A stretch of DNA of 64,000 nt from Levilactobacillus fujinensis (lineage in GTDB: Bacteria > Bacillota > Bacilli > Lactobacillales > Lactobacillaceae). Within the stretch, counting starts at the first letter, position 1. Each line of letters begins with the position of its first letter. The position numbers and the translations under genes were made by a program. Location: the NCBI RefSeq assembly GCF_003946335.1, contig NZ_RHNX01000001.1:62001-126000 (forward strand). The letters run 5' to 3'. Below the pieces are notes generated by a model. It saw nothing but the letters and a program-made list of their open reading frames with translations, did not search any database and was not told where the DNA came from. Shown here piece by piece: positions 1 to 64,000 of this stretch.

Positions 1-1065
1 TTGGCTATAGATCAACCCATAAGTCCGGTTCATGTTGGTCTTCATCGTCTCTGGGAATACGTCAAGATTCGTCAAGATCCGATTGATGCGGTGCAGCATG
101 TAATCCAACAACGTCGTATCCTCCGGCAAAATCATCCGTTCGGCCGACGAATGGGAAATGTCACGTTCATGCCACAAGCTGACGTCTTCGTATGCCGTCA
201 CCATGGTTCCTCGCAACACGCGGGCTAAACCAGTCACGTTTTCCGAACCAATCGGATTACGCTTGTGTGGCATTGCCGATGAGCCCTTTTGCCCAGGATT
301 GAAATGTTCCTCGACTTCATGAATCTCAGAACGCTGCAATCCGCGAATCTCGGTAGCAATATTTTCGACACTAGTTGCAACTAGGGCCAACGTCGCAATG
401 TAGTCGGCGTGTAGATCTCGTGGCAACACTTGTGTGGCGATTGGTTGCGCGCTAATCTCCAATTGGTCACAGACGAAGGCTTCGACCTCAGGTGGCACGT
501 TAGCAAACGTGCCCACGGCCCCACTAATTTTTCCCGTTTCCACTTCGGCAGCGGCCCGGTCAAAGCGGACGAGATTCCGTTGCATTTCCGCATAGAAGCG
601 CGCAATTTTCAGCCCAAAAGTCGTTGGCTCGGCTTGAACGCCATGCGTCCGACCAATCATAACCGTGTCCTTATATTGGCGGGCCATCTTCTTTAACGTC
701 GCAATCAAGGTTTCCAAATCGGCCCGTAAAACCGCATTAGCCTGCTTCAACCGGTAGCCCTGTGCCGTATCCACAACATCAGTACTGGTAACGCCAAAGT
801 GAATCCATTTTCGTTCAGCACCTAACGATTCGGAAACGTTCCGCGTGAAGGCAACCATATCATGGTGGGTAACGGCTTCAATTTCGGCGATACGGTCCAC
901 ATCAAAGGTAGCATTGGCACGAATCTTGGCAGCATCTTCGGCGGGAACCTCTCCTAGTTTGGCCCAAGCCTCATCAATAGCGATTTCCACAGCTAACCAG
1001 GATTGATATTGATTCTCTAATGACCAAATCTGGCCCATTTCCGGTCGGGTATAGCGTTCTAACAT
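1..1065 (-). CDS. purB: adenylosuccinate lyase, C-terminus beyond the window
   Basis: Cleaves SAICAR and adenylosuccinate, releasing fumarate, in IMP and AMP synthesis. The minus-strand frame is open from an ATG at 1065-1063, preceded by AAGGAGG, to the window edge, giving 355 residues of a usual ~430. It opens [14 protein letters not shown], and the fumarase/lyase superfamily signature [10 protein letters not shown] lies at about 255-290. The C-terminal part is cut off by the window, so it is partial rather than broken. It is divergent from purA with PurBox-like sites in between. The family call is secure. Confidence 0.97.
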
Positions 1066-1087
1066 GGCGATTTCCTCCTTGAAAGTC

Positions 1088-1137
1088 AGTAAAACACGAA
1101 CATTATTTTAATATTTCGGTATTGCTTCGGTATTTAT
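1088..1137 (-). promoter_or_regulatory. PurBox-like cluster upstream of purB
   Basis: On the minus strand, two direct copies of AATACCGAA (within 1112-1135) are followed by the inverted element ATGTTCGTG (about 1095-1103). They resemble the PurR PurBox, AWWWCCGAACWWT, with one to three mismatches each. They lie 30-70 bp upstream of the purB start. Binding by PurR is inferred. Confidence 0.5.
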
Positions 1138-1240
1138 CATAACATAGATTATCCTATTTTTACTAGAGATTTCCGCGACATCACGGGATTTATTCGTTGT
1201 GGGGCGACATTAAAAAGAACAATAATTAAGACAATTTAAA

Positions 1241-1288
1241 AAATAGTTCGCTTTTTAGTTGATTTCTATTCACGAACTTGATACAATT
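1241..1288 (+). promoter_or_regulatory. purA promoter with paired PurBox-like sites
   Basis: A promoter can be read as TTGATT (1259-1264), a 17-bp spacer and TACAAT (1282-1287). An inverted PurBox-like sequence (AAAAGCGAACTATTT on the minus strand, 1241-1255) and a direct one (TCACGAACTT, 1270-1279) straddle the -35 box. This paired, opposed arrangement is that of PurR-controlled promoters in Bacillus and lactic acid bacteria. The direct box is the weaker of the two. Confidence 0.5.
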
Positions 1289-1338
1289 ATTCTTGCTGGG
1301 TGTTCGGCCTAGTAAAAAATAACGATGAGGTGTTTGCG

Positions 1339-2625
1339 ATGTCATCAACAGTAGTAGTTGGTAGTCAATGGGGCGATGAAGGTAAAGGAAAGATCACGGA
1401 TTTTCTAAGTGAGAAGGCTGATGTCATTGCCCGCTACCAAGGTGGTGACAACGCTGGCCACACCATTGTCTTCAATGGTCAAACGTTTAAATTGCGGCTG
1501 ATTCCGTCCGGTATTTTTTACGCCGACAAGCTGAGTGTGATTGGTAACGGGGTCGTTGTGAACCCTAAGTCCTTAATTGAAGAGCTGACTTACCTCCACG
1601 ACAACGGCGTTTCCACGGATAACTTACGGATTTCCGACCGGGCCCACGTGATTCTGCCCTACCACATTCTGTTAGACCAGGCCCAAGAAAAGGCCAAGGA
1701 AAACAAGATTGGCACCACGAACAAGGGTATCGGACCCGCCTACATGGATAAAGCCGAGCGGATCGGGATTCGAATCGCTGATTTGCTTGACCACGACATT
1801 TTTGCCGATAAGCTCCGTCAAAACTTAATCGAAAAGAACAACGTTTTAACTAAACTGTATAATGTAGAACCACTCGATTTCGACACCATTTTTAATGAAT
1901 ACTACGCGTTAGGTCAACAGATCAAAGGTCACGTCACAGATACCTCCGTTGTGATCAACGATGCTATTGATGCCGGTAAAAACGTCCTGTTCGAAGGTGC
2001 GCAAGGGGTTATGCTCGATATCGACCACGGAACTTACCCGTTTGTAACGTCTTCTAACCCCGTTGCCGGTGGCGTCACCATCGGTGCTGGCGTTGGGCCA
2101 ACCAAGATCGACCACGTCGTTGGTGTCTGCAAGGCTTACACATCACGTGTTGGCGATGGTCCATTTCCAACTGAACTCTTTGACGAAATCGGTGACACGA
2201 TTCGCGAAACCGGCCATGAATACGGCACGGTAACCAAGCGTCCCCGCCGGATCGGTTGGTTCGACAGCGTCGTTCTCCGTCATGCTAAACGCGTTTCTGG
2301 CCTGACAAGCCTATCACTGAATTGTTTAGACGTGCTCACTGGTCTAAAGACCGTTAAAATTTGCAAGGCTTACGAACTAAACGGTGCGACCATCTATCAC
2401 TACCCTGCTAGTTTGGTGGACTTAGATGCTTGCCAACCCGTTTACGAAGAACTGCCAGGTTGGACGGAAGACATTACACATTGTCATTCCGTTGAAGAAT
2501 TACCCGTTAATGCTCAGAACTATGTGAAACGTTTAGCCGAACTGGTTGGTGTGGAAATCGCCACACTTTCCGTCGGCCCCGACCGCGAACAGACGAACAT
2601 TTTACACGACGTCTGGAACGCCTAA
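1339..2625 (+). CDS. purA: adenylosuccinate synthetase
   Basis: Joins IMP and aspartate using GTP to form adenylosuccinate, the first step from IMP to AMP. The start is the ATG at 1339 ([18 protein letters not shown], with the GDEGKGK phosphate-binding loop at the N-terminus); an upstream in-frame GTG at 1300 has no ribosome site and would run through the promoter region. The product is 428 residues, normal for PurA. guaC follows after 22 bp, so the two probably form an operon for adenine/guanine balance. PurBox-like sites upstream suggest PurR control. Confidence 0.98.
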
Positions 2626-2647
2626 CCTTAATAAGGAGTGACTGCCC

Positions 2648-3634
2648 ATGCATCCTGCCGAAGTATTTGACTACGAAGATATTCAACTGGTTCCTAACAA
2701 ATGTGTGATTGAAAGCCGGAGCGAAGCCGATACCAGTGTGCAATTCGGTCCTCACCGCTTCAAAATTCCCGTGGTTCCCGCCAATATGGAAACCGTCATC
2801 AACGAACCGTTAGCCATTTGGCTCGCAAAACGCGACTACTTTTATGTGATGCACCGTTTCCAGCCCGAAGAACGCCGGGGATTCATCGAACGGATGCACG
2901 AGAAGTCACTCTTTGCTTCCATTAGTGTTGGCGTTAAGGCTGACGAACACGCCTTCATCGACGAACTTGCTGCCGCCAACCTGGTTCCCGAATACATCAC
3001 TATCGATATTGCCCACGGCCATAGCGAAGCCGTCATTCGTATGATTCAACAGATCAAGGAAAAATTGCCGGCTAGCTTCGTCATTGCTGGTAACGTTGGC
3101 ACGCCCGAGGCCGTTCGCGAACTGGAAAATGCCGGTGCGGACGCCACCAAGGTCGGCATCGGCCCGGGTAAAGCCTGTATCACCAAGCTCAAGACTGGTT
3201 TCGGGACCGGCGGCTGGCAACTCGCTGCCGTTCGGCTCTGTGCCAAGGCGGCCCGGAAACCGATCATCGCTGACGGTGGGATTCGCTACAATGGCGACAT
3301 TGCCAAGTCAATCCGCTTCGGCGCAACCATGGTCATGATCGGCTCCATGTTAGCTGGCCACGAACAGTCCCCTGGTAGTCTGTTGACCATCGACGGGCGG
3401 ACCTTCAAGCAGTACTGGGGTTCTGCATCCGAAAAGCAGAAAGGCGCCTATCGTAACGTTGAGGGCAAGCAGATGCTGGTCCCTTACCGCGGTGACATTG
3501 CCAATACGCTGAACGCCATGGAAGAAGACTTACAGTCCTCCATTTCGTACGCGGGCGGCCGCAATCTCATGGATATTCGCACGGTGGATTACGTCATCGT
3601 GAAGAGTTCCATTATGAACGGCGATAGCTATTAG
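2648..3634 (+). CDS. guaC: GMP reductase
   Basis: Converts GMP to IMP with NADPH and ammonia release, letting guanine nucleotides feed AMP synthesis through PurA next door. The 328-residue TIM-barrel protein carries the IMPDH/GMPR signature [11 protein letters not shown] with catalytic Cys at about residue 177. It lacks the CBS pair of IMP dehydrogenase and is the right length for GuaC. AAGGAGTG precedes the ATG, and a hairpin terminator follows the stop. Confidence 0.96.
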
Positions 3635-3637
3635 AAA

Positions 3638-3690
3638 TTAAAAATCACGCAACGACTTTCCGATTGGAGAGTCATTGCGTGATTTTTAAT
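3638..3690. terminator. bidirectional terminator after guaC
   Basis: An inverted repeat with arms AAAAATCACGCAACGACT and AGTCATTGCGTGATTTTT (one unpaired base near the loop) is flanked by A and T tracts, so it could stop transcription from either side. Confidence 0.85.
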
Positions 3691-3696
3691 TCAGCC

Positions 3697-4130
3697 TCTG
3701 AAGGTTGAAAGTCCCAAAACACACATTATGATTGTTGTCACAACGATACTGGATCTAAAATTAGGCAACGTTGTCAAACCATCGCCTTACCGGCCGGCAG
3801 ATATGGGCTGAATCGGTGCGAACACGCGCCTGAGCCCATATCTGCCGACCTCTCGGCTGACGTAGTTGGTCTGAGGCAACATGGATCATGCGGCTAGGAA
3901 CGCTGCTGAATTATGCTTAAACTTTAGCAGCCAATTGGGATTCAGTGATTGGAATTGACACGCAGAATCAAAGCCGGAGGCAGCCAGGGATGTAGCTAGC
4001 CGTGTCGACGATGTTAGTCGGCGTCTTTTCCAGCCTACATCGTGGGACGACCTGGAAGCCCGTTCTTTGGCTGGAGGCGTTCCCCCACAGCAAGCGGAAT
4101 CCCTGGCGGCCGGAGTGCGGCTGTTTTCAC
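3697..4130 (+). repeat. intergenic repeat family B, long copy B1
   Basis: Non-coding and strongly similar to 20311-20600, and in inverted orientation to 17580-17845. It contains a hairpin with arms CGGCAGATATGGGCT and AGCCCATATCTGCCG (about 3798-3850). A segment of roughly 115 bp at about 3982-4105 is flanked by direct GCCGGAG repeats and is missing from the copies at 20311 and 15975. No open reading frame is convincing here. Confidence 0.75.
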
Positions 4131-4134
4131 TAAT

Positions 4135-4902
4135 CTAATTTTTAAACCGCGCCACAACTTCAGCACGCTTCGATTGCCGCAACAAAATTAGCGCCACCGT
4201 GCCATAAATAACCAACGGAATCAGTCCACTCCAAGCTGGTATATTTTGCTTGGGCATGAGCCCACCCCGTACTAACGCCTGGGTATCTAACACGAAATGA
4301 AACAAAATCGGCCAAATCAGACTTCCTGAACGCAAATAAGTGGCGCTCTGCAAGAGGCCCAAGCCGAATGTCATCAAAACCTGGGCAATGGTCATGGAAA
4401 CCGACTGATGCGATAAATTAATTAAATGGCTTGCCGCAAACAATGCGCTACTAAGTAAAACGGCTAACCACACGGCATTCCCCCTACCGACTCGCTGGAG
4501 AAACCCGACCAAAATCACACCGCGAAAGAGAGATTCCTCAAAAATAGCCACCAACAGTGCCATCGCAGTCATCACGGCCACGTGATTCACACTTTTCCCA
4601 TGTGCCAGCTGTGTTTCCAAAATTGACAAGAAAAAGACCACCAAAAATAGCGAAAATCCATTGACTCTGACTTGCGCGCCAAACGACTGGTTCGTTCGTA
4701 ACTGAATGCGTACCTTCAGCCAATAATGGTTTAATAACCAAAGCACCAACAGCACCGTAATCTCTTCTAAGAGCACTGATACGTTGATTGACAATCCAAA
4801 TTTTTCAAATAGCATCCCCGCGCCATTCATCACAGCCAAGACTACAAGCCATACGACCACCAAGTAATAAGCTGGCTGTTGCTTTCCCCTACTAAAATCC
4901 AC
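4135..4902 (-). CDS. CPBP-family intramembrane metalloprotease
   Basis: A 255-residue multi-pass membrane protein of the CPBP (CAAX protease and bacteriocin-processing) family. The family motifs are visible in order: EESLFRG, then FAASHL and FHFVLDT, which supply the Glu and His residues of the intramembrane active site. The start is a GTG at 4902 preceded by GGGGGAG. In lactobacilli such proteins often give bacteriocin self-immunity or process membrane proteins, but no bacteriocin gene is adjacent, so the substrate is unknown. It stands alone between a repeat region and the Mn cassette. Confidence 0.85.
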   Translation of the reverse strand: MDFSRGKQQPAYYLVVVWLVVLAVMNGAGMLFEKFGLSINVSVLLEEITVLLVLWLLNHYWLKVRIQLRTNQSFGAQVRVNGFSLFLVVFFLSILETQLAHGKSVNHVAVMTAMALLVAIFEESLFRGVILVGFLQRVGRGNAVWLAVLLSSALFAASHLINLSHQSVSMTIAQVLMTFGLGLLQSATYLRSGSLIWPILFHFVLDTQALVRGGLMPKQNIPAWSGLIPLVIYGTVALILLRQSKRAEVVARFKN

Positions 4903-5009
4903 TAAAACTCCCCCTTCGTGTGTTCGACATGAATTTAGTATACCGCTAAATTACCCGTCGCCGCGCTAGTTTACGGGTCAAAGGTTCTTTGCGGCTCACA
5001 ATAACCAAC

Positions 5010-5058
5010 AAAAAACGAAAAAGCCGGCCAATCACTCAGCCGACTTTTCCGTTTTTTT
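5010..5058 (-). terminator. terminator of the first usp-mntH cassette
   Basis: Read on the minus strand, a hairpin (ACGGAAAAGTCGGC with GCCGGCTTTTTCGT) ends in a T run, 65 bp after the usp stop codon. Confidence 0.8.
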
Positions 5059-5121
5059 CACATGACATACAGGTCACTCTATATAGTAACAAACTTTTCG
5101 ACTTCTGGCTTCTTTTCAGCC

Positions 5122-5556
5122 TCACCGAACGACTAGTACTGAGATGGGGGCGTACTTGGCCATGTAGGCGGCTTGGCTGCCAAAGTGACGACTGACACCC
5201 TTTTTCGCGAGCGACCCCACTACCAACAGATCTGGATGAACCTCTGGAATGACATCCTTCACGATGGTTTCCCCGGGTTCACCCTCGGTCACGATTGTCC
5301 GCACGTGTTCGACACCTGCTGCTTGCGCCTTTTCCTGATACGTTTGGACGTGGGCAGCCAAATCATCGTATTCGCCGTGCACAAAATCCGTGTTCATCAC
5401 CTGATAGACGTTCATCACCGCATTTTCCAAAACGGAAACAATGATTAGCTCGGCATCATCGCGCTTGGCTTGGGCAATTGCGTAGTCAAACGCCAGCAAT
5501 GCATCCGTCGAATCATCAACGCCGACCAGAATTCGTTTAAATGTCGTGGCCGTCAT
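5122..5556 (-). CDS. universal stress protein, copy 1 of the Mn cassette
   Basis: A 144-residue UspA-domain protein, cytoplasmic and probably ATP-binding and dimeric; it opens FKRILVGVDDSTDALLAF and ends with the family's GSLAKKGVSRHFGSQAAY and SVLVVR. The start is the ATG at 5556, one base after the mntH stop, with its ribosome site AAGGGGG inside the end of mntH, so translation is probably coupled. A longer in-frame reading from 5646 only runs into mntH. Its paralogue at 7309 sits in the same position behind the second mntH. A role in manganese or stress homeostasis is inferred from this linkage. Confidence 0.92.
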   Translation of the reverse strand: MTATTFKRILVGVDDSTDALLAFDYAIAQAKRDDAELIIVSVLENAVMNVYQVMNTDFVHGEYDDLAAHVQTYQEKAQAAGVEHVRTIVTEGEPGETIVKDVIPEVHPDLLVVGSLAKKGVSRHFGSQAAYMAKYAPISVLVVR

Positions 5557-5557
5557 T

Positions 5558-7141
5558 TTAGCGACCCCCTTCCGTTGTATCCGCTGCCTTGGCCTCGGCT
5601 GCCCGAGCAATTGCCAATCGCTTGTTGCCACGATGTAACTCAACAATCGTCCACGTCAGCAAGGCTAAGACTGCAAAAATCAAGAAGTAAGCAATATCGT
5701 TGGCTAAAGCTAATTTTGCTCCGGTCACATTGCTTCCGAAGAAATCTTGAACCTGGCCTGGCATCCCCTCAAGGTTCAAACCAGTCAACGCAATCACGGA
5801 GAACCAGCCTAATATCTTGAGCCACCAGGAGTTCTTGAACCGTTCGCCCATTTCCAGCTTGCTGTCGGTCATCATCAACAGCGGCAGCATCGAGAATGGT
5901 AGGGCAAACGCCAGAAAGACTTGCGAGTTATTCATCAAATCATTCAAGGCCACGTGTTCGTCAATGGCACTCTTGCCGCTGGTCAACATGACGCAGACCA
6001 GAACGGGAATGACGGACAGTACCCGGGTAACTAAACGTCGTAACCACAATGGCATCCGCAGGTGAACGAAACCTTCCATGACGACCTGCCCGGACAACGT
6101 CCCGGTGATCGTGGAATTCTGGCCTGAAGCCAATAAAGCGACGGCGAACAAAGTAGATAAGACACCCGTTCGCGCCACACTGCTCAACAGACCATTGCTC
6201 ATCGTCGACGTATCAGATAAGGCTTGGAACAGCCCAAAGAACGATGGATCCTTGACGGCGCCAGTCTTGAAGACGGCAACCCCCATAATCAGCAGCAAGG
6301 CATTGACGAAGAAGGCAAACGTCAATTGGATGTTGGAGTCCAGGCCCGCAAACTTAACTGTCCGGGCCACGTCTTCCTCATCGTTGTGGTCAATTGACCG
6401 TGTCTGTGCGATTGCCGAGTGAAGATACAGGTTATGTGGCATCACGGTCGCCCCAATGATTCCCAGCGCACCATTTAACGGTGTCATCCCCGCAACGCTA
6501 GTCCCCGTCGAGAAGGTCTTGCCCGTAGGAATCAAGCCCCTGAACACGCCACCCCAATCGGGATTGGACAGTGCGACTTGGTAAACGAAGACGAACAGAA
6601 TCACCATGATGAGGCAAACGACAATCGCTTCAATCTTCCGGAACCCAACTTTGGTGAGTAATAAGAGCAGTAACACATCAAAAACCGTGATGAACACCGC
6701 AATAACTAACGGAATGTGGAATAGAAGATACAGCGCAATTGCCGCCCCAATGACTTCGGCAATATCGGTTGCCATGATGGCCAGTTCGGTCAACAGCCAG
6801 AGCACAATTCCCAATGACTTACTGGTCCGCGCACGAATCGCTTGGGCTAGATCCATCTGACTCACGATGCCAAGTTTAGCTGCCATGTATTGCAATAACA
6901 TCGCAATCAAACTTGACATCAAGATGACAGACATCAACAGGTACTGGAAGTTTTGACCACCGGTGATTGACGTTGACCAGTTGCCGGGATCCATATACCC
7001 CACTGCGACCAACGCACCAGGCCCTGAGTATGCGAATAACGTCCGCCAGAATCCAATATTCTTGGGAACCTTCACTGTCCCGTTGATTTCTTCCAACGAC
7101 CGACCGTTGGCATATTCAATCAACTTATGCTTCTTTACCAT
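5558..7141 (-). CDS. mntH: Nramp-family Mn2+/H+ symporter, copy 1
   Basis: Imports Mn2+ (and other divalent metals) with protons across the membrane. It has 527 residues and about 11-12 membrane segments, with both metal-binding signatures: DPGN at residues 51-54 and MPHN at 234-237. The start ATG follows GGGAGGGG. It is followed directly by usp. The protein is about 80% identical by eye to the 527-residue neighbour encoded at 7744. A TTTTTAGGG motif lies about 75 bp upstream (7214-7222), shared with the other mntH copy and mntR, which suggests Mn-dependent repression. Confidence 0.96.
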   Translation of the reverse strand: MVKKHKLIEYANGRSLEEINGTVKVPKNIGFWRTLFAYSGPGALVAVGYMDPGNWSTSITGGQNFQYLLMSVILMSSLIAMLLQYMAAKLGIVSQMDLAQAIRARTSKSLGIVLWLLTELAIMATDIAEVIGAAIALYLLFHIPLVIAVFITVFDVLLLLLLTKVGFRKIEAIVVCLIMVILFVFVYQVALSNPDWGGVFRGLIPTGKTFSTGTSVAGMTPLNGALGIIGATVMPHNLYLHSAIAQTRSIDHNDEEDVARTVKFAGLDSNIQLTFAFFVNALLLIMGVAVFKTGAVKDPSFFGLFQALSDTSTMSNGLLSSVARTGVLSTLFAVALLASGQNSTITGTLSGQVVMEGFVHLRMPLWLRRLVTRVLSVIPVLVCVMLTSGKSAIDEHVALNDLMNNSQVFLAFALPFSMLPLLMMTDSKLEMGERFKNSWWLKILGWFSVIALTGLNLEGMPGQVQDFFGSNVTGAKLALANDIAYFLIFAVLALLTWTIVELHRGNKRLAIARAAEAKAADTTEGGR

Positions 7142-7200
7142 GTTGCTCCCCTCCCTTTAGGACTAGGCCAAGTGTACGGCAAAATCAGCGTTAGTGGCAC

Positions 7201-7222
7201 TTTTTTTAATCATCCCTAAAAA
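7201..7222 (-). promoter_or_regulatory. candidate MntR operator of mntH copy 1
   Basis: Minus-strand TTTTTAGGG, ATGA, then TTAAAAAAA. The same T5AGGG-N4-(T/A)TAA pattern occurs at 9393-9410 and 9651-9668. Repressor identity is inferred from the nearby DtxR-family gene. Confidence 0.5.
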
Positions 7223-7251
7223 TAAATATGTAAGCGTTAACTTAAACCCAG

Positions 7252-7293
7252 CAAAAAAGCCGGCCGTGTCGCGTTAACGACACTTCCGGCTTG
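7252..7293 (-). terminator. terminator of the second usp-mntH cassette
   Basis: On the minus strand, AAGCCGGAAGTGTCG pairs with CGACACGGCCGGCTT (one mismatched pair position) and is followed by six T. It lies just after the usp stop at 7309 and upstream of mntH copy 1, separating the two cassettes. Confidence 0.85.
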
Positions 7294-7308
7294 GGAAAGT
7301 TTACTTGA

Positions 7309-7740
7309 CTATCTGACGACCATGACGGAAATTGGTGCGTACTTCGCCATGTAGGCCGCTTGACTCCCGAAGTAGCGACTGACGCCCTTCTTAGCAATCG
7401 ATCCAATCACTAACAAATCCGGCTGCACGTGAGGAATCACACTCTTAACAATGGTCTCCCCCGGTTCGCCTTCTGCAATGACCATCCGGACACTGGCAAC
7501 GCCAGCATCTTCAGCCTGTTGCTGATAACGTTGGACGTGTTCCTTTAGCTCATCACGTTCCCCGTGGACGTAATCGCTATCCAACGCCTGATAGACGTTC
7601 ATGTCATCGTGTTCCAACACGGAAACAATGATCAATTCCGCCGTATCCCGTTTGGCTTGATGAATGGCATAGTCAAATGCCAACAATGCATCGGCCGAGT
7701 CATCGACCCCCACTAGAATTCGTTTGAAAGTTTTAGCCAT
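7309..7740 (-). CDS. universal stress protein, copy 2 of the Mn cassette
   Basis: A 143-residue UspA-domain protein (FKRILVGVDDSADALLAF, GSIAKKGVSRYFGSQAAY), clearly the paralogue of the protein at 5122 with scattered substitutions over the whole length. AAGGAGG precedes the ATG, and it lies 3 bp behind mntH copy 2, so the two are co-transcribed. Its retention beside both transporter copies argues for a functional link with Mn uptake rather than chance. Confidence 0.92.
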   Translation of the reverse strand: MAKTFKRILVGVDDSADALLAFDYAIHQAKRDTAELIIVSVLEHDDMNVYQALDSDYVHGERDELKEHVQRYQQQAEDAGVASVRMVIAEGEPGETIVKSVIPHVQPDLLVIGSIAKKGVSRYFGSQAAYMAKYAPISVMVVR

Positions 7741-7743
7741 GGT

Positions 7744-9327
7744 CTACGCCTCCTTGGCAGGTTCGTCTTTACCGGCTGCTAATGCTGCGGCAACGCGTTT
7801 ACTCCCGCGCCGCAACTCGAGAATCGTCCAAGCCAACAGGGCTAGGATGGCAGCATCTAGGATGTAGGCAATCACGTTTGCAGTTGCCGTTTGGCTAGCC
7901 GTAATCGCACTACCATAGAACCCTTGAATGGAAGCGGGCATGTTGATCAGGTTTAGATAAGTCAAGGCTAAAACGGAAAACCAGCCCAATACCTTGATCC
8001 ACAAACTGTTCTTAAACCGTTTCCCCATTTCTAGCTTACTATCCGTCATCATCAACAACGGCAGCATTGAAAATGGCAAAGCAAACGCTAGAAAGACTTG
8101 TGAGTTGTTCATCAAATCATTCAAAGCCTCATGCTCATCCAACGCACTCTTACCACTGGTCAACATGACACAGATCAATACTGGAATCACAGAGATCAAT
8201 CGGGTGACTAACCGCCGTAACCAGAGTGGCATCCGCATGTGGACAAATCCTTCCATGATAACTTGACCCGTTAAGGTCCCGGTAATCGTCGAATTTTGCC
8301 CAGAAGCTAACAGGGCGACCGCGAACAGTGTTGAGAGTACCCCGGTTCGAGCCACACCGGCCAGCACACCATTGCTCATGGTGCTGGTATCGGATAAGGC
8401 TTGGAACAACCCAAAGAACGATGGGTCTTTGACGGAACCACTCTTGAAGACGGCAACCCCCATGATCAACAGCAAAGCATTCACGAAGAATGCTAAGGTC
8501 AGTTGAATGTTGGAGTCCCAGCTGGTGAATCTTACTGTTCGCGCCACATCTTCTTCATCGTTGTGGTCAATTTCCCGCGTCTGCGAAATTGCTGAATGCA
8601 GGTACAGGTTATGGGGCATGACCGTCGCCCCAATGATTCCTAAGGCCCCACTAATTGGCGTTTGACCACCGATTTTTGGTGTGGAAGCCACTGTCTTCAT
8701 GTTGGGGACTAACCCGCCGAAGACACCGCCCCAATCGGGATTGGACAAGGCCACTTCGTAAGCAAAGACCACCAAGATGACCAGAATCAGACAAACCACG
8801 ATGGCTTCGATCTTCCGGAAACCAATCTTGGTCAGCAACAAGAGTAGCAGGACATCAAGCACCGTAATGAATACGGCAATGATTAATGGAATATGGAACA
8901 ATAAGTACAGCGCAATTGCCGCCCCAATAACTTCGGCAATATCCGTCGCCATAATAGCAAATTCGGTTAAGATCCATAATACGATGCCTAGTGACTTGCT
9001 GGTTCGGGCACGAATTGCCTGAGCTAAGTCCATTTGGCTCACGATACCAAGTTTAGCTGCCATGTATTGCAGTAACATCGCAATCAAACTTGAAATCAAG
9101 ATAATCGACATCAATAAGTATTGGAAATTTTGACCACCAGTAATCGACGTTGACCAGTTACCTGGATCCATGTATCCCACTGCGACTAATGCACCAGGCC
9201 CGGAATACATGAACAATGTTTTCCAGAACCCTTTCCCCTTCGGTACTTTAACGGTACCGTTAATCTCTTCGAGCGAACGCCCATTGGCATATTCAATGAG
9301 TTTATGTTTCTTCGGTGTATCACTCAA
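7744..9327 (-). CDS. mntH: Nramp-family Mn2+/H+ symporter, copy 2
   Basis: An Nramp transporter with DPGN and MPHN metal-site motifs and the same topology as copy 1. I place the start at the TTG at 9327-9325 (MSDTPKKHKLIEYANG), 8 bases after GAAGGGGG. This gives 527 residues, exactly the length of copy 1, whereas the open frame extends 15 codons further without a ribosome site. Differences from copy 1 cluster in the loop near residues 203-222 and at the C-terminus. A TTTTTTAGGG motif lies 66 bp upstream next to an AT-rich promoter. Confidence 0.95.
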   Translation of the reverse strand: MSDTPKKHKLIEYANGRSLEEINGTVKVPKGKGFWKTLFMYSGPGALVAVGYMDPGNWSTSITGGQNFQYLLMSIILISSLIAMLLQYMAAKLGIVSQMDLAQAIRARTSKSLGIVLWILTEFAIMATDIAEVIGAAIALYLLFHIPLIIAVFITVLDVLLLLLLTKIGFRKIEAIVVCLILVILVVFAYEVALSNPDWGGVFGGLVPNMKTVASTPKIGGQTPISGALGIIGATVMPHNLYLHSAISQTREIDHNDEEDVARTVRFTSWDSNIQLTLAFFVNALLLIMGVAVFKSGSVKDPSFFGLFQALSDTSTMSNGVLAGVARTGVLSTLFAVALLASGQNSTITGTLTGQVIMEGFVHMRMPLWLRRLVTRLISVIPVLICVMLTSGKSALDEHEALNDLMNNSQVFLAFALPFSMLPLLMMTDSKLEMGKRFKNSLWIKVLGWFSVLALTYLNLINMPASIQGFYGSAITASQTATANVIAYILDAAILALLAWTILELRRGSKRVAAALAAGKDEPAKEA

Positions 9328-9392
9328 AATCAAGACCCCCTTCTGTTTCCTACAAACCCAATTGTACCCCAAAATTTGATTAGTTCAATATC

Positions 9393-9410
9393 TTTTTTAG
9401 GGTAGCTTAA
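9393..9410 (+). promoter_or_regulatory. candidate MntR operator of mntH copy 2
   Basis: TTTTTTAGGG, TAGC, TTAA on the plus strand, immediately downstream of a TTATAAAG-like -10 region for the minus-strand mntH. It is one of three copies in this locus, and its position fits repression by promoter blocking. Confidence 0.5.
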
Positions 9411-9532
9411 CTTTATAATCTAAATTAGTTAATTAATTATTACTTGCTGTATGCGGTTTCATTACCAGCAAATCAAGCTATACTTTTATTGTTATCGGCG
9501 TGATCAACCGGCTGAAATTTATTTTATTATTT

Positions 9533-9560
9533 TAAAAAAACGCCTATAATCAGGCGTTCT
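9533..9560 (-). terminator. orphan terminator-like hairpin between mntR and mntH copy 2
   Basis: On the minus strand, AACGCCTGATTATAGGCGTT is followed by a run of T. No gene upstream on that strand needs it, so it could be an attenuator in a long mntH leader or the end of a small RNA. Apart from the two TTTTTAGGG motifs, the remainder of the 9328-9731 gap is AT-rich and shows nothing else. Confidence 0.6.
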
Positions 9561-9650
9561 CCCCCTAATTTAACCGCTATTTTCAAATACTAGCTGATAA
9601 AAGTTTGCAACCTTTCCCATAGTCAGTTAGAATTTTAGTCGTTGAATATT

Positions 9651-9668
9651 ATTTTTAGGGGACCATAA
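9651..9668 (+). promoter_or_regulatory. candidate MntR operator upstream of mntR
   Basis: ATTTTTAGGG, GACC, ATAA, about 65 bp before the mntR start. It matches the motif before both mntH copies and suggests autoregulation. Confidence 0.45.
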
Positions 9669-9731
9669 ATTTTAACGACTTTTCTAGCTACTTCATCACC
9701 AGTGGCTAGATTCATCTGGGGAGTGAGTCAC

Positions 9732-10430
9732 ATGTTAAATCATCAGAATTCTTATCTTAAAATCATTGCCGAGTGTAGCTTTGCTCGGCCCCGCGTCAGC
9801 AATAAACAAATTATTCATTTCGCCAACGTTTCACCAGCCACCGTCACCGAAACGACCCGCATCTTGCAGAAAAAGGGACTCGTGGATCGCCACCGTTATA
9901 CCGGCGTGACCCTCACCGCATTAGGGGAACGCCTCGCATGCCAACTCCTCTACAACTACCGGCTCTGTGAAGTCTTCATGGCCGAGCACCTACGACTCCC
10001 TTTAAACGCAGTTCCTGCTCAGGCCTGGGCCGTCGCCGCAAGCCTAACATCCGAAACAGCAATTGCCTTAAACGACTATCTAGATCATCCGCAGCAAAGC
10101 CCATTTGGTGGTACCCTCGATACCACACAAATGATGGCTGACACTGACGTCACACGACTAAGCGACGTTACTGAACCTGCCACCATCACATTGACCAGCT
10201 ATCTGGAAACGCCGGGCCTTATCGACTATCTTCAACACCTCCAGTTACCCCTCGGAGTCACCCTAAGCGTCCGCAAACGCGATTCGGCCCTGAACCTCAT
10301 CTACCTAGAAACGGCCCAGCAGCGTGAAATTACGGTCAATTTAAACGCCGCCGACTATATCTACACGGCGCCGGCAGAAACGCCTATCACCGAGTCCCTG
10401 ATTACCAACCAAACCATCGGTGAAAACTAA
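9732..10430 (+). CDS. mntR: DtxR/MntR-family metal-dependent regulator
   Basis: A 232-residue regulator. It has an N-terminal winged helix (about residues 1-65, with NVSPATVTETTRILQKKG as recognition region), then the dimerisation/metal domain with the HxxSE-like ASLTSETAIALNDYLDHP segment typical of DtxR/MntR, and a C-terminal SH3-like part. The start is the ATG at 9732 after GGGGAGTGAG; an earlier in-frame ATG lies upstream of this site. It is divergent from mntH copy 2 and the obvious candidate repressor of both Mn cassettes. MntR rather than an iron regulator is inferred from context. Confidence 0.85.
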   Translation: MLNHQNSYLKIIAECSFARPRVSNKQIIHFANVSPATVTETTRILQKKGLVDRHRYTGVTLTALGERLACQLLYNYRLCEVFMAEHLRLPLNAVPAQAWAVAASLTSETAIALNDYLDHPQQSPFGGTLDTTQMMADTDVTRLSDVTEPATITLTSYLETPGLIDYLQHLQLPLGVTLSVRKRDSALNLIYLETAQQREITVNLNAADYIYTAPAETPITESLITNQTIGEN

Positions 10431-10432
10431 GC

Positions 10433-10570
10433 TTGTGGAGATGGTATTTTCAGGGCTTCAAATTGAAGATTGCACCGTTTCCCAGCCCCTATCCGTCGGC
10501 TGGTAAGGTAAAAATCTTAGCTCTCAGCATCGTTGTTACAACCGTCATAAGTGGCGTTTGGCAATTTTCA
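10433..10570 (-). repeat. intergenic repeat family B, diverged fragment B4
   Basis: A diverged, inverted relative of 17695-17845: the ordered blocks TTTTC-AGGCTTCAA, CAGCCC-TATC, GGCTGGTAAGG and TTGTTACAACxGTCATA recur. It is non-coding. Confidence 0.5.
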
Positions 10571-10591
10571 CCCTGCCTTTGAGAGCGCACA

Positions 10592-10663
10592 AAAAGCGTC
10601 AATGAACGTTCGTACCTGCCTAGCCCACACTAGTCGGCTGGCACAACGTTCATTGACGCTTTT
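10592..10663. terminator. 19-bp perfect inverted repeat after mntR
   Basis: Arms AAAAGCGTCAATGAACGTT (10592-10610) and AACGTTCATTGACGCTTTT (10645-10663) are separated by 34 bases. It probably terminates mntR and/or nhaC, although the loop is unusually long. From 10664 to 10885 I see no further feature. Confidence 0.6.
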
Positions 10664-10885
10664 ACTTCTGTTCAATTCAGAAATTACGGCTAAGAATTTT
10701 AATCGTTAGCCACACTCAGTTCCGACAATGCCAGACCATACCAGTAGGATTATTGAACAGATACTACCAGAAAGTTGGTGACTTGGCCTCAACCCCAGTT
10801 AGCGGCGGAAGTCGCAGATGCACCAGCCGCGATACTGCCATTAGGCGGCACTCAAGCACGGCCACCTTGACAAATATATCTATCA

Positions 10886-12325
10886 TTAACGACCGTTAGC
10901 CGCCATAGTAGCGGAAGTGGCACTGTCATCATTCGTGGATGGCAACCGCTTCAAGCCAACACCCGTGAACCCACTGAGAATGGAGAAGACTGGTGAGAAG
11001 AGGCTAAAGAAACAGAATGGCAGGTAAGCCAGCGTGGAAACGCCCAGCGTGTTGGCGGCGAAGACCGCAGCAACACCCCAAGGAACCAAGTAGTTGATGA
11101 CGGTCCCACCATCTTCAAGGACCCGACTTAAGGCCAAGTTGTCAAGACCCTTGTCGTTAAAGGTTTGTTTGAAGGCTTTCCCAGGCAGGATAACGGAGAG
11201 GTATTGTTCCCCGACAAAGATGTTGACGCCGATTCCGGAAAGAATGGCTGCGGTGACCAGGGACCCACTCCCTTTAAGCCGCTTAGCCAACGGCACCATG
11301 GCTGTTTGGATAATGTTAAATTTCATCAACAGGCCACCCAACGTTAACGTCAGGATGATCAGAGAAACCGTGGCCATCATGGCACTGATGCCACCCCGAC
11401 TCAGTAAGGCATCAACACTGCCGTTACCGGTCTTAGAAACGAACCCAGATTCAATCATCGTTGCCACACTGCTTAATGACGTTGAAGGCTTTTCGATGAA
11501 GAGCATGACAATTCCTAAACCAACGTTTAACAGCAACGTTTCAATGGCTGGAATCTTCCGCCAAGCACAGACGAACATCACGATAATTGGTAAGGCGGCC
11601 CACCAGGTAATGGAGAAGTTAGCATTTAACGTCGCAACCGTCGTGTTGATTTTCCCCATGGCATTGGCATCGGAAGACCCCGTACCAAGGATGAAGTAAA
11701 GGACAAGTGAGACCACGAAGGCTGGAATCGTCGACCACATTAAGTTTTTAATATGCGCAAATAATTCAGATTCAGCAATGGCAGAAGCCAGGTTAGTCGA
11801 GTCGGACAGTGGTGATGTCTTGTCCCCGAAAATGGCGCCGGAGATGATGGCCCCCGCAACTAAGGCTGGGTTAAAGCCCATCGTGGTTCCCATCCCGAAC
11901 AAGGCGATCCCAATCGTGGAAATGATGGTAAACGCACTCCCGATGGAGGTTCCGACAATGGCACAGACCAGGAAGACGGATGGCACGAACCATTGGGCTG
12001 AGATTAAATGAAAACCAAAGACCATCATGGACGGGATGATCCCAGCGGCGATCCAAACACTGATCAACGCCCCAATTAGCAGGAAGATAAAGATGGGAAT
12101 GATCCCCGTCTTGATGCCGTCGATAATCCCGTCATGAATTGTATCCCAATCGGCCCCACGAACCTTGGCCCACAGGATGACCAATGCAATGACCAACAGA
12201 ACTGGTGTAGTCGGGGATAACCCGAACTTGATGACCCCAGTTCCCATGATGACTAACATTAACAGTAAGACAATAATTGCTTCGCCAAATTTAACTGGCT
12301 TGACCGCTTTCTCTTCATTTTTCAT
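10886..12325 (-). CDS. nhaC: NhaC-family antiporter, probable amino-acid transporter
   Basis: A 479-residue membrane protein of the NhaC Na+/H+ antiporter family with about 11-12 hydrophobic segments and the conserved GDKTSPLSDSTNLA stretch. The start is the ATG at 12325 (MKNEEKAVKPVKFGEAI) after AGAGGAG; the longer frame would begin inside the T-box. The T-box leader upstream means expression depends on uncharged tRNA. That is not expected of a simple sodium pump but fits the NhaC-type amino-acid (YheL/tyrosine-type) transporters known to be T-box regulated. The substrate is therefore inferred. Confidence 0.88.
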   Translation of the reverse strand: MKNEEKAVKPVKFGEAIIVLLLMLVIMGTGVIKFGLSPTTPVLLVIALVILWAKVRGADWDTIHDGIIDGIKTGIIPIFIFLLIGALISVWIAAGIIPSMMVFGFHLISAQWFVPSVFLVCAIVGTSIGSAFTIISTIGIALFGMGTTMGFNPALVAGAIISGAIFGDKTSPLSDSTNLASAIAESELFAHIKNLMWSTIPAFVVSLVLYFILGTGSSDANAMGKINTTVATLNANFSITWWAALPIIVMFVCAWRKIPAIETLLLNVGLGIVMLFIEKPSTSLSSVATMIESGFVSKTGNGSVDALLSRGGISAMMATVSLIILTLTLGGLLMKFNIIQTAMVPLAKRLKGSGSLVTAAILSGIGVNIFVGEQYLSVILPGKAFKQTFNDKGLDNLALSRVLEDGGTVINYLVPWGVAAVFAANTLGVSTLAYLPFCFFSLFSPVFSILSGFTGVGLKRLPSTNDDSATSATMAANGR

Positions 12326-12362
12326 TTGAATCGCTCCTCTTTTATGCCAAAATTTATGTAGA

Positions 12363-12640
12363 AAAAAATCGTCCCCGTTGCATGTTCTGCAACAGGGACG
12401 ATTTGATTTTAAACCGTGGTACCACCCAGCTTGAGCCACTGGTTCTAGACCCAGTCACTCCACTCACTAGAAGGTAACGGCTCTAGTTATTCTCCGCCTG
12501 GCGTACCAGGACGTTCCACTGTATTTCGACGTAATCACCCTGATCGGTTCGCAGCAACCACCGACTTTCTGACACACAGATGACACGCTACTTGGTAATG
12601 GAATTTAGCGTTCGTTATTCGATTGACATTGATAATAGCA
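12363..12640 (-). promoter_or_regulatory. T-box riboswitch controlling nhaC
   Basis: On the minus strand the T-box core GGGTGGTACCACGG (about 12413-12426) is followed by a terminator (AATCGTCCCTGTTGC pairing with GCAACGGGGACGATT and seven T, 12363-12405). Upstream is a Stem I with a terminal loop around TCGGTGGTTGCTGCGAACC. The likely specifier is TAC (12533-12531) in GGTGATTACG, a tyrosine codon; the register was set by eye. It belongs to nhaC, whose start is 38 bases downstream. Confidence 0.92.
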
Positions 12641-12771
12641 CGATGAGAAAACACCGTCAACCTCTAATTTAATTTTTATTATTGAGCCGTTCTGCCAGCA
12701 TTTCCGTAAAATCACCGGCGTACCGGCTTTGACAGCCACTGTCGACCAGATATGATTAACAATCAAAAAAA

Positions 12772-13308
12772 TTAATTGGCATGAAACGCGCTGGGATATT
12801 CAATCATCCCACCAACGTTGGCTAAGGCCCCAGGCGTCAACGGTTTGATCAGGCTACTGCCCATTGGAATCGGCAAGCTGTTATGAATGGCAAAATCCTC
12901 GGCCATGACGTATCCCCGCGCGCCGTAAAAGTTCATGTCGCCAACGACACTGATAGCAGAAAAGCCAGCTAACCGTGCGCGCGTCTCTAACTCACTCAGC
13001 AGTTCACTCCCCACACCTTTGCCTTGCCAGTCTGGTGCAACGGCCAAGGGTGCTAAGGCTAAAATCGTACTCGTGTGGCGATTGCCACGAATCGTGACCG
13101 GCGATAATAGCCCATAACCCACGACTTCAGCCTCCGTGTGTTTCGTAACAACTTCCAAACTAGGTTGATAATCGTAAGTTTTACGAAGCTCATGAATCAA
13201 GGGGACCTCGTCGCCACGACTCTCTTCGACGGGCGCAAAGGCTGCCGTTATTAGCGTGTCAACTTGGTAATAATCTGGTCGTTGAACCGTTTCAAAACTT
13301 AAACTCAC
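12772..13308 (-). CDS. GNAT-family N-acetyltransferase
   Basis: A 178-residue protein with a GNAT fold: LALAPLAVAPDWQGKGVGSELL supplies the acetyl-CoA-binding motif A (Q/GxGxG/A), followed by ISVVGDMNFYGARGY, which resembles YhbS-type acetyltransferases. I chose the GTG at 13308 because AGAGG lies 7 bases before it; the ATG at 13323 overlaps that site. The acceptor substrate is unknown. It is monocistronic. Confidence 0.85.
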   Translation of the reverse strand: MSLSFETVQRPDYYQVDTLITAAFAPVEESRGDEVPLIHELRKTYDYQPSLEVVTKHTEAEVVGYGLLSPVTIRGNRHTSTILALAPLAVAPDWQGKGVGSELLSELETRARLAGFSAISVVGDMNFYGARGYVMAEDFAIHNSLPIPMGSSLIKPLTPGALANVGGMIEYPSAFHAN

Positions 13309-13509
13309 TTCATTACCTCTCATTTCTCAAAAACGTTAACCGTCTTGACCTTCATGGACCGTCGGAACGGTCGCTGCTACTGGCACATGATTCGCTGGTT
13401 GTCTACTTAGACGACCAGCTATTAGCCGTCATTTAAATGATGATAGCTAACCATTTGACGAACAATCTTTATACTATCGATATTCACAACCGTTAAGGCT
13501 GACTTTGAT

Positions 13510-13543
13510 CCTGACATAACACTGATATCAGTGTTATGTCAGG
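13510..13543. repeat. 34-bp perfect palindrome without loop
   Basis: CCTGACATAACACTGAT at 13510-13526 is followed at once by its exact reverse complement to 13543. The rest of 13309-13833 has no gene and no other clear structure, apart from the promoter region of the next gene. Confidence 0.9.
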
Positions 13544-13833
13544 CCTAGTCGCTCACTGGTAACTGTAATAATAGCAACCACAACTATCAGCAAGCCGCAG
13601 GTGTGAGACCGTTTTAATGGTTGTTATGGTCGCGCACTAATCAGATCCGGATTGCGGCCAGCCCACACTAATTTAACAGTGTTGACTCTTTTCTATACTG
13701 AATACTGTGTTATTATACACGACTGAAATAAGATTGCGAGAAATTACTAGACCATTTTAAGAAATCGCTTGAAATTACCCCACCCGACCCCGTACACTAG
13801 TAACAACCTTACTACAGAATCGAGGGACTTCAT

Positions 13834-14223
13834 TTGACGCATAAACAGCGTTGGGCCGCTATTTCAATTGCGATTTACGCGGCCTTTGTCATCGCCGCCG
13901 TTTGGATTGGCTTCTTAGATCCCGGTCAGATTGGACTAGAGTGGACCATCTTCTGGTACTTTGCTATGGCGGGACTGTGCTACTACTTTTACTTTAAGAA
14001 CGTGAGCTACCGTGAAGTGGTCTATTACGCAAAACAACTAGACCTTCATAAGGAAGACCTAGTTGCTTTAATACCACATTTAAAGGAGACCCAGGATGTT
14101 CCTGACCCGGATCGACCAATTTTTTTAAGTCCCTTTGCAAAAGTGCCGATTTCAGTGGTCAATCAGCTGACTGACCAACTGGAACCCCGCGCGAAGGCAC
14201 AACATATTGCGCCTTACCGCTAG
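13834..14223 (+). CDS. small membrane protein of unknown function
   Basis: 129 residues from a TTG start 8 bases after GAGGG. Two hydrophobic segments (about residues 8-30 and 38-55) are followed by a soluble, charged C-terminal tail of about 70 residues. I do not recognise the family. Its stop is 1 bp from the convergent stop of the aldo/keto reductase gene. Confidence 0.75.
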   Translation: MTHKQRWAAISIAIYAAFVIAAVWIGFLDPGQIGLEWTIFWYFAMAGLCYYFYFKNVSYREVVYYAKQLDLHKEDLVALIPHLKETQDVPDPDRPIFLSPFAKVPISVVNQLTDQLEPRAKAQHIAPYR

Positions 14224-14224
14224 C

Positions 14225-15091
14225 CTACTTCTTACGGCTAGTGTAACTCTGAGATTGCTTTAACCAGGCTTCATCGTCTGGGTTAGGACCCACACGTTTG
14301 CCGGCGTCGAGGGCTGCAATGGCCTTCATTTCGTCTTCGTCCAGGCCAAAGGCAAAGATGTCGCGGTTTTGTTGAACCCGTGCTTCGTGAATCGACTTAG
14401 GAATCACGATCTCTGCGCGTTGAACGTGCCACCGTAAGATAATTTGGGCGGCACTAACGTCATGTGCCGCTGCTAATTCACTGATGACGGGGTCGCTGAT
14501 GGCATTGTTATTCCCACCACCAAGTGGACTCCAAGCTTCATGCAGGATACCTTTGCTTTCCAAGTAGGCGTGCATCTCGTCTTGCTGCAGATACGGGTGC
14601 GTTTCGATTTGGTCCACAACGGGCTTAACCGTGCCGTGTGCCAAGACATCGTCCATCTGCTTTTGGTTGAAGTTGGAGACACCGATGTTCTTGATCTTAC
14701 CTTCCTTGTACAGGTCTTCCATCGCCCGCCAGCTTTCTAGATAACCAGGTGCTGGCCAGTGGATCAGGTACATGTCGAGGTAGTCAAAACCGAGCTTGTC
14801 TAAAGTTTCTTGGAAGGCTGCCTTGGTTTCGTCATAGCCCCGCACAGCGTTCCAAAGCTTGGAGGTCACGAAGATGTCCTCACGCTTAACGTTGCTTTCG
14901 CGGATGGCCTCACCGACCCATTGTTCATTGCCATAATATGCAGCAGTGTCAATGTGGCGGTAACCCGCAGCTAACGCCCATTTAATAGAATTCTTTGTGT
15001 CTTCAGCGTTATCGACTTGAAACACACCGAGACCTAACTGGGGAATCCGGTTGCCATTGTTTAATGGTAAATCGGGAATATCATTGTGCAC
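14225..15091 (-). CDS. aldo/keto reductase
   Basis: A 288-residue NADPH-dependent reductase of the AKR5/2,5-diketo-D-gluconate reductase type. The catalytic tetrad is visible: Asp and Tyr in DTAAYYGNE, Lys in TSKLWN, His in LIHWP; the cofactor-binding VIPKSIHEARVQQN is near the C-terminus. The GTG at 15091 is preferred because AAAGGTGG lies 8 bases upstream; the frame begins 4 codons earlier inside that site. One of three AKR genes here (others at 24662 and 60547). The physiological substrate is unknown. Confidence 0.92.
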   Translation of the reverse strand: MHNDIPDLPLNNGNRIPQLGLGVFQVDNAEDTKNSIKWALAAGYRHIDTAAYYGNEQWVGEAIRESNVKREDIFVTSKLWNAVRGYDETKAAFQETLDKLGFDYLDMYLIHWPAPGYLESWRAMEDLYKEGKIKNIGVSNFNQKQMDDVLAHGTVKPVVDQIETHPYLQQDEMHAYLESKGILHEAWSPLGGGNNNAISDPVISELAAAHDVSAAQIILRWHVQRAEIVIPKSIHEARVQQNRDIFAFGLDEDEMKAIAALDAGKRVGPNPDDEAWLKQSQSYTSRKK

Positions 15092-15298
15092 TATAAAAAC
15101 CACCTTTCAAACTTTGTTTCACTCTCTATCATACAATATCCAAATGAATTTCGCGGTGCAAATGATTGAAAAATGGTCGAAATCAGTGTTAAAATTTTCT
15201 TCTACTAGCGTTTTGCGGTACTATGAAGAGTGTGGTAGTTTGTCGTCTTGGCGGCAAACTTGTTTTTTCACACCGTTCTAGACATGGAGGTTTTTCAG

Positions 15299-15910
15299 TT
15301 GAACAACCAAGAACCAAAATCACGCGTACAACGGTATAACTTTAATCAGGGTGATCAACCCACTCGCCGCCAGCAAAAAAAGCCGCGGCGGTGGTGGCCG
15401 TGGATCATGACCTTATTAACGCTGGCCATCGCTATCTTGCTGGTCTTAGCCATTACGCATCACAACGATTCCGCTTCAAACACTACCGCCTCATCGAGTA
15501 CCAGCGCTTCCGTTGTCGCGAAATCATCGTCGACCTCGGAACAAGCTGCTTACGATAGTTTTAAACAAAAGGTTAGTCAGTATAACAACAACGGCATCAC
15601 CGTCACGCAAAAACAAAAGCTACAAAATATCATTAACGATGAATCTAACGACGCCGTACAGGACCGCGAACAGAAATTGCTAGATAAGACCCAAACGAAA
15701 AAGAGTGCCGTCTCCAGCAGTAGCTCATCCGCCGAAAGTACGAGCAACGCGTCAGATAGCACGTTTGCCAGCACCCACACCTTCTCGTCGGTCAACGACG
15801 CTCAGAACTGGGCACAAGCTTCCAAACAACAATGGTTGGCTGCAGGCTACACGACCTACACCATCACTTCGGACGGTCAGGGCAACTACACCCTGCAGTT
15901 CGTTCGGTAA
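15299..15910 (+). CDS. membrane-anchored Ser/Thr-rich surface protein
   Basis: 203 residues from a TTG 8 bases after ATGGAGG. There is an Arg/Lys-rich cytoplasmic N-terminus (about 1-40), one membrane segment (about 41-60), a Ser/Thr/Ala-rich stalk, an acidic/basic helical middle and a second Ser-rich linker. The compact C-terminal region from about 155 contains NAQNWAQASKQQWLAAGY. The layout suggests an exported, wall-spanning protein tethered by its N-terminal helix. Function unknown. Confidence 0.8.
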   Translation: MNNQEPKSRVQRYNFNQGDQPTRRQQKKPRRWWPWIMTLLTLAIAILLVLAITHHNDSASNTTASSSTSASVVAKSSSTSEQAAYDSFKQKVSQYNNNGITVTQKQKLQNIINDESNDAVQDREQKLLDKTQTKKSAVSSSSSSAESTSNASDSTFASTHTFSSVNDAQNWAQASKQQWLAAGYTTYTITSDGQGNYTLQFVR

Positions 15911-15917
15911 CCCTTAT

Positions 15918-15959
15918 ACGCTAACGAATGGCCTTTTGGCTGTTCGTTAGCTTTTTTTT
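15918..15959 (+). terminator. intrinsic terminator after the surface-protein gene
   Basis: GCTAACGAA pairs with TTCGTTAGC, with GGCC/GGC pairing in the loop arm, followed by eight T. Confidence 0.9.
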
Positions 15960-15974
15960 CGAGTATTAACCATG

Positions 15975-16100
15975 AGCTAAACATTAGCACTCATCTGGAA
16001 TTCAACGTCTGAAAATTAACGGGCACAATCTGAGCCGGAGTGCGGCTGTTTTCGCCAATTTGGCAACGATACTCATTACTGTCGTAAGAAAAATGCGAAT
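15975..16100 (+). repeat. intergenic repeat family B, short fragment B6
   Basis: Contains GAGCCGGAGTGCGGCTGTTTTC and TACTGTCGTAAG, also present at 20530-20600 and, in part, at 4105-4130 and 23460-23550. It lacks the internal ~115-bp segment of B1. Confidence 0.55.
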
Positions 16101-16157
16101 AATTTATGGAGTCAACATTTAGTTGGCTAAATCTATCCATCTTAATTTCCAGTTACA

Positions 16158-16925
16158 CTACAGTTTTGGCGATTTCTTATCCAACCGTTCAACTTGCTCC
16201 TGTAACTGATCAACTTTGCCCGTTAACGTGTCGATTTTCGCTAAGAGTTCGCGGACGTTGGCTTGTTCCTGTGTATCTTGCGTGGTGACCGCTTTTTCTG
16301 TGTGATTGGTAATAAAACCCGTAATGGTACTGGTCAGCAACCCAATAAAACCAATTCCGCCAAACATTAGGACGCTGGCGATAATTTTACCAAAGGCGGT
16401 ATGCGGCGTCTCGTCCCCGTACCCCACCGTTGTTGCCGTGGTGACCGCCCACCACAAAGAGTTGGCGAGGCTTTGTTTTTCAGTTAGGGAGAACAGAAAC
16501 GCGCTGAACACGATAATGGCCACACTGATTGAAAAGAGATAGATGAACCCTGTTTGGTAAATGAATCGGTGGTAGGCCTTAGTCCATTTACCATCTAATC
16601 CTAACCGCCAAAAGAGATGGTGGAACCGAATCAGTCGCGCTAATCGCGCCAGCCGGAAGAAGGCAAAGACTGGATGAAGTGGGATGATACCCAGCAAATC
16701 AAAGGCCGACTGAATCAAAAATGTTTTCCGGTCCTTCGTGATGATCAACCGCACAAAATAGTCCATGGCAAATACGACGAGTAATCCGTTTGAGATCGCC
16801 ATTTCTAGCGAGTGACTGCCCCATTGCAAGAGCATTAAAATCACGTTCAGAACCGATCCCAATGTCAATAATGTGACACCCCAATGGTAACCGACTAATG
16901 TGCGTGGTACTCGCTCGTTTCTCAT
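16158..16925 (-). CDS. voltage-gated-type potassium channel
   Basis: A 255-residue ion channel with the K+ selectivity filter TTVGYGD between two pore helices and an arginine-bearing S4-like segment (FRLARLARLIRFHHLF), so it is of the six-segment KvAP type. The C-terminus (about 220-255) is a predicted coiled coil with Leu/Val heptads that may help tetramerise. The start ATG at 16925 follows GGGGGG. It is monocistronic; its physiological role is not shown by context. Confidence 0.88.
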   Translation of the reverse strand: MRNERVPRTLVGYHWGVTLLTLGSVLNVILMLLQWGSHSLEMAISNGLLVVFAMDYFVRLIITKDRKTFLIQSAFDLLGIIPLHPVFAFFRLARLARLIRFHHLFWRLGLDGKWTKAYHRFIYQTGFIYLFSISVAIIVFSAFLFSLTEKQSLANSLWWAVTTATTVGYGDETPHTAFGKIIASVLMFGGIGFIGLLTSTITGFITNHTEKAVTTQDTQEQANVRELLAKIDTLTGKVDQLQEQVERLDKKSPKL

Positions 16926-17084
16926 GTTTCTTGTCCCCCCAATATCAACCCTTGAAATCATGCCCGTCAATCAAGCACTTATTTATACAATATAATCAAA
17001 TTCAAGAATATTACCAGAAATATCTGCGAATTTTAGCCTTTAGTAAGATTTGTCGGTTAAAGCTCTAACCACACCAAAAAAGAA

Positions 17085-17196
17085 TAGGACAAAAGGCGAT
17101 TAACTGGCGAGCATTAAGGCTGATAACCGAATAATCCCGGACTTAGATTATTTGGTTATCAGTTTTAAGCGGAATCAACTGCCTTATGTCCCACGT
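17085..17196 (+). repeat. intergenic repeat family A, copy A1
   Basis: A roughly 110-bp unit bounded by imperfect inverted ends (AGGACAAAAGGCGATTAACTG and CAACTGCCTTATGTCCC). It has an inner hairpin GATAACCGAATAATCC / GGATT...GGTTATC. The complementary strand of 62133-62240 is nearly the same. Partial copies lie at 20622 and 25472. It is non-coding. Confidence 0.75.
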
Positions 17197-17218
17197 TTCG
17201 GCACCATAGTGGCGTAAA

Positions 17219-17269
17219 TAAAAGTTGCTCCTTTCAGAATTATTAGATTCTGAAAGGAGCAACTTTTTG
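17219..17269. terminator. strong bidirectional hairpin in a gene-free region
   Basis: AAAAGTTGCTCCTTTCAGAAT and its perfect complement enclose a 4-6-base loop, with A and T tracts outside. No gene is adjacent on either side. From 17270 to 17450 nothing else is recognisable. Confidence 0.8.
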
Positions 17270-17449
17270 CGTTATGTCCCACTCTCTTCTGTTACTAAAA
17301 TTCTTATGCTAACCAACATTATTGTGATTAAACCCGGGAAATTCTATAGCTTTACCCCTCGACCGAATTCTCGTCTCATAATCTGAAATCACCAAAATTA
17401 GTAAAACTAACCTGGCAAACGCCAACTACATTCAAGTTGAACCCAATGC

Positions 17450-17845
17450 AACTGGAGAGATCACCATAGGTCAGTGGAATCCCTGACCGCCTTCAGTTCC
17501 GATTGTGCTCGTCCATTTCAAACGTTAAATTCCAACCGAGTGCTGCATTTAGCGTAAATCAATAATGTCTCTATAAGGCATTATCCACGTTATCTTAGAA
17601 CACCCACGTCAGCCGAGAGGTCGGCAGATATGGGCTCAGGCGCGTCGTTCTACTTAGTCAGTGGTGGGGTCCACTGGCTTAGTAGAAAACCAAGCTTGGA
17701 GACTCGGCATTTTCGAGGCTTCAAGTTGTGTTCGCACCGATCCAGCCCATATCTGCTGGCCGGTAAGGCGATGACTGGACTACGCTGCCTAGTTTTAACC
17801 GCAGTATTGCTGTTACAACAGTCATACTAGGTGTTGTAGAACTTT
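17450..17845 (-). repeat. intergenic repeat family B, inverted copy B3 with an inserted hairpin
   Basis: The reverse complement of B1/B2: CAGCCGAGAGGTCGGCAGA, GTTCGCACCGATCCAGCCC and CTGGCCGGTAAGGCGATG are recognisable. The loop of the CGGCAGATATGGGCT hairpin carries about 100 extra bases. These include a second stem, TTCTACTTAGTCAGTGG with CCACTGGCTTAGTAGAA (15 of 17 pairs). Left of 17580 the similarity is weak. Confidence 0.65.
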
Positions 17846-17850
17846 CAACT

Positions 17851-19005
17851 TTAAGCCTTAACTAATTGCGCAAAGAAAGCTGGCACCAAAGCCTCATAAA
17901 CCTCGATGGCCTTCAAATATTCCTGAATAGAGACGTATTCATCGACTTGATGCGACGTGTTGCTACCGGGACCAATTTCAATGCTGGTGAAGTCGGCTTT
18001 GGCCCGCAGAAATTCGGCGCCGTCGTTCGCACCACCGGAGCCCACGACTTTTGTATCGTGACCGCAGATTTTGTCACTGATTTGCTTAGCCAATTGGACC
18101 AATGGCGCATTTGGATCGCCCGGAATGGCCTCCTCCGGATAGCTGTATGACAACTCCAAATCGACAGTTGGTTCCTGATTCAATTTGGCAATCAGGGCTT
18201 CCAATTCGTCGTAAATGACTTGGTTGGGGTAAGCTGGAATCGTCCGCATGTTAGCCATCAATTCGGCGTGAGCGGGTATCGAATTGATCTGCTCCCCACC
18301 GGAAATCAGATCGACATTATGTAGCAAGCCGCCCAATACGGGATCGGTCTTGGTATACTGAGCCATGATTGGCCCAACCGCGTTATAAAATTTCATCAAG
18401 TTCGTAATCGCGTTGATGCCTTTTTCGGGGCTGGCACTGTGACTCCCCTTACCTGTCGACACGACCTTGTAATCAATGACGCCCCGCGCGGTGTAGACCA
18501 CGTTGTCGAGGCCACTCGGTTCGGCAATGACAAGACCGGCGAGTTCATCGGCGTACCCGGCATCGGTCAACGTGGCCGCGCCGTATTCACCGGTCTCCTC
18601 GCCAACCGTCGCCAATAACCGAACGCTCCCCTTTAACGGCGTTCCTTGTTCGAGAAATTCCAGCATCGTGATGACAATGGCCGCCAAGCCACTCTTCATG
18701 TCCGACGCGCCCCGACCAAAGAGCTGATCACCGACGATCTCCCCACCAAATGGGTCGTGGCTCCACGCACCGTGTTCGCCAGGGTCAACAACGTCCATGT
18801 GCCCAGACAGGCCAATTTGTGGTCCCTTGCCAATCGTCACAACTAGATTGTCGCGGTTCTCAGCAAACGGAACTTTTTCGATCTTAGCCTGGGGGTAAGG
18901 CGCAAACAGGCTCGCAATGTAGTCGGCAACGGCGGTTTCGTTATCATTGACCGATGGAATCTGAATAATGTGCTGTAAAATCTCAATTTTGGTTTGGGGC
19001 GTCAT
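17851..19005 (-). CDS. dapE: ArgE/DapE-family deacylase
   Basis: A 384-residue M20 metallopeptidase of the type annotated succinyl-diaminopimelate desuccinylase, which hydrolyses N-acyl amino acids with two Zn2+. Metal-site motifs appear in order: GLSGHMDVVDPG (about 67-78), then the catalytic GEETGEYGA, then GGANDGAEF, with an NTSHQVDE metal His near the C-terminus. The ATG at 19005 has AAAGGATG 7 bases upstream and is preferred over in-frame starts at 19014 and 19029. It is not in a lysine operon, so the exact substrate (DAP precursor or another acyl amino acid) is uncertain. Confidence 0.88.
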   Translation of the reverse strand: MTPQTKIEILQHIIQIPSVNDNETAVADYIASLFAPYPQAKIEKVPFAENRDNLVVTIGKGPQIGLSGHMDVVDPGEHGAWSHDPFGGEIVGDQLFGRGASDMKSGLAAIVITMLEFLEQGTPLKGSVRLLATVGEETGEYGAATLTDAGYADELAGLVIAEPSGLDNVVYTARGVIDYKVVSTGKGSHSASPEKGINAITNLMKFYNAVGPIMAQYTKTDPVLGGLLHNVDLISGGEQINSIPAHAELMANMRTIPAYPNQVIYDELEALIAKLNQEPTVDLELSYSYPEEAIPGDPNAPLVQLAKQISDKICGHDTKVVGSGGANDGAEFLRAKADFTSIEIGPGSNTSHQVDEYVSIQEYLKAIEVYEALVPAFFAQLVKA

Positions 19006-19136
19006 GGACGTCATCCTTTCTCTAATCACTTTCTAATGTTATTAGCATACGCCCTTTTAACCAAAAAGCAACTGTTAATTGCAATTATATTAGATAATAT
19101 TTAGTATATCGTATTTTTATACATTTTAAATGAATA

Positions 19137-19175
19137 TTCGTGAGTGAAGAGACTCCTGCGGTATAATGAAGAGTG
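19137..19175 (+). promoter_or_regulatory. promoter of the PEBP-like/usp pair
   Basis: An extended -10 TGCGGTATAAT (TATAAT at 19162-19167) follows TTCGTG at 17-19 bp. The 19-base stretch TGCGGTATAATGAAGAGTG differs at two positions from 15214-15232, in front of the surface-protein gene. A hairpin AATCACG/CGTGATT (19204-19233) follows in the leader. Confidence 0.55.
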
Positions 19176-19252
19176 AACCACCTGACAAATCCGGGTCGAC
19201 CAGCAATCACGGCCGACACCTGTTAGCGTGATTAATTTGAGGAGGGATTTTT

Positions 19253-19762
19253 ATGCGAATCTTTGTGCCATCCGAAAACGGCTATTTAGCCGACGAATTC
19301 AGCAAGTACGCCACTGGTGACGATGTTTACGGCGGTCAGCCCGTTAAATCATTTCCCATCAGTTTATCCAAAATTCCCAAGAAGACGCAGACATTAGCAC
19401 TCAATTTGATTGACTTTGATGCCGTACCTGTCAGCGGATTTCCGTGGATTCACTGGGTCGCCGCCAACTTCCCTGGGACGACCAGAGAGATTACCACCGA
19501 TGTTTCCCGGACCAACGCCATTCCTCACGTTCACGGCCGCAACAGTAATGCTGGCTCCCTCATTGGGAACACGGACCCCGCCGTTTTTCAAAATTACACT
19601 GGGCCATTTCCACCCAATGAGGACCATGATTACAGTCTGACCGTTTACGCGTTGAACACCAAGCTCGACTTGGCCGACGGTTTCTGGTTGAATGACCTGC
19701 TTCATCAAATCAACGGGCACGTCTTAGATACCGCCACAATCACTTTGCGTGGTCGCGTTTAG
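19253..19762 (+). CDS. YbhB/YbcL-family (PEBP-like) protein
   Basis: 169 residues, a phosphatidylethanolamine-binding-protein/Raf-kinase-inhibitor-like fold: DFDAVPVSGFPWIHWVAANFP, then GPFPPNEDHDYSLTVYAL, corresponding to the DPDAP and GPxPPxxxHxY ligand-site motifs. GGAGGG precedes the ATG. It is cytoplasmic and the bacterial role is unclear. The usp gene follows after 26 bp and is probably co-transcribed. Confidence 0.9.
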   Translation: MRIFVPSENGYLADEFSKYATGDDVYGGQPVKSFPISLSKIPKKTQTLALNLIDFDAVPVSGFPWIHWVAANFPGTTREITTDVSRTNAIPHVHGRNSNAGSLIGNTDPAVFQNYTGPFPPNEDHDYSLTVYALNTKLDLADGFWLNDLLHQINGHVLDTATITLRGRV

Positions 19763-19788
19763 GATGTCCGCCATTAAGAAGGGGTATT

Positions 19789-20307
19789 ATGGAACAGAAC
19801 TATAAACAGATTCTGGTGCCCGTCGACGGCTCCGTCCAAGCAGAACTGGCATTGAAAAAGGCCGTGACGGTCGCACAACAGAATCACGCACACATCGACT
19901 TGCTAAATGTGTTGCGTATTAATCATTATGGGTTTTACGCTAGCGGCTCCATGCCGGGTAGTGTGATTCACGACCTCGCACAGGACGCAACGGCCTACTT
20001 AACGTCGCTGATTGAAACGACTAAGGCGGCCACGGGCTTTGCTGATATGGACATTCACGTCCGATTTGGCAATCCCAAGACCGTCATTGCCCACGAATTC
20101 GTCCGCGACCACAAGAACGACCTGATTATGTTGGGGGCCACTGGCCTCAGCGCCGTTGCGCGAATGGTCGAAGGTTCAGTCACCTCTTACGTGAGTCGAA
20201 TGTCGGCCATCGATGTCTTCGTGGTTCGAACCAACGAAGACGGCAAACCGCTTGACACTAAGCAGGCTGCTGAACAAAATCAAGAACAACCGAACCTTTC
20301 TAAGTAG
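19789..20307 (+). CDS. universal stress protein
   Basis: 172 residues with a UspA domain (YKQILVPVDGSVQAELALKKAV; LIMLGATGLSAVARMVEGS; ISxVxVVR-like end) plus a polar tail of about 25 residues rich in Gln/Glu. AAGGGG lies before the ATG. It is a separate lineage from the two Mn-cassette Usp proteins. The ATP-binding GxxGLSxxxxMxxGS pattern is present. Confidence 0.9.
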   Translation: MEQNYKQILVPVDGSVQAELALKKAVTVAQQNHAHIDLLNVLRINHYGFYASGSMPGSVIHDLAQDATAYLTSLIETTKAATGFADMDIHVRFGNPKTVIAHEFVRDHKNDLIMLGATGLSAVARMVEGSVTSYVSRMSAIDVFVVRTNEDGKPLDTKQAAEQNQEQPNLSK

Positions 20308-20310
20308 CGA

Positions 20311-20600
20311 GCGTGGGGCTAAAATTAGGCAACGTTGCCCATCCATCGCCTTACCGGCCGGCAGATATGGACTGGATCGGTGCGAACACGCCTGAGCCCA
20401 TATCTGCCGACCTCTCGGCTGACGTAGTTGGTTTGAGGCAACATGGATCATGCCGTTAGGAACGTTATTGAATTATGCTTAAATCTTAGTAGCCACTTGG
20501 GATTCAGTGATTGGAATTGACCTGCACAATCAGAGCCGGAGTGCGGCTGTTTTCACTAATTTAGCCGTAATAATTCCTACTGTCGCAAGAGTAACGCAAA
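20311..20600 (+). repeat. intergenic repeat family B, copy B2
   Basis: Nearly identical to 3755-3980 of B1 over about 210 bp (TTACCGGCCGGCAGATATGG, GACCTCTCGGCTGACGTAG, GATTCAGTGATTGGAATTGA). It then joins directly to GCCGGAGTGCGGCTG, omitting B1's internal segment. Confidence 0.8.
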
Positions 20601-20621
20601 CATTTTGGCTTTCAACCTTCA

Positions 20622-20726
20622 GTTATCAGTTTTAAACGGAGTCAGCTGCCTTTTGGCCCACGTTTCAGCAATGTAAATTCGGAGATACCAAATGAGCCTG
20701 GGGGTTTATCCCAGGCTCATTTTTTC
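20622..20726 (+). repeat. intergenic repeat family A, partial copy A2 ending in a terminator
   Basis: Right half of family A (GTTATCAGTTTTAAACGGAG, CGTTTCAGCAATGTAAATTC) followed by a hairpin AAATGAGCCTGGG/CCCAGGCTCATTT with a T run (20690-20726). The hairpin would serve as a transcription terminator for the usp gene upstream. Confidence 0.75.
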
Positions 20727-20776
20727 CGCCAATCATCTAATCGGCGTATACTATAGAAAAACTGGAGGTGCTTGAA

Positions 20777-21598
20777 GTGGCAGATTTTCCAACTGAATTA
20801 CAACAACTGGCCAAGGCACCCGCCCTAAGCTTTACGGACGACCAGGTCCAGCTGTTATTGGCTCACGTGGGCGATTTAGATCCTACGATTCGCGACGACA
20901 CGGTCTACACCCTCTTTGCACGGGGCTTGGATGAAGATGCGTTCACTCACTTGCAGTGTCAGGCCATCGCCAATAACTTGATGACCAAACGAGGACTCTT
21001 CACTGCCATCGATCAGCCGACCAACGACGCCGTCTTTCAGCGCACATTTTCGGCACTTTTGACGGCGGCTGTTCTGGATAGTGATGCCCAACAGCCCTGG
21101 CTGCCAGCCGAGGACCGCGACCAATTTTTCAACGATGCCTTGACCTACCTCATCCGTGAACGTGACCAACGGGGTTGGGTGCCAGACAAGGGGTGGGCCC
21201 ATGGTGTCGCTCATGGTAGCGACTTGCTGGGATATGCCTGGCAGCATCCCCAGTTTCCCTTGAGCCAAACGCCGGCAGCACTGGTGACCCTTGCAACGGT
21301 CTTTTCCCGCCAGACAGCTCCTTTTCAATTCGATGAGGAACCTCGCCTAGCCATGCCACTGATTCAAGCCAAACGAGTGGACCATCTAACCACCCAGCAG
21401 CTCAATGACTGGCTAACCGCTACCGATCAACGTTTATGGCGCAACTTTTCGTTCGACCGTGAGCCTGCTGCGCGGTTGCACAACTGGTTAAGCTTCCTGC
21501 ACCACCTCTACTTCTTGCTTCCGGGAGAAGCCACCACCCAGCAATTGATTACAACGCTAAGTCATCACTACTATCAGGTAAATGGCTATGTAAACTAA
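20777..21598 (+). CDS. DUF2785-domain protein
   Basis: A 273-residue protein matching the DUF2785 family as I know it, with the characteristic central RGWVPDKGWAHGVAHGSDLLGY segment (about residues 136-158), all-helical and soluble. The GTG at 20777 lies 8 bases after GGAGG; an in-frame GTG at 20768 overlaps that site. Function unknown. Monocistronic between two terminators. Confidence 0.85.
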   Translation: MADFPTELQQLAKAPALSFTDDQVQLLLAHVGDLDPTIRDDTVYTLFARGLDEDAFTHLQCQAIANNLMTKRGLFTAIDQPTNDAVFQRTFSALLTAAVLDSDAQQPWLPAEDRDQFFNDALTYLIRERDQRGWVPDKGWAHGVAHGSDLLGYAWQHPQFPLSQTPAALVTLATVFSRQTAPFQFDEEPRLAMPLIQAKRVDHLTTQQLNDWLTATDQRLWRNFSFDREPAARLHNWLSFLHHLYFLLPGEATTQQLITTLSHHYYQVNGYVN

Positions 21599-21645
21599 AA
21601 AGGTGTCACCATGATCTGATTTTTTTCAGATTATGGTGACCCCTT
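21597..21645. terminator. bidirectional terminator between convergent genes
   Basis: AAAGGTGTCACCATGATCTGA pairs imperfectly with TCAGATTATGGTGACCCCTTT around a T-rich loop. Confidence 0.75.
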
Positions 21646-21655
21646 TGCTTTCGCT

Positions 21656-22030
21656 TTATTTGCGCCAAAACGTCGTTATTTCGGCCTTATCCGCGATGTT
21701 AAATGAAATGATCTGCTGCAATAGATCATAGTCCACGTCCTGAGTCCATTTGATCCGACCAAATTTCTTCCCTGGATTATACTTGGCGACCTGAATGGCA
21801 TCAGCGAACTGTGCCATTGCCTGGTCTTCGGGAGCAAACGCCATATGCGCCTTGGCCACGCTAAACCCAATAATGAACGTTCCGTGGTCAGTAAACATCG
21901 GTTGATTCCACGCATAACGCTGTTCGAGCTGAGGAAAGGTCGTCTGGACCCAATTCAACACGGTACGCACACGCGCTTGGTGTTCCGCGTCGTCAATCTT
22001 TGCTAAGTAATCTTCAAATTCTGCAATCAT
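21656..22030 (-). CDS. DUF1801/YdhG-type small protein
   Basis: 124 residues from an ATG 6 bases after AGGGGTG. The sequence (WVQTTFPQLEQRYAWNQPMF, FIIGFSVAKAHMAFAP, IQVAKYNPGKKFGRIKW) is typical of the DUF1801 family, relatives of which have been called iron chaperones. Soluble and monocistronic. Function not shown by context. Confidence 0.8.
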   Translation of the reverse strand: MIAEFEDYLAKIDDAEHQARVRTVLNWVQTTFPQLEQRYAWNQPMFTDHGTFIIGFSVAKAHMAFAPEDQAMAQFADAIQVAKYNPGKKFGRIKWTQDVDYDLLQQIISFNIADKAEITTFWRK

Positions 22031-22305
22031 AGATTCACCCCTAAACAGTTCAGTCATGGTCCATCGGCATCTCAAATTATTCTTATTGTAGCATGTTTTC
22101 TGGTTATGGGATTATAGAATCCTGTCATGCTCACGTTTAGTTTGCCGCACCCCAGCTATCAGAAAAATCAGCCGCTGCAGGGGACACTTCGGCCCAGCAG
22201 AACACCAACCTTCGCACTCACTTTGAAGCCCCGAAGACGACCACGCGGAATCCCAAGGTTCATCACCGACCAAAACGATATTACCGACAGGGTCTCAGCT
22301 CACGC

Positions 22306-23241
22306 TTACCACTGATTGACCACGTGATCGTCTTGCCAATAATACTCGACGGAAAACGCCAGGTAGAAATTCTTCGACTGCGGATCATTGACCGCACCTT
22401 CTTGCAATCTAGCGCCGGGATCGACCGTGACACCGAACCCAATGTCACGGGCATTATGCGTCTTCGCCATGTATTGCAAGGCCGTCGCAACCTTCGCCGT
22501 CAGCCCATCTATCAGGTAGTTACCACCTTGATCATTCACTGGCAGTGTCTGCATCCAGCCCAAGTCCATATCCTCAATGGCATTCAAACTCCCATCACCG
22601 ATGAGATGCTTGTTCCCCTTGATACCAAACTTAGCGGGTTGCCATACCTTAGAACGGTCAGGTGTCAGCCCATTGATGCCATCATCGGCATACGTCATGT
22701 ACTGCGCGAATGCCATCATTTTCTGGTTAAACGTATACTGACTCGCCAATCGTTGGGCCACGGCTGTTTGAACCTGTTTGGCCGTCATCTTCTGTAACGC
22801 AATATTTTGCTGCGTCTTTAAGGTTTGGTCGCGAGACATTTTGGCACTCACGACAGCCGGCGTCTGGGTGGTCGTTGTTGGTTTCAAGTAGCCACGCCAA
22901 ATCCACCCCTTATGCGTCCCCGCAGCATTTTGCACATGGTAATAAATGGCCGATGTCCCCTTGGCCTTACGATACAATTTTTCATGGGCGTCGGTAAACC
23001 AGATTTCGCCTGGTTCCTCATAACCCATAGCATACAGTAAGCCCAGATGTTTCGAGTAGCGGCCACCCTGGGCGCGTGTAAACGCGTGTTGCCCCATACT
23101 CTTCCGCCAAACCAACCGCACGGACTGTGACCGGGCAGGTGAAGAATACATCACACTAACGGCCTTGGCTGATGTACCGGATAAAAAGAACATGCCGCCA
23201 GCGACTCCGAGGACACTGGCGAACTGAAGTAAACGTTTCAT
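22306..23241 (-). CDS. secreted protein with SH3-like N-terminal region
   Basis: 311 residues with a clear signal peptide (MKRLLQFASVLGVAGGMFFL, cleavage probably after AKA at about residue 27). The mature N-terminal part (about 28-120) has the Tyr/Trp/Lys-rich pattern of lactobacillus surface SH3-like modules (KLYRKAKGTSAIYYHVQNAA, GWIWRGYL). The C-terminal half (about 150-311) is an unrecognised domain with DDGINGLTPDRSKVW and GFGVTVDPGARLQ. Probably extracellular. I cannot assign an activity. Confidence 0.75.
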   Translation of the reverse strand: MKRLLQFASVLGVAGGMFFLSGTSAKAVSVMYSSPARSQSVRLVWRKSMGQHAFTRAQGGRYSKHLGLLYAMGYEEPGEIWFTDAHEKLYRKAKGTSAIYYHVQNAAGTHKGWIWRGYLKPTTTTQTPAVVSAKMSRDQTLKTQQNIALQKMTAKQVQTAVAQRLASQYTFNQKMMAFAQYMTYADDGINGLTPDRSKVWQPAKFGIKGNKHLIGDGSLNAIEDMDLGWMQTLPVNDQGGNYLIDGLTAKVATALQYMAKTHNARDIGFGVTVDPGARLQEGAVNDPQSKNFYLAFSVEYYWQDDHVVNQW

Positions 23242-23329
23242 AGAATCCCTCCTCTGTTTCAGAGTAGCACTCTCACTTAACCAGTTCTGGCTAAAACTGA
23301 TAATGGAGAGATTGATTGTTCCCGGAACC

Positions 23330-23560
23330 TGTTCAGCAACTCTTTTTCACACATAATCAGAGCCGGAGGCGTCCCTAGCCATATCAACAATGTTAGTTGG
23401 CGTTCTTCTTGGCTGACATCGCAGGACGACCTGAGAGCCACATACTCGGTTTTCAGGCGAGGCGGAAGCCCTAGCAGCCGGCGTGCACCCTTTTCACCTA
23501 ATTTAGTGGTAACCCGCCTTACTGTCGCAAGCGTAACGTACCTAATTTGGTTTTCAAGCC
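23330..23560 (+). repeat. intergenic repeat family B, copy B5
   Basis: Right part of family B including the internal segment absent from B2: ATCAGAGCCGGAGGCGTCCC, AATGTTAGTTGGCGTTCTT, ACATCGCAGGACGACCTG and TTACTGTCGCAAGCGTAAC align with B1 and, at the end, with B2. Confidence 0.65.
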
Positions 23561-23624
23561 ATTTTAAAAGGGACGCCGTGACCACTACGACGTCCCCGAT
23601 GGTTCTCTTCAATTCGACATGTTG

Positions 23625-24419
<795 letters not shown>

Positions 24420-24661
24420 TCAGAATAAGTAGATTTCCAGGTACACCCACATTCTACCGGAAACAACGGGGTAATGAAAGCGATTGCGTGTGGAATATTT
24501 TTACCGTCTTAGTTGTTCAATTGAACTAATTAGTAAAAACGTTGCTACCCAAGCATCACGTTCATCGCAACGGTTAAGTGTCAACCATGAAACTATTGGC
24601 AGAGTAGTGTATCATGGACATAAGTGTTCGGAAACAAAATATTTTAAAGTGAGGTAACAAC

Positions 24662-25468
24662 ATGGAAACGACACAATTAAGCAACGGTGTGACCATCCCG
24701 ATGCTGGGATTTGGGACTTATTTAATCGACAGTAAGGATGTCCCAGCAGCTATCAAAACGGCTCTAGACGCTGGCTATCGGCATTTAGACTGCGCCCACA
24801 TCTACGGTAACGAACCAGCAGTTGGAACGGCCATCAAAGCCGCTGGCATTGACCGTGCTGACTTATTTATCACGTCTAAGCTTTGGAACGCTGATCAAGG
24901 GTATGATAAGACCCTAGCCGCTTTTGACCAAACTTTATCTGACTTACAGTTGGATTACCTAGATCTTTACCTAATTCATTGGCCAAACGAAAAGAACTTC
25001 GACCTGACGTTGGACACTTGGCGCGCCTTTGAGACCCTGTATCAACAAAAGAAGGTTCGGGCCATTGGTGTCTCTAACTTCTCCAAAGAACAACTCGAAC
25101 AAGTCTTTGCGATGGCCAAGGTGAAACCTATGGTCAACCAAATCGAACGGCACCCCTACAAGGTACAAGCCGATTTAGGCAAGTTCGACACGGACAATGG
25201 TCTGGTCAACGAAGGCTATTCCCCAATCGGCCATGGCCACTTAATCCTCGAAGATCCGGTCATCACCAAGCTGGCCCAAAAATATGGCAAGTCACCCGCT
25301 CAAGTTGTCTTACGGTGGCAAATTGACACGGGCTTTGTGGTCTTCCCTAAGTCCTCAAAACCAGCACGGGTTAAGGAAAACTTCGAGATCTCTGGGTTTA
25401 ACTTAACTGCCGCTGAAATTGAAGAAATTAACGGTTTGGATCAAGATAAGCATTTAAACTACGACTAA
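24662..25468 (+). CDS. aldo/keto reductase
   Basis: 268 residues, with tetrad residues in LDCAHIYGNEPAVG (Asp, Tyr), TSKLWN (Lys), LIHWPN (His) and FPKSSKPARVKENF for NADPH. It begins METTQLSNGVTIPMLGFGTY after GAGG. Only moderately similar to the copies at 14225 and 60547, so an independent gene rather than a recent duplicate. Substrate unknown. Confidence 0.92.
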   Translation: METTQLSNGVTIPMLGFGTYLIDSKDVPAAIKTALDAGYRHLDCAHIYGNEPAVGTAIKAAGIDRADLFITSKLWNADQGYDKTLAAFDQTLSDLQLDYLDLYLIHWPNEKNFDLTLDTWRAFETLYQQKKVRAIGVSNFSKEQLEQVFAMAKVKPMVNQIERHPYKVQADLGKFDTDNGLVNEGYSPIGHGHLILEDPVITKLAQKYGKSPAQVVLRWQIDTGFVVFPKSSKPARVKENFEISGFNLTAAEIEEINGLDQDKHLNYD

Positions 25469-25471
25469 AGC

Positions 25472-25555
25472 ATCAGTTTTAAGCGGGGTCAGTTGCCCTT
25501 TTGTCCCACGTTTCAGCACTGTAAATTCGGAGATACCAAAGGAGTCTGGTTTTTT
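25472..25555 (+). repeat. intergenic repeat family A, copy A3, interrupted
   Basis: Matches A2 and A4 (CAGTTTTAAGCGGGGTCAG, CCTTTTGTCCCACGTTTCAG, TGTAAATTCGGAGATACCAA) up to GAGTCTGG. There the expected terminator hairpin is broken by the element at 25559-25716. Confidence 0.75.
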
Positions 25556-25558
25556 TCG

Positions 25559-25716
25559 GGGCTGCTGAAAAGTCAGAAATTCAAGATTTTTAAAAATGAA
25601 TTCCCAGAATATGTAGTCAAATAACCAGCAAAGCGGGAGAGCCTATCCGCTTTGCTGGTTATTTTTAAAGTTTGAGTGGGGTATTTTTAAATGGCAATTT
25701 ATTTTTTCAGCAGCCC
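25559..25716. mobile_element. 158-bp MITE-like element
   Basis: Terminal inverted repeats GGGCTGCTGAAAA (25559-25571) and TTTTCAGCAGCCC (25704-25716) are exact over 13 bp. Inside is a strong hairpin with arms AAATAACCAGCAAAGCGG and CCGCTTTGCTGGTTATTT. There is no reading frame. It sits in the terminator arm of repeat A3. T-rich flanks (TTTTTTC left, TTTTTCC right) may be remnants of a target duplication, but this is unresolved. Confidence 0.65.
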
Positions 25717-25750
25717 TGTTTTTCCCCAAACGCTTTTGAGTTCAGAGCCC

Positions 25751-25779
25751 AAAAAGGCCAGGACATTTATCCCGGCCTC
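25751..25779 (-). terminator. terminator of xylT
   Basis: On the minus strand GGCCGGGATAAATGTCCTGGCC is followed by five T, 22 bp after the xylT stop. Confidence 0.8.
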
Positions 25780-25800
25780 CAAAATATCATATGATTAATT

Positions 25801-27180
25801 TTACTTTTGCGCGGTACTCAGACCAGGAACATCTTCTTCGCCGGCCTTTTCACGTAAGGTTGCTTCAATGTCTTCCAGCGACCGGTTCCGCGTTTCGAAG
25901 ACCATCTTGTGAACGAACCAGATGGAGAGGAAACACAGCACACCGTAACCGATGAACAAACTCCCAGTACCGAAGAAATCCAGTAACGACGGGAACGTCA
26001 GGGAAACGATCATGTTCGCCGTCCAGTTGATCACACTGGCAAAGGAATTTCCCAAGCCCCGAATGTTCAACGGGAAGACTTCACCGATCATGACCCACAT
26101 CACGGGGCCCCAAGTTGCGGAGAAGAACGCGATGTAGACGGTCAAAGCAATGACGGAAATAATCGCAGCTGTCTGTGACCCGCCAGAGAACTTCATGCCC
26201 ATGCTCATCACGAACAAAGAAATACCCATCCCAACGGAACCAATAATCAACATCTTTTTCCGGTCGATCTTATCCATGATGGTCACGGCAACGGCGGTCA
26301 CAATCACGTTGAATATCCCAATCCCAATGTGCGCTAACAACGCCGCTGAGACACCGAAACCAACGTCGGTAAAGATGGTTGGGGCATAGTACAACACGGT
26401 GTTACAGCCCATGACCTGTTGGAAGATGGCTAAGCCAACCCCGATAGTCAATGAAGGCCGAACCATTTTGCTAAAGAGTTCTGGCCAGCCGCCACTAACG
26501 ACACCGGCTTGTTCCTTAATTTGACGAATCTCACGGTTAACGATCGTACTATTATGGCCGTTCATGGTATCAAGGACTTCACGGGCTTCATCAACACGCC
26601 CGGACTTGACCAAGAATCGTGGACTCTCTGGCAGGATCAACCCACCAAAAAAGAGCAGCGCGGCTGGAATAGTAGCGAAGCCTAACATCCAACGCCAACC
26701 GGTATATAGGCCGGAGAAACTGTAATTGGTGATATAAGCCAACAAGATTCCGGACATGACCATCAGTTGAAATAAACTGGCAACGGTTCCCCGTTTGTCA
26801 GCGGGTGCCAACTCAGCGAGGTACGTTGGAATCAACGCTGAAGCGGCCCCCACAGCCATTCCTAGAATCACCCGGAAGATGATCAATGACCAGAATTCCG
26901 GTGAGAATGCGGACCCTAACGCCCCAATCAAGAAGATAACGGCGGAGAGTAAAAGCAACTTACGCCGGCCATACCGGTCAGATGACGGTCCAATAATGGC
27001 AGCTCCTAGAATCGCACCTAACAGAACGGAGCTGACGACCCAGCCCTGTTGCCAAGCGCCTAAGTGCATTTGTTTTTGAATGAAGAGAATTGCGCCGGAG
27101 ATAACCCCGGTATCGTAACCAAAGAGCAACCCGCCGAGGGCGCCAAAAAAGTAAATGAATCCGGTCGAAACTTTATGCAT
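25801..27180 (-). CDS. xylT: D-xylose/proton symporter
   Basis: 459 residues, major facilitator sugar porter with 12 membrane segments. Family motifs are DRYGRRK after segment 2, PESPRFL after segment 6 and the PETK-like FETRNRSLEDIEATL at the end. The sequence follows the characterised L. brevis XylT almost throughout as I recall it (GFIYFFGALGGLLFGYDTGV at the start). The ATG at 27180 follows AAAGGAAG; the frame runs 10 codons further without reason. A cre-like site lies 120 bp upstream. It imports xylose for XylA/XylB, 4 kb away. Confidence 0.93.
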   Translation of the reverse strand: MHKVSTGFIYFFGALGGLLFGYDTGVISGAILFIQKQMHLGAWQQGWVVSSVLLGAILGAAIIGPSSDRYGRRKLLLLSAVIFLIGALGSAFSPEFWSLIIFRVILGMAVGAASALIPTYLAELAPADKRGTVASLFQLMVMSGILLAYITNYSFSGLYTGWRWMLGFATIPAALLFFGGLILPESPRFLVKSGRVDEAREVLDTMNGHNSTIVNREIRQIKEQAGVVSGGWPELFSKMVRPSLTIGVGLAIFQQVMGCNTVLYYAPTIFTDVGFGVSAALLAHIGIGIFNVIVTAVAVTIMDKIDRKKMLIIGSVGMGISLFVMSMGMKFSGGSQTAAIISVIALTVYIAFFSATWGPVMWVMIGEVFPLNIRGLGNSFASVINWTANMIVSLTFPSLLDFFGTGSLFIGYGVLCFLSIWFVHKMVFETRNRSLEDIEATLREKAGEEDVPGLSTAQK

Positions 27181-27300
27181 CGTTACTGACTTCCTTTGAC
27201 GGTAAATCACCGTAGAATTTTTTGTAAGTTGGTATTCTACATGCAGTTAGTTGATTGCTTCAACCAACCATGTGATTACTATAGCACAATTCGACGAATT

Positions 27301-27314
27301 CTGAAAGCGTTTCC
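27301..27314 (-). promoter_or_regulatory. cre-like site upstream of xylT
   Basis: CTGAAAGCGTTTCC closely fits the CcpA operator TGWNANCGNTNWCA. The rest of 27181-27617 holds the xylT promoter region and the terminator at 27549. A sequence TGGCGTAAATAAAAG (27413-27427) also occurs at 17210-17224. Confidence 0.65.
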
Positions 27315-27548
27315 TATACTTTAACAATAGATTGTAACATTTCGCCTAATTCTCATGATTCGTGATTTTGTGTGAAAGCACACATGAATAATCATGAGTC
27401 TTAATTGTTATTTGGCGTAAATAAAAGGCTGCCATCACTTGTGAAAGGCCTGTCTGTTTATGCACTTAATGACCTCAAACCAGCCCTCTTTATACTAAGC
27501 TTGCTGCTCTGCCAATGACTGTTGCAAAGCCGCTTGATGGGGCTGCAC

Positions 27549-27583
27549 ACAAAAAGGCTACCATAACGGCAGCCTTTTCGTGA
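27549..27583 (-). terminator. terminator of the oleate hydratase gene
   Basis: On the minus strand ACGAAAAGGCTGCC pairs imperfectly with GGTAGCCTTTTTGT. It lies 35 bp beyond the stop. Confidence 0.7.
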
Positions 27584-27617
27584 ACACCACACAGGATCTA
27601 CAGGGGTAAAGGGTCGA

Positions 27618-29417
27618 TTATTTGCTGTGTGGCGCCTTGGGATGGAGCACCGCGGTCTTTTGGGGGATTGTCTGGTCACGGCCAAGATACATCTGGTAGT
27701 ACGGCGGTACGGCGTTGACTACCTTCAGGAGCTTCTCCGTCAGAGCGGGCAACTCTGCCGGATCAACCTGTGGCAAGTCGGCTATCGTCACATCGCCATG
27801 GATGCCCTGGAACCGCTTGAGCCGTTCCAAGAGGTACCGGATGTCGTAACGCGAGGGGTTGACTTCCAGTGGCTTCTTGTCGAAGTTCAGCAGTTGATAA
27901 ACGGCTTCTAACCCGGTCCGTACGGAAGTTTCTACCGTGAAGACCACGTCATCGTCGATTTCCACAAATTGCCCTAACAGGCCCAGGTTGGTGCACCCAG
28001 CCGGCACGCCCAGCGGACGGTCGCCAGCCTTCCGTGGCATGAACTGACTGGTACAGTACGGCATCATGGCCGTCGACATGTAGGTGTGGGCGAGAACTTC
28101 ATCCTTGATGTCGAGCATTCCCAGATGATAGAGCAGTTCCGTCAGGATTTCATCTCCGGTACAGTCCCACATCCGTTTCTTAATGTAGTTCCCTTCATTT
28201 TCACCATACAGGCCATAACCCCAGCCGACTTCTTCGTCATCCGCTTGGTATGGGAAGAATGGCTTGTGGTGAATTTCAAAGGACATGTCCCAGTTGGAAT
28301 CCTTGAACGTCATCAGGCCACCGGTACCAGCCGGACTGCCAGACATCTCTTCGATCCGCTTGAAGAATTCGGGGTAATCCTTAACCGTTGGGAAAAATGA
28401 GATCCACTTGGTCTTGTCGATTTGACCCAGGAACTTCTCGGGATGCCCGAATTTGGCGTCCTTCTTTGCTAAATTCTGCCAAATGGTGAAGGTTCCCATA
28501 TCCTCAGTATCACGGTTCGTCGGTGCCACGGTATGGTTATCGCCGAAGGTACTGTTTTCACTGATAGACCCCGTCGTGACGAATACCAAGTCCTGCCGGT
28601 TCACATGTACGTTGGCGGCACTACCGTCGCGGGTCGCAATAATTTCATTGACCGTGTTATTGGCATCGGAAAAGCCAAGGTCGGTCACGTTAAAGTTATT
28701 TTCAAAGTGGACACCCTGGTCGATCAACCAACGTTCGATTGGTAAGATGATGGCGTCGTATTCGTTGTACTTCGTGTGAACGAAGCCCTCTAAGTATTCG
28801 TGCCGGGAAATAAAGGTGAACCGTTGCCAGTACCGGCGACATTCGATAGCACTGTGATAGTGCTTGAAGGCCAATTGGCTGTGGAAGCAAGTCCAGAAGT
28901 TGGTACGGAAAAATTCAGGATCGAAGAATTCATCCAACCGTTTGTCGGCCAACTCCTCTTCCGTCGAGTTCACGATCAGTTGCATAGCCGCTGCGTATTT
29001 TGGTTTTAATTTGTAATCGTGATAGTGGCTGTCAATCTCGCCTTGGTTAATGATGACCCGCGCTTCACTGTGAATAGGTTCGTCACGGTTGAAGTCAACC
29101 ACGTCATCCAACACCGTTCGACCCGGATTCTCCAATGATGGGATCTTACTGCAAAGGTACCACAGACATTCCATGTAAGGTTCCAGCTCACGTTCAGCCC
29201 GACACAGGTAACCTTGACTGTCCTTGGTCCCGTCCATCGAGCCACCCATAACGGGCTTCTTCTCAAAAATGGTAATGTTACGCGCTGGCATCTGCGCGTC
29301 ATCGATCAGAAATGCTGCTGTTGCCAATCCAGCAATCCCACCACCAACAATATTTGCACGTCGATCGTCAATCCCAGCCGGTTTTAGCGGCCGATACATC
29401 GTTTGATAGATATTCAT
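27618..29417 (-). CDS. ohyA: oleate hydratase (fatty acid double-bond hydratase)
   Basis: Adds water to the cis-9 double bond of oleic/linoleic acid to give 10-hydroxy fatty acids, an FAD-dependent detoxifying step at the membrane. 599 residues, the family's usual size, formerly called myosin-cross-reactive antigen. The FAD motif is NIVGGGIAGLATAAFL, followed by EKKPVMGGSMDG. The start is the ATG at 29417 (MNIYQTMYRPLKPAG) with GAAGG upstream; the longer frame runs through the operator-like dyad at 29499. A TetR gene lies upstream on the same strand, a common regulator arrangement. Confidence 0.94.
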   Translation of the reverse strand: MNIYQTMYRPLKPAGIDDRRANIVGGGIAGLATAAFLIDDAQMPARNITIFEKKPVMGGSMDGTKDSQGYLCRAERELEPYMECLWYLCSKIPSLENPGRTVLDDVVDFNRDEPIHSEARVIINQGEIDSHYHDYKLKPKYAAAMQLIVNSTEEELADKRLDEFFDPEFFRTNFWTCFHSQLAFKHYHSAIECRRYWQRFTFISRHEYLEGFVHTKYNEYDAIILPIERWLIDQGVHFENNFNVTDLGFSDANNTVNEIIATRDGSAANVHVNRQDLVFVTTGSISENSTFGDNHTVAPTNRDTEDMGTFTIWQNLAKKDAKFGHPEKFLGQIDKTKWISFFPTVKDYPEFFKRIEEMSGSPAGTGGLMTFKDSNWDMSFEIHHKPFFPYQADDEEVGWGYGLYGENEGNYIKKRMWDCTGDEILTELLYHLGMLDIKDEVLAHTYMSTAMMPYCTSQFMPRKAGDRPLGVPAGCTNLGLLGQFVEIDDDVVFTVETSVRTGLEAVYQLLNFDKKPLEVNPSRYDIRYLLERLKRFQGIHGDVTIADLPQVDPAELPALTEKLLKVVNAVPPYYQMYLGRDQTIPQKTAVLHPKAPHSK

Positions 29418-29498
29418 GGAGATGACCTTCTTCGTTTTGGATTTCTTGCTTGTCTCCACGATACGGCCAGAAGAAAGCGGAAACAATTGACAGAAAAA

Positions 29499-29526
29499 GC
29501 GAGTTGTCAAAATTTTGACAGCTCGC
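29499..29526. promoter_or_regulatory. 28-bp dyad, candidate TetR operator of ohyA
   Basis: GCGAGTTGTCAAAA and TTTTGACAGCTCGC pair at 26 of 28 positions with no loop. The minus-strand half contains a consensus -35 TTGACA, so a bound repressor would block it. It lies 82 bp before ohyA and 86 bp after the TetR stop. Confidence 0.65.
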
Positions 29527-29612
29527 TGGAAGTGTAAAATTCAATTCGATCACATCCGCCATTTGGTAAATTATCGATGACCTCGCAGATCGGCAGCTGG
29601 CGGGCTAATCGC

Positions 29613-30167
29613 CTACTCCGCGTACTTATGTAACGCCTTTTTAAAATCCCCCTGAATCAACACGCCGGTCTGTTCAACGATATCACGAGGATCCTCTTTG
29701 AGCCCATCCTTGACCCATTCGAAGATCAATGCAATGAACGCCAGACTGTAAAAATGCGCAATGAAATCCTTGTGTTTCTGCGCCACCTGCATACCCACTG
29801 CTTGGCGCTCAACGACGGCTAATATGTATTGATAGAGCACTGTATAGATGTATTTCTCCAGCAAATCACGGTACGCCGACTGATAGGTGTTCTCTACCAG
29901 GTAGCGGTTGGCCTTGATGGTCATCATCACGTTGCAGAAGCCGTGCTGCCAATTGTCATAATCTGCGACGTTCTTGAGTGACTCAGCCGTTGCCTCCTTG
30001 GCCGTCCACTCGACCAGTTCATAGATGTCACTGAAATGATTATAAAAGGTCTGCCGTGTTAGATCACAGGCATCAACGATTGATTTGATCGTAATCTTAT
30101 CGACCGGCGTTCGTTGCAACTGGGTTACCAGCGCCGCCGAAAGCTGTTGCTTGGTATTCTTTCCCAT
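29613..30167 (-). CDS. TetR/AcrR-family regulator
   Basis: 184 residues: N-terminal helix-turn-helix (VDKITIKSIVDACDLTRQTFYNHF, residues about 20-43) and an all-helical ligand domain. GAGGGGCG precedes the ATG. It lies upstream of ohyA on the same strand with the dyad in between. I infer control of fatty-acid hydration; a fatty acid or acyl ligand would be expected but is not shown. Confidence 0.88.
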   Translation of the reverse strand: MGKNTKQQLSAALVTQLQRTPVDKITIKSIVDACDLTRQTFYNHFSDIYELVEWTAKEATAESLKNVADYDNWQHGFCNVMMTIKANRYLVENTYQSAYRDLLEKYIYTVLYQYILAVVERQAVGMQVAQKHKDFIAHFYSLAFIALIFEWVKDGLKEDPRDIVEQTGVLIQGDFKKALHKYAE

Positions 30168-30283
30168 AGGTCATCGCCCCTCACAAGGCCAGTATATAAT
30201 GATTGGCCGATAGGAACAATGGCCGTCAGTTATTGCTAATAACCGCTACCCATCAGTACGCAAAAAAGCCATCGCAGTCCACC

Positions 30284-30598
30284 TTACAACCGCAATATTG
30301 CGATGGCGCCCTTCTGGTAAGACTTGACAACCTTGGTCAAACAAACATTTTCATACCGGCGGATCATCGTCTTTGCACGAACTTGTTTGACCGGTTTGGA
30401 CGCCGTCTTTAACTGACTATGACTGACTGACTGCGAATTAGACGGTTCCTCCAGACTATCCGCAAACGCCTCAACCGCAGTACTCACTTCTACAGCATAA
30501 CCGTTAACACCACGCTGCGAGACATCTAGGTGCCAAGTCAGGCCAATACCCATTGTCATCACTAGAACCAACAAACCTTTATACCATTTATTTGAAAT
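30284..30598 (-). CDS. small exported protein, probably starting at a non-standard codon
   Basis: About 104 residues. With a start at ATT (30598-30596), 7 bases after GGAGGAG, the product opens MISNKWYKGLLVLVMTMGIG: charged residues then a hydrophobic core, a typical export signal. The first standard start (TTG at 30574) would lose the charged part and has no ribosome site, and a stop codon lies just upstream of the GGAGGAG. The mature part is polar, Ser/Gln-rich and basic near the end (TMIRRYENVCLTK). Family unknown. The ATT start (or ATA one codon earlier) is inference. Confidence 0.5.
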   Translation of the reverse strand: MSNKWYKGLLVLVMTMGIGLTWHLDVSQRGVNGYAVEVSTAVEAFADSLEEPSNSQSVSHSQLKTASKPVKQVRAKTMIRRYENVCLTKVVKSYQKGAIAILRL

Positions 30599-30681
30599 TA
30601 TTTTTCTCCTCCATTAACTGCATCTTATCATTAGTTTTTTCTATATATTAACTATAACATTAAAACGATGTTTAGACATGC

Positions 30682-30701
30682 CACACATTTAAGTGTGTGG
30701 A
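30682..30701. promoter_or_regulatory. dyad in the promoter region of the small exported protein
   Basis: CCACACATTTAAGTGTGTGG pairs at 18 of 20 positions, about 85 bp before the start. The rest of 30599-31056 is AT-rich and shows no convincing gene. Confidence 0.35.
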
Positions 30702-31056
30702 TAGTTTGTCGTTCATACTCGTTCAGGCTGCCGGCTCATATTATAGAAGAGATACTTCACTATTTGAATCTATTTATTTCTAAATGTTTTCTAAAGACAT
30801 CTATTTCAAGCGCTTTCATTATCAGCAAGTCTCACCGTAAGCACGTTACGAACCTTGTAAAGACAGCTAACTTTTCTGAATAGCAGAATTATCTGTCAGG
30901 TCATTTACTACGCCTTGAATAAGCTATCTATATCGCCATTTATACGTAAGCACCTAATAACTAAGCTAGGCGACGAAGAATCTCATCACCTAGTCAGTGC
31001 CCTACATTATTTACCATAAATCATTGATTTAACAATATTCTTATTGACAAGACGTA

Positions 31057-31092
31057 GAAAAAGGCCTCCGCCAGATAGCGAAGACCCTTTCT
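31057..31092 (-). terminator. terminator of xylB
   Basis: On the minus strand AAAGGGTCTTCGC pairs with GCGGAGGCCTTTTT (two non-Watson-Crick positions). Confidence 0.75.
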
Positions 31093-31097
31093 AACGC

Positions 31098-32606
31098 CTA
31101 TAGTTCTTCCTTACGGTAGTCCAACAGTTGTTCACTGATGGCCTTAGTCTGCTTGTAGACTTGCTTGTAGATAGCATGCATCTTTTCATACTTCTTCACG
31201 TTCTCTGGGTTTGGTTCGTAAGCCTTGCCAAAGTGAACGAAAGTCTGTGCACAGTCCTGTAAGGAATCGAACCAACCTAGACCGGTAGCCGCAATCATTG
31301 CAGCCCCCATGCCAGGCCCCTGCTCGTTCTTCAGACTGACAACTTTACGGTTAAAGATGTCGGCTTGGATCTGCAACCAGAGTGGACTCTTGGCGCCCCC
31401 ACCGATAGAAACGACCGTGTCAAAGTCACCACCGTTTTCCTCGTAGATATCAAAGAGATCTCTAAACGAGAAGACGATGCCTTCCAGAACAGCACGGACG
31501 AAATCATAACGTTGATGAGTTCCGTCGACCCCAGTAAAGCTCCCCCGGATATTGGCATCCGCGTAAGGTGCCCGTTCACCGACAATGTACGGCGTGTACA
31601 GGAGGCCATTAGCCCCAACTGTTGACTTCGCCGCACTCGCAACGAAATCGGTGAAATCCTCTGCGGGAGCGAAGGTCTTCTTGAACCAGCTGAGGGAGTA
31701 CCCAGCGGCCAAAGTGACCCCCATGGAGTAATATTTATCAGGAATCGCGTGGTCTTCAAATTGAAGTACCCCGTGATAGTTAACGTCAGCATTGTCTTCA
31801 TATTTCAAGACAACCCCAGACGTCCCGATACTTGACAGAACCATGTTCGGGTGGAGAATCCCCGCCCCAACTGCACCAGCCGCGTTATCAGCGGCGCCAC
31901 CAAAGACCTTGGTGGCGGTGGTCAAACCAGAAAATTCTGCGTAGGCCGGCGTAACCGTTCCAGCAAAATCAACGGACTTGATCAATGGTGGGCACATACT
32001 CATTGGAATATCGAACGTATCACAAATTTTCTTGCTCCATTCGCCCTTGGCAACGTCGAGTAAGACGGTCCCAGTTGCATCGGAGTAGTCCATTGCGAGG
32101 TTACCCGTCATTCGGTAACGTACGTAGTCTTTAGGCAAGACAAAGTACTTGGCTTTGGCCCAGATATCGGGTTCGTTTTCCTTGACCCACAACAGCTTGG
32201 TCAGCGTAAAGCCTTCCAGTGGTTGGTTCCGGGTAATGTCGACGAACTCGTCACCGAGCTTGGCTTCAATTTCTTCACGTTGTGGCGTGCTCCGAGTATC
32301 ATTCCAGAGAATCGATGGGCGCAAGACCTTCTTGTTCTCATCCAGCAGAACTAACCCGTGCATTTGCCCAGAAAAGCTCAAGCCCTCGATTTCTTCAGCC
32401 GCTAAATGGTCGGTCAAAATCAACCGGACAATCGCGACCGTCGTCCCGGAAACCCAGTCTTCAGGATTTTGCTCGTTGTAGCCGGGCTGCTTTTGAATTA
32501 AATCATAGTCAAAACTTTCTTGGGCGACGATCTGGCCGCTGTGATCTAGCGCTGAAACTTTAACGGCACTAGTCCCCAGGTCAACGCCGAGTACATACTT
32601 CCCCAT
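31098..32606 (-). CDS. xylB: xylulokinase
   Basis: Phosphorylates D-xylulose to xylulose 5-phosphate. 502 residues, FGGY carbohydrate kinase: the N-terminal ATPase loop [16 protein letters not shown], the [10 protein letters not shown] substrate region and the [18 protein letters not shown] signature near residue 400. AGGAGG precedes the ATG. It is the last gene of xylA-xylB, 99 bp after xylA. Confidence 0.97.
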
Positions 32607-32636
32607 CGGTCATTCCTCCTAGTTTATATCGCGTCA

Positions 32637-32674
32637 TAAAAATGGCGGGCGGACACACGGTCCGTCCGTCATTC
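32637..32674 (-). terminator. hairpin between xylA and xylB
   Basis: On the minus strand ATGACGGACGGAC pairs with GTCCGCCCGCCAT and is followed by T. It probably lowers xylB relative to xylA or protects the xylA message. Confidence 0.55.
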
Positions 32675-32705
32675 TATTGTCAGTTATTTTTCGTAGTGTA
32701 AAGGA

Positions 32706-34055
32706 TTACTTGCTCAACGTTTCTACGATGTAGTGGTTGATGGTATCCTTAACTTCTTCCAAGTGGTCGGAGTGGGTAGCAGCAATCAATTCAGATTGTG
32801 GCTTGTCGATAGCGTAGTTTTCAAGGGACTTTAAGTCAGCCTTGCCGCTTTCGATGTCAGCACCAACACCGGATTCGTATGAGCTGTAACGGTCAGCCTT
32901 TAAGTTGTCCAAGAAGCCATCTGCCTTCATAGCAGCAGCAACACGCAGGCCGGCAGCAAAGCTGTCCATACCAACAATGTGGCCTAAGAAGAGGTCTTCT
33001 GGGGCAAATGATGAACGACGAGGCTTAGCATCGAAGTTCAACCCACCGCGAGGTCCGATGCTGCCATTTTCAACAACTTCGTACATTGCAGCAGTGGTTT
33101 CGTACAAGTTAGATGGGTATTCATCAATATCCCAGCCGATCAACTTGTCACCTTGGTTGGCATCCAATGAACCTAACAAGCCAGCTTCACGAGCAACACG
33201 GATTTCGTGTTGGTAAGTATGGCCAGCCAAGTTAGCATGGTTCCCTTCCAAGTTCAACTTGAAGTCTTTGTCCAAGTCGTATTCCTTCATGAACGCAATA
33301 GTAGTTGCGGCATCGAAGTCGTATTGGTGCGTCGTTGGTTCCTTTGGCTTTGGTTCGAGCAACATTTGTGCGTCGAAGCCAATTTCGTTAGCGTAGTCCT
33401 TAGCCATATGGAATAACTTAGCAGCATGTTCTTGTTCTTGCTTCATGTTGGTGTTCCAGAGTGATTCGTAACCTTCACGGCCGCCCCAGAAGACATAGTT
33501 TTCAGAACCAACACGCTTACCAATTTCCAAACTGTGCTTCAATTGAGCAGCACTGTAGGCAAAGATATCAGCGTATGGAGAAGTCCCAGCACCTTCGACG
33601 AAACGAGGGTTCGTGAACATGTTCGATGTGTTCCACAAAACCTTCATGCCAGAAGTCTTTTGGTATTCAACAATCTTGGCAACAACCTTGTCCAGGTTGG
33701 CGTTAGTTTCACGTAACGTATCGCCTTCTGGTGCCAAGTCGCGGTCATGGAAGCAAAGGTAATCTACACCTAATTTGTTGTAGAATTCGAATGCAGCGTC
33801 AACCTTGGCTAAGGCTAAGTCCATAGGATCAGTGTACTTGTCGTAAGGACGTTGGGCAGTCCCGTCACCGAATGGGTCAACTAAACGTTGATCGAACGTG
33901 TGCCAGTAAGCTACGGCGAAACGTAACCAATCTTTCATTTTCTTTCCGGCAATAACTTCTTCCGGATTGTAGTATTGGAATCCTAAACCAGATTTCTTAT
34001 CTTGATGGCCGACATATTGAATCTTGTCGATACCTTTCCAGTATTCTTCAGTCAT
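32706..34055 (-). CDS. xylA: xylose isomerase
   Basis: Converts D-xylose to D-xylulose with two divalent cations. 449 residues, the long (class II) type. [10 protein letters not shown] holds the catalytic His, [15 protein letters not shown] the Lys-x-Pro-Lys-Glu metal region, and [17 protein letters not shown] the metal-binding His/Glu segment. AGGAGGG precedes the ATG. Upstream are a XylR-type operator and a cre site. Confidence 0.98.
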
Positions 34056-34074
34056 AATTTTATAATACCCTCCT

Positions 34075-34146
34075 AGTTAGTTCGTTGCGACAACCAACTT
34101 ACAAATACTAGTATACAATCTTTTAAATTGAATGCAAGCGTTTTCG
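34075..34146 (-). promoter_or_regulatory. xylA promoter with XylR operator and cre
   Basis: On the minus strand: cre-like CGAAAACGCTTGCA (34146-34133) overlaps the -35 TTGCAT (34137-34132), then a 16-bp spacer and -10 TATACT (34115-34110). Next comes a dyad with halves AGTTGGTTG and CGAACTAACT (34099-34075), resembling the XylR operator. This predicts glucose repression and xylose induction. Confidence 0.75.
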
Positions 34147-34259
34147 CCAAAAAAGTTTAAAAAAATCAGGCCAAACATCATTTCGAGTCAAATCGACAAA
34201 AAGCCGGTTCTTTCCTGCACTGTTTCTACTATATTAATGACCTCTGGTAGTGGCCCATC

Positions 34260-34289
34260 AAAAAAGCCCAGGAAAGATCTCCCGGGCTG
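34260..34289 (-). terminator. terminator of xylR
   Basis: On the minus strand AGCCCGGGAGATCTTTCCTGGGCT is followed by six T. It separates xylR from xylA. Confidence 0.85.
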
Positions 34290-34300
34290 CATCATTTCGT

Positions 34301-35491
34301 TTATTTTTCTGTGTCGAGTGGTCGGTCAAAGTTCAACTCGTAGCCTTCAAGGCCCAACACTTGATGGCTGATCAGGGAACAGCCACCTAAGACCGTTGCT
34401 AAGCGTGCGTTAGTGGTCAACTCAATGCCTAACTCAGCATCTGCCAATTGGTGGTAGACCCGTCGAATATCAGTCAAAAGATCCGGTAGTTCTTCTACTA
34501 AAGGTGAGTTAATGAAGAACGCGTCAGGGTCAAGCGTCCGCATGGTGTTGTAGATCAACCCAGCAATCGCCGTACTGAAGGTCTGTAACGCCTTAACGGT
34601 CTCCGGATCCTTAGCCTGTGCTAACCGAACGATATCCTCGCGGTCCAACGAATCAACACCCTTGGCTTGTTCGACCTGTCGAATCACGGCGTCCTCGGAA
34701 CTGATGTCTTCGGCGTGAATCGCATGGGATTTGCCATTACCATCAATTTCGATACTGGCAATGGTCCGGCCAATTTCACCGGCGTCCCCGTGTTCACCCC
34801 GGAACAGATCCCGGTGGAGAATGACCCCGGCACCGATTCCACGGTGAATACTAATGGTGACAGTACTGTTGAGCTGCCGAGCACCGTTAAAATCCCGTTC
34901 GTAAATGGCAGACAAATTCGCTTCATTTTCCAAAACGACCGGAACATCATAAGTCGACGTGAAGAGGTTTTCGAGGTCGACCCCGTCCATGTCGATGAAC
35001 GGTGAGGTCTGGACCTTATTATGCAAAACGATCCCGTGAATGGAAAAACAAATTCCTAATAGGCCATTACTCGTCTTATCTTCTGCCTGAATTTGCGCGA
35101 TATATTGCTTGATACGATCAATCATGTCATGGATCGATCGGCCCTTTGTTTCGATGCGGTCGTACTTCCACACGTGACCGTTCAATAGTGTCACCAGCGC
35201 ATGTAGATGCCGATACCCCAAATCAAACGTTAAGGTGTAGCCGTAGTTACGGTTGATTTCAACCAACGTCGGTTTGCGCCCACCCGCTGTCGAAGCCTCC
35301 CCCAGGCCTAATTCTGTCAAGTAACCGGCGGCCATCAGCGTATTGTAGAGCGATGAGACCGTGGACTTATTCAGGTGAAGCTGGTGAGAAATTTCAATTC
35401 GCGAGGTGGGATGGTTGTTAAAAATCTGCTGCAGCACAAACTTCAGGTTCTGATCGTGTAACTGATTCCGATTCATACTTTGACGAACCAT
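34301..35491 (-). CDS. xylR: XylR, ROK-family xylose repressor
   Basis: 396 residues: N-terminal winged helix (RIEISHQLHLNKSTVSSLYNTLMAAGYL, about 30-58) and a ROK sugar-sensing domain with YTLTFDLGYRHLHALV and SIHRGIGAGVILHRDLFRGEHGDAGEIG. It represses xylA-xylB (and perhaps xylT) without xylose. GGAGGG precedes the ATG. It lies upstream of xylA on the same strand, separated by a terminator. Confidence 0.95.
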   Translation of the reverse strand: MVRQSMNRNQLHDQNLKFVLQQIFNNHPTSRIEISHQLHLNKSTVSSLYNTLMAAGYLTELGLGEASTAGGRKPTLVEINRNYGYTLTFDLGYRHLHALVTLLNGHVWKYDRIETKGRSIHDMIDRIKQYIAQIQAEDKTSNGLLGICFSIHGIVLHNKVQTSPFIDMDGVDLENLFTSTYDVPVVLENEANLSAIYERDFNGARQLNSTVTISIHRGIGAGVILHRDLFRGEHGDAGEIGRTIASIEIDGNGKSHAIHAEDISSEDAVIRQVEQAKGVDSLDREDIVRLAQAKDPETVKALQTFSTAIAGLIYNTMRTLDPDAFFINSPLVEELPDLLTDIRRVYHQLADAELGIELTTNARLATVLGGCSLISHQVLGLEGYELNFDRPLDTEK

Positions 35492-35559
35492 CCAATCCCT
35501 CCTTAATAGGTTGCTAATTTTACTGCCGATTTGATCGATTCAGGAAACACTAAAATCCC

Positions 35560-35650
35560 CAACTAACCTCAGTTCAATAATTCTTTGACTTAATCAAGCT
35601 TTGTAACCGGTACCAAAACTAACTTCATGGTTTAGTGAACCAACTAACCT
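35560..35650 (-). promoter_or_regulatory. repeated ACTAAC boxes upstream of xylR
   Basis: ACTAACCTCA (35562), ACTAACTTCA (35618) and ACTAACCTAA (35643) recur. The last two, with GGTTTAGT between them, resemble XylR operator halves. Autoregulation is a guess. No other feature is seen in 35492-35741. Confidence 0.4.
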
Positions 35651-35741
35651 AAGTATTACTCACGTTTTGTGAAAATACAACTGTTTTTCGATAATTATTT
35701 CAATTAACCATTTATTTAACCGGACGACTTAGTTAATGATT

Positions 35742-35778
35742 AAAAGAAACCACCCCGCAAGTAACGCAGAGTGGCTCC
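35742..35778 (-). terminator. terminator of arsC
   Basis: On the minus strand GCCACTCTGCG pairs imperfectly with GCGGGGTGGTTTC, followed by TTTT. Confidence 0.7.
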
Positions 35779-35809
35779 TGATTAACGTCAATTTAGGAAC
35801 GATCTAACC

Positions 35810-36232
35810 CTAGACCAAGGATTGAATATCCGTAATCAACGTGGTGACGCGACTCTTGATTTCATCACGCGACTGACGAAAGGTCGTCATAATTTGTTCA
35901 GGCGTCCCAGTCGCCTGTGCGGGATCGGTCAGTGGCCAATGAATCCGGGTGACGGCCGGTGGTGTGACCGGACATTTATCACGGGCATCGCCACATAGCG
36001 TGATCACAATATCACTTGCATTGAGGTAATCACCATCGATCAGCTTTGATTCTTGTTGTGAAATGTCGATACCGACCTCGTCCATAACTTGAACAGCCAG
36101 CGGATTCAAACCGTGCCGTTCAACACCAGCACTAGCAATTGTCCAATCCTTCGGTGCCAAATCGCGGGCAAACCCTTCTGCCATCTGACTGCGACATGAG
36201 TTACCGGTACATAGAAAATAAAGTTGCGTCAT
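35810..36232 (-). CDS. arsC: thioredoxin-coupled arsenate reductase
   Basis: 140 residues, low-molecular-weight phosphatase fold. The P-loop CTGNSCRS has Cys8 and Arg14, and the redox relay CGDARDKC supplies Cys80 and Cys87, matching Cys10/82/89 of the S. aureus pI258 enzyme. It reduces arsenate to arsenite. The ATG at 36232 follows GGAGG. No arsenite pump or ArsR is adjacent. The upstream gap 36233-36539 shows nothing recognisable. Confidence 0.93.
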
Positions 36233-36539
36233 TTGTCTAACCTCCAAAGTAAAGTGACCGTGAAACGCTAAATTTCAGGGTAAATATTGGGTGCTGCTGA
36301 CTTTCACCTATTATAACGATATTCATTACAGAATGCCGCTGTTAATGCCCAATTCGTCGAAAAGAATTGGACTAATGCTAAATTCATAACTGATAATCAA
36401 ATATTAACCACACAATAGCGGATTTACCACAACAGCTAAATAAGTCTCGCGATTTTCCTTCAGTAAGGATATCATGGGACTACTAGCTTAACAACCATTT
36501 TTAATGGCCGTCACTGGAACTATCCGGGGAGTGAATTAT

Positions 36540-37091
36540 ATGGAAAACTATCGATCAACCTGTATCAAATGCGGTAAACCGATTCCATTGGGCGCCAACT
36601 TTTGTCAATATTGCAGCGCCGCTCAGAGCTTTGAATCCCGCTCAACCGTGACGATGCCTTTAGAACCGCTCGATCACCCTTACAACGAAACCATCCAGCC
36701 GAATCTCATCTCATCAACCGGCCTCTTTTTTAAAAACCTGACGAACACTTCTAAGCGTCTTGGCCGCGCAGACTACTGGTGGAGTGTGGGGGGTGTCAGC
36801 CTAATCGGTCTCTTTATCGGTATTTTTGGGCTCTTCACCCTGGGACATCTTCCCGACTGGACCCAACTATCAAGCTATTCTATCGCGACCTGGGCAGTTT
36901 TAGTCCCACCTGTTCTGTTAATCCTAACTTTGATTTTGGGGCTTATTACTGCTGAAATTCGTCGCCTTCATGATTCGGGTCGTAGCGGTAAAACCTGGCT
37001 ACTCAATCTGCTCATCCCATTTGGCGGAATCTTGCTTGCGGTAATTTTGTGCGAGCCCTCCAAACAGCGACATAACCCCTATATTCCTTAA
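36540..37091 (+). CDS. zinc-ribbon DUF805 membrane protein
   Basis: 183 residues starting at the ATG at 36540 after GGGGAGTG. An N-terminal zinc ribbon (CIKCGKPIPLGANFCQYC, about 8-25) is joined to a DUF805 domain (about 65-183) with three or four membrane segments and the conserved RLHDSGRSGKTWLL motif. Function unknown. Its stop overlaps the convergent brnQ stop by 4 bp. Confidence 0.85.
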   Translation: MENYRSTCIKCGKPIPLGANFCQYCSAAQSFESRSTVTMPLEPLDHPYNETIQPNLISSTGLFFKNLTNTSKRLGRADYWWSVGGVSLIGLFIGIFGLFTLGHLPDWTQLSSYSIATWAVLVPPVLLILTLILGLITAEIRRLHDSGRSGKTWLLNLLIPFGGILLAVILCEPSKQRHNPYIP

Positions 37092-38476
37092 GAGCGATCA
37101 TTATCCGCCACTGTCGTTTGTTCACTAGCCATCCGGAGTTTTCCGAGCACCAATCCCAGGGTAAAGCCCACAAGTGTTGGCACTAACCAGCCAAGACCAA
37201 GACTGGCAAAGGGAATCACCTGATGGTATAACGCCAGTGCCGCGTGAACCGGTGCCAATTGCGTGACGACTTGTGGTGCGCTATTTAACATGTCCAAAAC
37301 CGCTGGAATCCCGGTAAAGGCAATCGTCATTTTATAGACAATGCCGGCGTATGGCCGTTTGGCAACAGTCAGAGCGGATAAAATCAGCGCTAAGGAAAGC
37401 GGATAAAGCAGCATCAGCACGGGTAAGGACCAAGCAATGATCGTGTCTAAACCAGCGTTAGCGACTAGAAAAGAAATAAACGTCGTCGTCCGTAGCCAAG
37501 CTAGGTAGCTGATTTTGGGAAAGAGTTTGTGGAAGTCTTGGGCAAACGAGGTGACTAATCCCAATGCCGTGGTAAAGACCCCCAGCGTAACCAAGACACC
37601 CAAGAAGAGCGTGCCGAAATTACTAAAGTAGTGACCGACAATGGCTGACAGGGCGACCGCGCCGTTATCTGACAGCTTCATCTGACTGCGGCTAAAGGCA
37701 CCAAGCAACACCAGTCCAAAGTAGATCAGGATTTCCAAGACAATGCTCAGCGTCCCGGCCCTTGCCGTTAATCTTGTCAATTCGCGGTCATGGTAGCCCA
37801 GTCCCCGTACAGCGTGAACAAAGGTCACACTCAATGCGAGTAATGCAACAGCATCGACGGTGTTGTACCCCTCAAGGAAACCACTGATGGTCGCATTGGT
37901 TTGGTAGGCCGTGGTTGCCACATGATTCAGACTCCCCATGGGATTGAAAAATGCCACCACGAAGATAACTACCAACATGGCCAGGAAGAACGCGTTAAGG
38001 TACTTACCCACGATCTTGATCAAGTTGTTTTGGTGCGTCGCCAGCAGGTACGCTGCACCGAAGAACAATCCAGTAAAGAGCAACATACCTACGGTCGAAA
38101 AACGCTGTGGTAAGAATGGCTGCACGGCCATTTCGTAAGCCGTAGCGGCGGTCCGCGGCGTCCCAAAGAACGGGCCAATCGTCAAATGAACTAAGATCAA
38201 GAAGAGTGCCGCATAACGTCGGCCCACCGGCTTGGCCAGGTCAAATAGCCCATCGCTCTTGGTGATAACAACGGCGAGAATCGCGAGTAAGGGAAACAGT
38301 GAACCAGAGATAGCAAAGCCTAAGGCGGCCGTGAACCAGTGACTCCCAGCCAATTGTCCTAAATGAACGGGGAAAATCAGGTTGCCAGAACCAAAAAACA
38401 TGCCAAAAATTAATGAGCTCACCACGAGTAATTGTCCCAAATTTTGGTGCGATTTGCCGGCTACAGTTTTATCCAT
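37088..38476 (-). CDS. brnQ: branched-chain amino acid transporter
   Basis: 462-residue LIVCS-family cation symporter for Leu/Ile/Val, about 12 membrane segments, opening with LLVVSSLIFGMFFGSGNLIF, the family signature. The ATG at 38476 follows GGAGG; the open frame continues upstream into the T-box only by chance. Ile-specific T-box control means it is made when isoleucyl-tRNA is short, as expected in an auxotrophic lactobacillus. Confidence 0.95.
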   Translation of the reverse strand: MDKTVAGKSHQNLGQLLVVSSLIFGMFFGSGNLIFPVHLGQLAGSHWFTAALGFAISGSLFPLLAILAVVITKSDGLFDLAKPVGRRYAALFLILVHLTIGPFFGTPRTAATAYEMAVQPFLPQRFSTVGMLLFTGLFFGAAYLLATHQNNLIKIVGKYLNAFFLAMLVVIFVVAFFNPMGSLNHVATTAYQTNATISGFLEGYNTVDAVALLALSVTFVHAVRGLGYHDRELTRLTARAGTLSIVLEILIYFGLVLLGAFSRSQMKLSDNGAVALSAIVGHYFSNFGTLFLGVLVTLGVFTTALGLVTSFAQDFHKLFPKISYLAWLRTTTFISFLVANAGLDTIIAWSLPVLMLLYPLSLALILSALTVAKRPYAGIVYKMTIAFTGIPAVLDMLNSAPQVVTQLAPVHAALALYHQVIPFASLGLGWLVPTLVGFTLGLVLGKLRMASEQTTVADNDRS

Positions 38477-38514
38477 TTTGATTCCTCCACAACTTTTTAT
38501 TTTTACCCAGAACG

Positions 38515-38765
38515 TCAAAAAGAGCCCCTTCCCATACGGGAAAAGGGCTCTACAAGTAGAACGGTACCACCTTTTTGTGACGTAACACGCCACACTCATC
38601 ACGGACTAACATCCGCTAGCCAGATAATGGTGGCCACCACGATAACCTACATATCGGTACCGAACTCGGAAATGATTTTCACACACGCTAGACGGCCACT
38701 TTCCACTTACCGTGACTCACTACGCATCGCGACGTATGCTACTTTTTTCCTCAACGTTTTAAAAG
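38515..38765 (-). promoter_or_regulatory. T-box riboswitch controlling brnQ, Ile specifier
   Basis: On the minus strand: T-box core AAGGTGGTACCG (about 38562-38573) and terminator AGAGCCCTTTTCCC/GGGAAGGGGCTCT with a T run (38517-38552). The Stem I specifier context is GTGAAAATCA, giving ATC (38676-38674), an isoleucine codon followed by the usual A. Confidence 0.93.
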
Positions 38766-38934
38766 TATTGTCATGATTATAGGCGTCGCTCTGTGAAAAA
38801 TCAATGGATAATTTAATTGTTTTCTCATTATCGGTAAATGCCATATTTGATGTGGATCGATGACTTAGTTGACTTGTTATTAGAATTATAGCCGCTTTTT
38901 TAATAAATAGCGGGTCTGAAGCCACCACTAATTT

Positions 38935-39002
38935 AAAAATAGTCGTTTTTTCGATTAATAGGCCATCAAGATTGTCTACTAATCAAAAAATCGGCTATTT
39001 TT
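38935..39002. repeat. 29-bp imperfect inverted repeat
   Basis: The arms run 38935-38963 and 38974-39002 around a 10-base loop and pair at 23 of 29 positions, most mismatches being G-U compatible. The ends are AAAAATAG and CTATTTTT. It lies between rarA and the brnQ leader, too large and AT-rich to be an ordinary terminator. Confidence 0.7.
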
Positions 39003-39055
39003 CAATAAACAGTTCAGCTTTACGGTACATAATCCAAAACTGTACTGATTTTGGA

Positions 39056-40378
39056 TCAGTCTTTCGTCTCATGCTCTTTTCGCCACTTCTTCACATAATC
39101 TAAGCGCTTCTTAAACAAGTCCTCGCGCCCCTGATTGGTAGGCTGATAATACTCATGACCTACGAGTGAATCCGGCAACGTCTGCATGGTCGTCAACTTA
39201 TCCTTGGTATCGTGCGCGTATTGATAGTCCTTACCATAATCCAGGTCTTTCATCAGTTTAGTCGGTGCGTTACGAATCTGCAGTGGCACCGGCTCGTCAC
39301 GCGTTTTCTGGACGTCCTTCTTCGCCGCTAAACGGGCCTTATAAATGGCATTGGACTTCGGTGCCAAAGCTAAATAGGTTACGGCTTCCGTTAAATGAAC
39401 GTCACACTCCGGCATCCCCAAAAACTGGCAGGCCTGAAAGACATTCACGGCAACGTTGAGGGCGTTGGTATCGGCTAAGCCAATATCTTCGCTAGCAAAC
39501 CGCACGAGCCGCCGCGCAATGTACAACGGGTCTTCACCACCCTCTAACATTCGTGACAACCAATAGATGGCAGCGTCCGGGTCACTGTTCCGCATTGATT
39601 TATGGAGCGCAGAAATGATGTTGTAATGCTCCTCACCGGATTTATCATAGAGCACAAATTTCTTCGTAATCAACTGCTTCAGGTCGTTCATATCGACCGT
39701 CACTTGATCACCCTGCTTGTCGCCATTGAGCACAGCCATCTCCAGCGTGTTCAAGGCGGTGCGGGCATCCCCATTGGCAAATTCTGCGATGGCTCGTAGC
39801 TCGTCATCACCAATTTTAACGTTGCCTTTAAACCCCTCCGAACTGGCTAGCGCATTGGTCAGAAGTTGTTCAATGTCGGTCGTCTCCAACGATTTTAACA
39901 CGAATACTTTACACCGCGAGAGTAGCGCCGAATTGATTTCAAACGAAGGGTTCTCAGTAGTCGCCCCAATCAAAACGATACTTCCCCGTTCGACGTACGG
40001 CAGGAAAGCATCCTGTTGTGCCTTATTGAAGCGGTGGATTTCATCGACGAACACGATGGTCTTCTCACCGACCGCTAAGTCGTTACCCGCCTGTTTCATA
40101 ATCTTCTTAATTTGACTGATACTACTGTCGACCGCACTGAACCGCAGAAACTTGGCCTGCGTTTGCCGAGCAATGATTTCGGCCAATGTCGTCTTCCCCA
40201 CACCGGGTGGCCCCCAGAAAATCATCGACGAGACTTGGTCATTTTCAATCAACTCACGGAGAATCTTGCCGGGACCCAACAGGTGTGTCTGTCCGACGAA
40301 TTCCGCTAACGTCCGTGGCCGCACCCGACTGGCTAGCGGCGTATTCTGTTGGTTCGCAAATAACGATTCCTGCTCCAC
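39056..40378 (-). CDS. rarA: replication-associated recombination protein A (AAA+ ATPase)
   Basis: 440 residues, MgsA/WRNIP1 family, acts at stalled replication forks. Walker A GPPGVGKT at 56-63, Walker B FVDEIHRFNKAQQD near 107-120, and a C-terminal tetramerisation domain. I chose the GTG at 40378 because the product then opens MEQESLF...ASRVRPRTLAEFVGQ, as RarA proteins do; the frame extends 49 codons further into the downstream end of the DUF2075 gene region. Confidence 0.94.
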   Translation of the reverse strand: MEQESLFANQQNTPLASRVRPRTLAEFVGQTHLLGPGKILRELIENDQVSSMIFWGPPGVGKTTLAEIIARQTQAKFLRFSAVDSSISQIKKIMKQAGNDLAVGEKTIVFVDEIHRFNKAQQDAFLPYVERGSIVLIGATTENPSFEINSALLSRCKVFVLKSLETTDIEQLLTNALASSEGFKGNVKIGDDELRAIAEFANGDARTALNTLEMAVLNGDKQGDQVTVDMNDLKQLITKKFVLYDKSGEEHYNIISALHKSMRNSDPDAAIYWLSRMLEGGEDPLYIARRLVRFASEDIGLADTNALNVAVNVFQACQFLGMPECDVHLTEAVTYLALAPKSNAIYKARLAAKKDVQKTRDEPVPLQIRNAPTKLMKDLDYGKDYQYAHDTKDKLTTMQTLPDSLVGHEYYQPTNQGREDLFKKRLDYVKKWRKEHETKD

Positions 40379-40460
40379 GAGGATCACCGTCCTTTTACCT
40401 TTAATGATAAGCTTGCCAGACAGAAAAGGCCAATGCTGGTAATCTGCATTGACCACTTTT

Positions 40461-42182
40461 CTAGCGACTTGCGTGTTGTAACGCGGACCGTAATTCATTG
40501 TCAACTGCGTAAATATAGAGTCCATTCACGCCTCGTGTCAACAAAACATTCAACTCATTTGGTAAGAGTTCATCGTCAACGTGTTGTTTCGTTCCGTCCG
40601 GCATGGTCCGATTACGTGTCGCATTGGTGTTCTCACTGGCCGTTGGGTCAAAAATAATTTTACCCTCACGATATTTGACCGAGGGACCGATAATAACCCC
40701 GCTGTAATTCAGATCAAATCCTTGAATCGTGTACGTTGACCCAACTTCGCCTAAAGTTTGATGTTGCTCAGCCCAAGCTAAATGCTTCGCCTGTCCCCGT
40801 TGATCAGTGGCTAGAGGCAATTGAAGATTCCATGGCAATGAAAAATCACCTACTGTGACCTTATCTAGGTGGTCATCTTTAAGCTTAAAGGGCCAATCAA
40901 ACGTTGCCAAAACTCGGGATAAACCATGCGATTCATCCTGTGCTCGCGCAACAATGGCCTGATACATCGTCTGGGGATCATCAAAAATCCGTAGATCATA
41001 CTGATCGTCCAGAGGAATCTTATCCACTACTCGCCGGTCAATCAAGCTATGTAGCCAGGTAGTCGTCGCTTCACTAGCATTCATGCGCAACTGTTGTTTG
41101 AACTTAATTAGATTACCCCGTTGCGCCGCTTTATTCTCCAGTTTCTGAATCTCACTGGCCGTTAAATAACCTTCCGTTTTCAACATCTGCTTAGCATCAA
41201 ATACCGCTACAGTCAGCTTCGCCCGTGCCATGATGTCCTGTAACTGATTTTGTCCGCGGTAGGATTGTTTCCCTTGTGTCCACAGCAAGTGGGCTTCATC
41301 AACCAGCACGACATCGACCGGTTCCCTTGGGTCGTGGTGATTGATAAAGGTTGTGGGCTTACTGACATTAGCGACCTTCATTCCCAGCTTTTCCGCAATG
41401 TTCTGATACACCTTGACCTGTTCATCGTGGTTGACCAGTAAGTAGATATTCGCTGTCTTAAAATCGGTATAGTTTAAGTCTTCTCCCAGCTGCCAAAGTT
41501 GATAGAACAGGGTGCTTAACAAGACCGTTTTCCCGGAACCGGCTTCCCCTTCAACTAAGATTAGTTGTTGCTTTTCTTGTGCTCGGAAAACGGCTTTGAT
41601 ACGCCGAAGAATTAGGTCGCGCGCATTGTCCTGCTCGCGCGTCAGCTCATGAAAGGGTGAGGCCTTGAACAGCGCGGAGTCGCGGACAACTGATTCGATT
41701 GGGAATAAATTGGGGTCAAACTGGTGTAGTTTACGCCAAATAGCAGAGAAAATCGCATCCTTTTCATCGACGGTGTAGTACTTATTCTGCTGATTTTCAC
41801 GCCGGTTATTTAGCTTCTTAACACTTTCCACTCCGGACATATAGAGCATCATGCTGTTTTCAATATCCAGCGTTAATGACTTATTGAAGTGAGGATGACC
41901 AATTACTAGAAGCTGAGAATCCGCGCTATTCGCCAGATACTGCCAGTCTTGGCGGTCATGCACATCATCATCCAAGTGCTGGCGGGTTCGTTGTTCAATA
42001 TCATTGGTTTCACCAACATACACCTGATACGCACGTGGTTTTTCTTGGTCGTAAACAATATAAACCGTTGGATACTCTAAAAGAAGTTCAACATGCTCGC
42101 CCTTAACCCTTTCCTTTATATCAGCCAGTCCTTGGTGACTAAAACCGACCTCTTCAATGACTGGCTTAGGTGATTTTGCCAT
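40461..42182 (-). CDS. GIY-YIG/DUF2075 fusion NTPase
   Basis: 573 residues. The N-terminal GIY-YIG-like nuclease domain (about 36-135) has YIVYD (41-45), YVGETN (55-60), Arg65 and Glu108 in LDIENSMML, then LNN. The following DUF2075 helicase-like NTPase has Walker A GEAGSGKT (212-219), Walker B VVLVDEAH (291-298) and a superfamily-1 motif VI-like LNVLLTRGVNGLYIY near 550. It is 12 bp downstream of the MazG-like gene and clearly in one operon. Nuclease-helicase proteins of this kind suggest nucleic-acid processing or defence; no function is established from the sequence. Confidence 0.85.
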   Translation of the reverse strand: MAKSPKPVIEEVGFSHQGLADIKERVKGEHVELLLEYPTVYIVYDQEKPRAYQVYVGETNDIEQRTRQHLDDDVHDRQDWQYLANSADSQLLVIGHPHFNKSLTLDIENSMMLYMSGVESVKKLNNRRENQQNKYYTVDEKDAIFSAIWRKLHQFDPNLFPIESVVRDSALFKASPFHELTREQDNARDLILRRIKAVFRAQEKQQLILVEGEAGSGKTVLLSTLFYQLWQLGEDLNYTDFKTANIYLLVNHDEQVKVYQNIAEKLGMKVANVSKPTTFINHHDPREPVDVVLVDEAHLLWTQGKQSYRGQNQLQDIMARAKLTVAVFDAKQMLKTEGYLTASEIQKLENKAAQRGNLIKFKQQLRMNASEATTTWLHSLIDRRVVDKIPLDDQYDLRIFDDPQTMYQAIVARAQDESHGLSRVLATFDWPFKLKDDHLDKVTVGDFSLPWNLQLPLATDQRGQAKHLAWAEQHQTLGEVGSTYTIQGFDLNYSGVIIGPSVKYREGKIIFDPTASENTNATRNRTMPDGTKQHVDDELLPNELNVLLTRGVNGLYIYAVDNELRSALQHASR

Positions 42183-42194
42183 CTCAAAGGCCCC

Positions 42195-42515
42195 CTAGTC
42201 CTGATCAAACTGCCAATGACGATGCACATTGATTTCGTGTTTCTGCTGAACCAATTCATTTGGTGTTACACCGAGCTGGTCACACATGTAATAAAGGTAC
42301 GTCAAAGCATCAGCCATTTCCAATTTAAGATTGGTCGTTTGCTTAGCTGAGAGGTTCTTCCGGTTATCTTGCCACAGAAAAATTTCATTAACTTCTGCAA
42401 CTTCAACTGACAATGCTCGGGCTAACGCTGGCAGCGTATGGTATTTTCCCCATCCCCGTTGGTCCCGAAAATCTCGTAGTTCCTGCATCACTTGCGAATA
42501 ATCTAAATCAGCCAT
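42195..42515 (-). CDS. MazG-like nucleotide pyrophosphohydrolase
   Basis: 106 residues, all-alpha NTP pyrophosphatase of the MazG/iMazG type. The metal-binding pattern is ExxE (EVAEVNE, about 37-43) then ExxD (EMADAL, about 67-72). GGAGGAG precedes the ATG. It would hydrolyse a nucleoside triphosphate to the monophosphate and PPi. First gene of the pair with the GIY-YIG/DUF2075 protein. Confidence 0.88.
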   Translation of the reverse strand: MADLDYSQVMQELRDFRDQRGWGKYHTLPALARALSVEVAEVNEIFLWQDNRKNLSAKQTTNLKLEMADALTYLYYMCDQLGVTPNELVQQKHEINVHRHWQFDQD

Positions 42516-42762
42516 CGTCTCACTCCTCCATTTCGTCCTAATTGCTTTAAATTATACCATTTAGTCCAATTGATTGGCCGACAAAGTTCGTCCTCAAGGA
42601 CTTTCAGATGCTGGACACATTACCGTTTGTTTAATCAATTAAATAACTATTAGACCAAGCGGATTATCCTGTCATCGCACCCGATTAGTCCTATGATTAT
42701 GACGATAATTCACGTAGTATGAAGATAGTATTTCCGTTTGAAAAACTAGGAGGTTATTGCTG

Positions 42763-43158
42763 ATGAAATATCTTTATCCAGCTCTCTTCACTCGTGAGTT
42801 AACCGGTCAAATCAATGTCACTTTTCCTGATTTACCACGCGTCTACGTCTCTGGTCAAGATATCGCTGACGCCCTTAGTTTGGCCCAGAATTCACTAACC
42901 GATTACCTATCATCTGTAAATGACATTCAGGACACGTTGCCACTGCCAACTGACCCGTTTTTAATTCCTCACAATGACAATCAGTTAGTTGTTCTAATTA
43001 CCGCTAATTCTAAGGCCTCCCATCATCTTGTAGCCAATCAGCAGGTCCAGATAACCGTGACCATTCCCAAGTACCTGGACGATCAGGCTATTACTGAACA
43101 TATTGACCTCTCATCTGTTTTAACAGCAGCATTAAAAACTAAACTCAACGTTCACTAA
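42763..43158 (+). CDS. HicB-family antitoxin-like protein without HicA
   Basis: 131 residues from the ATG at 42763 (AGGAGG 9 bases upstream). The N-terminal part, KYLYPALFTRELTGQINVTFPDLPRVYVSGQDIADALSLAQNSLTDYL, is the partial RNase-H fold of HicB antitoxins. The C-terminal part (about 80-131) has no clear DNA-binding motif. No hicA-like gene with a GSH motif lies beside it. The secreted GH20 gene follows 34 bp later and is probably co-transcribed. Confidence 0.75.
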   Translation: MKYLYPALFTRELTGQINVTFPDLPRVYVSGQDIADALSLAQNSLTDYLSSVNDIQDTLPLPTDPFLIPHNDNQLVVLITANSKASHHLVANQQVQITVTIPKYLDDQAITEHIDLSSVLTAALKTKLNVH

Positions 43159-43192
43159 AATCAGCAACTTGTCACTTTTGGAGGAATCCACC

Positions 43193-44278
43193 TTGTCAAA
43201 AAAGAAGCGCTCATTGCTAATCCGTCTCATTTTATGCCTCAGTTGCATCCTATTCTTACAAGTACCATTAACGGTAAATGCTGCTGTTCAGTCCTCACAA
43301 CTAAATCACCACCAGGGCCTCCTCATTGACCTCGGTCGACATCCCTTATCCGAGAGCGACCTCCAACAAGTTATCCAGGCAGCGGCTGACCAAAAGTTCA
43401 ATGACGTTGTCTTGCACCTTAGCGACAATGAGCATCTGAGCTTTCAGTCAACCTATCTGGGTAATTCAGCCTCAACCACGGTTCTCTCCAAACGAAGCTT
43501 GCGCCGCCTAGTCACCTTTGCCAACACTAAAAATATTCAGTTGGTACCGGACGTTGACGTTCCTTCACACGCCGGAGCCATCCTACGACAGTTAAAACGT
43601 AAGCATCCCCAAACCTACCGTACCGTGAAACTCGACAAACAAACCCTTGACTACACCAAAAAGCAATCCGTGGCTGTAGTTAACAAAATTTACCATGAAC
43701 TAGACACTATTTTCCAACATCAACCTTCACATGATTTTATTTTGGGTGCTGATGAGGTCCCTGGCAGTGCCGCTGCACATAAGGCACTTACTCGCTTCAT
43801 CAATCAAATCAACCGTGCTCAAAACAAACGTGGCTTTACTACAGCCATTTGGAATGATTCCCTGTACAAACACGAATTGCCCAAACTTGATAGTAACGTT
43901 GTCATCAATTACTGGTCGCAATCCGGCAATCATTCGGAAACTAAAGAATTAGCAACCCGACGTGTACAGCGAGTTTCCATCTCCAATTTAGTCGCCGCCA
44001 ACCGTAAAATTGTTAACGCAAACAGCTATGCCACTTACTATCAACTAAAGTATCTGGATAACACCAATGATAACCAATACTTTATTGACTATCTGCGCAA
44101 TCAATATCAGTCTAATCTATTCAATGAAATCGATGCACTGGGTCAAAATCAAAATCGAACTTTAGAATCTAGCGTGACGACAGATGGTACCTTAATTAGC
44201 CTGTGGGGCCACGACTCGGCAAACATCTCGATTCAGCAGATCACAGCCTTTATTCGTCAAATTGAAATTTATAACTAA
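43193..44278 (+). CDS. secreted GH20 beta-N-acetylhexosaminidase, dispersin-like
   Basis: 361 residues from a TTG 8 bases after GGAGG. A signal peptide (KKKRS, then LLIRLILCLSCILFLQVPL, cleavage near VNA) precedes a single TIM-barrel. GH20 landmarks: VLHLSDNEHL, LVPDVDVPSHAGAIL, the catalytic Asp-Glu pair in ILGADEVPGS (about D187/E188), AIWNDSLY and INYWSQ. Length and layout resemble dispersin B, which cuts poly-N-acetylglucosamine. No wall anchor is seen, so it is probably released. Substrate inferred. Confidence 0.85.
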   Translation: MSKKKRSLLIRLILCLSCILFLQVPLTVNAAVQSSQLNHHQGLLIDLGRHPLSESDLQQVIQAAADQKFNDVVLHLSDNEHLSFQSTYLGNSASTTVLSKRSLRRLVTFANTKNIQLVPDVDVPSHAGAILRQLKRKHPQTYRTVKLDKQTLDYTKKQSVAVVNKIYHELDTIFQHQPSHDFILGADEVPGSAAAHKALTRFINQINRAQNKRGFTTAIWNDSLYKHELPKLDSNVVINYWSQSGNHSETKELATRRVQRVSISNLVAANRKIVNANSYATYYQLKYLDNTNDNQYFIDYLRNQYQSNLFNEIDALGQNQNRTLESSVTTDGTLISLWGHDSANISIQQITAFIRQIEIYN

Positions 44279-44594
44279 TTTTTGGCTACTTCACCACATT
44301 CAAAACCAATTCCCACTCTTTAGCAGGCCCAAAAAGTGCCCCCGCAATGACGTCTTCGTATTCATCCGAATTCATTTATTCACTACCATAAGGCATAACT
44401 GCCTGCAGACTTTACTCAGCAACTCGCCAGTCCCAACCCATTATTTACGCTTTACTACTGAATATCTATTTAACTAATCTCGAAAGTAACTTCATCCGCA
44501 ATTGCCCCGCTAATTCCGCATATCGTTCCCACCCATTCCTCCCTTTGCGTTATAATACTTACAAGTCGCACATCTATTCGGGGAGGCAACAAAA

Positions 44595-45398
44595 TTGCTA
44601 AAATTTCACATTAAAAGCATCCTGGGTCTACTGGCAATCACCACCCTTGGGGTAACCGCACTGCCAATGACTGCCAACGCATCAGGTTCTTATTTGAGTA
44701 TGGGCCAATATCACTATGTTCGTACCAAAAAGGACATGTACGTTGGTATCTATCAAAAACACGGCAACACTTACAAACCGCTCTTAAAGAAAAAGGGCTC
44801 ACTGCTACGCGTTGCCGGCATCACCCAGAAGTCGAGCAACGGTCCCATTATGGCTTCCTTTACGTCAGGGGCCGTTCACTACAATCGTCTCAAACAGCTA
44901 AAGTTCACTGATAACTCAACGATTCCCTTAACCAAGGCCAATTTCAAAAAGGTGACTTTACAGGCGCCGATTCGGGGAAGTGTCTTACGCGCTGGCTCTG
45001 GCTTTAAGATGGACAGTCACGGTAACTTTGGTAATGGATCAGCCTTCTACTTAACCTTAGATAATTACCTGCAATACTATAGCAAATCGGCCATGGTCAA
45101 GTACGATGCGGGCGGCACCATGGTCATCGATGGCGGTCATCAAATAGATAATTTTAAGCCGACCGCCTCAGCCAAGATGACAAAAACCACGGTTAAGGGG
45201 AACACCACCACGGTACAATACAGCACCCCCATTAAAGGCATTCCTGGTAAAAAGCTTAGCGCCCATAAATACCAGATTAAGATTACCGACCTCAAGACCA
45301 AGGGCAACAAATCGTTTGGGGAAAGCTATGGTAGTAGTTGGGATAACTACACCATTAATAGCAAGCCTTACTTCTCGGGCATGATCTATGATTATTAA
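44595..45398 (+). CDS. secreted protein of unknown function
   Basis: 267 residues from a TTG 8 bases after GGGGAGG; a promoter -10 TATAAT is visible near 44561. A signal peptide (KFHIKSILGLLAITTLGVTA, cleavage after ANA about residue 29) is followed by a beta-rich, Lys/Gly/Thr-rich mature protein with YHYVRTKKDMYVGIYQKHG and MVIDGGHQIDNF. I do not recognise the family. The preceding gap 44279-44560 contains nothing else visible. Confidence 0.8.
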   Translation: MLKFHIKSILGLLAITTLGVTALPMTANASGSYLSMGQYHYVRTKKDMYVGIYQKHGNTYKPLLKKKGSLLRVAGITQKSSNGPIMASFTSGAVHYNRLKQLKFTDNSTIPLTKANFKKVTLQAPIRGSVLRAGSGFKMDSHGNFGNGSAFYLTLDNYLQYYSKSAMVKYDAGGTMVIDGGHQIDNFKPTASAKMTKTTVKGNTTTVQYSTPIKGIPGKKLSAHKYQIKITDLKTKGNKSFGESYGSSWDNYTINSKPYFSGMIYDY

Positions 45399-45426
45399 AT
45401 AAATGCAGCCGTTTAAACCATGTAAA

Positions 45427-45461
45427 ACAAAAGACGCCCGTAAAAGGCGTCTTTTATTTTA
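45427..45461. terminator. bidirectional terminator
   Basis: AAAAGACGCC CGTAAAA GGCGTCTTTT between convergent genes. Confidence 0.9.
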
Positions 45462-45468
45462 CATAACT

Positions 45469-45777
45469 TTACTTATCCGGAATCGCCATCTCAAGTAGCG
45501 CACTACTATAAGATTTCCCGTGTCGATCAATATTTAAGGAATGGGTCACCCCACCACCCAGTGCATTTTCAATCACAAAGTTCAGTGCGGGTACCTTAAA
45601 GAATTCGTAACGGGTAACCTTGATTGGTCCCAATGGCGCAAACCACTTCGCCACCGCTTCATCGGTTACATACTTTTTAATTAAGGCAAAGTCCGCTTCC
45701 TTATAAGGAATGAGTGAGATAGTTGACGTATTCCCCTTGTCACCAGTCCGCGAGTGCGCAATATCATATAATTTCAT
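45469..45777 (-). CDS. AtuA C-terminal-domain protein
   Basis: 102 residues (MKLYDIAHSRTGDKGNTSTISL), the small module that in many AtuA proteins is fused at the C-terminus and here is a separate gene. The ATG at 45777 begins just after the AtuA stop (TGA, 45782-45780); a GTG at 45783 is an alternative that would overlap it. It should form a complex with the partner AtuA protein. Reaction unknown. Confidence 0.85.
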   Translation of the reverse strand: MKLYDIAHSRTGDKGNTSTISLIPYKEADFALIKKYVTDEAVAKWFAPLGPIKVTRYEFFKVPALNFVIENALGGGVTHSLNIDRHGKSYSSALLEMAIPDK

Positions 45778-45779
45778 GA

Positions 45780-47126
45780 TCACTTAACCTCCTCATAGTC
45801 AACGTGCGTCCGAATATCATTCTCTGGAACCGTGATAGAAGCAATCGCAACGATCTTTTGCGTAATCGTCCGTACGCCACCACCGGCCGAGGGACCATTG
45901 GTATACAGTGATTTCACTTCACGAACAACTTCTTTAGCGGCCGCCAAACTACTCGTTCTAGCCGCAATCCGGGCACGAATTTCACTGACATGTTCTGGTA
46001 CCGGTAATACGCCATGATAGAGGCTATCGGCGCCAATATAATCCTCTTTAAATGCATCCACCGGAACCTTTAAGAGCTGCAGTCGCTTACGGACGATCTC
46101 AGTAGCCAGTTTAGCCTTGTTAAAGGCATTGTGACCACCATAGTTAATCCCACCTTCAGTGATATAGCCATCTTCATAGCCAACACTGACCTTTAAATCG
46201 CCCGTCTTAGCTCTCCCAGTGGCGCCCATCACGTGAATACCATCACCATCCTTTGCCGGTTCAACCTGCACGTTTGAAAAGTCAGCAATAACGTCTGGCG
46301 TGTAGTACTTAGTTGGATCTTGGATCTCGTAAATCAATTGTTCCTTAACTGTATCCGTACTCAGTAGTCCCCCGGTATCAGGGAGTTTATGTAACGTGAT
46401 GTCGCCCTCGTCCGTAACGTCAGCAAATGGGAAACCTAAGTTCCAAAGGTTTTCGACATCCTTATAGCCTGGATCGGCAAAATAACCTCCAGACACCTGA
46501 CCGGCACATTCCAGCAAGTGTCCCAGTAGTGTTCCCTTACCTAACTTATCGTAATCCGCAAAGTCCCAGCCAAATTCATGAATCAGTGGCGCCATAAAGA
46601 GTGATGGGTCAGCTACCCGTCCCGTAACCACAATATCTGCGCCTTGGTTCAAGGCTTCAACAATCGCTCTAGCACCTAAATAAGCATTAGCGGAAATGAC
46701 CTTCCGATTGAGCGATGAGAGTGGTTGATGATCCTCCATCATCTTATTTGCACCGTAATTACTCGTCTGATCAGTAATATCATCGCCTGATACGGTCGCA
46801 ATCTTCAAATGATGGATACCATACGCTGCAGCCATTTCTACGATTTTTTTGGTCGCCGCCACAGGATTAGCCGCACCCATGTTAGTAATCACTTTAGTTG
46901 GATGTGCCTTAATCGCCGGCAAGATTTTCTTAAACCGATATTCTAACAAATCATTATACCCAGCATTGGGATCAGCTAGCTTTTGATTTTGAGCAATGGC
47001 AATCGTTCTTTCTGCCAGACACTCAAAACAAATATAATCGAGGTTCCCGCGATTAATTAGGTCAATAGCAGGTTCAATTCTGTCATCAGCATAACCAGCA
47101 CCTGAACCGATACGAATCTTTTTCAT
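45780..47126 (-). CDS. AtuA-family (DUF1446) acyclic terpene utilisation-type protein
   Basis: 448 residues, DUF1446: RIGSGAGYADDRIEPAIDLI at the N-terminus, VTGRVADPSLFMAPLIHEFGWDF and LLECAGQVSGGYFADPGYKD in the middle, YGGHNAFNKAKLATEIVRKRL later. GGAGG precedes the ATG. Divergent from a LysR gene, with MFS and dehydrogenase genes beyond. AtuA belongs to a citronellol/geranyl pathway in Pseudomonas; in this genome a related organic acid is more likely. Confidence 0.88.
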   Translation of the reverse strand: MKKIRIGSGAGYADDRIEPAIDLINRGNLDYICFECLAERTIAIAQNQKLADPNAGYNDLLEYRFKKILPAIKAHPTKVITNMGAANPVAATKKIVEMAAAYGIHHLKIATVSGDDITDQTSNYGANKMMEDHQPLSSLNRKVISANAYLGARAIVEALNQGADIVVTGRVADPSLFMAPLIHEFGWDFADYDKLGKGTLLGHLLECAGQVSGGYFADPGYKDVENLWNLGFPFADVTDEGDITLHKLPDTGGLLSTDTVKEQLIYEIQDPTKYYTPDVIADFSNVQVEPAKDGDGIHVMGATGRAKTGDLKVSVGYEDGYITEGGINYGGHNAFNKAKLATEIVRKRLQLLKVPVDAFKEDYIGADSLYHGVLPVPEHVSEIRARIAARTSSLAAAKEVVREVKSLYTNGPSAGGGVRTITQKIVAIASITVPENDIRTHVDYEEVK

Positions 47127-47290
47127 TGTTGTGACCTCCTATTCAGTTTCTGGCGTAAGTATAGGACCTGAATTAAACCAATATCAAGGTCACTCAGACT
47201 ACGGAAAATGAAAATTCGTTTGAAAATTGGCGAGGCCGTTTGTGAATGTTATCCCAATGGGCTACGAGGAAATTTTACTTATTACTATAA

Positions 47291-47307
47291 TTCATATATC
47301 ATTTGAA
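47291..47307 (+). promoter_or_regulatory. candidate LysR box in the atuA/lysR intergenic region
   Basis: TTCATATATCATTTGAA, an interrupted dyad containing the T-N11-A pattern, lies 25 bp before the lysR start. Similar but weaker text (TATGAACAAATATCATA) lies near 48236, upstream of the MFS gene. Confidence 0.35.
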
Positions 47308-47331
47308 ATATAGATATATGGAGGTGGTTTG

Positions 47332-48213
47332 ATGAACATCACGCAGCTCACCTATTTCGTTGAAGTGGTGGCATCTGATTTCAATATTAGCGTGGCAGCA
47401 GAAAAAATACACGTCTCTCAATCGACCATGAGTAAATCCATTCTCACCTTTGAAGATGAGGAAAACGTCCGGCTCTTCGTCCGCCACGGAAAAAAGCTAG
47501 TCAGTTTAACTGCAGCTGGTCGCAAATTTTACCGCGATGCAAAACGGGTGATCCGCGACTATGACAACATGTTGACCAACGTTCATCACCAGACGGCGTG
47601 GGCCGGAAAGGTAAGGGTTGGTATCGCCCCAGCCGTACTTGTTGCTTACTTTTCAAATATTTTACCGCAATTTCGGTTGACCCATCCCGACATCAACATC
47701 ACAGTATCAGATGTCGGCGGCGAAAAACTACAACAAGACTTACTCCTTGAAAAAATCGACTTAGCCTATCCTGTTGCCCCCATCAAGTATGATTCTCTAG
47801 ATCAAAAAAGTTTGATTCTTGATTGTGGCGCTGCTGTTTTCAATCCTAAACTGGTTAACGTTCCTGATTCCCTAACCATTTCAGAACTACTCAAATTCAA
47901 ATTAGTTCTTCTCAACCAATCCTTCACCATCCGTGATCAGCTCGATTCCTTACTGAGCTATGAAAAAGAAACCCCGGACATCTTAATGACATCCTCTTCC
48001 GAGAGTTTTCTGCTAAACGCCTGTCGAACTTCTCCACTAGTCACCGTGCTTCCTCGAAGCATCTTACGTGGCTATCAAACGAATGATTTGAAGATCATTC
48101 CCCTCGAACAGTTAAGCTGGGAGCTGCTATCAACCATACTAAAGAAAAATGAAGATCCTCTAATCGCTAAAGTGCGGGACTACTTTGACTCAGCAATTTC
48201 TAAAATGGGCTAA
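47332..48213 (+). CDS. LysR-family regulator
   Basis: 293 residues: N-terminal HTH (LTYFVEVVASDFNISVAAEKIHVSQSTMSKSI) and periplasmic-binding-like effector domain from about 90. The ATG at 47332 follows GGAGG (a TTG one codon earlier is possible). Divergent from the AtuA pair and 218 bp upstream of the MFS and dehydrogenase genes, so it is the likely activator of both arms. Confidence 0.92.
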   Translation: MNITQLTYFVEVVASDFNISVAAEKIHVSQSTMSKSILTFEDEENVRLFVRHGKKLVSLTAAGRKFYRDAKRVIRDYDNMLTNVHHQTAWAGKVRVGIAPAVLVAYFSNILPQFRLTHPDINITVSDVGGEKLQQDLLLEKIDLAYPVAPIKYDSLDQKSLILDCGAAVFNPKLVNVPDSLTISELLKFKLVLLNQSFTIRDQLDSLLSYEKETPDILMTSSSESFLLNACRTSPLVTVLPRSILRGYQTNDLKIIPLEQLSWELLSTILKKNEDPLIAKVRDYFDSAISKMG

Positions 48214-48431
48214 TATATTTTTTAACGATAACACTTATGAACAAATATCATATACACTTACTCTATAAATAGCGCTGTACCTGGTTCGCCACTAGAAATG
48301 TAATTTTACGATACTTCCTTTACAACTTGATTACAGTTTCACATGTTGTTTACATCGGTTTCACCAGTTATTATGCAGTCAGCAAGAATGTAACCGCTTT
48401 TTTATTGTGAATGATTGGGAGATGACAAATT

Positions 48432-49679
48432 ATGCGTAAAATGCACTATGGTTGGTGGATTTTTATCAGTACTTGTGTGATTTCATTAGTCGGATTTGGG
48501 ATGGTTGTTGACACCATCGGTTTATTTTTCGAACCCGTTAGTGCTTCATTTCACATTAGTCGGGCTGGTGTATCCCTCATGGTCACATTTCAGAATATCG
48601 CCTGTGCGATCACGCTTCTATTCGCCGGAAAGATCATGGAAAAAATCAACATTCGTTTATTACTAACGACCTGCTTTACCGTTATTGGCTTAGGATTTAT
48701 TAGCTTAGCGTTCGCCCAAAGCGTCGTTCAATTCTACATTGTCTGGACCATTATTGGCATCATGCAACCATTTGCGCTAACGCTTTCCATCCCCGTACTT
48801 CTGGGGAACTGGTTCCAAAAATACTTAGGAACCGTGATGGGAATCGCGCTGGGCCTGTCAGCGATAGGGGGTACGCTCTTCAATCCAATCGTCAGTGCGA
48901 CAATTACTAACTTAGGTTGGCGTTCCGGCTGGATTCTTGAAGGTTTGATTACCTTAATTGCAATCTTACCATTCACCATCTTTGTCGTTCGCTACAAACC
49001 AACTGGCACGACGAAACCAGTTGGTTACGAAGAAAACAGTGCAGAAAACGCTGAAAATGTCTCCTGGCAGGGATTGTCATTCAAGCAAGCCTTACATACC
49101 CCCATGTTTTACCTGATTACTTTTGCCATGATTGCCCTGCAATGGGTTGCTGGCCTAGTTCAACACGTTTCGCCATACATCGTCAGCATCAACTTACCGT
49201 TGAATGTTGGCGCTACCGTCGTTTCTGGCATTATGTTGGGGGCCGCTGCCGGAAAAGTAAGTATTGGGTGGTTCTTAGACCACTTCAACAATCAAATGGT
49301 CATCATCCTCTATGCCATCTTTGGTATCACGGGCTGGTTAAGCCTGATGGTCTTTAGAGCACCCGGCATGCTAATTGGCTCTGGCTTCGTTCTAGGTCTA
49401 GGCCAAGGCATTATGCTAGTTTCCCTGCCTTACTTTATCCGAAAACAATTTGGTCCTAAAAATTACAACAATATTCTTTCGATCATTTCAATGTTTGGTA
49501 ACTTTGCGACTGCGATTGCCGTCTCCGTTGACGGGAAAATTTTCGACATTACTGGCTCCTATAATTTGCCATTAATGACTAACGGTGCCCTTTACGTCTT
49601 GGGTGGTGGTGCCGTCGTCATTTCCATCATTCTTTCCTATAGAGCAGTTACTGCAAGAAACAAGCTCAAAGAAGTCTAA
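48432..49679 (+). CDS. MFS transporter, oxalate/formate antiporter-like
   Basis: 415 residues with 12 membrane segments, related to the OFA/monocarboxylate branch (MHYGWWIFISTCVISLVGFGM start; GNWFQKYLGTVMGIALGLSAIGG in segment 5). GGGAG precedes the ATG. It lies 29 bp before the dehydrogenase gene; a monocarboxylate or hydroxy-acid substrate fits the cluster. Substrate unproven. Confidence 0.87.
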   Translation: MRKMHYGWWIFISTCVISLVGFGMVVDTIGLFFEPVSASFHISRAGVSLMVTFQNIACAITLLFAGKIMEKINIRLLLTTCFTVIGLGFISLAFAQSVVQFYIVWTIIGIMQPFALTLSIPVLLGNWFQKYLGTVMGIALGLSAIGGTLFNPIVSATITNLGWRSGWILEGLITLIAILPFTIFVVRYKPTGTTKPVGYEENSAENAENVSWQGLSFKQALHTPMFYLITFAMIALQWVAGLVQHVSPYIVSINLPLNVGATVVSGIMLGAAAGKVSIGWFLDHFNNQMVIILYAIFGITGWLSLMVFRAPGMLIGSGFVLGLGQGIMLVSLPYFIRKQFGPKNYNNILSIISMFGNFATAIAVSVDGKIFDITGSYNLPLMTNGALYVLGGGAVVISIILSYRAVTARNKLKEV

Positions 49680-49708
49680 CTTAAAATTCATTTTGGAGGT
49701 AATCAGCT

Positions 49709-50659
49709 ATGGAACTCAAACAAATCAAGACAATTGGTAACATTGGATCAGGGACTATGGGCCACGCAACCGCTTTGCAATTCGCCATGCACGGTTATCG
49801 CGTTAACCTACTCGACACCTCGGATGACGTGCTAGCTATGGGGATGGCCGCGATCAAACACGACTTAGAAACATTCAAAGCCGCTGGCATGCTCAATGAG
49901 GCCCCCGCGACGATTCTCGACCGAATTCATCCCACGACTGATTATCAAATTGCCTTAGGTGACGCTCAGTTTGTCATTGAATCTATTGTTGAAAAGTTAG
50001 AAATCAAACAACAAGTTTGGCAACAGGCAGAAAGCGTCGTCAATGAAGGAACCATCCTTGCCACCAATACATCCGGTCTGAGCCCTACCGCTATTCAAGG
50101 GGTGCTCACTCATCCTGAGCGTTTCGTGGTCGCCCACTTCTGGAATCCAGCACAGTTGATGCCCTTAGTCGAAGTCGTTCCCGGTAAGGCTACCACGACT
50201 GCTACCGTCAATTTAACCGTTCAATTAATGAATCACGTTGGTAAGCATGCCGTGGGCTTGAAGAAGGAATCACTGGGTTTCGTCGGTAATCGCATTCAAC
50301 TGGCTGTTCTACGCGAAGCTCTACACATTGTGGATGAAGGTATCGCCAGTCCAGAAGCCGTTGACGACATCGTGAAGTACAGTCTCGGCCGCCGGTGGAA
50401 CTTAGTTGGTCCCATCGCCAGTGCTGACCTTGGCGGACTCGACGTCTTTAAAAATATCAGCACCTACCTCTACGCCGACCTCGGAAACGATACCGGTACT
50501 GACCCCACCCTCGCCAAGAAGGTCGCCGCCAATGACCTCGGCTATAAAACTGGCAAAGGCTTCTATGATTGGCAAGGGACGCGTGGTGCCGATATGGTCG
50601 CCCAACGGGACAAAGATTTGCTGAACCAGCTTAGAACGGATCAGCAGCAATCCGATTAA
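49709..50659 (+). CDS. 3-hydroxyacyl-CoA dehydrogenase-family oxidoreductase
   Basis: 316 residues: NAD-binding NIGSGTMGHATALQFAMHG, catalytic-site VAHFWNPAQLMPLVEVVPG and the C-terminal helical domain with LGFVGNRIQLAVLREAL and YKTGKGFYDW. The HFWNPxxLxPLVEV form is commoner in relatives acting on free hydroxy acids (carnitine or L-gulonate dehydrogenases) than in beta-oxidation enzymes. GGAGG precedes the ATG. Confidence 0.87.
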   Translation: MELKQIKTIGNIGSGTMGHATALQFAMHGYRVNLLDTSDDVLAMGMAAIKHDLETFKAAGMLNEAPATILDRIHPTTDYQIALGDAQFVIESIVEKLEIKQQVWQQAESVVNEGTILATNTSGLSPTAIQGVLTHPERFVVAHFWNPAQLMPLVEVVPGKATTTATVNLTVQLMNHVGKHAVGLKKESLGFVGNRIQLAVLREALHIVDEGIASPEAVDDIVKYSLGRRWNLVGPIASADLGGLDVFKNISTYLYADLGNDTGTDPTLAKKVAANDLGYKTGKGFYDWQGTRGADMVAQRDKDLLNQLRTDQQQSD

Positions 50660-50691
50660 CCATTCTCATTTGTTTAAAATGGATTCTACAT

Positions 50692-50743
50692 TAAAACCGG
50701 CTTAATTCCGTCAGACCTAACCTCGGAATTAAGCCGGTTTTTA
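50692..50743. terminator. bidirectional terminator
   Basis: TAAAACCGGCTTAATTCCG and CGGAATTAAGCCGGTTTTTA are perfectly paired around a 14-base loop between convergent genes. Confidence 0.93.
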
Positions 50744-50763
50744 TACGGCTGTCGTCTCTATAA

Positions 50764-51651
50764 TTATGCGGTGAATGCGTCAACCAGAATTTGAACAAAC
50801 TGATCAAGAATCTGTGACCGCCACTTATTCTGTCGTTGGATGTAGACGGCCGTTAACGTTTCGTTCGCAAAATTTGTCGGTATAATCTGTAATTGGCCAG
50901 CATCCACTTCCGACTGTACCACGAACTTAGGGAGGTAGGCGATGCCCAAATTACTCATCACACTTTGCTTAACAGCTTCCACGCTACCAATTTCCAAAAA
51001 ATGTGGAAAAACAATATCCCGTTCAGCAATCGCTGCAGCGAACTTTTTTTGATAGATACTTTCTCTGTCGTCAGTGAGTAACGACACCCTCAGTCGTTGA
51101 TGCGGCGTCTGCAAGTTCAACGCCTGAGTATCCAGTAATGGACTGGCCACTAACACCAACGGAAACTCACCTAGCCGTTGCACAACTAAATTTTTGGCGT
51201 AACCGCCCACATCATAATGAATTCCTAAATCAACCGTACCGCTTGAGACCTTTTTGGGGATGGTAAAACAGTTTGCCATCTGTAAGGAAAGCTGAACACC
51301 CGGCGTTTGATTGTGAAATCTCTTTAGAATTGGCTGCATGCGATATGTCAGCAGTGTATCCGGAATCGCGATGCGCAACTCTCCACTCAGCGCATCGGTT
51401 GGTTTACCATAATTTTTCATCGCCGTCACGGTGCCGAGGACACTATCAATTGCTGGTAAAATGCTCTTTCCAGCTTGTGTAAGTACCATTTTACGACCAA
51501 CCTTTTCAAATAGTTGTATGGCAAGATCCCGTTCCAACTGCTGCATCTGAAATGTCACGGTCGACTGCGCATAATTTAATTTATCGGCGGCGGCTTGAAA
51601 ACTACCGGTTTCAACAATTACACGGAACGTTTTGAATGCTTTAATATCCAT
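50764..51651 (-). CDS. LysR-family regulator
   Basis: 295 residues, HTH at FRVIVETGSFQAAADKLNYAQSTVTFQMQQLERDL, CysL/CbbR-like effector domain. I chose the ATG at 51651 (GGAGTGG upstream). Divergent from an acetyltransferase gene; the targets are unknown. It could also act on the hydroxyacyl dehydrogenase gene next to it. Confidence 0.9.
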   Translation of the reverse strand: MDIKAFKTFRVIVETGSFQAAADKLNYAQSTVTFQMQQLERDLAIQLFEKVGRKMVLTQAGKSILPAIDSVLGTVTAMKNYGKPTDALSGELRIAIPDTLLTYRMQPILKRFHNQTPGVQLSLQMANCFTIPKKVSSGTVDLGIHYDVGGYAKNLVVQRLGEFPLVLVASPLLDTQALNLQTPHQRLRVSLLTDDRESIYQKKFAAAIAERDIVFPHFLEIGSVEAVKQSVMSNLGIAYLPKFVVQSEVDAGQLQIIPTNFANETLTAVYIQRQNKWRSQILDQFVQILVDAFTA

Positions 51652-51807
51652 GACGTTACGCCACTCCCATCTCACTCAGCCCAGAACAATCGAAAACATC
51701 GAATTATTATATTTAATGTTTCGATTAGACTGAATAATCATTTTCATTTAGTATATAGAGCGACGTCACGCTTGTCAATTTCATCTTACGAAAGAAGCTG
51801 CTAAACT

Positions 51808-52290
51808 ATGCAAATTAAGAGTTACACGCCTAAGTACCGTAACCAAGTGATTGCCCTCATCCTCTATCTTCAGAATTTTGATAATAAAGTCAACCTATCA
51901 CTTGAGGAACAACCCGACATGGCAAACATCACGACCCACTATCTAGAAAATCAAGGGGGCTTTTGGATTGCCGTCAATGACACGGACGACGTTGTCGGAA
52001 CGATTGGTCTCCTTCAAGAAGATAGCCACTACGGCGTCCTCAAGAAATTCTTCGTCCACCAGGATTACCGGGGAGCTGCTCACGGCGTTTCGCATCAGCT
52101 ATTTGCCACGCTGATTGCCGCAGCGACTCAAAATCATCTGCAACATATTCTTCTGGACACTCCGGCGGCTTGTCACCGAGCACACCACTTTTATCAGAAG
52201 AATGGCTTTATTGAAATTCCTAAATCTGCGGTACCCATTCACTACGATTATCCGGATCGTGAATCGTTATTTTTTATTAAAAATCTTTAG
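51808..52290 (+). CDS. GNAT-family N-acetyltransferase
   Basis: 160 residues; the acetyl-CoA motif is KKFFVHQDYRGAAHGVSHQLF (residues about 73-93), followed by the C-terminal HHFYQKNGFIEI typical of GNAT. GAAAGAAG precedes the ATG weakly. Substrate unknown. Followed by a terminator. Confidence 0.85.
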   Translation: MQIKSYTPKYRNQVIALILYLQNFDNKVNLSLEEQPDMANITTHYLENQGGFWIAVNDTDDVVGTIGLLQEDSHYGVLKKFFVHQDYRGAAHGVSHQLFATLIAAATQNHLQHILLDTPAACHRAHHFYQKNGFIEIPKSAVPIHYDYPDRESLFFIKNL

Positions 52291-52311
52291 CGCATTCTCT
52301 GGCTTTCTATA

Positions 52312-52365
52312 GGCTGGACAACCTTAAGCCAACCAGGTCTTCTAGCTTGGCTTAGGGTTGTTTTA
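52312..52365 (+). terminator. terminator after the acetyltransferase gene
   Basis: GGACAACCTTAAGCCAA pairs with TTGGCTTAGGGTTGTTTTA (one wobble). The following 52366-52640 has no convincing gene. GCTGGACAACC recurs at 52439, and a minus-strand frame of 60 codons (52545-52363) without a ribosome site may be a remnant. Confidence 0.7.
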
Positions 52366-52645
52366 CTGGACTTTAGTCGCTCTAAAATGCTTTTCGCTCC
52401 GAACACATGCCATGAGGGACGGGAAATCTTCGTAAGGGCTGGACAACCCCTTCCAGTTTTTAACAGACGTAACTTCCGTATTTAAGCATAGCAAGTCCAT
52501 CCAAAGAAGAATTGATCTTTTTCTATATCGCTTTTGCTCAAGCAATGAACCTTAGAATTCACTCATCTCAAAATTACAATCATTTTCACACAAAGTGAAT
52601 GATATCTAACACAATGTATTAAATTGTGCTTAATATTTCTGGCTA

Positions 52646-52680
52646 CCTTTTGTAAACTAGCCACAATTACTTACAAAAGG
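52646..52680 (+). promoter_or_regulatory. inverted repeat covering the ribosome site of the metallo-hydrolase gene
   Basis: CCTTTTGTAA (52646-52655) and TTACAAAAGG (52671-52680) are exact complements around a 15-base loop. The right arm contains most of the Shine-Dalgarno AAAAGGAAG. It may be an operator or an RNA hairpin hiding the ribosome site. Two further dyads lie at 52579-52604 and 52610-52628. Confidence 0.55.
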
Positions 52681-52691
52681 AAGTCTTCAAA

Positions 52692-53513
52692 ATGTCAGAA
52701 ATTAAAATTCACGTCCTTCACACCGGTCTAGTTCAAGTAGATGCCGGCCTCCCATTTCACGATCGTTTTCGAAATCCACTAGCCTTTACTGGCCTCTTCC
52801 GCTCCCATGTCAATCAAATAACACTCCCAGTTTCTAGCTATCTGATTGAACATCCCAAGGGACTAGTTCTCATCGATACCGGCTGGAATGAAGCTGTTCG
52901 AACCAGTCAATGGCGCGAGCTAGGACTTCAAGTAAAAATTAATAAAGCTTATTTACCGGCGGGTTGGTCAATTCGTGAACAGCTGACAACCCTCGGCTAT
53001 ACACCTAGTGACATCGATTACTTAGTCCTGAGTCACTTACACAGCGATCACGCAAGCGGTCTCCCACTTGTCAAAGACGCACATCACATCTTGGTCAGCA
53101 AGCCTGAATGGCAGGCCGCACAACATGACCGCCTCCGCTACATCCCCAAAATGTGGCGTGACGTTACTCTCCAAACCTTTGCTTATCAACCCAGTGAGTT
53201 GGGGCCATTTCACCAATCATTTGATCTCTTCAACGATAATTCTATTCAGTTTGTTTACACACCAGGACATAGTCGTGGATTAGCTGCCACTTTGATTCAT
53301 GGTGAGTCAGGCCACGAAGTCCTATTAGCTAGCGACACCGCCTATGCTCAAACCGCCATCGATCACCTTTATACGCCGGGAATCGTCATCAATCGTCCAC
53401 AGGCCCTACAATCAGTTGCTTGGGTTCAGCAAAAATCTCGCGAGCCACAAATACTAGAAACGCTGACTAATCACGATCCCCAGGTTTCTCCCCACACCAT
53501 TACTTTGGATTGA
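52692..53513 (+). CDS. metallo-beta-lactamase-fold hydrolase, N-acyl homoserine lactonase-like
   Basis: 273 residues with zinc motifs HLHSDHASG (about residues 115-123), the distal His in YTPGHSRG and Asp in LLASDTAYA: the arrangement of AHL lactonases and related quorum-quenching hydrolases. Cytoplasmic. AAAAGGAAG precedes the ATG. Its end overlaps the convergent TetR gene by 14 bp. The lactone substrate is conjecture. Confidence 0.85.
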   Translation: MSEIKIHVLHTGLVQVDAGLPFHDRFRNPLAFTGLFRSHVNQITLPVSSYLIEHPKGLVLIDTGWNEAVRTSQWRELGLQVKINKAYLPAGWSIREQLTTLGYTPSDIDYLVLSHLHSDHASGLPLVKDAHHILVSKPEWQAAQHDRLRYIPKMWRDVTLQTFAYQPSELGPFHQSFDLFNDNSIQFVYTPGHSRGLAATLIHGESGHEVLLASDTAYAQTAIDHLYTPGIVINRPQALQSVAWVQQKSREPQILETLTNHDPQVSPHTITLD

Positions 53514-54060
53514 ATTCGTTGGTGAGTAGCAGATTAAAGCTTTCGTTCATAAAAAAGCTGATTTGATCATCCAACCCATTTTCAAGCTCATAACAAATAT
53601 AGGTCATAGCACTAGTCGCATATATTTCTTGTAGATAGGCTAATGGTACCGGTAGTGTCACTGTCCTTTGATTTAAGTACCCCAGTATAGAGGACCGTAA
53701 TATTTGTTGGAAACTTTGGGTTAAATCGGCAGTACTGACGTGAATCCGCAATAACACTTGCAACTCATCTTTATATGGCAATAATGCCGTAACCAATGTT
53801 GTTAAAGATTGTTTTTCCAGAAAATCATCTTGTCGTTGCGTCATGATTTTCTGAAATCTGGTCGTATATATCATAACTTGCTTTTCTAGCCAATCAAATT
53901 TATCCAAATAATACTGATAGAAAGTAGAACGTCCAATTTGTGCTTCCTGACAAATCTCAGCTACTGATAGTCGCTCAAAAGTCTTTGTAATCAACAAACG
54001 ATAACACGTTTGATCAATCAAACGTAGGGTCTTAACAACCCGGCGATCAGTTTTTTCCAT
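53500..54060 (-). CDS. TetR-family regulator
   Basis: 186 residues from the ATG at 54060 (GAGGGAG upstream). HTH LSVAEICQEAQIGRSTFYQYYLDKFDWL, then an all-helical domain typical of DhaS-like TetR regulators. Convergent with the lactonase-like gene. No operator recognised. The gap 54061-54383 contains nothing else recognisable. Confidence 0.88.
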   Translation of the reverse strand: MEKTDRRVVKTLRLIDQTCYRLLITKTFERLSVAEICQEAQIGRSTFYQYYLDKFDWLEKQVMIYTTRFQKIMTQRQDDFLEKQSLTTLVTALLPYKDELQVLLRIHVSTADLTQSFQQILRSSILGYLNQRTVTLPVPLAYLQEIYATSAMTYICYELENGLDDQISFFMNESFNLLLTNEFNPK

Positions 54061-54383
54061 TATGATTACTCCCTCACCATTTCTTGAATTTTTACCTGCC
54101 ATCTCAAATTAATTCGTAGAAAACGACGTACTCCCCTATAGAACCTTGAGCCTGAGTAAATATAGTCCAGACTGCACGACGATTATCCTACCAATTAATA
54201 CCATGTTAGAACAAATTCAATATGAAGCAATCAGCCGTTCAAGTCCAATCCCTTCTGATTCCCTAACTGCTTCTTGCACGTTAACGCAATACTCGGTATA
54301 GAACTTCACCTCATACTGGCTGCTTTCGGCTTTAAACCGCGATTTCAACTACTACGGTCTCCAGTTAGTACCATACCCGATGC

Positions 54384-54420
54384 AAAAAAAATCGGCACGG
54401 ACGAACTCGTCCGGCCGAAA
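54384..54420 (-). terminator. terminator of the DHA2 exporter gene
   Basis: On the minus strand TCGGCCGGACGAGTTCGTCCGTGCCGA is a hairpin with one bulge, followed by eight T; right behind the stop at 54426. Confidence 0.9.
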
Positions 54421-54425
54421 ACACC

Positions 54426-55982
54426 TTAATCCTGTTCAGTGACTGTCCTTTTCCGATTACGCATAAAGATAGCGGCACAAATGCCCCCAACGACTACAAT
54501 CCCCGCCGATGTCAGTGTGACGGCCCGGGTACCATTGGCGTATGCCTGCCATACGGTCTGTTGAATGGCATGGCCAAATGGCATCTTCGATAGCCGTGCA
54601 CTGAAGGCAATGCTGTGACCAGAGAACGGCCCCGCACTGACCAGTGCCTTGTGAATACCAGTTGCAGCCGCTTTTGGCATACTGATTTGACCAAAGTGAG
54701 CAGTGAGGTACTTCTCGTAAACATTGTTCTGGACCAAGCCGAGGCTTACAATCCCCAACGTCACCCCAATTTGCCGGAAGACATTGATCAGACCAGAGGC
54801 CATCCCCATCTCGCGCACCGGTACACCTTCCATTCCGGTACTGTTCAGGAGGGGATTGACCATCCCATTTGTAATCCCCATCAGGATCATTCCCGGCCAT
54901 AGTTCAGCGAAGGATACCTTCACCGTCATTGCATTAGCCAGCATGAGAAAGCCAATGCCACCTAAGAAAAGACTGCCACTAATCATCCATTTTTTCGAGT
55001 AACGGTTGCCTAAATACCCAGTCAGCGGTCCTAAAATCAAGGACCACATGCTAATCGTCAATTGACGGACCCCGGCTTGCAGCGCCGAATAGCCCATATA
55101 GTTTTGCATCAAGGCGGTCAGGTACGTGTTGTAGGAATAAATTCCGGCACCCAGCGCTAAGGCTACAATGACCGTCCCCACGAAATGTGGATTTTTGAAC
55201 ATGGCCAAGTTGACCATTGGCTGTTTCAGCCGGCCTTCAACCACGATAAAGAGCACAAAGAACAGAATAGCCGCGCCGAACCATCCCAGCATCTGAGGAC
55301 TCGTCCAGCTCCAATCCAGATTATTTTCCTTTAGAATCAAACCATAGATGAGGGCAAAGAGACTGCCCGCAGATAGCACCATTCCAGCAAAATCAATCCG
55401 ATGATTCCGGCTTAGATCCGGCACCTCATCAACATAGATCGACGTTAAAATGATGGCAATAATCCCAATTGGAATGTTCACGTAGAAGATCGACCGCCAG
55501 CCAAATTGGGCAACCAAATACCCACCAACCAGGGGACCAGACGCCGAGGATAACCCGATAACGGACCCCAGGATACCGAGAGCCACGCCACGCTTGCTGC
55601 CCTTGAAACTCACAGCGACCAGCGCCATAGCCAACGCATTCATCCCGGCACCACCAAGGGCTTGCACACCCCGACCGATGTCCAAGACTAACAGGTTGGG
55701 GGCCATCCCATTCACGGCCGATGCCAAGACAAAGATGGCCAGAGAAATCACAAAGATCCGCTTTAATCCAAACATGTCCCCGATCTTAGAAACAATCAGT
55801 AACGTCACTCCCAGCACCAGTGAGTAGGCGTTTAACACCCACTGCACATTATTAAATGATTCGTTAAAATCACGTACCATGGTCGGCAACGCCACGTTAA
55901 CTATCGTGACGTCTAGTAAGGCCATGAAGACCCCTAAGGAAAGGGCCGCTAGTCCAATCCAATTTCGAGTTGATTTAGTCAT
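54426..55982 (-). CDS. DHA2-family drug/H+ antiporter (EmrB/QacA)
   Basis: 518 residues with 14 membrane segments; motif LDVTIVNVALPTM in segment 1 and motif C-like GPLVGGYLVAQFGWRSIFYVNIPIG in segment 5. The ATG at 55982 follows GGAGGAG and overlaps the end of padR by 8 bp, so the pair is translated together. Probably exports a toxic compound sensed by PadR. Confidence 0.93.
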   Translation of the reverse strand: MTKSTRNWIGLAALSLGVFMALLDVTIVNVALPTMVRDFNESFNNVQWVLNAYSLVLGVTLLIVSKIGDMFGLKRIFVISLAIFVLASAVNGMAPNLLVLDIGRGVQALGGAGMNALAMALVAVSFKGSKRGVALGILGSVIGLSSASGPLVGGYLVAQFGWRSIFYVNIPIGIIAIILTSIYVDEVPDLSRNHRIDFAGMVLSAGSLFALIYGLILKENNLDWSWTSPQMLGWFGAAILFFVLFIVVEGRLKQPMVNLAMFKNPHFVGTVIVALALGAGIYSYNTYLTALMQNYMGYSALQAGVRQLTISMWSLILGPLTGYLGNRYSKKWMISGSLFLGGIGFLMLANAMTVKVSFAELWPGMILMGITNGMVNPLLNSTGMEGVPVREMGMASGLINVFRQIGVTLGIVSLGLVQNNVYEKYLTAHFGQISMPKAAATGIHKALVSAGPFSGHSIAFSARLSKMPFGHAIQQTVWQAYANGTRAVTLTSAGIVVVGGICAAIFMRNRKRTVTEQD

Positions 55983-56550
55983 TTTGATGATCTCCTCCAT
56001 TTACGTCAGCGGACCCCAAGTCAGCCAACTGCTGATTGGCCCATTTTACTTTTGTTTCGCTACCTGCGATTTGTAGCTCAAGGGACCGAATTCCCCATTT
56101 CAAGGCATTAATCCGACTTGTCGGTGCCTTTGCTAAGTTTTCTTGCAAGTGTAGGTAGACCCGTTGATAAATTTCTAAATCCGTTAAGACGGCTGCCTTA
56201 TATTCATTGAGAATCTGCAGTTGAACGGCCAAGGTCTCACTTGCCATCCCTTTAAATTTAAAATGATAGAGTGACTCGCGTTTTGCGTCAATGGCAACTG
56301 GGGTCACCAGCATCTGGTGAAGATGTTCGCGCCCCTGTGCGGTGATCTGGGCCAGGCGCTTCCCCCGTGCATCCTCTTTTGCTGGCACAAAAACAATGTC
56401 ACCGGCCGTTGCCAGCTTATTCAAGATGGGATACATCACGCCATTAGAAATCTTTCGGCGCGGTACCAAGGTGGTCTCAAGAACCTGTCCCAGCTTGTAA
56501 CCGGACATATTCCGCGATTCCAAGGTTCCTAATATTAATAGTTCGTACAT
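55975..56550 (-). CDS. PadR-family regulator
   Basis: 191 residues, PadR subfamily with long C-terminal coiled domain: MYELLILGTLESRNMSGY, winged-helix ISNGVMYPILNKLATAGDI. The ATG at 56550 follows AGGAGG, rejecting the 22-codon longer frame. Upstream partner of the DHA2 exporter; probably represses the operon until a phenolic or drug ligand binds. The gap to 56757 shows nothing more. Confidence 0.93.
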   Translation of the reverse strand: MYELLILGTLESRNMSGYKLGQVLETTLVPRRKISNGVMYPILNKLATAGDIVFVPAKEDARGKRLAQITAQGREHLHQMLVTPVAIDAKRESLYHFKFKGMASETLAVQLQILNEYKAAVLTDLEIYQRVYLHLQENLAKAPTSRINALKWGIRSLELQIAGSETKVKWANQQLADLGSADVNGGDHQND

Positions 56551-56757
56551 CTTTTGCCTCCTAGTTGATAGGTCGTAACGACTCATTAAGTATAGGTCTT
56601 TTCGACTGGTTGTCAACGTTTAATTAGTGGCAGCGTTTTCAAAAAGATGCCGTCGCTGTTAGTTAGTGGTCAACCTGCTCTTGAAGGGAAAATAGCTTAT
56701 CCCCCATAACGCAGGGACAGCCATTCCACAACACCTACTCGCTTTTACCGATTAACT

Positions 56758-56810
56758 AAAATAGCAACGGCAGAGACACCCCTTACGATTGTCTCTGCCG
56801 TTGCTATTTG
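56758..56810. terminator. strong inverted repeat, terminator of tetR
   Basis: AAATAGCAACGGCAGAGACA and TGTCTCTGCCGTTGCTATTT are perfectly paired (20 bp) around a 10-base loop. Confidence 0.9.
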
Positions 56811-56852
56811 TTATAGAAATTTATTTGGATATATTGGCAACTGACGTCCTCG

Positions 56853-57431
56853 TTACTTGGTCGTCGCCTGCACCCCACGGATAAAGACAGCCAAACCGTA
56901 ATCAAAGGCCTCATCCGGATTGGCTAAATCAATCGGTGAGGGAAACTTCGCCGCGAATTCGGCGGGCATTTGCCGCTGAGTGCCCCGGGCAAAATACTGC
57001 TCGTCAGCCACGTATGACAGAACAAAGTTATTCCCCATGTTCCCAGCGACCGTCAAATGCTGCTTATCCACTCCCAAGTCCTGCATCAATTTCATGCCCA
57101 GCACAATTAATTTTGTTCGGTTAGGCGTAAACGGATAGGTATTTTCAAAAATTTTGGGTGAATCGTTCACCCGCTTCAACTCTTCACGCAAAATATGCGC
57201 CAACTGATAAAAGTCACAGTTCTGTACCTTTTCCAAACGTTGACGGATCCGACCGGAAATCAGCTCAGCGATACCTTCCATCAACTCATCTTTATTTTTA
57301 AAATGGAAATAAAGCGAGGCGGCCTTCACATCCAGCGCCTTCGCTAGTGTACGCATGGAGAGCTTCTCTAAGCCTTCCTCATTCAGCAACGTAATTGCTG
57401 CCAGTTGAATCGTCTGCCGATCAAGTTTCAT
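56853..57431 (-). CDS. TetR-family repressor of the ABC exporter
   Basis: 192 residues with the HTH MRTLAKALDVKAASLYFHFKNKDEL and the class-TetR C-terminal domain (TetR_C_1 type, as in tetracycline repressors). TTGGAG precedes the ATG. Divergent from the microprotein and ABC exporter, with four copies of CTAACNNTGTTAG between and before them, one 16 bp from its own start: autoregulated. Confidence 0.92.
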   Translation of the reverse strand: MKLDRQTIQLAAITLLNEEGLEKLSMRTLAKALDVKAASLYFHFKNKDELMEGIAELISGRIRQRLEKVQNCDFYQLAHILREELKRVNDSPKIFENTYPFTPNRTKLIVLGMKLMQDLGVDKQHLTVAGNMGNNFVLSYVADEQYFARGTQRQMPAEFAAKFPSPIDLANPDEAFDYGLAVFIRGVQATTK

Positions 57432-57446
57432 ATCATCGTCTCCAAT

Positions 57447-57552
57447 CTAACGTTGTTAGTTTATGCCACCAGTATACCACGACTTTTTTCCAAGGGGACT
57501 TGACAGATAGCCTAACGGTGTTAGAATATGGTCATTAAGCTAACGGTGTTAG
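57447..57552. promoter_or_regulatory. three copies of a TetR operator
   Basis: CTAACGTTGTTAG (57447-57459), CTAACGGTGTTAG (57512-57524) and CTAACGGTGTTAG (57540-57552): a 13-bp near-palindrome. The second and third are 28 bp centre to centre, and TTGACA with TAGAAT-like boxes lies around them. Confidence 0.8.
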
Positions 57553-57588
57553 GTTAGCCGATGAATTTTAAATTTGGAGGGGTCACAA

Positions 57589-57699
57589 ATGGTTGTTATT
57601 ATTACGGTTTCAATTATCATGGTTGGTATTTTCTTCACGGCAGTAACGTTAAAAGGTATGGATGCCACGTTCAAACAGTCTCATACGAATAGGAAATAA
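57589..57699 (+). CDS. 36-residue single-pass membrane microprotein
   Basis: The ATG at 57589 follows GGAGGGG by 6 bases. The product has a hydrophobic segment (about residues 2-20, VVIITVSIIMVGIFF) and a polar tail ending TNRK, stop TAA at 57697. It lies between the TetR operators and the ABC exporter gene, and is too short for usual gene finders. Position and ribosome site support translation; it may be a small subunit or modulator of the exporter. Confidence 0.65.
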   Translation: MVVIITVSIIMVGIFFTAVTLKGMDATFKQSHTNRK

Positions 57700-57714
57700 T
57701 TTTTTATCCTTAAT

Positions 57715-57727
57715 CTAACAGTGTTAG
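57715..57727 (+). promoter_or_regulatory. fourth TetR operator, before the ABC gene
   Basis: CTAACAGTGTTAG, 26 bp before the ABC exporter start, hence inside the transcript if transcription begins upstream of the microprotein; it may also repress an internal promoter. Confidence 0.7.
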
Positions 57728-57752
57728 GCCAAACCATTTCAGGGGGAATTAC

Positions 57753-59663
57753 ATGAATTTTTTAGAGATTACCAATATTCACAAGTCATATCACTTAGCG
57801 GACGGCACTGCGCTGGCCGTGTTGAACGGTATCAACGCCACGTTTGGTCCCGGCGAGTTCGTTTCCATTGTCGGTGAATCCGGCGGCGGCAAGTCAACGC
57901 TAATGAACATCATCGCCGGGTTGGATAGCGATTACACCGGCGACGTCAGCATTAACGGGCACTCACTCAGCCAGATGAACGAACGCGAGCTTGATCAGTA
58001 TCGCCGCGAAAATATCGGTTTTATTTTTCAATCTTTCAATCTGATCAGTCACCTCACGATTCTGGAAAACGTCTTGGTCGGTCTGGAAATGACCACCCTC
58101 CCGCACGCTGATCAAGTCGCAAAAGCCCAGCAGTTGTTGGCCGAAGTTGGCCTGGCCAAGCGCGAAAACGTGTATCCCAACCAGCTTTCCGGCGGTCAAA
58201 AGCAACGGGTGGCGATTGCTCGGGCCTTGGCGACCGACCCGCAGATTATTATCGCAGACGAACCGACTGGCGCTTTAGATGAGCAGAACACTCAGGAAAT
58301 TTTAAAATTGCTGGATAAAATTGCCGCTCATGGGAAGCTGGTGATCGCCGTCACCCACTCCCAGGCCGTCGCCACGCACGGTACGCGAATTGTTCATTTG
58401 GATCACGGCATTCTCGACCGCGATGAAATGCTGAAGATGCCCTACAGCGACGCAACTCAGAGTCCCACGTTAAAGAGCCGACACTTGCGTTTTCGCGCAA
58501 TCATCCAAATGGCCCTGAAGCATATGCAACGCAACTTTGGCACCAATTTACTAATTACGTTGGGCGGCGCGGTTGGCATCTTCAGCGTCGTGCTCATGCT
58601 GGCACTCGGCCGGGGCATCGGCGGGTACATCAGCCATGAAATCAGCGGCAATCTGAACCCGACCACCAGCGAGGTGACGCACAAGGTCAAAGACGGCAAC
58701 ACAGCGGCCGTGCAAATGACTGCCAAAGACATGGCGCAACTGAAAGACCTCAGCCACGTCACCCACGTGGAGAAGGGTTTCTTCATGCCCAGCGTCCAGG
58801 TCCAGTACCACGGCCGCAACGTGACGACCTCTTACTCCCAGACTTATAATCGGACATTCTTACGGAAAAACCTGATCAAGGGGCAGAATCCGACGCGCAC
58901 CGACACGATTGTCCTCAGCCGCGACATCGCTAAGAAATACAACAAACACCACTACCAGGCGTTGCTCGGTAAAAAGGTCACGGTGTACGTTAACGCGACC
59001 GACGCCCACCAACGTCCCGTCCTGTTAAAGAAAGCCGTCAACGTGGTCGGCTTCACCAAGTCCAGTAACACGGCCGTTCTGAGCTGGCAAACGGTGGCCA
59101 ACATGGCGAAGGCCCAGAACGTGACGCTCAAACCCACCTTTCTCGCCGTGACTGTCCACCAACTCAAAGACGTCAAATCCTTTGAGGCTCAGGCAAAGAA
59201 GCTGAACTATAAGTTGACCGGGGTTGGTTCCTACATTAACACGATCAACCAGTACGTCGCCCTGGCCTCTTACGTGCTTGCAGGAATTGCCGCCATCTCG
59301 CTGATTGTTTCCGCTATTATGATTATTGTTGTGCTCTACATTAGCGTTGGTACCCGAACCAAGGAAATTGGGATTCTCCGGGCGTTAGGCGTCCGCAAGG
59401 CGGATATTCGAGCACTCTTCGTCTCCGAAGCCATGATTTTAGGCCTCCTGTACAGTGTGCTCGGCCTCCTCTTTGCAGAGCTACTGGGACTCGCAATCAA
59501 CGCCGCCGCTAAAGGTTTCGTGCACTACAGGATCATTCAAGTCGCTCCTGGCTTCATGCTCTTCGCCATTTTAGTCGGCGTACTCATCAGTTTGGTCGCC
59601 GCTTGGGCGCCGGCCCGGAAAGCCGCTAAGTTAGATCCGATTGAAGCATTGTCATACGAATAA
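57753..59663 (+). CDS. MacB-type ABC transporter, fused ATPase and permease
   Basis: 636 residues. ATPase domain 1-230: Walker A GESGGGKST (41-49), signature LSGGQ (145-149), Walker B IIIADEPTGALDE (165-177). Then a MacB/FtsX permease with one membrane segment near 265, a large extracellular domain, three C-terminal segments and the end motif PIEALSYE. Probably exports a peptide or drug or gives antimicrobial-peptide resistance. AGGGGGAA precedes the ATG. Confidence 0.93.
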   Translation: MNFLEITNIHKSYHLADGTALAVLNGINATFGPGEFVSIVGESGGGKSTLMNIIAGLDSDYTGDVSINGHSLSQMNERELDQYRRENIGFIFQSFNLISHLTILENVLVGLEMTTLPHADQVAKAQQLLAEVGLAKRENVYPNQLSGGQKQRVAIARALATDPQIIIADEPTGALDEQNTQEILKLLDKIAAHGKLVIAVTHSQAVATHGTRIVHLDHGILDRDEMLKMPYSDATQSPTLKSRHLRFRAIIQMALKHMQRNFGTNLLITLGGAVGIFSVVLMLALGRGIGGYISHEISGNLNPTTSEVTHKVKDGNTAAVQMTAKDMAQLKDLSHVTHVEKGFFMPSVQVQYHGRNVTTSYSQTYNRTFLRKNLIKGQNPTRTDTIVLSRDIAKKYNKHHYQALLGKKVTVYVNATDAHQRPVLLKKAVNVVGFTKSSNTAVLSWQTVANMAKAQNVTLKPTFLAVTVHQLKDVKSFEAQAKKLNYKLTGVGSYINTINQYVALASYVLAGIAAISLIVSAIMIIVVLYISVGTRTKEIGILRALGVRKADIRALFVSEAMILGLLYSVLGLLFAELLGLAINAAAKGFVHYRIIQVAPGFMLFAILVGVLISLVAAWAPARKAAKLDPIEALSYE

Positions 59664-59678
59664 TAGTATCGGTTGCAT

Positions 59679-59708
59679 TAGGCTGTGGCGAAGGTCACGG
59701 CCTTTTTG
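59679..59708 (+). terminator. terminator of the ABC exporter gene
   Basis: AGGCTGTGGCGAAGGTCACGGCCTTTTT: 8-bp stem with one wobble, followed by five T. Confidence 0.75.
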
Positions 59709-59817
59709 CTGGCATCAGGTAAAGTGGCCCAAAAGAAAAGACGCCCCGTGAAAATGGCGTCAATGTACTGGTGTTATTGGCAATTATCAGTGCAACTCAT
59801 TCTGTATTCAGCAAAGC

Positions 59818-59967
59818 CTAACGTGCGCCCAACCACGAATGAATCAGTTGGGAAAGGCCAATAATGACCAGCACGCCCACGACTTTCAGGACGATTGAAA
59901 AGGCCGCGCCGAAGAACAGCCAGGCGCCAATTGCGATTAGCTCACAGGTGAAAATTATATATTTCAT
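59818..59967 (-). CDS. 49-residue membrane protein
   Basis: The ATG at 59967 lies after AAGGTGG; stop TAG at 59820-59818. The product (MKYIIFTCELIAIGAWLFFG start, LGAR end) has two hydrophobic stretches (about 3-25 and 27-43) separated by one Lys. Not in a common family that I recognise; good ribosome site and composition support it. Confidence 0.6.
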   Translation of the reverse strand: MKYIIFTCELIAIGAWLFFGAAFSIVLKVVGVLVIIGLSQLIHSWLGAR

Positions 59968-60124
59968 GGTCGCTACCACCTTGATTGGGATTTTTTATTG
60001 ACGTCATTATAACCCAAGTGCTGTGGGCATTGCTAGTTCAGCGGTTTGCAAGGCTAACCAATTACGTTTTGCATCTACATCGGCCATACTCATTCTAAAT
60101 AGAGAAGGTGGGGGGCACTAACCC

Positions 60125-60358
60125 ATGGCAGCGATTAATGAGCGTGTTTATTTAACAAAATGGGGCAACTCACAAGCAGTTATCATTCCCAACAGTGTGA
60201 TTAACCAATTACATTTGACGGATGATCAGGAGTTCATACTCACCATTCAGGATAAGTCAATTGTCCTCACGCCAGTTCTAAAACGGCCCAGAGATATTCA
60301 CGAACTCTTTGCTGGTTGGCAAGATGACGGAAACCGTGACACAGGAAACGGAGATTAA
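60125..60358 (+). CDS. MazE/AbrB-type antitoxin without its toxin
   Basis: 77 residues with the SpoVT/AbrB swapped-hairpin DNA-binding domain (RVYLTKWGNSQAVIIPNSVINQLHL, residues about 7-31) and an acidic, disordered tail (GWQDDGNRDTGNGD) as in MazE/PemI. AAGGTGGGGGG precedes the ATG. No MazF-like frame follows before 60547, so it is solitary: a remnant or a free regulator. Confidence 0.8.
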   Translation: MAAINERVYLTKWGNSQAVIIPNSVINQLHLTDDQEFILTIQDKSIVLTPVLKRPRDIHELFAGWQDDGNRDTGNGD

Positions 60359-60486
60359 CAGTTAAAAACTCGTGCGTTAGTACAATGCTAGCAACTGAGA
60401 TGCCTGTCGTATCCAAACGGGGCGCTAAAAACTACTGTGCCTGAATTGGCATGGCGGTTTTTTCGTGTACCCTTTTCTGAGCCCAT

Positions 60487-60526
60487 AAAAAGATGGCTGA
60501 CTCCAATCGGAATCAGCCATCTTTAA
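60487..60526. terminator. bidirectional terminator
   Basis: AAAGATGGCTGACTCC AATC GGAATCAGCCATCTTT, one mismatch, between convergent genes. Confidence 0.85.
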
Positions 60527-60546
60527 TTCATATCTGCAATCCACCC

Positions 60547-61410
60547 TTACGACTGCGCCGTGTCCGGATCAAACTGCATCCCGCCGCTGAATGGGGCTGC
60601 ATCAATTGCCGCCATCTCTTCGTCGGTTAAGCTGAAGTCAAAGTCATCCAAGTTCGCTGCCATGTGTGCCGGGCTCACGGACTTCGTCAACGGAATAATC
60701 TGCTTTTGAATTACCCACCGTAAGATTACTTGGCCCGGTTGCTTCCCGTACTTCGTCGCAATCTGATTGACCGTCGCTTCCGTCAGGACATTACTGTCGG
60801 GTCCACCAAACGGACTCCACGCCTCAACCTGAATGTCATTGGCTTGGGCAAATTCAGCCGTAGCCGTTTGGGCAAAACCGGGGTGGTACTCGATTTGGTC
60901 CAGCATTGGCTTAATCTCAGTATCCTCAATCAACGCTTGTAAGTGATGATCCAAGAAGTTAGAAACACCAATCGCCTTGATTTTGCCAGCCTTGTAGAGA
61001 TCCTCCAACGCGCGCCAAGTATCTGCGTTCAGCTCACGCCAGTCATCGTGCCATTTGGCATTGGCTGGCCAATGAATCAGGTAGACGTCCACATAGTCCA
61101 AGTCTAATCGTGCCAAGGAATCGTTGAAAGCCTTAACCGTGCCCTCATAGCCCCGGTGCGTGAACCAAGCCTTGGTGCTGACCAGCACATCCGACCGTTG
61201 CAGGCCATTTTCGACTATGGCTTCACGAATGCCTTGGCCGACACTAACTTCGTTGCCATAAGCCTCTGCCGTATCAATCAACCGGTAGCCGCTCTTGATG
61301 GCATCCTTAACAGCCTTTACCGTATCCGGGCCATCGGGAATGATGGTGCCAAAGCCAACGACTGGAATCTTGTAACCATTGTTTAACGTGTAAGTTGCTG
61401 TCATATCCAT
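60547..61410 (-). CDS. aldo/keto reductase
   Basis: 287 residues; tetrad residues in DTAEAYGNEVSVG (Asp, Tyr), STKAWF (Lys) and LIHWP (His). The ATG at 61410 follows AGGTG; starts at 61419 (GTG) or 61404 are possible. It lies 73 bp downstream of a MerR gene on the same strand; together they look like an inducible detoxification unit for an aldehyde. Substrate unknown. Confidence 0.9.
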   Translation of the reverse strand: MDMTATYTLNNGYKIPVVGFGTIIPDGPDTVKAVKDAIKSGYRLIDTAEAYGNEVSVGQGIREAIVENGLQRSDVLVSTKAWFTHRGYEGTVKAFNDSLARLDLDYVDVYLIHWPANAKWHDDWRELNADTWRALEDLYKAGKIKAIGVSNFLDHHLQALIEDTEIKPMLDQIEYHPGFAQTATAEFAQANDIQVEAWSPFGGPDSNVLTEATVNQIATKYGKQPGQVILRWVIQKQIIPLTKSVSPAHMAANLDDFDFSLTDEEMAAIDAAPFSGGMQFDPDTAQS

Positions 61411-61483
61411 TTTAATCACCTAATCCTTTTCCGTTTTAATTGAAAACTGTTGAAACATATCTAACGACGGACACTTGTTGCCA

Positions 61484-61849
61484 CTATTGTGTTCGATCAT
61501 GTACATTCTGACTACCAGCGTTCAAGTGAAAGCGTAGGTAATCAATCGCTGCCACCTGGCTTTCACACTGATGAATCTCGGCCAGCCTTTCCTTTCGTTT
61601 GCGCGTCAATAGCCTTAACCGTTGTGCCGTTGTCCGTTGATCCCGCTCGTCAAATTGCAGGTAAGTTGCTACCTCTTCTGCCGTAAACCCCATCGTGTAA
61701 AGTGCCGCAATGGTTTGCAGGTAGACAAGATCAGTGTCGCCGTATTGCCGTTTAGCAGGTCCAGTCTCATCACGCCTTATCCAGGTATCGTAATCGTTTA
61801 AAACTTGATCAGACAACTGATAGGTTGCTTTTATCGTGTGCCGATCCAA
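61484..61849 (-). CDS. MerR-family regulator
   Basis: 121 residues from a TTG after GAGGG. Winged-helix start TIKATYQLSDQVLNDYDTWI, hydrophobic core LQTIAALYTMGFTAEEVATYLQF, then a dimerisation helix. No metal-binding Cys cluster, so a small-molecule or stress type. Likely controls the aldo/keto reductase operon. Confidence 0.85.
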   Translation of the reverse strand: MDRHTIKATYQLSDQVLNDYDTWIRRDETGPAKRQYGDTDLVYLQTIAALYTMGFTAEEVATYLQFDERDQRTTAQRLRLLTRKRKERLAEIHQCESQVAAIDYLRFHLNAGSQNVHDRTQ

Positions 61850-62067
61850 TTGCCCTCACCTCACTAATTTTGTCATCCCAAAATTTCAGGGTCCTTTCCT
61901 CTAAGACTGAACTGTCTCCATAATCATTCATGACGACTGCTTTAGCTTGCATATTGATTACCGCCATCGCATTTCCTAAGTTGATGACAATAGTGTATCG
62001 CCCTTCAGCTGATATGTTAAATGCTTATTTTGACTCATTAGTTATTCATTTCATGTATTTCTTGTAA

Positions 62068-62240
62068 AACAAAAGCCTGGGACAAAACCCCAGGCTCCTT
62101 TGGTATCTCCGAATTTACAGTGCTGAACCGTGGAACAAAAGGCAGCTGACTCCGCTTAAAACTGATAACCAAACAATCCAATCCCAGGATTATTCGGTTA
62201 TCAGCCTTAATGCTCACCAGCTAATCGCCTTTTGTCCCAT
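62068..62240 (-). repeat. intergenic repeat family A, complete copy A4 with terminator
   Basis: On the minus strand: GGGACAAAAGGCGATTAGCT, inner hairpin GATAACCGAATAATCC/GGATTG...GGTTATC, CAGCTGCCTTTTGTTCCACG, then GAGCCTGGGGTTTTGTCCCAGGCT and T-rich tail (62068-62093). The tail is a terminator for the LysR gene, whose stop is 10 bp away. 61850-62067 shows no feature. Confidence 0.8.
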
Positions 62241-62249
62241 TCTTATCAC

Positions 62250-63125
62250 TTAATTCTTCTGCATCTTCTCTTCCCGTACAAATCGAATAAAAGCTGTCGT
62301 TACTTGAGCGTGCGGCTGCTGCCCCCGCCAAGCCAACACAGAATTCAACGTCAGCTTGGGCACTAGCGGTACGTAGACTAGATGATCAAAGTGTTGATTC
62401 AGCTTTAAACAAATTACAACCCCATGGTTTCGCTGCGCGAGCATCGCAGCGTTGTAAACCAGATTGTAGCGGGCCTTGTTCCCCATTTTAGCCGCATACT
62501 CACCGGACCAATTGGCCAACTCATTTTGAACAACCTTATCCAGGATAGTAATCACCGGGGTACCCACGAGATCACCAGGATGAATCGCCTCATAGGACGC
62601 AAACTTAGAATCCTCGTGCGCGAGAATTCCCCACTCTTCTTTAGCTGTCATCCGCACGAAATCATACTTGCCGATTTCCACAGGCTCAATCAAGAGGCCC
62701 AGATCAATTGTCCCCTGTTCAATCCACCCTTTGATATCATCGTTATTACCGCTGTGGAGGGCGAATTTCACTTTCGGATGTTCCTGCTGAAACCGGTCGA
62801 TGAGGTCTGCGACTTCTTCCATACTCTGCAGCTCGCTACACCCAATGGCAATCGTTCCCGCCAATTCCTCAGTCTGCTGTAATTCCTCGCGTGCACGCTC
62901 TAGCATGTTCACCAAATCCTGTGCGCGTTGCCGGAACAAAAGTCCCTCTCTCGTCAAATAGATGCTGTGATTACTGCGGCGAAACAACTCAACGCCCAGC
63001 TCTTCTTCCAAGGATTTTAATTGTCGTGACAAAGTTGGTTGCGTTAAATGAAGCAATGCCGCCGCTCGTGTCACGTTTTCCTCTCTTGCTGTCATCAAGA
63101 AATAGTTCAGTACCCGGACATCCAT
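62250..63125 (-). CDS. LysR-family regulator
   Basis: 291 residues: NYFLMTAREENVTRAAALLHLTQPTLSRQLKSLEEELGVELF is the HTH; effector domain from about 90. The ATG at 63125 is preferred (MDVRVLNYF). Divergent from the NAD(P)-binding oxidoreductase gene and the likely regulator of it. Confidence 0.92.
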   Translation of the reverse strand: MDVRVLNYFLMTAREENVTRAAALLHLTQPTLSRQLKSLEEELGVELFRRSNHSIYLTREGLLFRQRAQDLVNMLERAREELQQTEELAGTIAIGCSELQSMEEVADLIDRFQQEHPKVKFALHSGNNDDIKGWIEQGTIDLGLLIEPVEIGKYDFVRMTAKEEWGILAHEDSKFASYEAIHPGDLVGTPVITILDKVVQNELANWSGEYAAKMGNKARYNLVYNAAMLAQRNHGVVICLKLNQHFDHLVYVPLVPKLTLNSVLAWRGQQPHAQVTTAFIRFVREEKMQKN

Positions 63126-63390
63126 GACCAACACTTCTTTCCCGTATTTACGCCTTGTCAGCGCTTAAATATTTACATTAATTTTATCACAGTTTGATAG
63201 ATATACGTTTTATGTATCGTGAACATGTACGATAAGCATTTTTATTCTCCCGTCGTGGCGCGTATGCTAATCCTTGTTCTTAAAGGAACGGCAGGCTACC
63301 TAGCAATTTTCTTTACGCTAGTCATAGTCGGAACAAACAACGCTGTTAGCAACTTATTTTGCTACTCCCCAACCGAAAGGAAGTTTTATC

Positions 63391-64000
63391 ATGAAAATTG
63401 CTGTCATTGGTGCCTACGGAAAAACCGGGCGGGCACTGATTCAAGAAGCCACGAAACGTGGTCATTCTGTCCTCGCCATTGCCCATCGTCAACACGATGA
63501 CGTCACTTACGACAATCTGCTCATTAAGGATTTAATGGATCTAACCGCGACTGATTTAGCCGGTGTCGAGGCTGTTGTTGACGCCGTTAGTGCTTGGACA
63601 CCGGAAACATTTGCCATTCACACCACGGGTCTCTCTCACCTGGCACAGATTCTATCCGGAACTGAGACGCGCTACCTGAAGGTTGGCGGCGCCGGCACCC
63701 TCTACATCAACGCGGATCACACCAAAATGCTGAAGGACCGCGCGGACTATCCAGCCGATTGGTTACCCCTAGCCGATGCGTTGGTTGCCAGCTTAAGTCG
63801 GTTACGTTCGTACTCCAATTTGGCTTGGACCTACGTCACACCGGCTTTCAACTACGATGCCGATGGGGCAGCCACTGGCGTTTACCACGTGGACGGCGAA
63901 AATTATTTAGCAAAATCTGACGCGGATAGTTACATTAGCTATGCCGACTACGCCACGGGGATGCTGGATATTATCGAACAAAACACTTATATTCGCCAAC
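63391..64000 (+). CDS. NAD(P)-binding (NmrA/YwnB-like) oxidoreductase, C-terminus beyond the window
   Basis: The ATG at 63391 follows GAAAGGAAG, and 203 residues are visible before the window ends. MKIAVIGAYGKTGRALIQEA is a Rossmann dinucleotide site (GxxGxxG), followed by VVDAVSAW and KVGGAGTLYIN as in NAD(P)H-binding atypical SDR proteins. Partial only because of the window edge. Substrate unknown; paired with the divergent LysR gene. Confidence 0.87.
   Translation, partial: MKIAVIGAYGKTGRALIQEATKRGHSVLAIAHRQHDDVTYDNLLIKDLMDLTATDLAGVEAVVDAVSAWTPETFAIHTTGLSHLAQILSGTETRYLKVGGAGTLYINADHTKMLKDRADYPADWLPLADALVASLSRLRSYSNLAWTYVTPAFNYDADGAATGVYHVDGENYLAKSDADSYISYADYATGMLDIIEQNTYIRQ

Follow-up and report, generated by a model that had tools for sequence, protein, structure and literature searches.

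The window analysed here, a stretch of 64,000 nucleotides from the fermented-food bacterium Levilactobacillus fujinensis, contains two neighbouring genes that probably form a defence module, a nuclease-helicase accompanied by an enzyme acting on nucleotides. The larger gene (positions 40461..42182, minus strand) encodes a 573-aa protein in which profile, motif and fold evidence indicates a fusion of a GIY-YIG nuclease and an SF1 helicase. The smaller gene (42195..42515) lies 12 bp upstream on the same strand and encodes a 106-aa MazG-like NTP pyrophosphohydrolase of the DCTPP1 type. A role of this pair in defence appears likely to us, and as a tentative explanation of how it works we favour a two-gene, restriction-type module in which a DNA-tracking nuclease is accompanied by a sanitizer of modified dCTP. 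The observations behind this proposal are the domains, the intact active sites, the conserved pairing, the spread across genera, the defence-rich flanks of many copies, and a MazG gene found beside a SauUSI-type enzyme. The pair bears on the role of nucleotide enzymes in defence, which might be to starve the phage, to gate the nuclease or to protect host DNA; as a compact two-gene module spread over Lactobacillales, with conserved active sites and recurrently found near a modification-dependent type of restriction enzyme, it offers a concrete test case. MazG is named in PMC13092281 as a predicted defence domain without experimental validation.

The GIY-YIG domain occupies approximately residues 37-116 of the larger protein and the SF1 helicase domain (PF09848, SLFN-g3_helicase) approximately residues 180-573, the latter being essentially full-length (309.9 bits, profile positions 2-354 of 354). 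We compared the protein with relatives from 100 fetched regions, a hand-picked subset of the profile matches comprising 85 close and 15 divergent loci. The GIY-YIG residues Y41, Y55, G57, R65 and E108 were kept in 85/85 close and 15/15 divergent relatives, as were K218, D295, E296 and R366 of the Walker A/B and later helicase motifs; R550 was kept in 83 of the 85 close relatives, the remaining two having gaps. An initial annotation of this DNA had proposed a GIY-YIG nuclease fused to a helicase-type NTPase, with Arg65 and Glu108 in place, and both the matched domains and the invariance of these residues bear this out. The first GIY-YIG motif of the window's protein reads TVY rather than GIY. 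The N-terminal part is predicted to adopt a GIY-YIG fold; a profile search of this part against solved structures returned only a weak match to I-TevI (E 0.73) and one unrelated row, and the rows listed in a fold comparison of the whole model spanned residues 128-573 only, or little beyond. Domain searches found no modified-base reader domain, and at E<=0.1 there was no match to PLD or DUF3427 and none to the Schlafen core, in place of which the protein has the GIY-YIG domain. NCBIfam and PHROGs yielded no informative family. One alignment of relatives comprised the window protein and 16 of 20 loci, leaving out the near-duplicates L038 and L044 and the broken frames L054 and L057.

The partner had been annotated as a MazG-like pyrophosphatase with an ExxE motif, 12 bp from the nuclease gene, and this assignment is confirmed by residue conservation and by alignment to RS21-C6. 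The metal ligands E38, E41, E66 and D69 (ExxE, ExxD) and the residues W22, H26, W48, Y73 and K92 were invariant in 69/69 partners, and N96 was kept in 65 of them. These site residues align to W47, H51, E63, E66, W73, E95, D98, Y102, K121 and N125 of RS21-C6 (numbers counted off a pairwise alignment with MazG), which we take to form the dCTP pyrophosphatase pocket. The best match among solved structures was 4qgp, called only 'pyrophosphatase', followed by RS21-C6 and DCTPP1; PADLOC-DB 2.0.0 gave no match at E<=0.1, and NCBIfam gave none. Judged from the alignment, the metal site and pocket are those of the dCTP pyrophosphatase (RS21-C6/DCTPP1) type. DCTPP1 and RS21-C6 have metal-binding and pocket residues in common with the MazG partner, but they are house-cleaning enzymes of mammals for which we know of no nuclease partner, whereas the MazG described here has one. 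E. coli Orf135, mouse RS21-C6 and human DCTPP1 are named as 5-methyl-dCTP hydrolases in a passage of PMC10742078. An excerpt of PMC3744803 describes E. coli MutT as weak on 5-methyl-dCTP and NudG as approximately 100-fold better, and the title of a work cited there gives CTP and dCTP as further substrates of Orf135. Because Orf135 also takes CTP and dCTP, the specificity of MazG is not readable from its family.

We next consider how consistently the two genes occur together, starting from the genus Levilactobacillus, to which named relatives at 93-94% identity assign the host. The full-length nuclease-helicase is present in 11 of 35 Levilactobacillus genomes, and the same 11 have a MazG orthologue beside it; among the remaining 24, MazG was weak in one (E 3e-4) and strong in none. 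At E<=0.001, the N-terminal profile matched 117/397 genomes of the family, 70/295 of the order and 6/398 of the phylum, the family and order samples overlapping. Dropping seven of the 117 with E 8e-12 or weaker left 110 carriers in the family. MazG is adjacent to the nuclease-helicase gene at 62 of the 85 close loci and 7 of the 15 divergent ones, so the co-occurrence that the initial annotation had named as a check is complete in the genus (11/11) and common in the wider set. At the 62 close loci the MazG gene lies downstream (33), upstream (21) or upstream and divergent (8), and the gene tree contains at least seven changes of arrangement among the 70 rows with a partner. The nuclease-helicase tree mixes genera and families. 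Distances between nuclease-helicases correlated with those between MazGs (Mantel r 0.31, 0/2000 permutations; r 0.16 for between-genus pairs). MazGs of the divergent subfamily were placed among those of the close subfamily in the MazG tree, which has few columns, and this suggests that MazG may have been exchanged between subfamilies. As controls, 16 loci of GIY-less PF09848 paralogues had no MazG within flanks of approximately 1.5 kb, and 40 random 13-kb regions yielded one weak match (2.6e-4).

The pairing has exceptions. In 23 close carriers no intact MazG adjoins the nuclease-helicase. Eight of these have a strong copy in the genome (E<1e-20), which in one case is adjacent but interrupted by a stop, and the other 15 have none. 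Strong MazG copies were absent from 20 family genomes without the nuclease-helicase (best 7e-8). We called genes as longest non-overlapping ORFs and checked the non-adjacent MazG copies with MazG, NUDIX, SauUSI and GIY-helicase profiles. Six of the eight fetched copies had no GIY-helicase or SauUSI match within the fetched 12 kb, one of these six having a NUDIX gene 3.7 kb off; another non-adjacent copy (L304) is marked as holding a stop, and the eighth (L298) belongs to the NUDIX-SauUSI-MazG row described below.

Many copies of the nuclease-helicase are surrounded by defence genes. We inspected five plasmid copies out of 10 records with >=80% coverage, and in all five, restriction or CRISPR genes lie no more than 10 kb away: a NUDIX gene and a helicase (SauUSI-type by profile), a type III-A CRISPR system, HsdS/HsdM, a restriction endonuclease with DUF262, and an HNH protein with an adenine methylase. 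MazG is adjacent in only two of the five. For the 40 of the 85 close loci that lie on contigs >80 kb, the 239 genes within three genes of the locus matched 129 and 104 PADLOC families in two tallies, compared with 4 and 24 for 231 control genes around 40 points chosen at random along those contigs (from a list of 232, a gene of 3,924 aa being left out); these tallies count families rather than loci, the same family may recur between them, and large model families inflate them. The matched families include Cas9, Cas1, Cas2, a type IV enzyme, cytosine methyltransferase models, DISARM DrmA and type I/ISP, as well as look-alikes, such as PolC in L144, which matches DEDDh at 5e-39. The commonest recurring neighbours are ordinary; 18 of the 100 loci, for example, have an ABC-transporter-like ATPase nearby. 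Among the 26 carriers that have a C5-methyltransferase gene, 10 have one within 10 kb of the nuclease-helicase, compared with an expectation of approximately 0.28 (from 31 genes and assumed 2.2-Mb genomes), and some of these genes are beside it. The family is patchy, present on plasmids and often flanked by defence-rich regions, whereas none of the ten genes around the pair in the window had a PADLOC match at 1e-10. Hence, the defence-island context anticipated in the initial annotation holds for many relatives and is not seen in the ten genes around the window's pair, and the contrary outcome named there, a constant housekeeping context, is not the overall pattern.

At one of the plasmid loci, from L. 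plantarum (L247, NZ_CP028230.1, positions 11823-16753), three further genes come after the pair, one of them encoding a DUF2357 protein and the other two hypothetical; the middle one of the three matches the PADLOC candidate PDC-M26A. In a single genome (L121, 8688-14116), the pair has as neighbours DrmA of the DISARM type and a protein that carries an MrfA Zn-binding domain. In the window, a short ORF upstream of the pair and divergent from it (42757-43158) has a sub-threshold match to a HicB-like antitoxin (26.0 bits, cut-off 27). We also considered whether the gene is mainly phage-borne and found no support for this. A phage collection gave three matches, one of them, an unverified faecal scaffold, covering 93% of the query. 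A pattern scan of viral contigs, which can miss relatives, gave five loci, including one close relative (45%) with its own MazG (L293).

One recurrent neighbour has a similar design. At 7 of the 100 loci, a NUDIX gene and a gene for an enzyme 948-1010 aa in length (in one case truncated at the end of the contig) are found one to six genes from the pair. The enzyme at L127 has PLD, ResIII/helicase and DUF3427 domains, and its match to the PADLOC model for type IV restriction reaches 9e-269; we presume that this combination of PLD, helicase and DUF3427 is the design of SauUSI. This identification agrees with a passage in PMC7913695, which describes SauUSI as a translocating enzyme that unites a PLD nuclease with an SF2 motor and a target-recognition domain and cleaves DNA with 5-methyl- or 5-hydroxymethylcytosine. 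DUF3427 is tied to SauUSI in an excerpt of PMC7159879, and a figure legend in PMC7641849 shows a MutT homologue beside SauUSI homologues. In our sample the NUDIX gene is directly upstream of the SauUSI-type enzyme in 4 of 12 regions, one region beginning too near to tell. The NUDIX protein near the pair matches the PADLOC candidate PDC-S07, and its best solved matches are a mutT protein, a probable pyrophosphohydrolase and a CTP pyrophosphohydrolase, which would fit, without proving, a function in cleaning modified dCTP.

The two combinations share a single-chain nuclease and helicase-type motor beside a small NTP pyrophosphohydrolase, and they lie near each other at several loci. They differ in that PLD, SF2 and DUF3427 stand against GIY-YIG and SF1, and NUDIX against MazG; the m5C/hm5C target of SauUSI is established, whereas we only infer a modified-DNA target for the nuclease-helicase. 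At L298 (G183:C1:1672000-1686000, positions 6066-9811), NUDIX, SauUSI-type enzyme and MazG genes follow one another on one strand, separated by 12 and 8 bp; here MazG neighbours a type IV restriction-type enzyme and not a GIY-YIG helicase. At L292 (MT836409.1, 1408-6662), a faecal scaffold that is filed as phage and may be bacterial, the gene of a SauUSI-type enzyme is in a row with those of MazG and the GIY-YIG helicase, MazG being in the middle. Across genomes, the presence of the GIY gene was not correlated with that of SauUSI (28/99 vs 79/260, the genome set being approximated as handles up to G372). C5-methyltransferases were not depleted in nuclease-helicase carriers (26/110 vs 66/287, p 0.89), and SauUSI carriers behaved alike (23/107 vs 61/252); because this calibrator shows no depletion either, the counts neither support nor refute modification dependence. 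The idea that NUDIX stands in for a missing MazG was not supported: NUDIX-SauUSI is near 2 of 31 loci without MazG and 5 of 69 with it.

In the explanation that we prefer, the SF1 motor would bind foreign DNA of phage or plasmid origin and move along it, and the GIY-YIG nuclease would cut the bound DNA. MazG would hydrolyse dCTP-like nucleotides, most likely base-modified ones such as 5-methyl- and 5-hydroxymethyl-dCTP, and by cleaning the pool would keep host DNA from gaining the mark that licenses cutting. A sanitizer beside a modified-cytosine nuclease would thus protect the host, and the pair would be a counterpart of the SauUSI-type modification-dependent enzyme and its NUDIX partner. The DNA target, the modification dependence and the MazG substrate are what we infer here; given a role in defence, the chance that MazG is a sanitizer of modified dCTP seems to us to approach even. 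Points against this explanation are the missing reader domain, the 15 of 85 close carriers without a strong MazG, and the MazG copies with neither enzyme nearby (6/8). More speculatively, two unrelated modification-dependent nuclease-helicase designs (GIY-YIG/SF1 and PLD/SF2) might each have recruited a pyrophosphohydrolase of unrelated fold (MazG and NUDIX), which would destroy modified dCTP before its entry into host DNA marks that DNA for cutting and may further starve those phages whose own genomes are modified; we hold this generalization to be possible but doubtful.

Two other systems bear comparison with the nuclease-helicase. Its best PADLOC-DB 2.0.0 match is Nhi (8.8e-12), which likewise joins a nuclease to a helicase; however, the match is confined to residues 179-405 in the helicase part (profile positions 182-365 of 470), the Nhi nuclease part was not found in our protein, and we know of no MazG partner for Nhi. 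Remote similarity was seen to PD-T4-3 (PDB 9u75), a 5hmC-specific restriction endonuclease which to our knowledge has neither a helicase nor a MazG. We recognised no description of the pair among the matches listed from open-access full-text literature; a MazG system among those shown in Fig. 6F of PMC13092281 may be this pair.

Alternatively, MazG could drain dNTPs, dCTP in particular, upon infection and thereby bring phage replication to a halt, with the nuclease-helicase cutting DNA at the same time. This would involve the same domains and linkage, it accords with the intact MazG metal site in 69/69 partners, and in DefensePredictor (PMC13092281) MazG figures as a defence domain that is predicted but not validated. 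The protein is, however, small, has no visible sensor or switch and is of the house-cleaning type, and because copies persist without either nuclease nearby, strong MazG toxicity is unlikely. We consider nucleotide depletion an unlikely explanation. MazG could instead be a regulator of the nuclease-helicase, which would be gated by a nucleotide level that MazG sets or by a nucleotide signal that it removes; the Gabija nuclease similarly responds to NTP levels. The retention of the helicase Walker residues (85/85) and the strict pairing within Levilactobacillus agree with such gating, but the close carriers that lack a strong MazG nevertheless keep all checked catalytic residues, and the domain search saw no sensing domain, making gating by MazG rather improbable in our view.

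The initial annotation had also linked the pair with the repair gene rarA, and a housekeeping function in DNA repair or replication stress together with RarA would explain why the two are adjacent in 7 of the 11 Levilactobacillus carriers. In this genus the site of the pair is a brnQ/rarA/arsC neighbourhood, which several relatives have without the pair; in this comparison rarA was located by partial matches of a partial, out-of-frame translation, and its identities are not meaningful. In 15/15 genomes compared (for example G027:C43:115178-119392), another rarA copy is 1.4-4.4 kb away from a short (~393 aa), GIY-less PF09848 paralogue, so that rarA and PF09848 helicases meet twice in Levilactobacillus. 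Yet rarA was not seen near any of 100 loci outside the genus. Moreover, many copies have defence-rich flanks, and the nuclease-helicase is patchy (11/35 in the genus, 110/397 in the family) and occurs on plasmids, its tree mixing genera and families. The link is hence local, a RarA partnership was rejected as a general feature, and a repair function with RarA is very unlikely. Least probable of all is an RNA-targeting, Schlafen-like role in which the nuclease would cut tRNA or other RNA. The motor is predicted to share its SF1 fold with SLFN11/SLFN14, eukaryotic factors acting on tRNA or ssDNA, which have a different nuclease.

Two minor observations concern these genes in Levilactobacillus. 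The mechanically called rarA ORF of the window (39056-40525) runs into the 3' end of the gene for the nuclease-helicase; most relatives in the genus align to it only from approximately residue 42-50, so that its real start probably lies further downstream, which would make the overlap an artefact. Furthermore, a PF09848 paralogue of approximately 410 aa lies approximately 1.8 kb from the contig start in five assemblies (G001:C2, G016:C5, G029:C27, G031:C3 and G033:C12), as if it adjoined some repeated element, for instance an rRNA operon.
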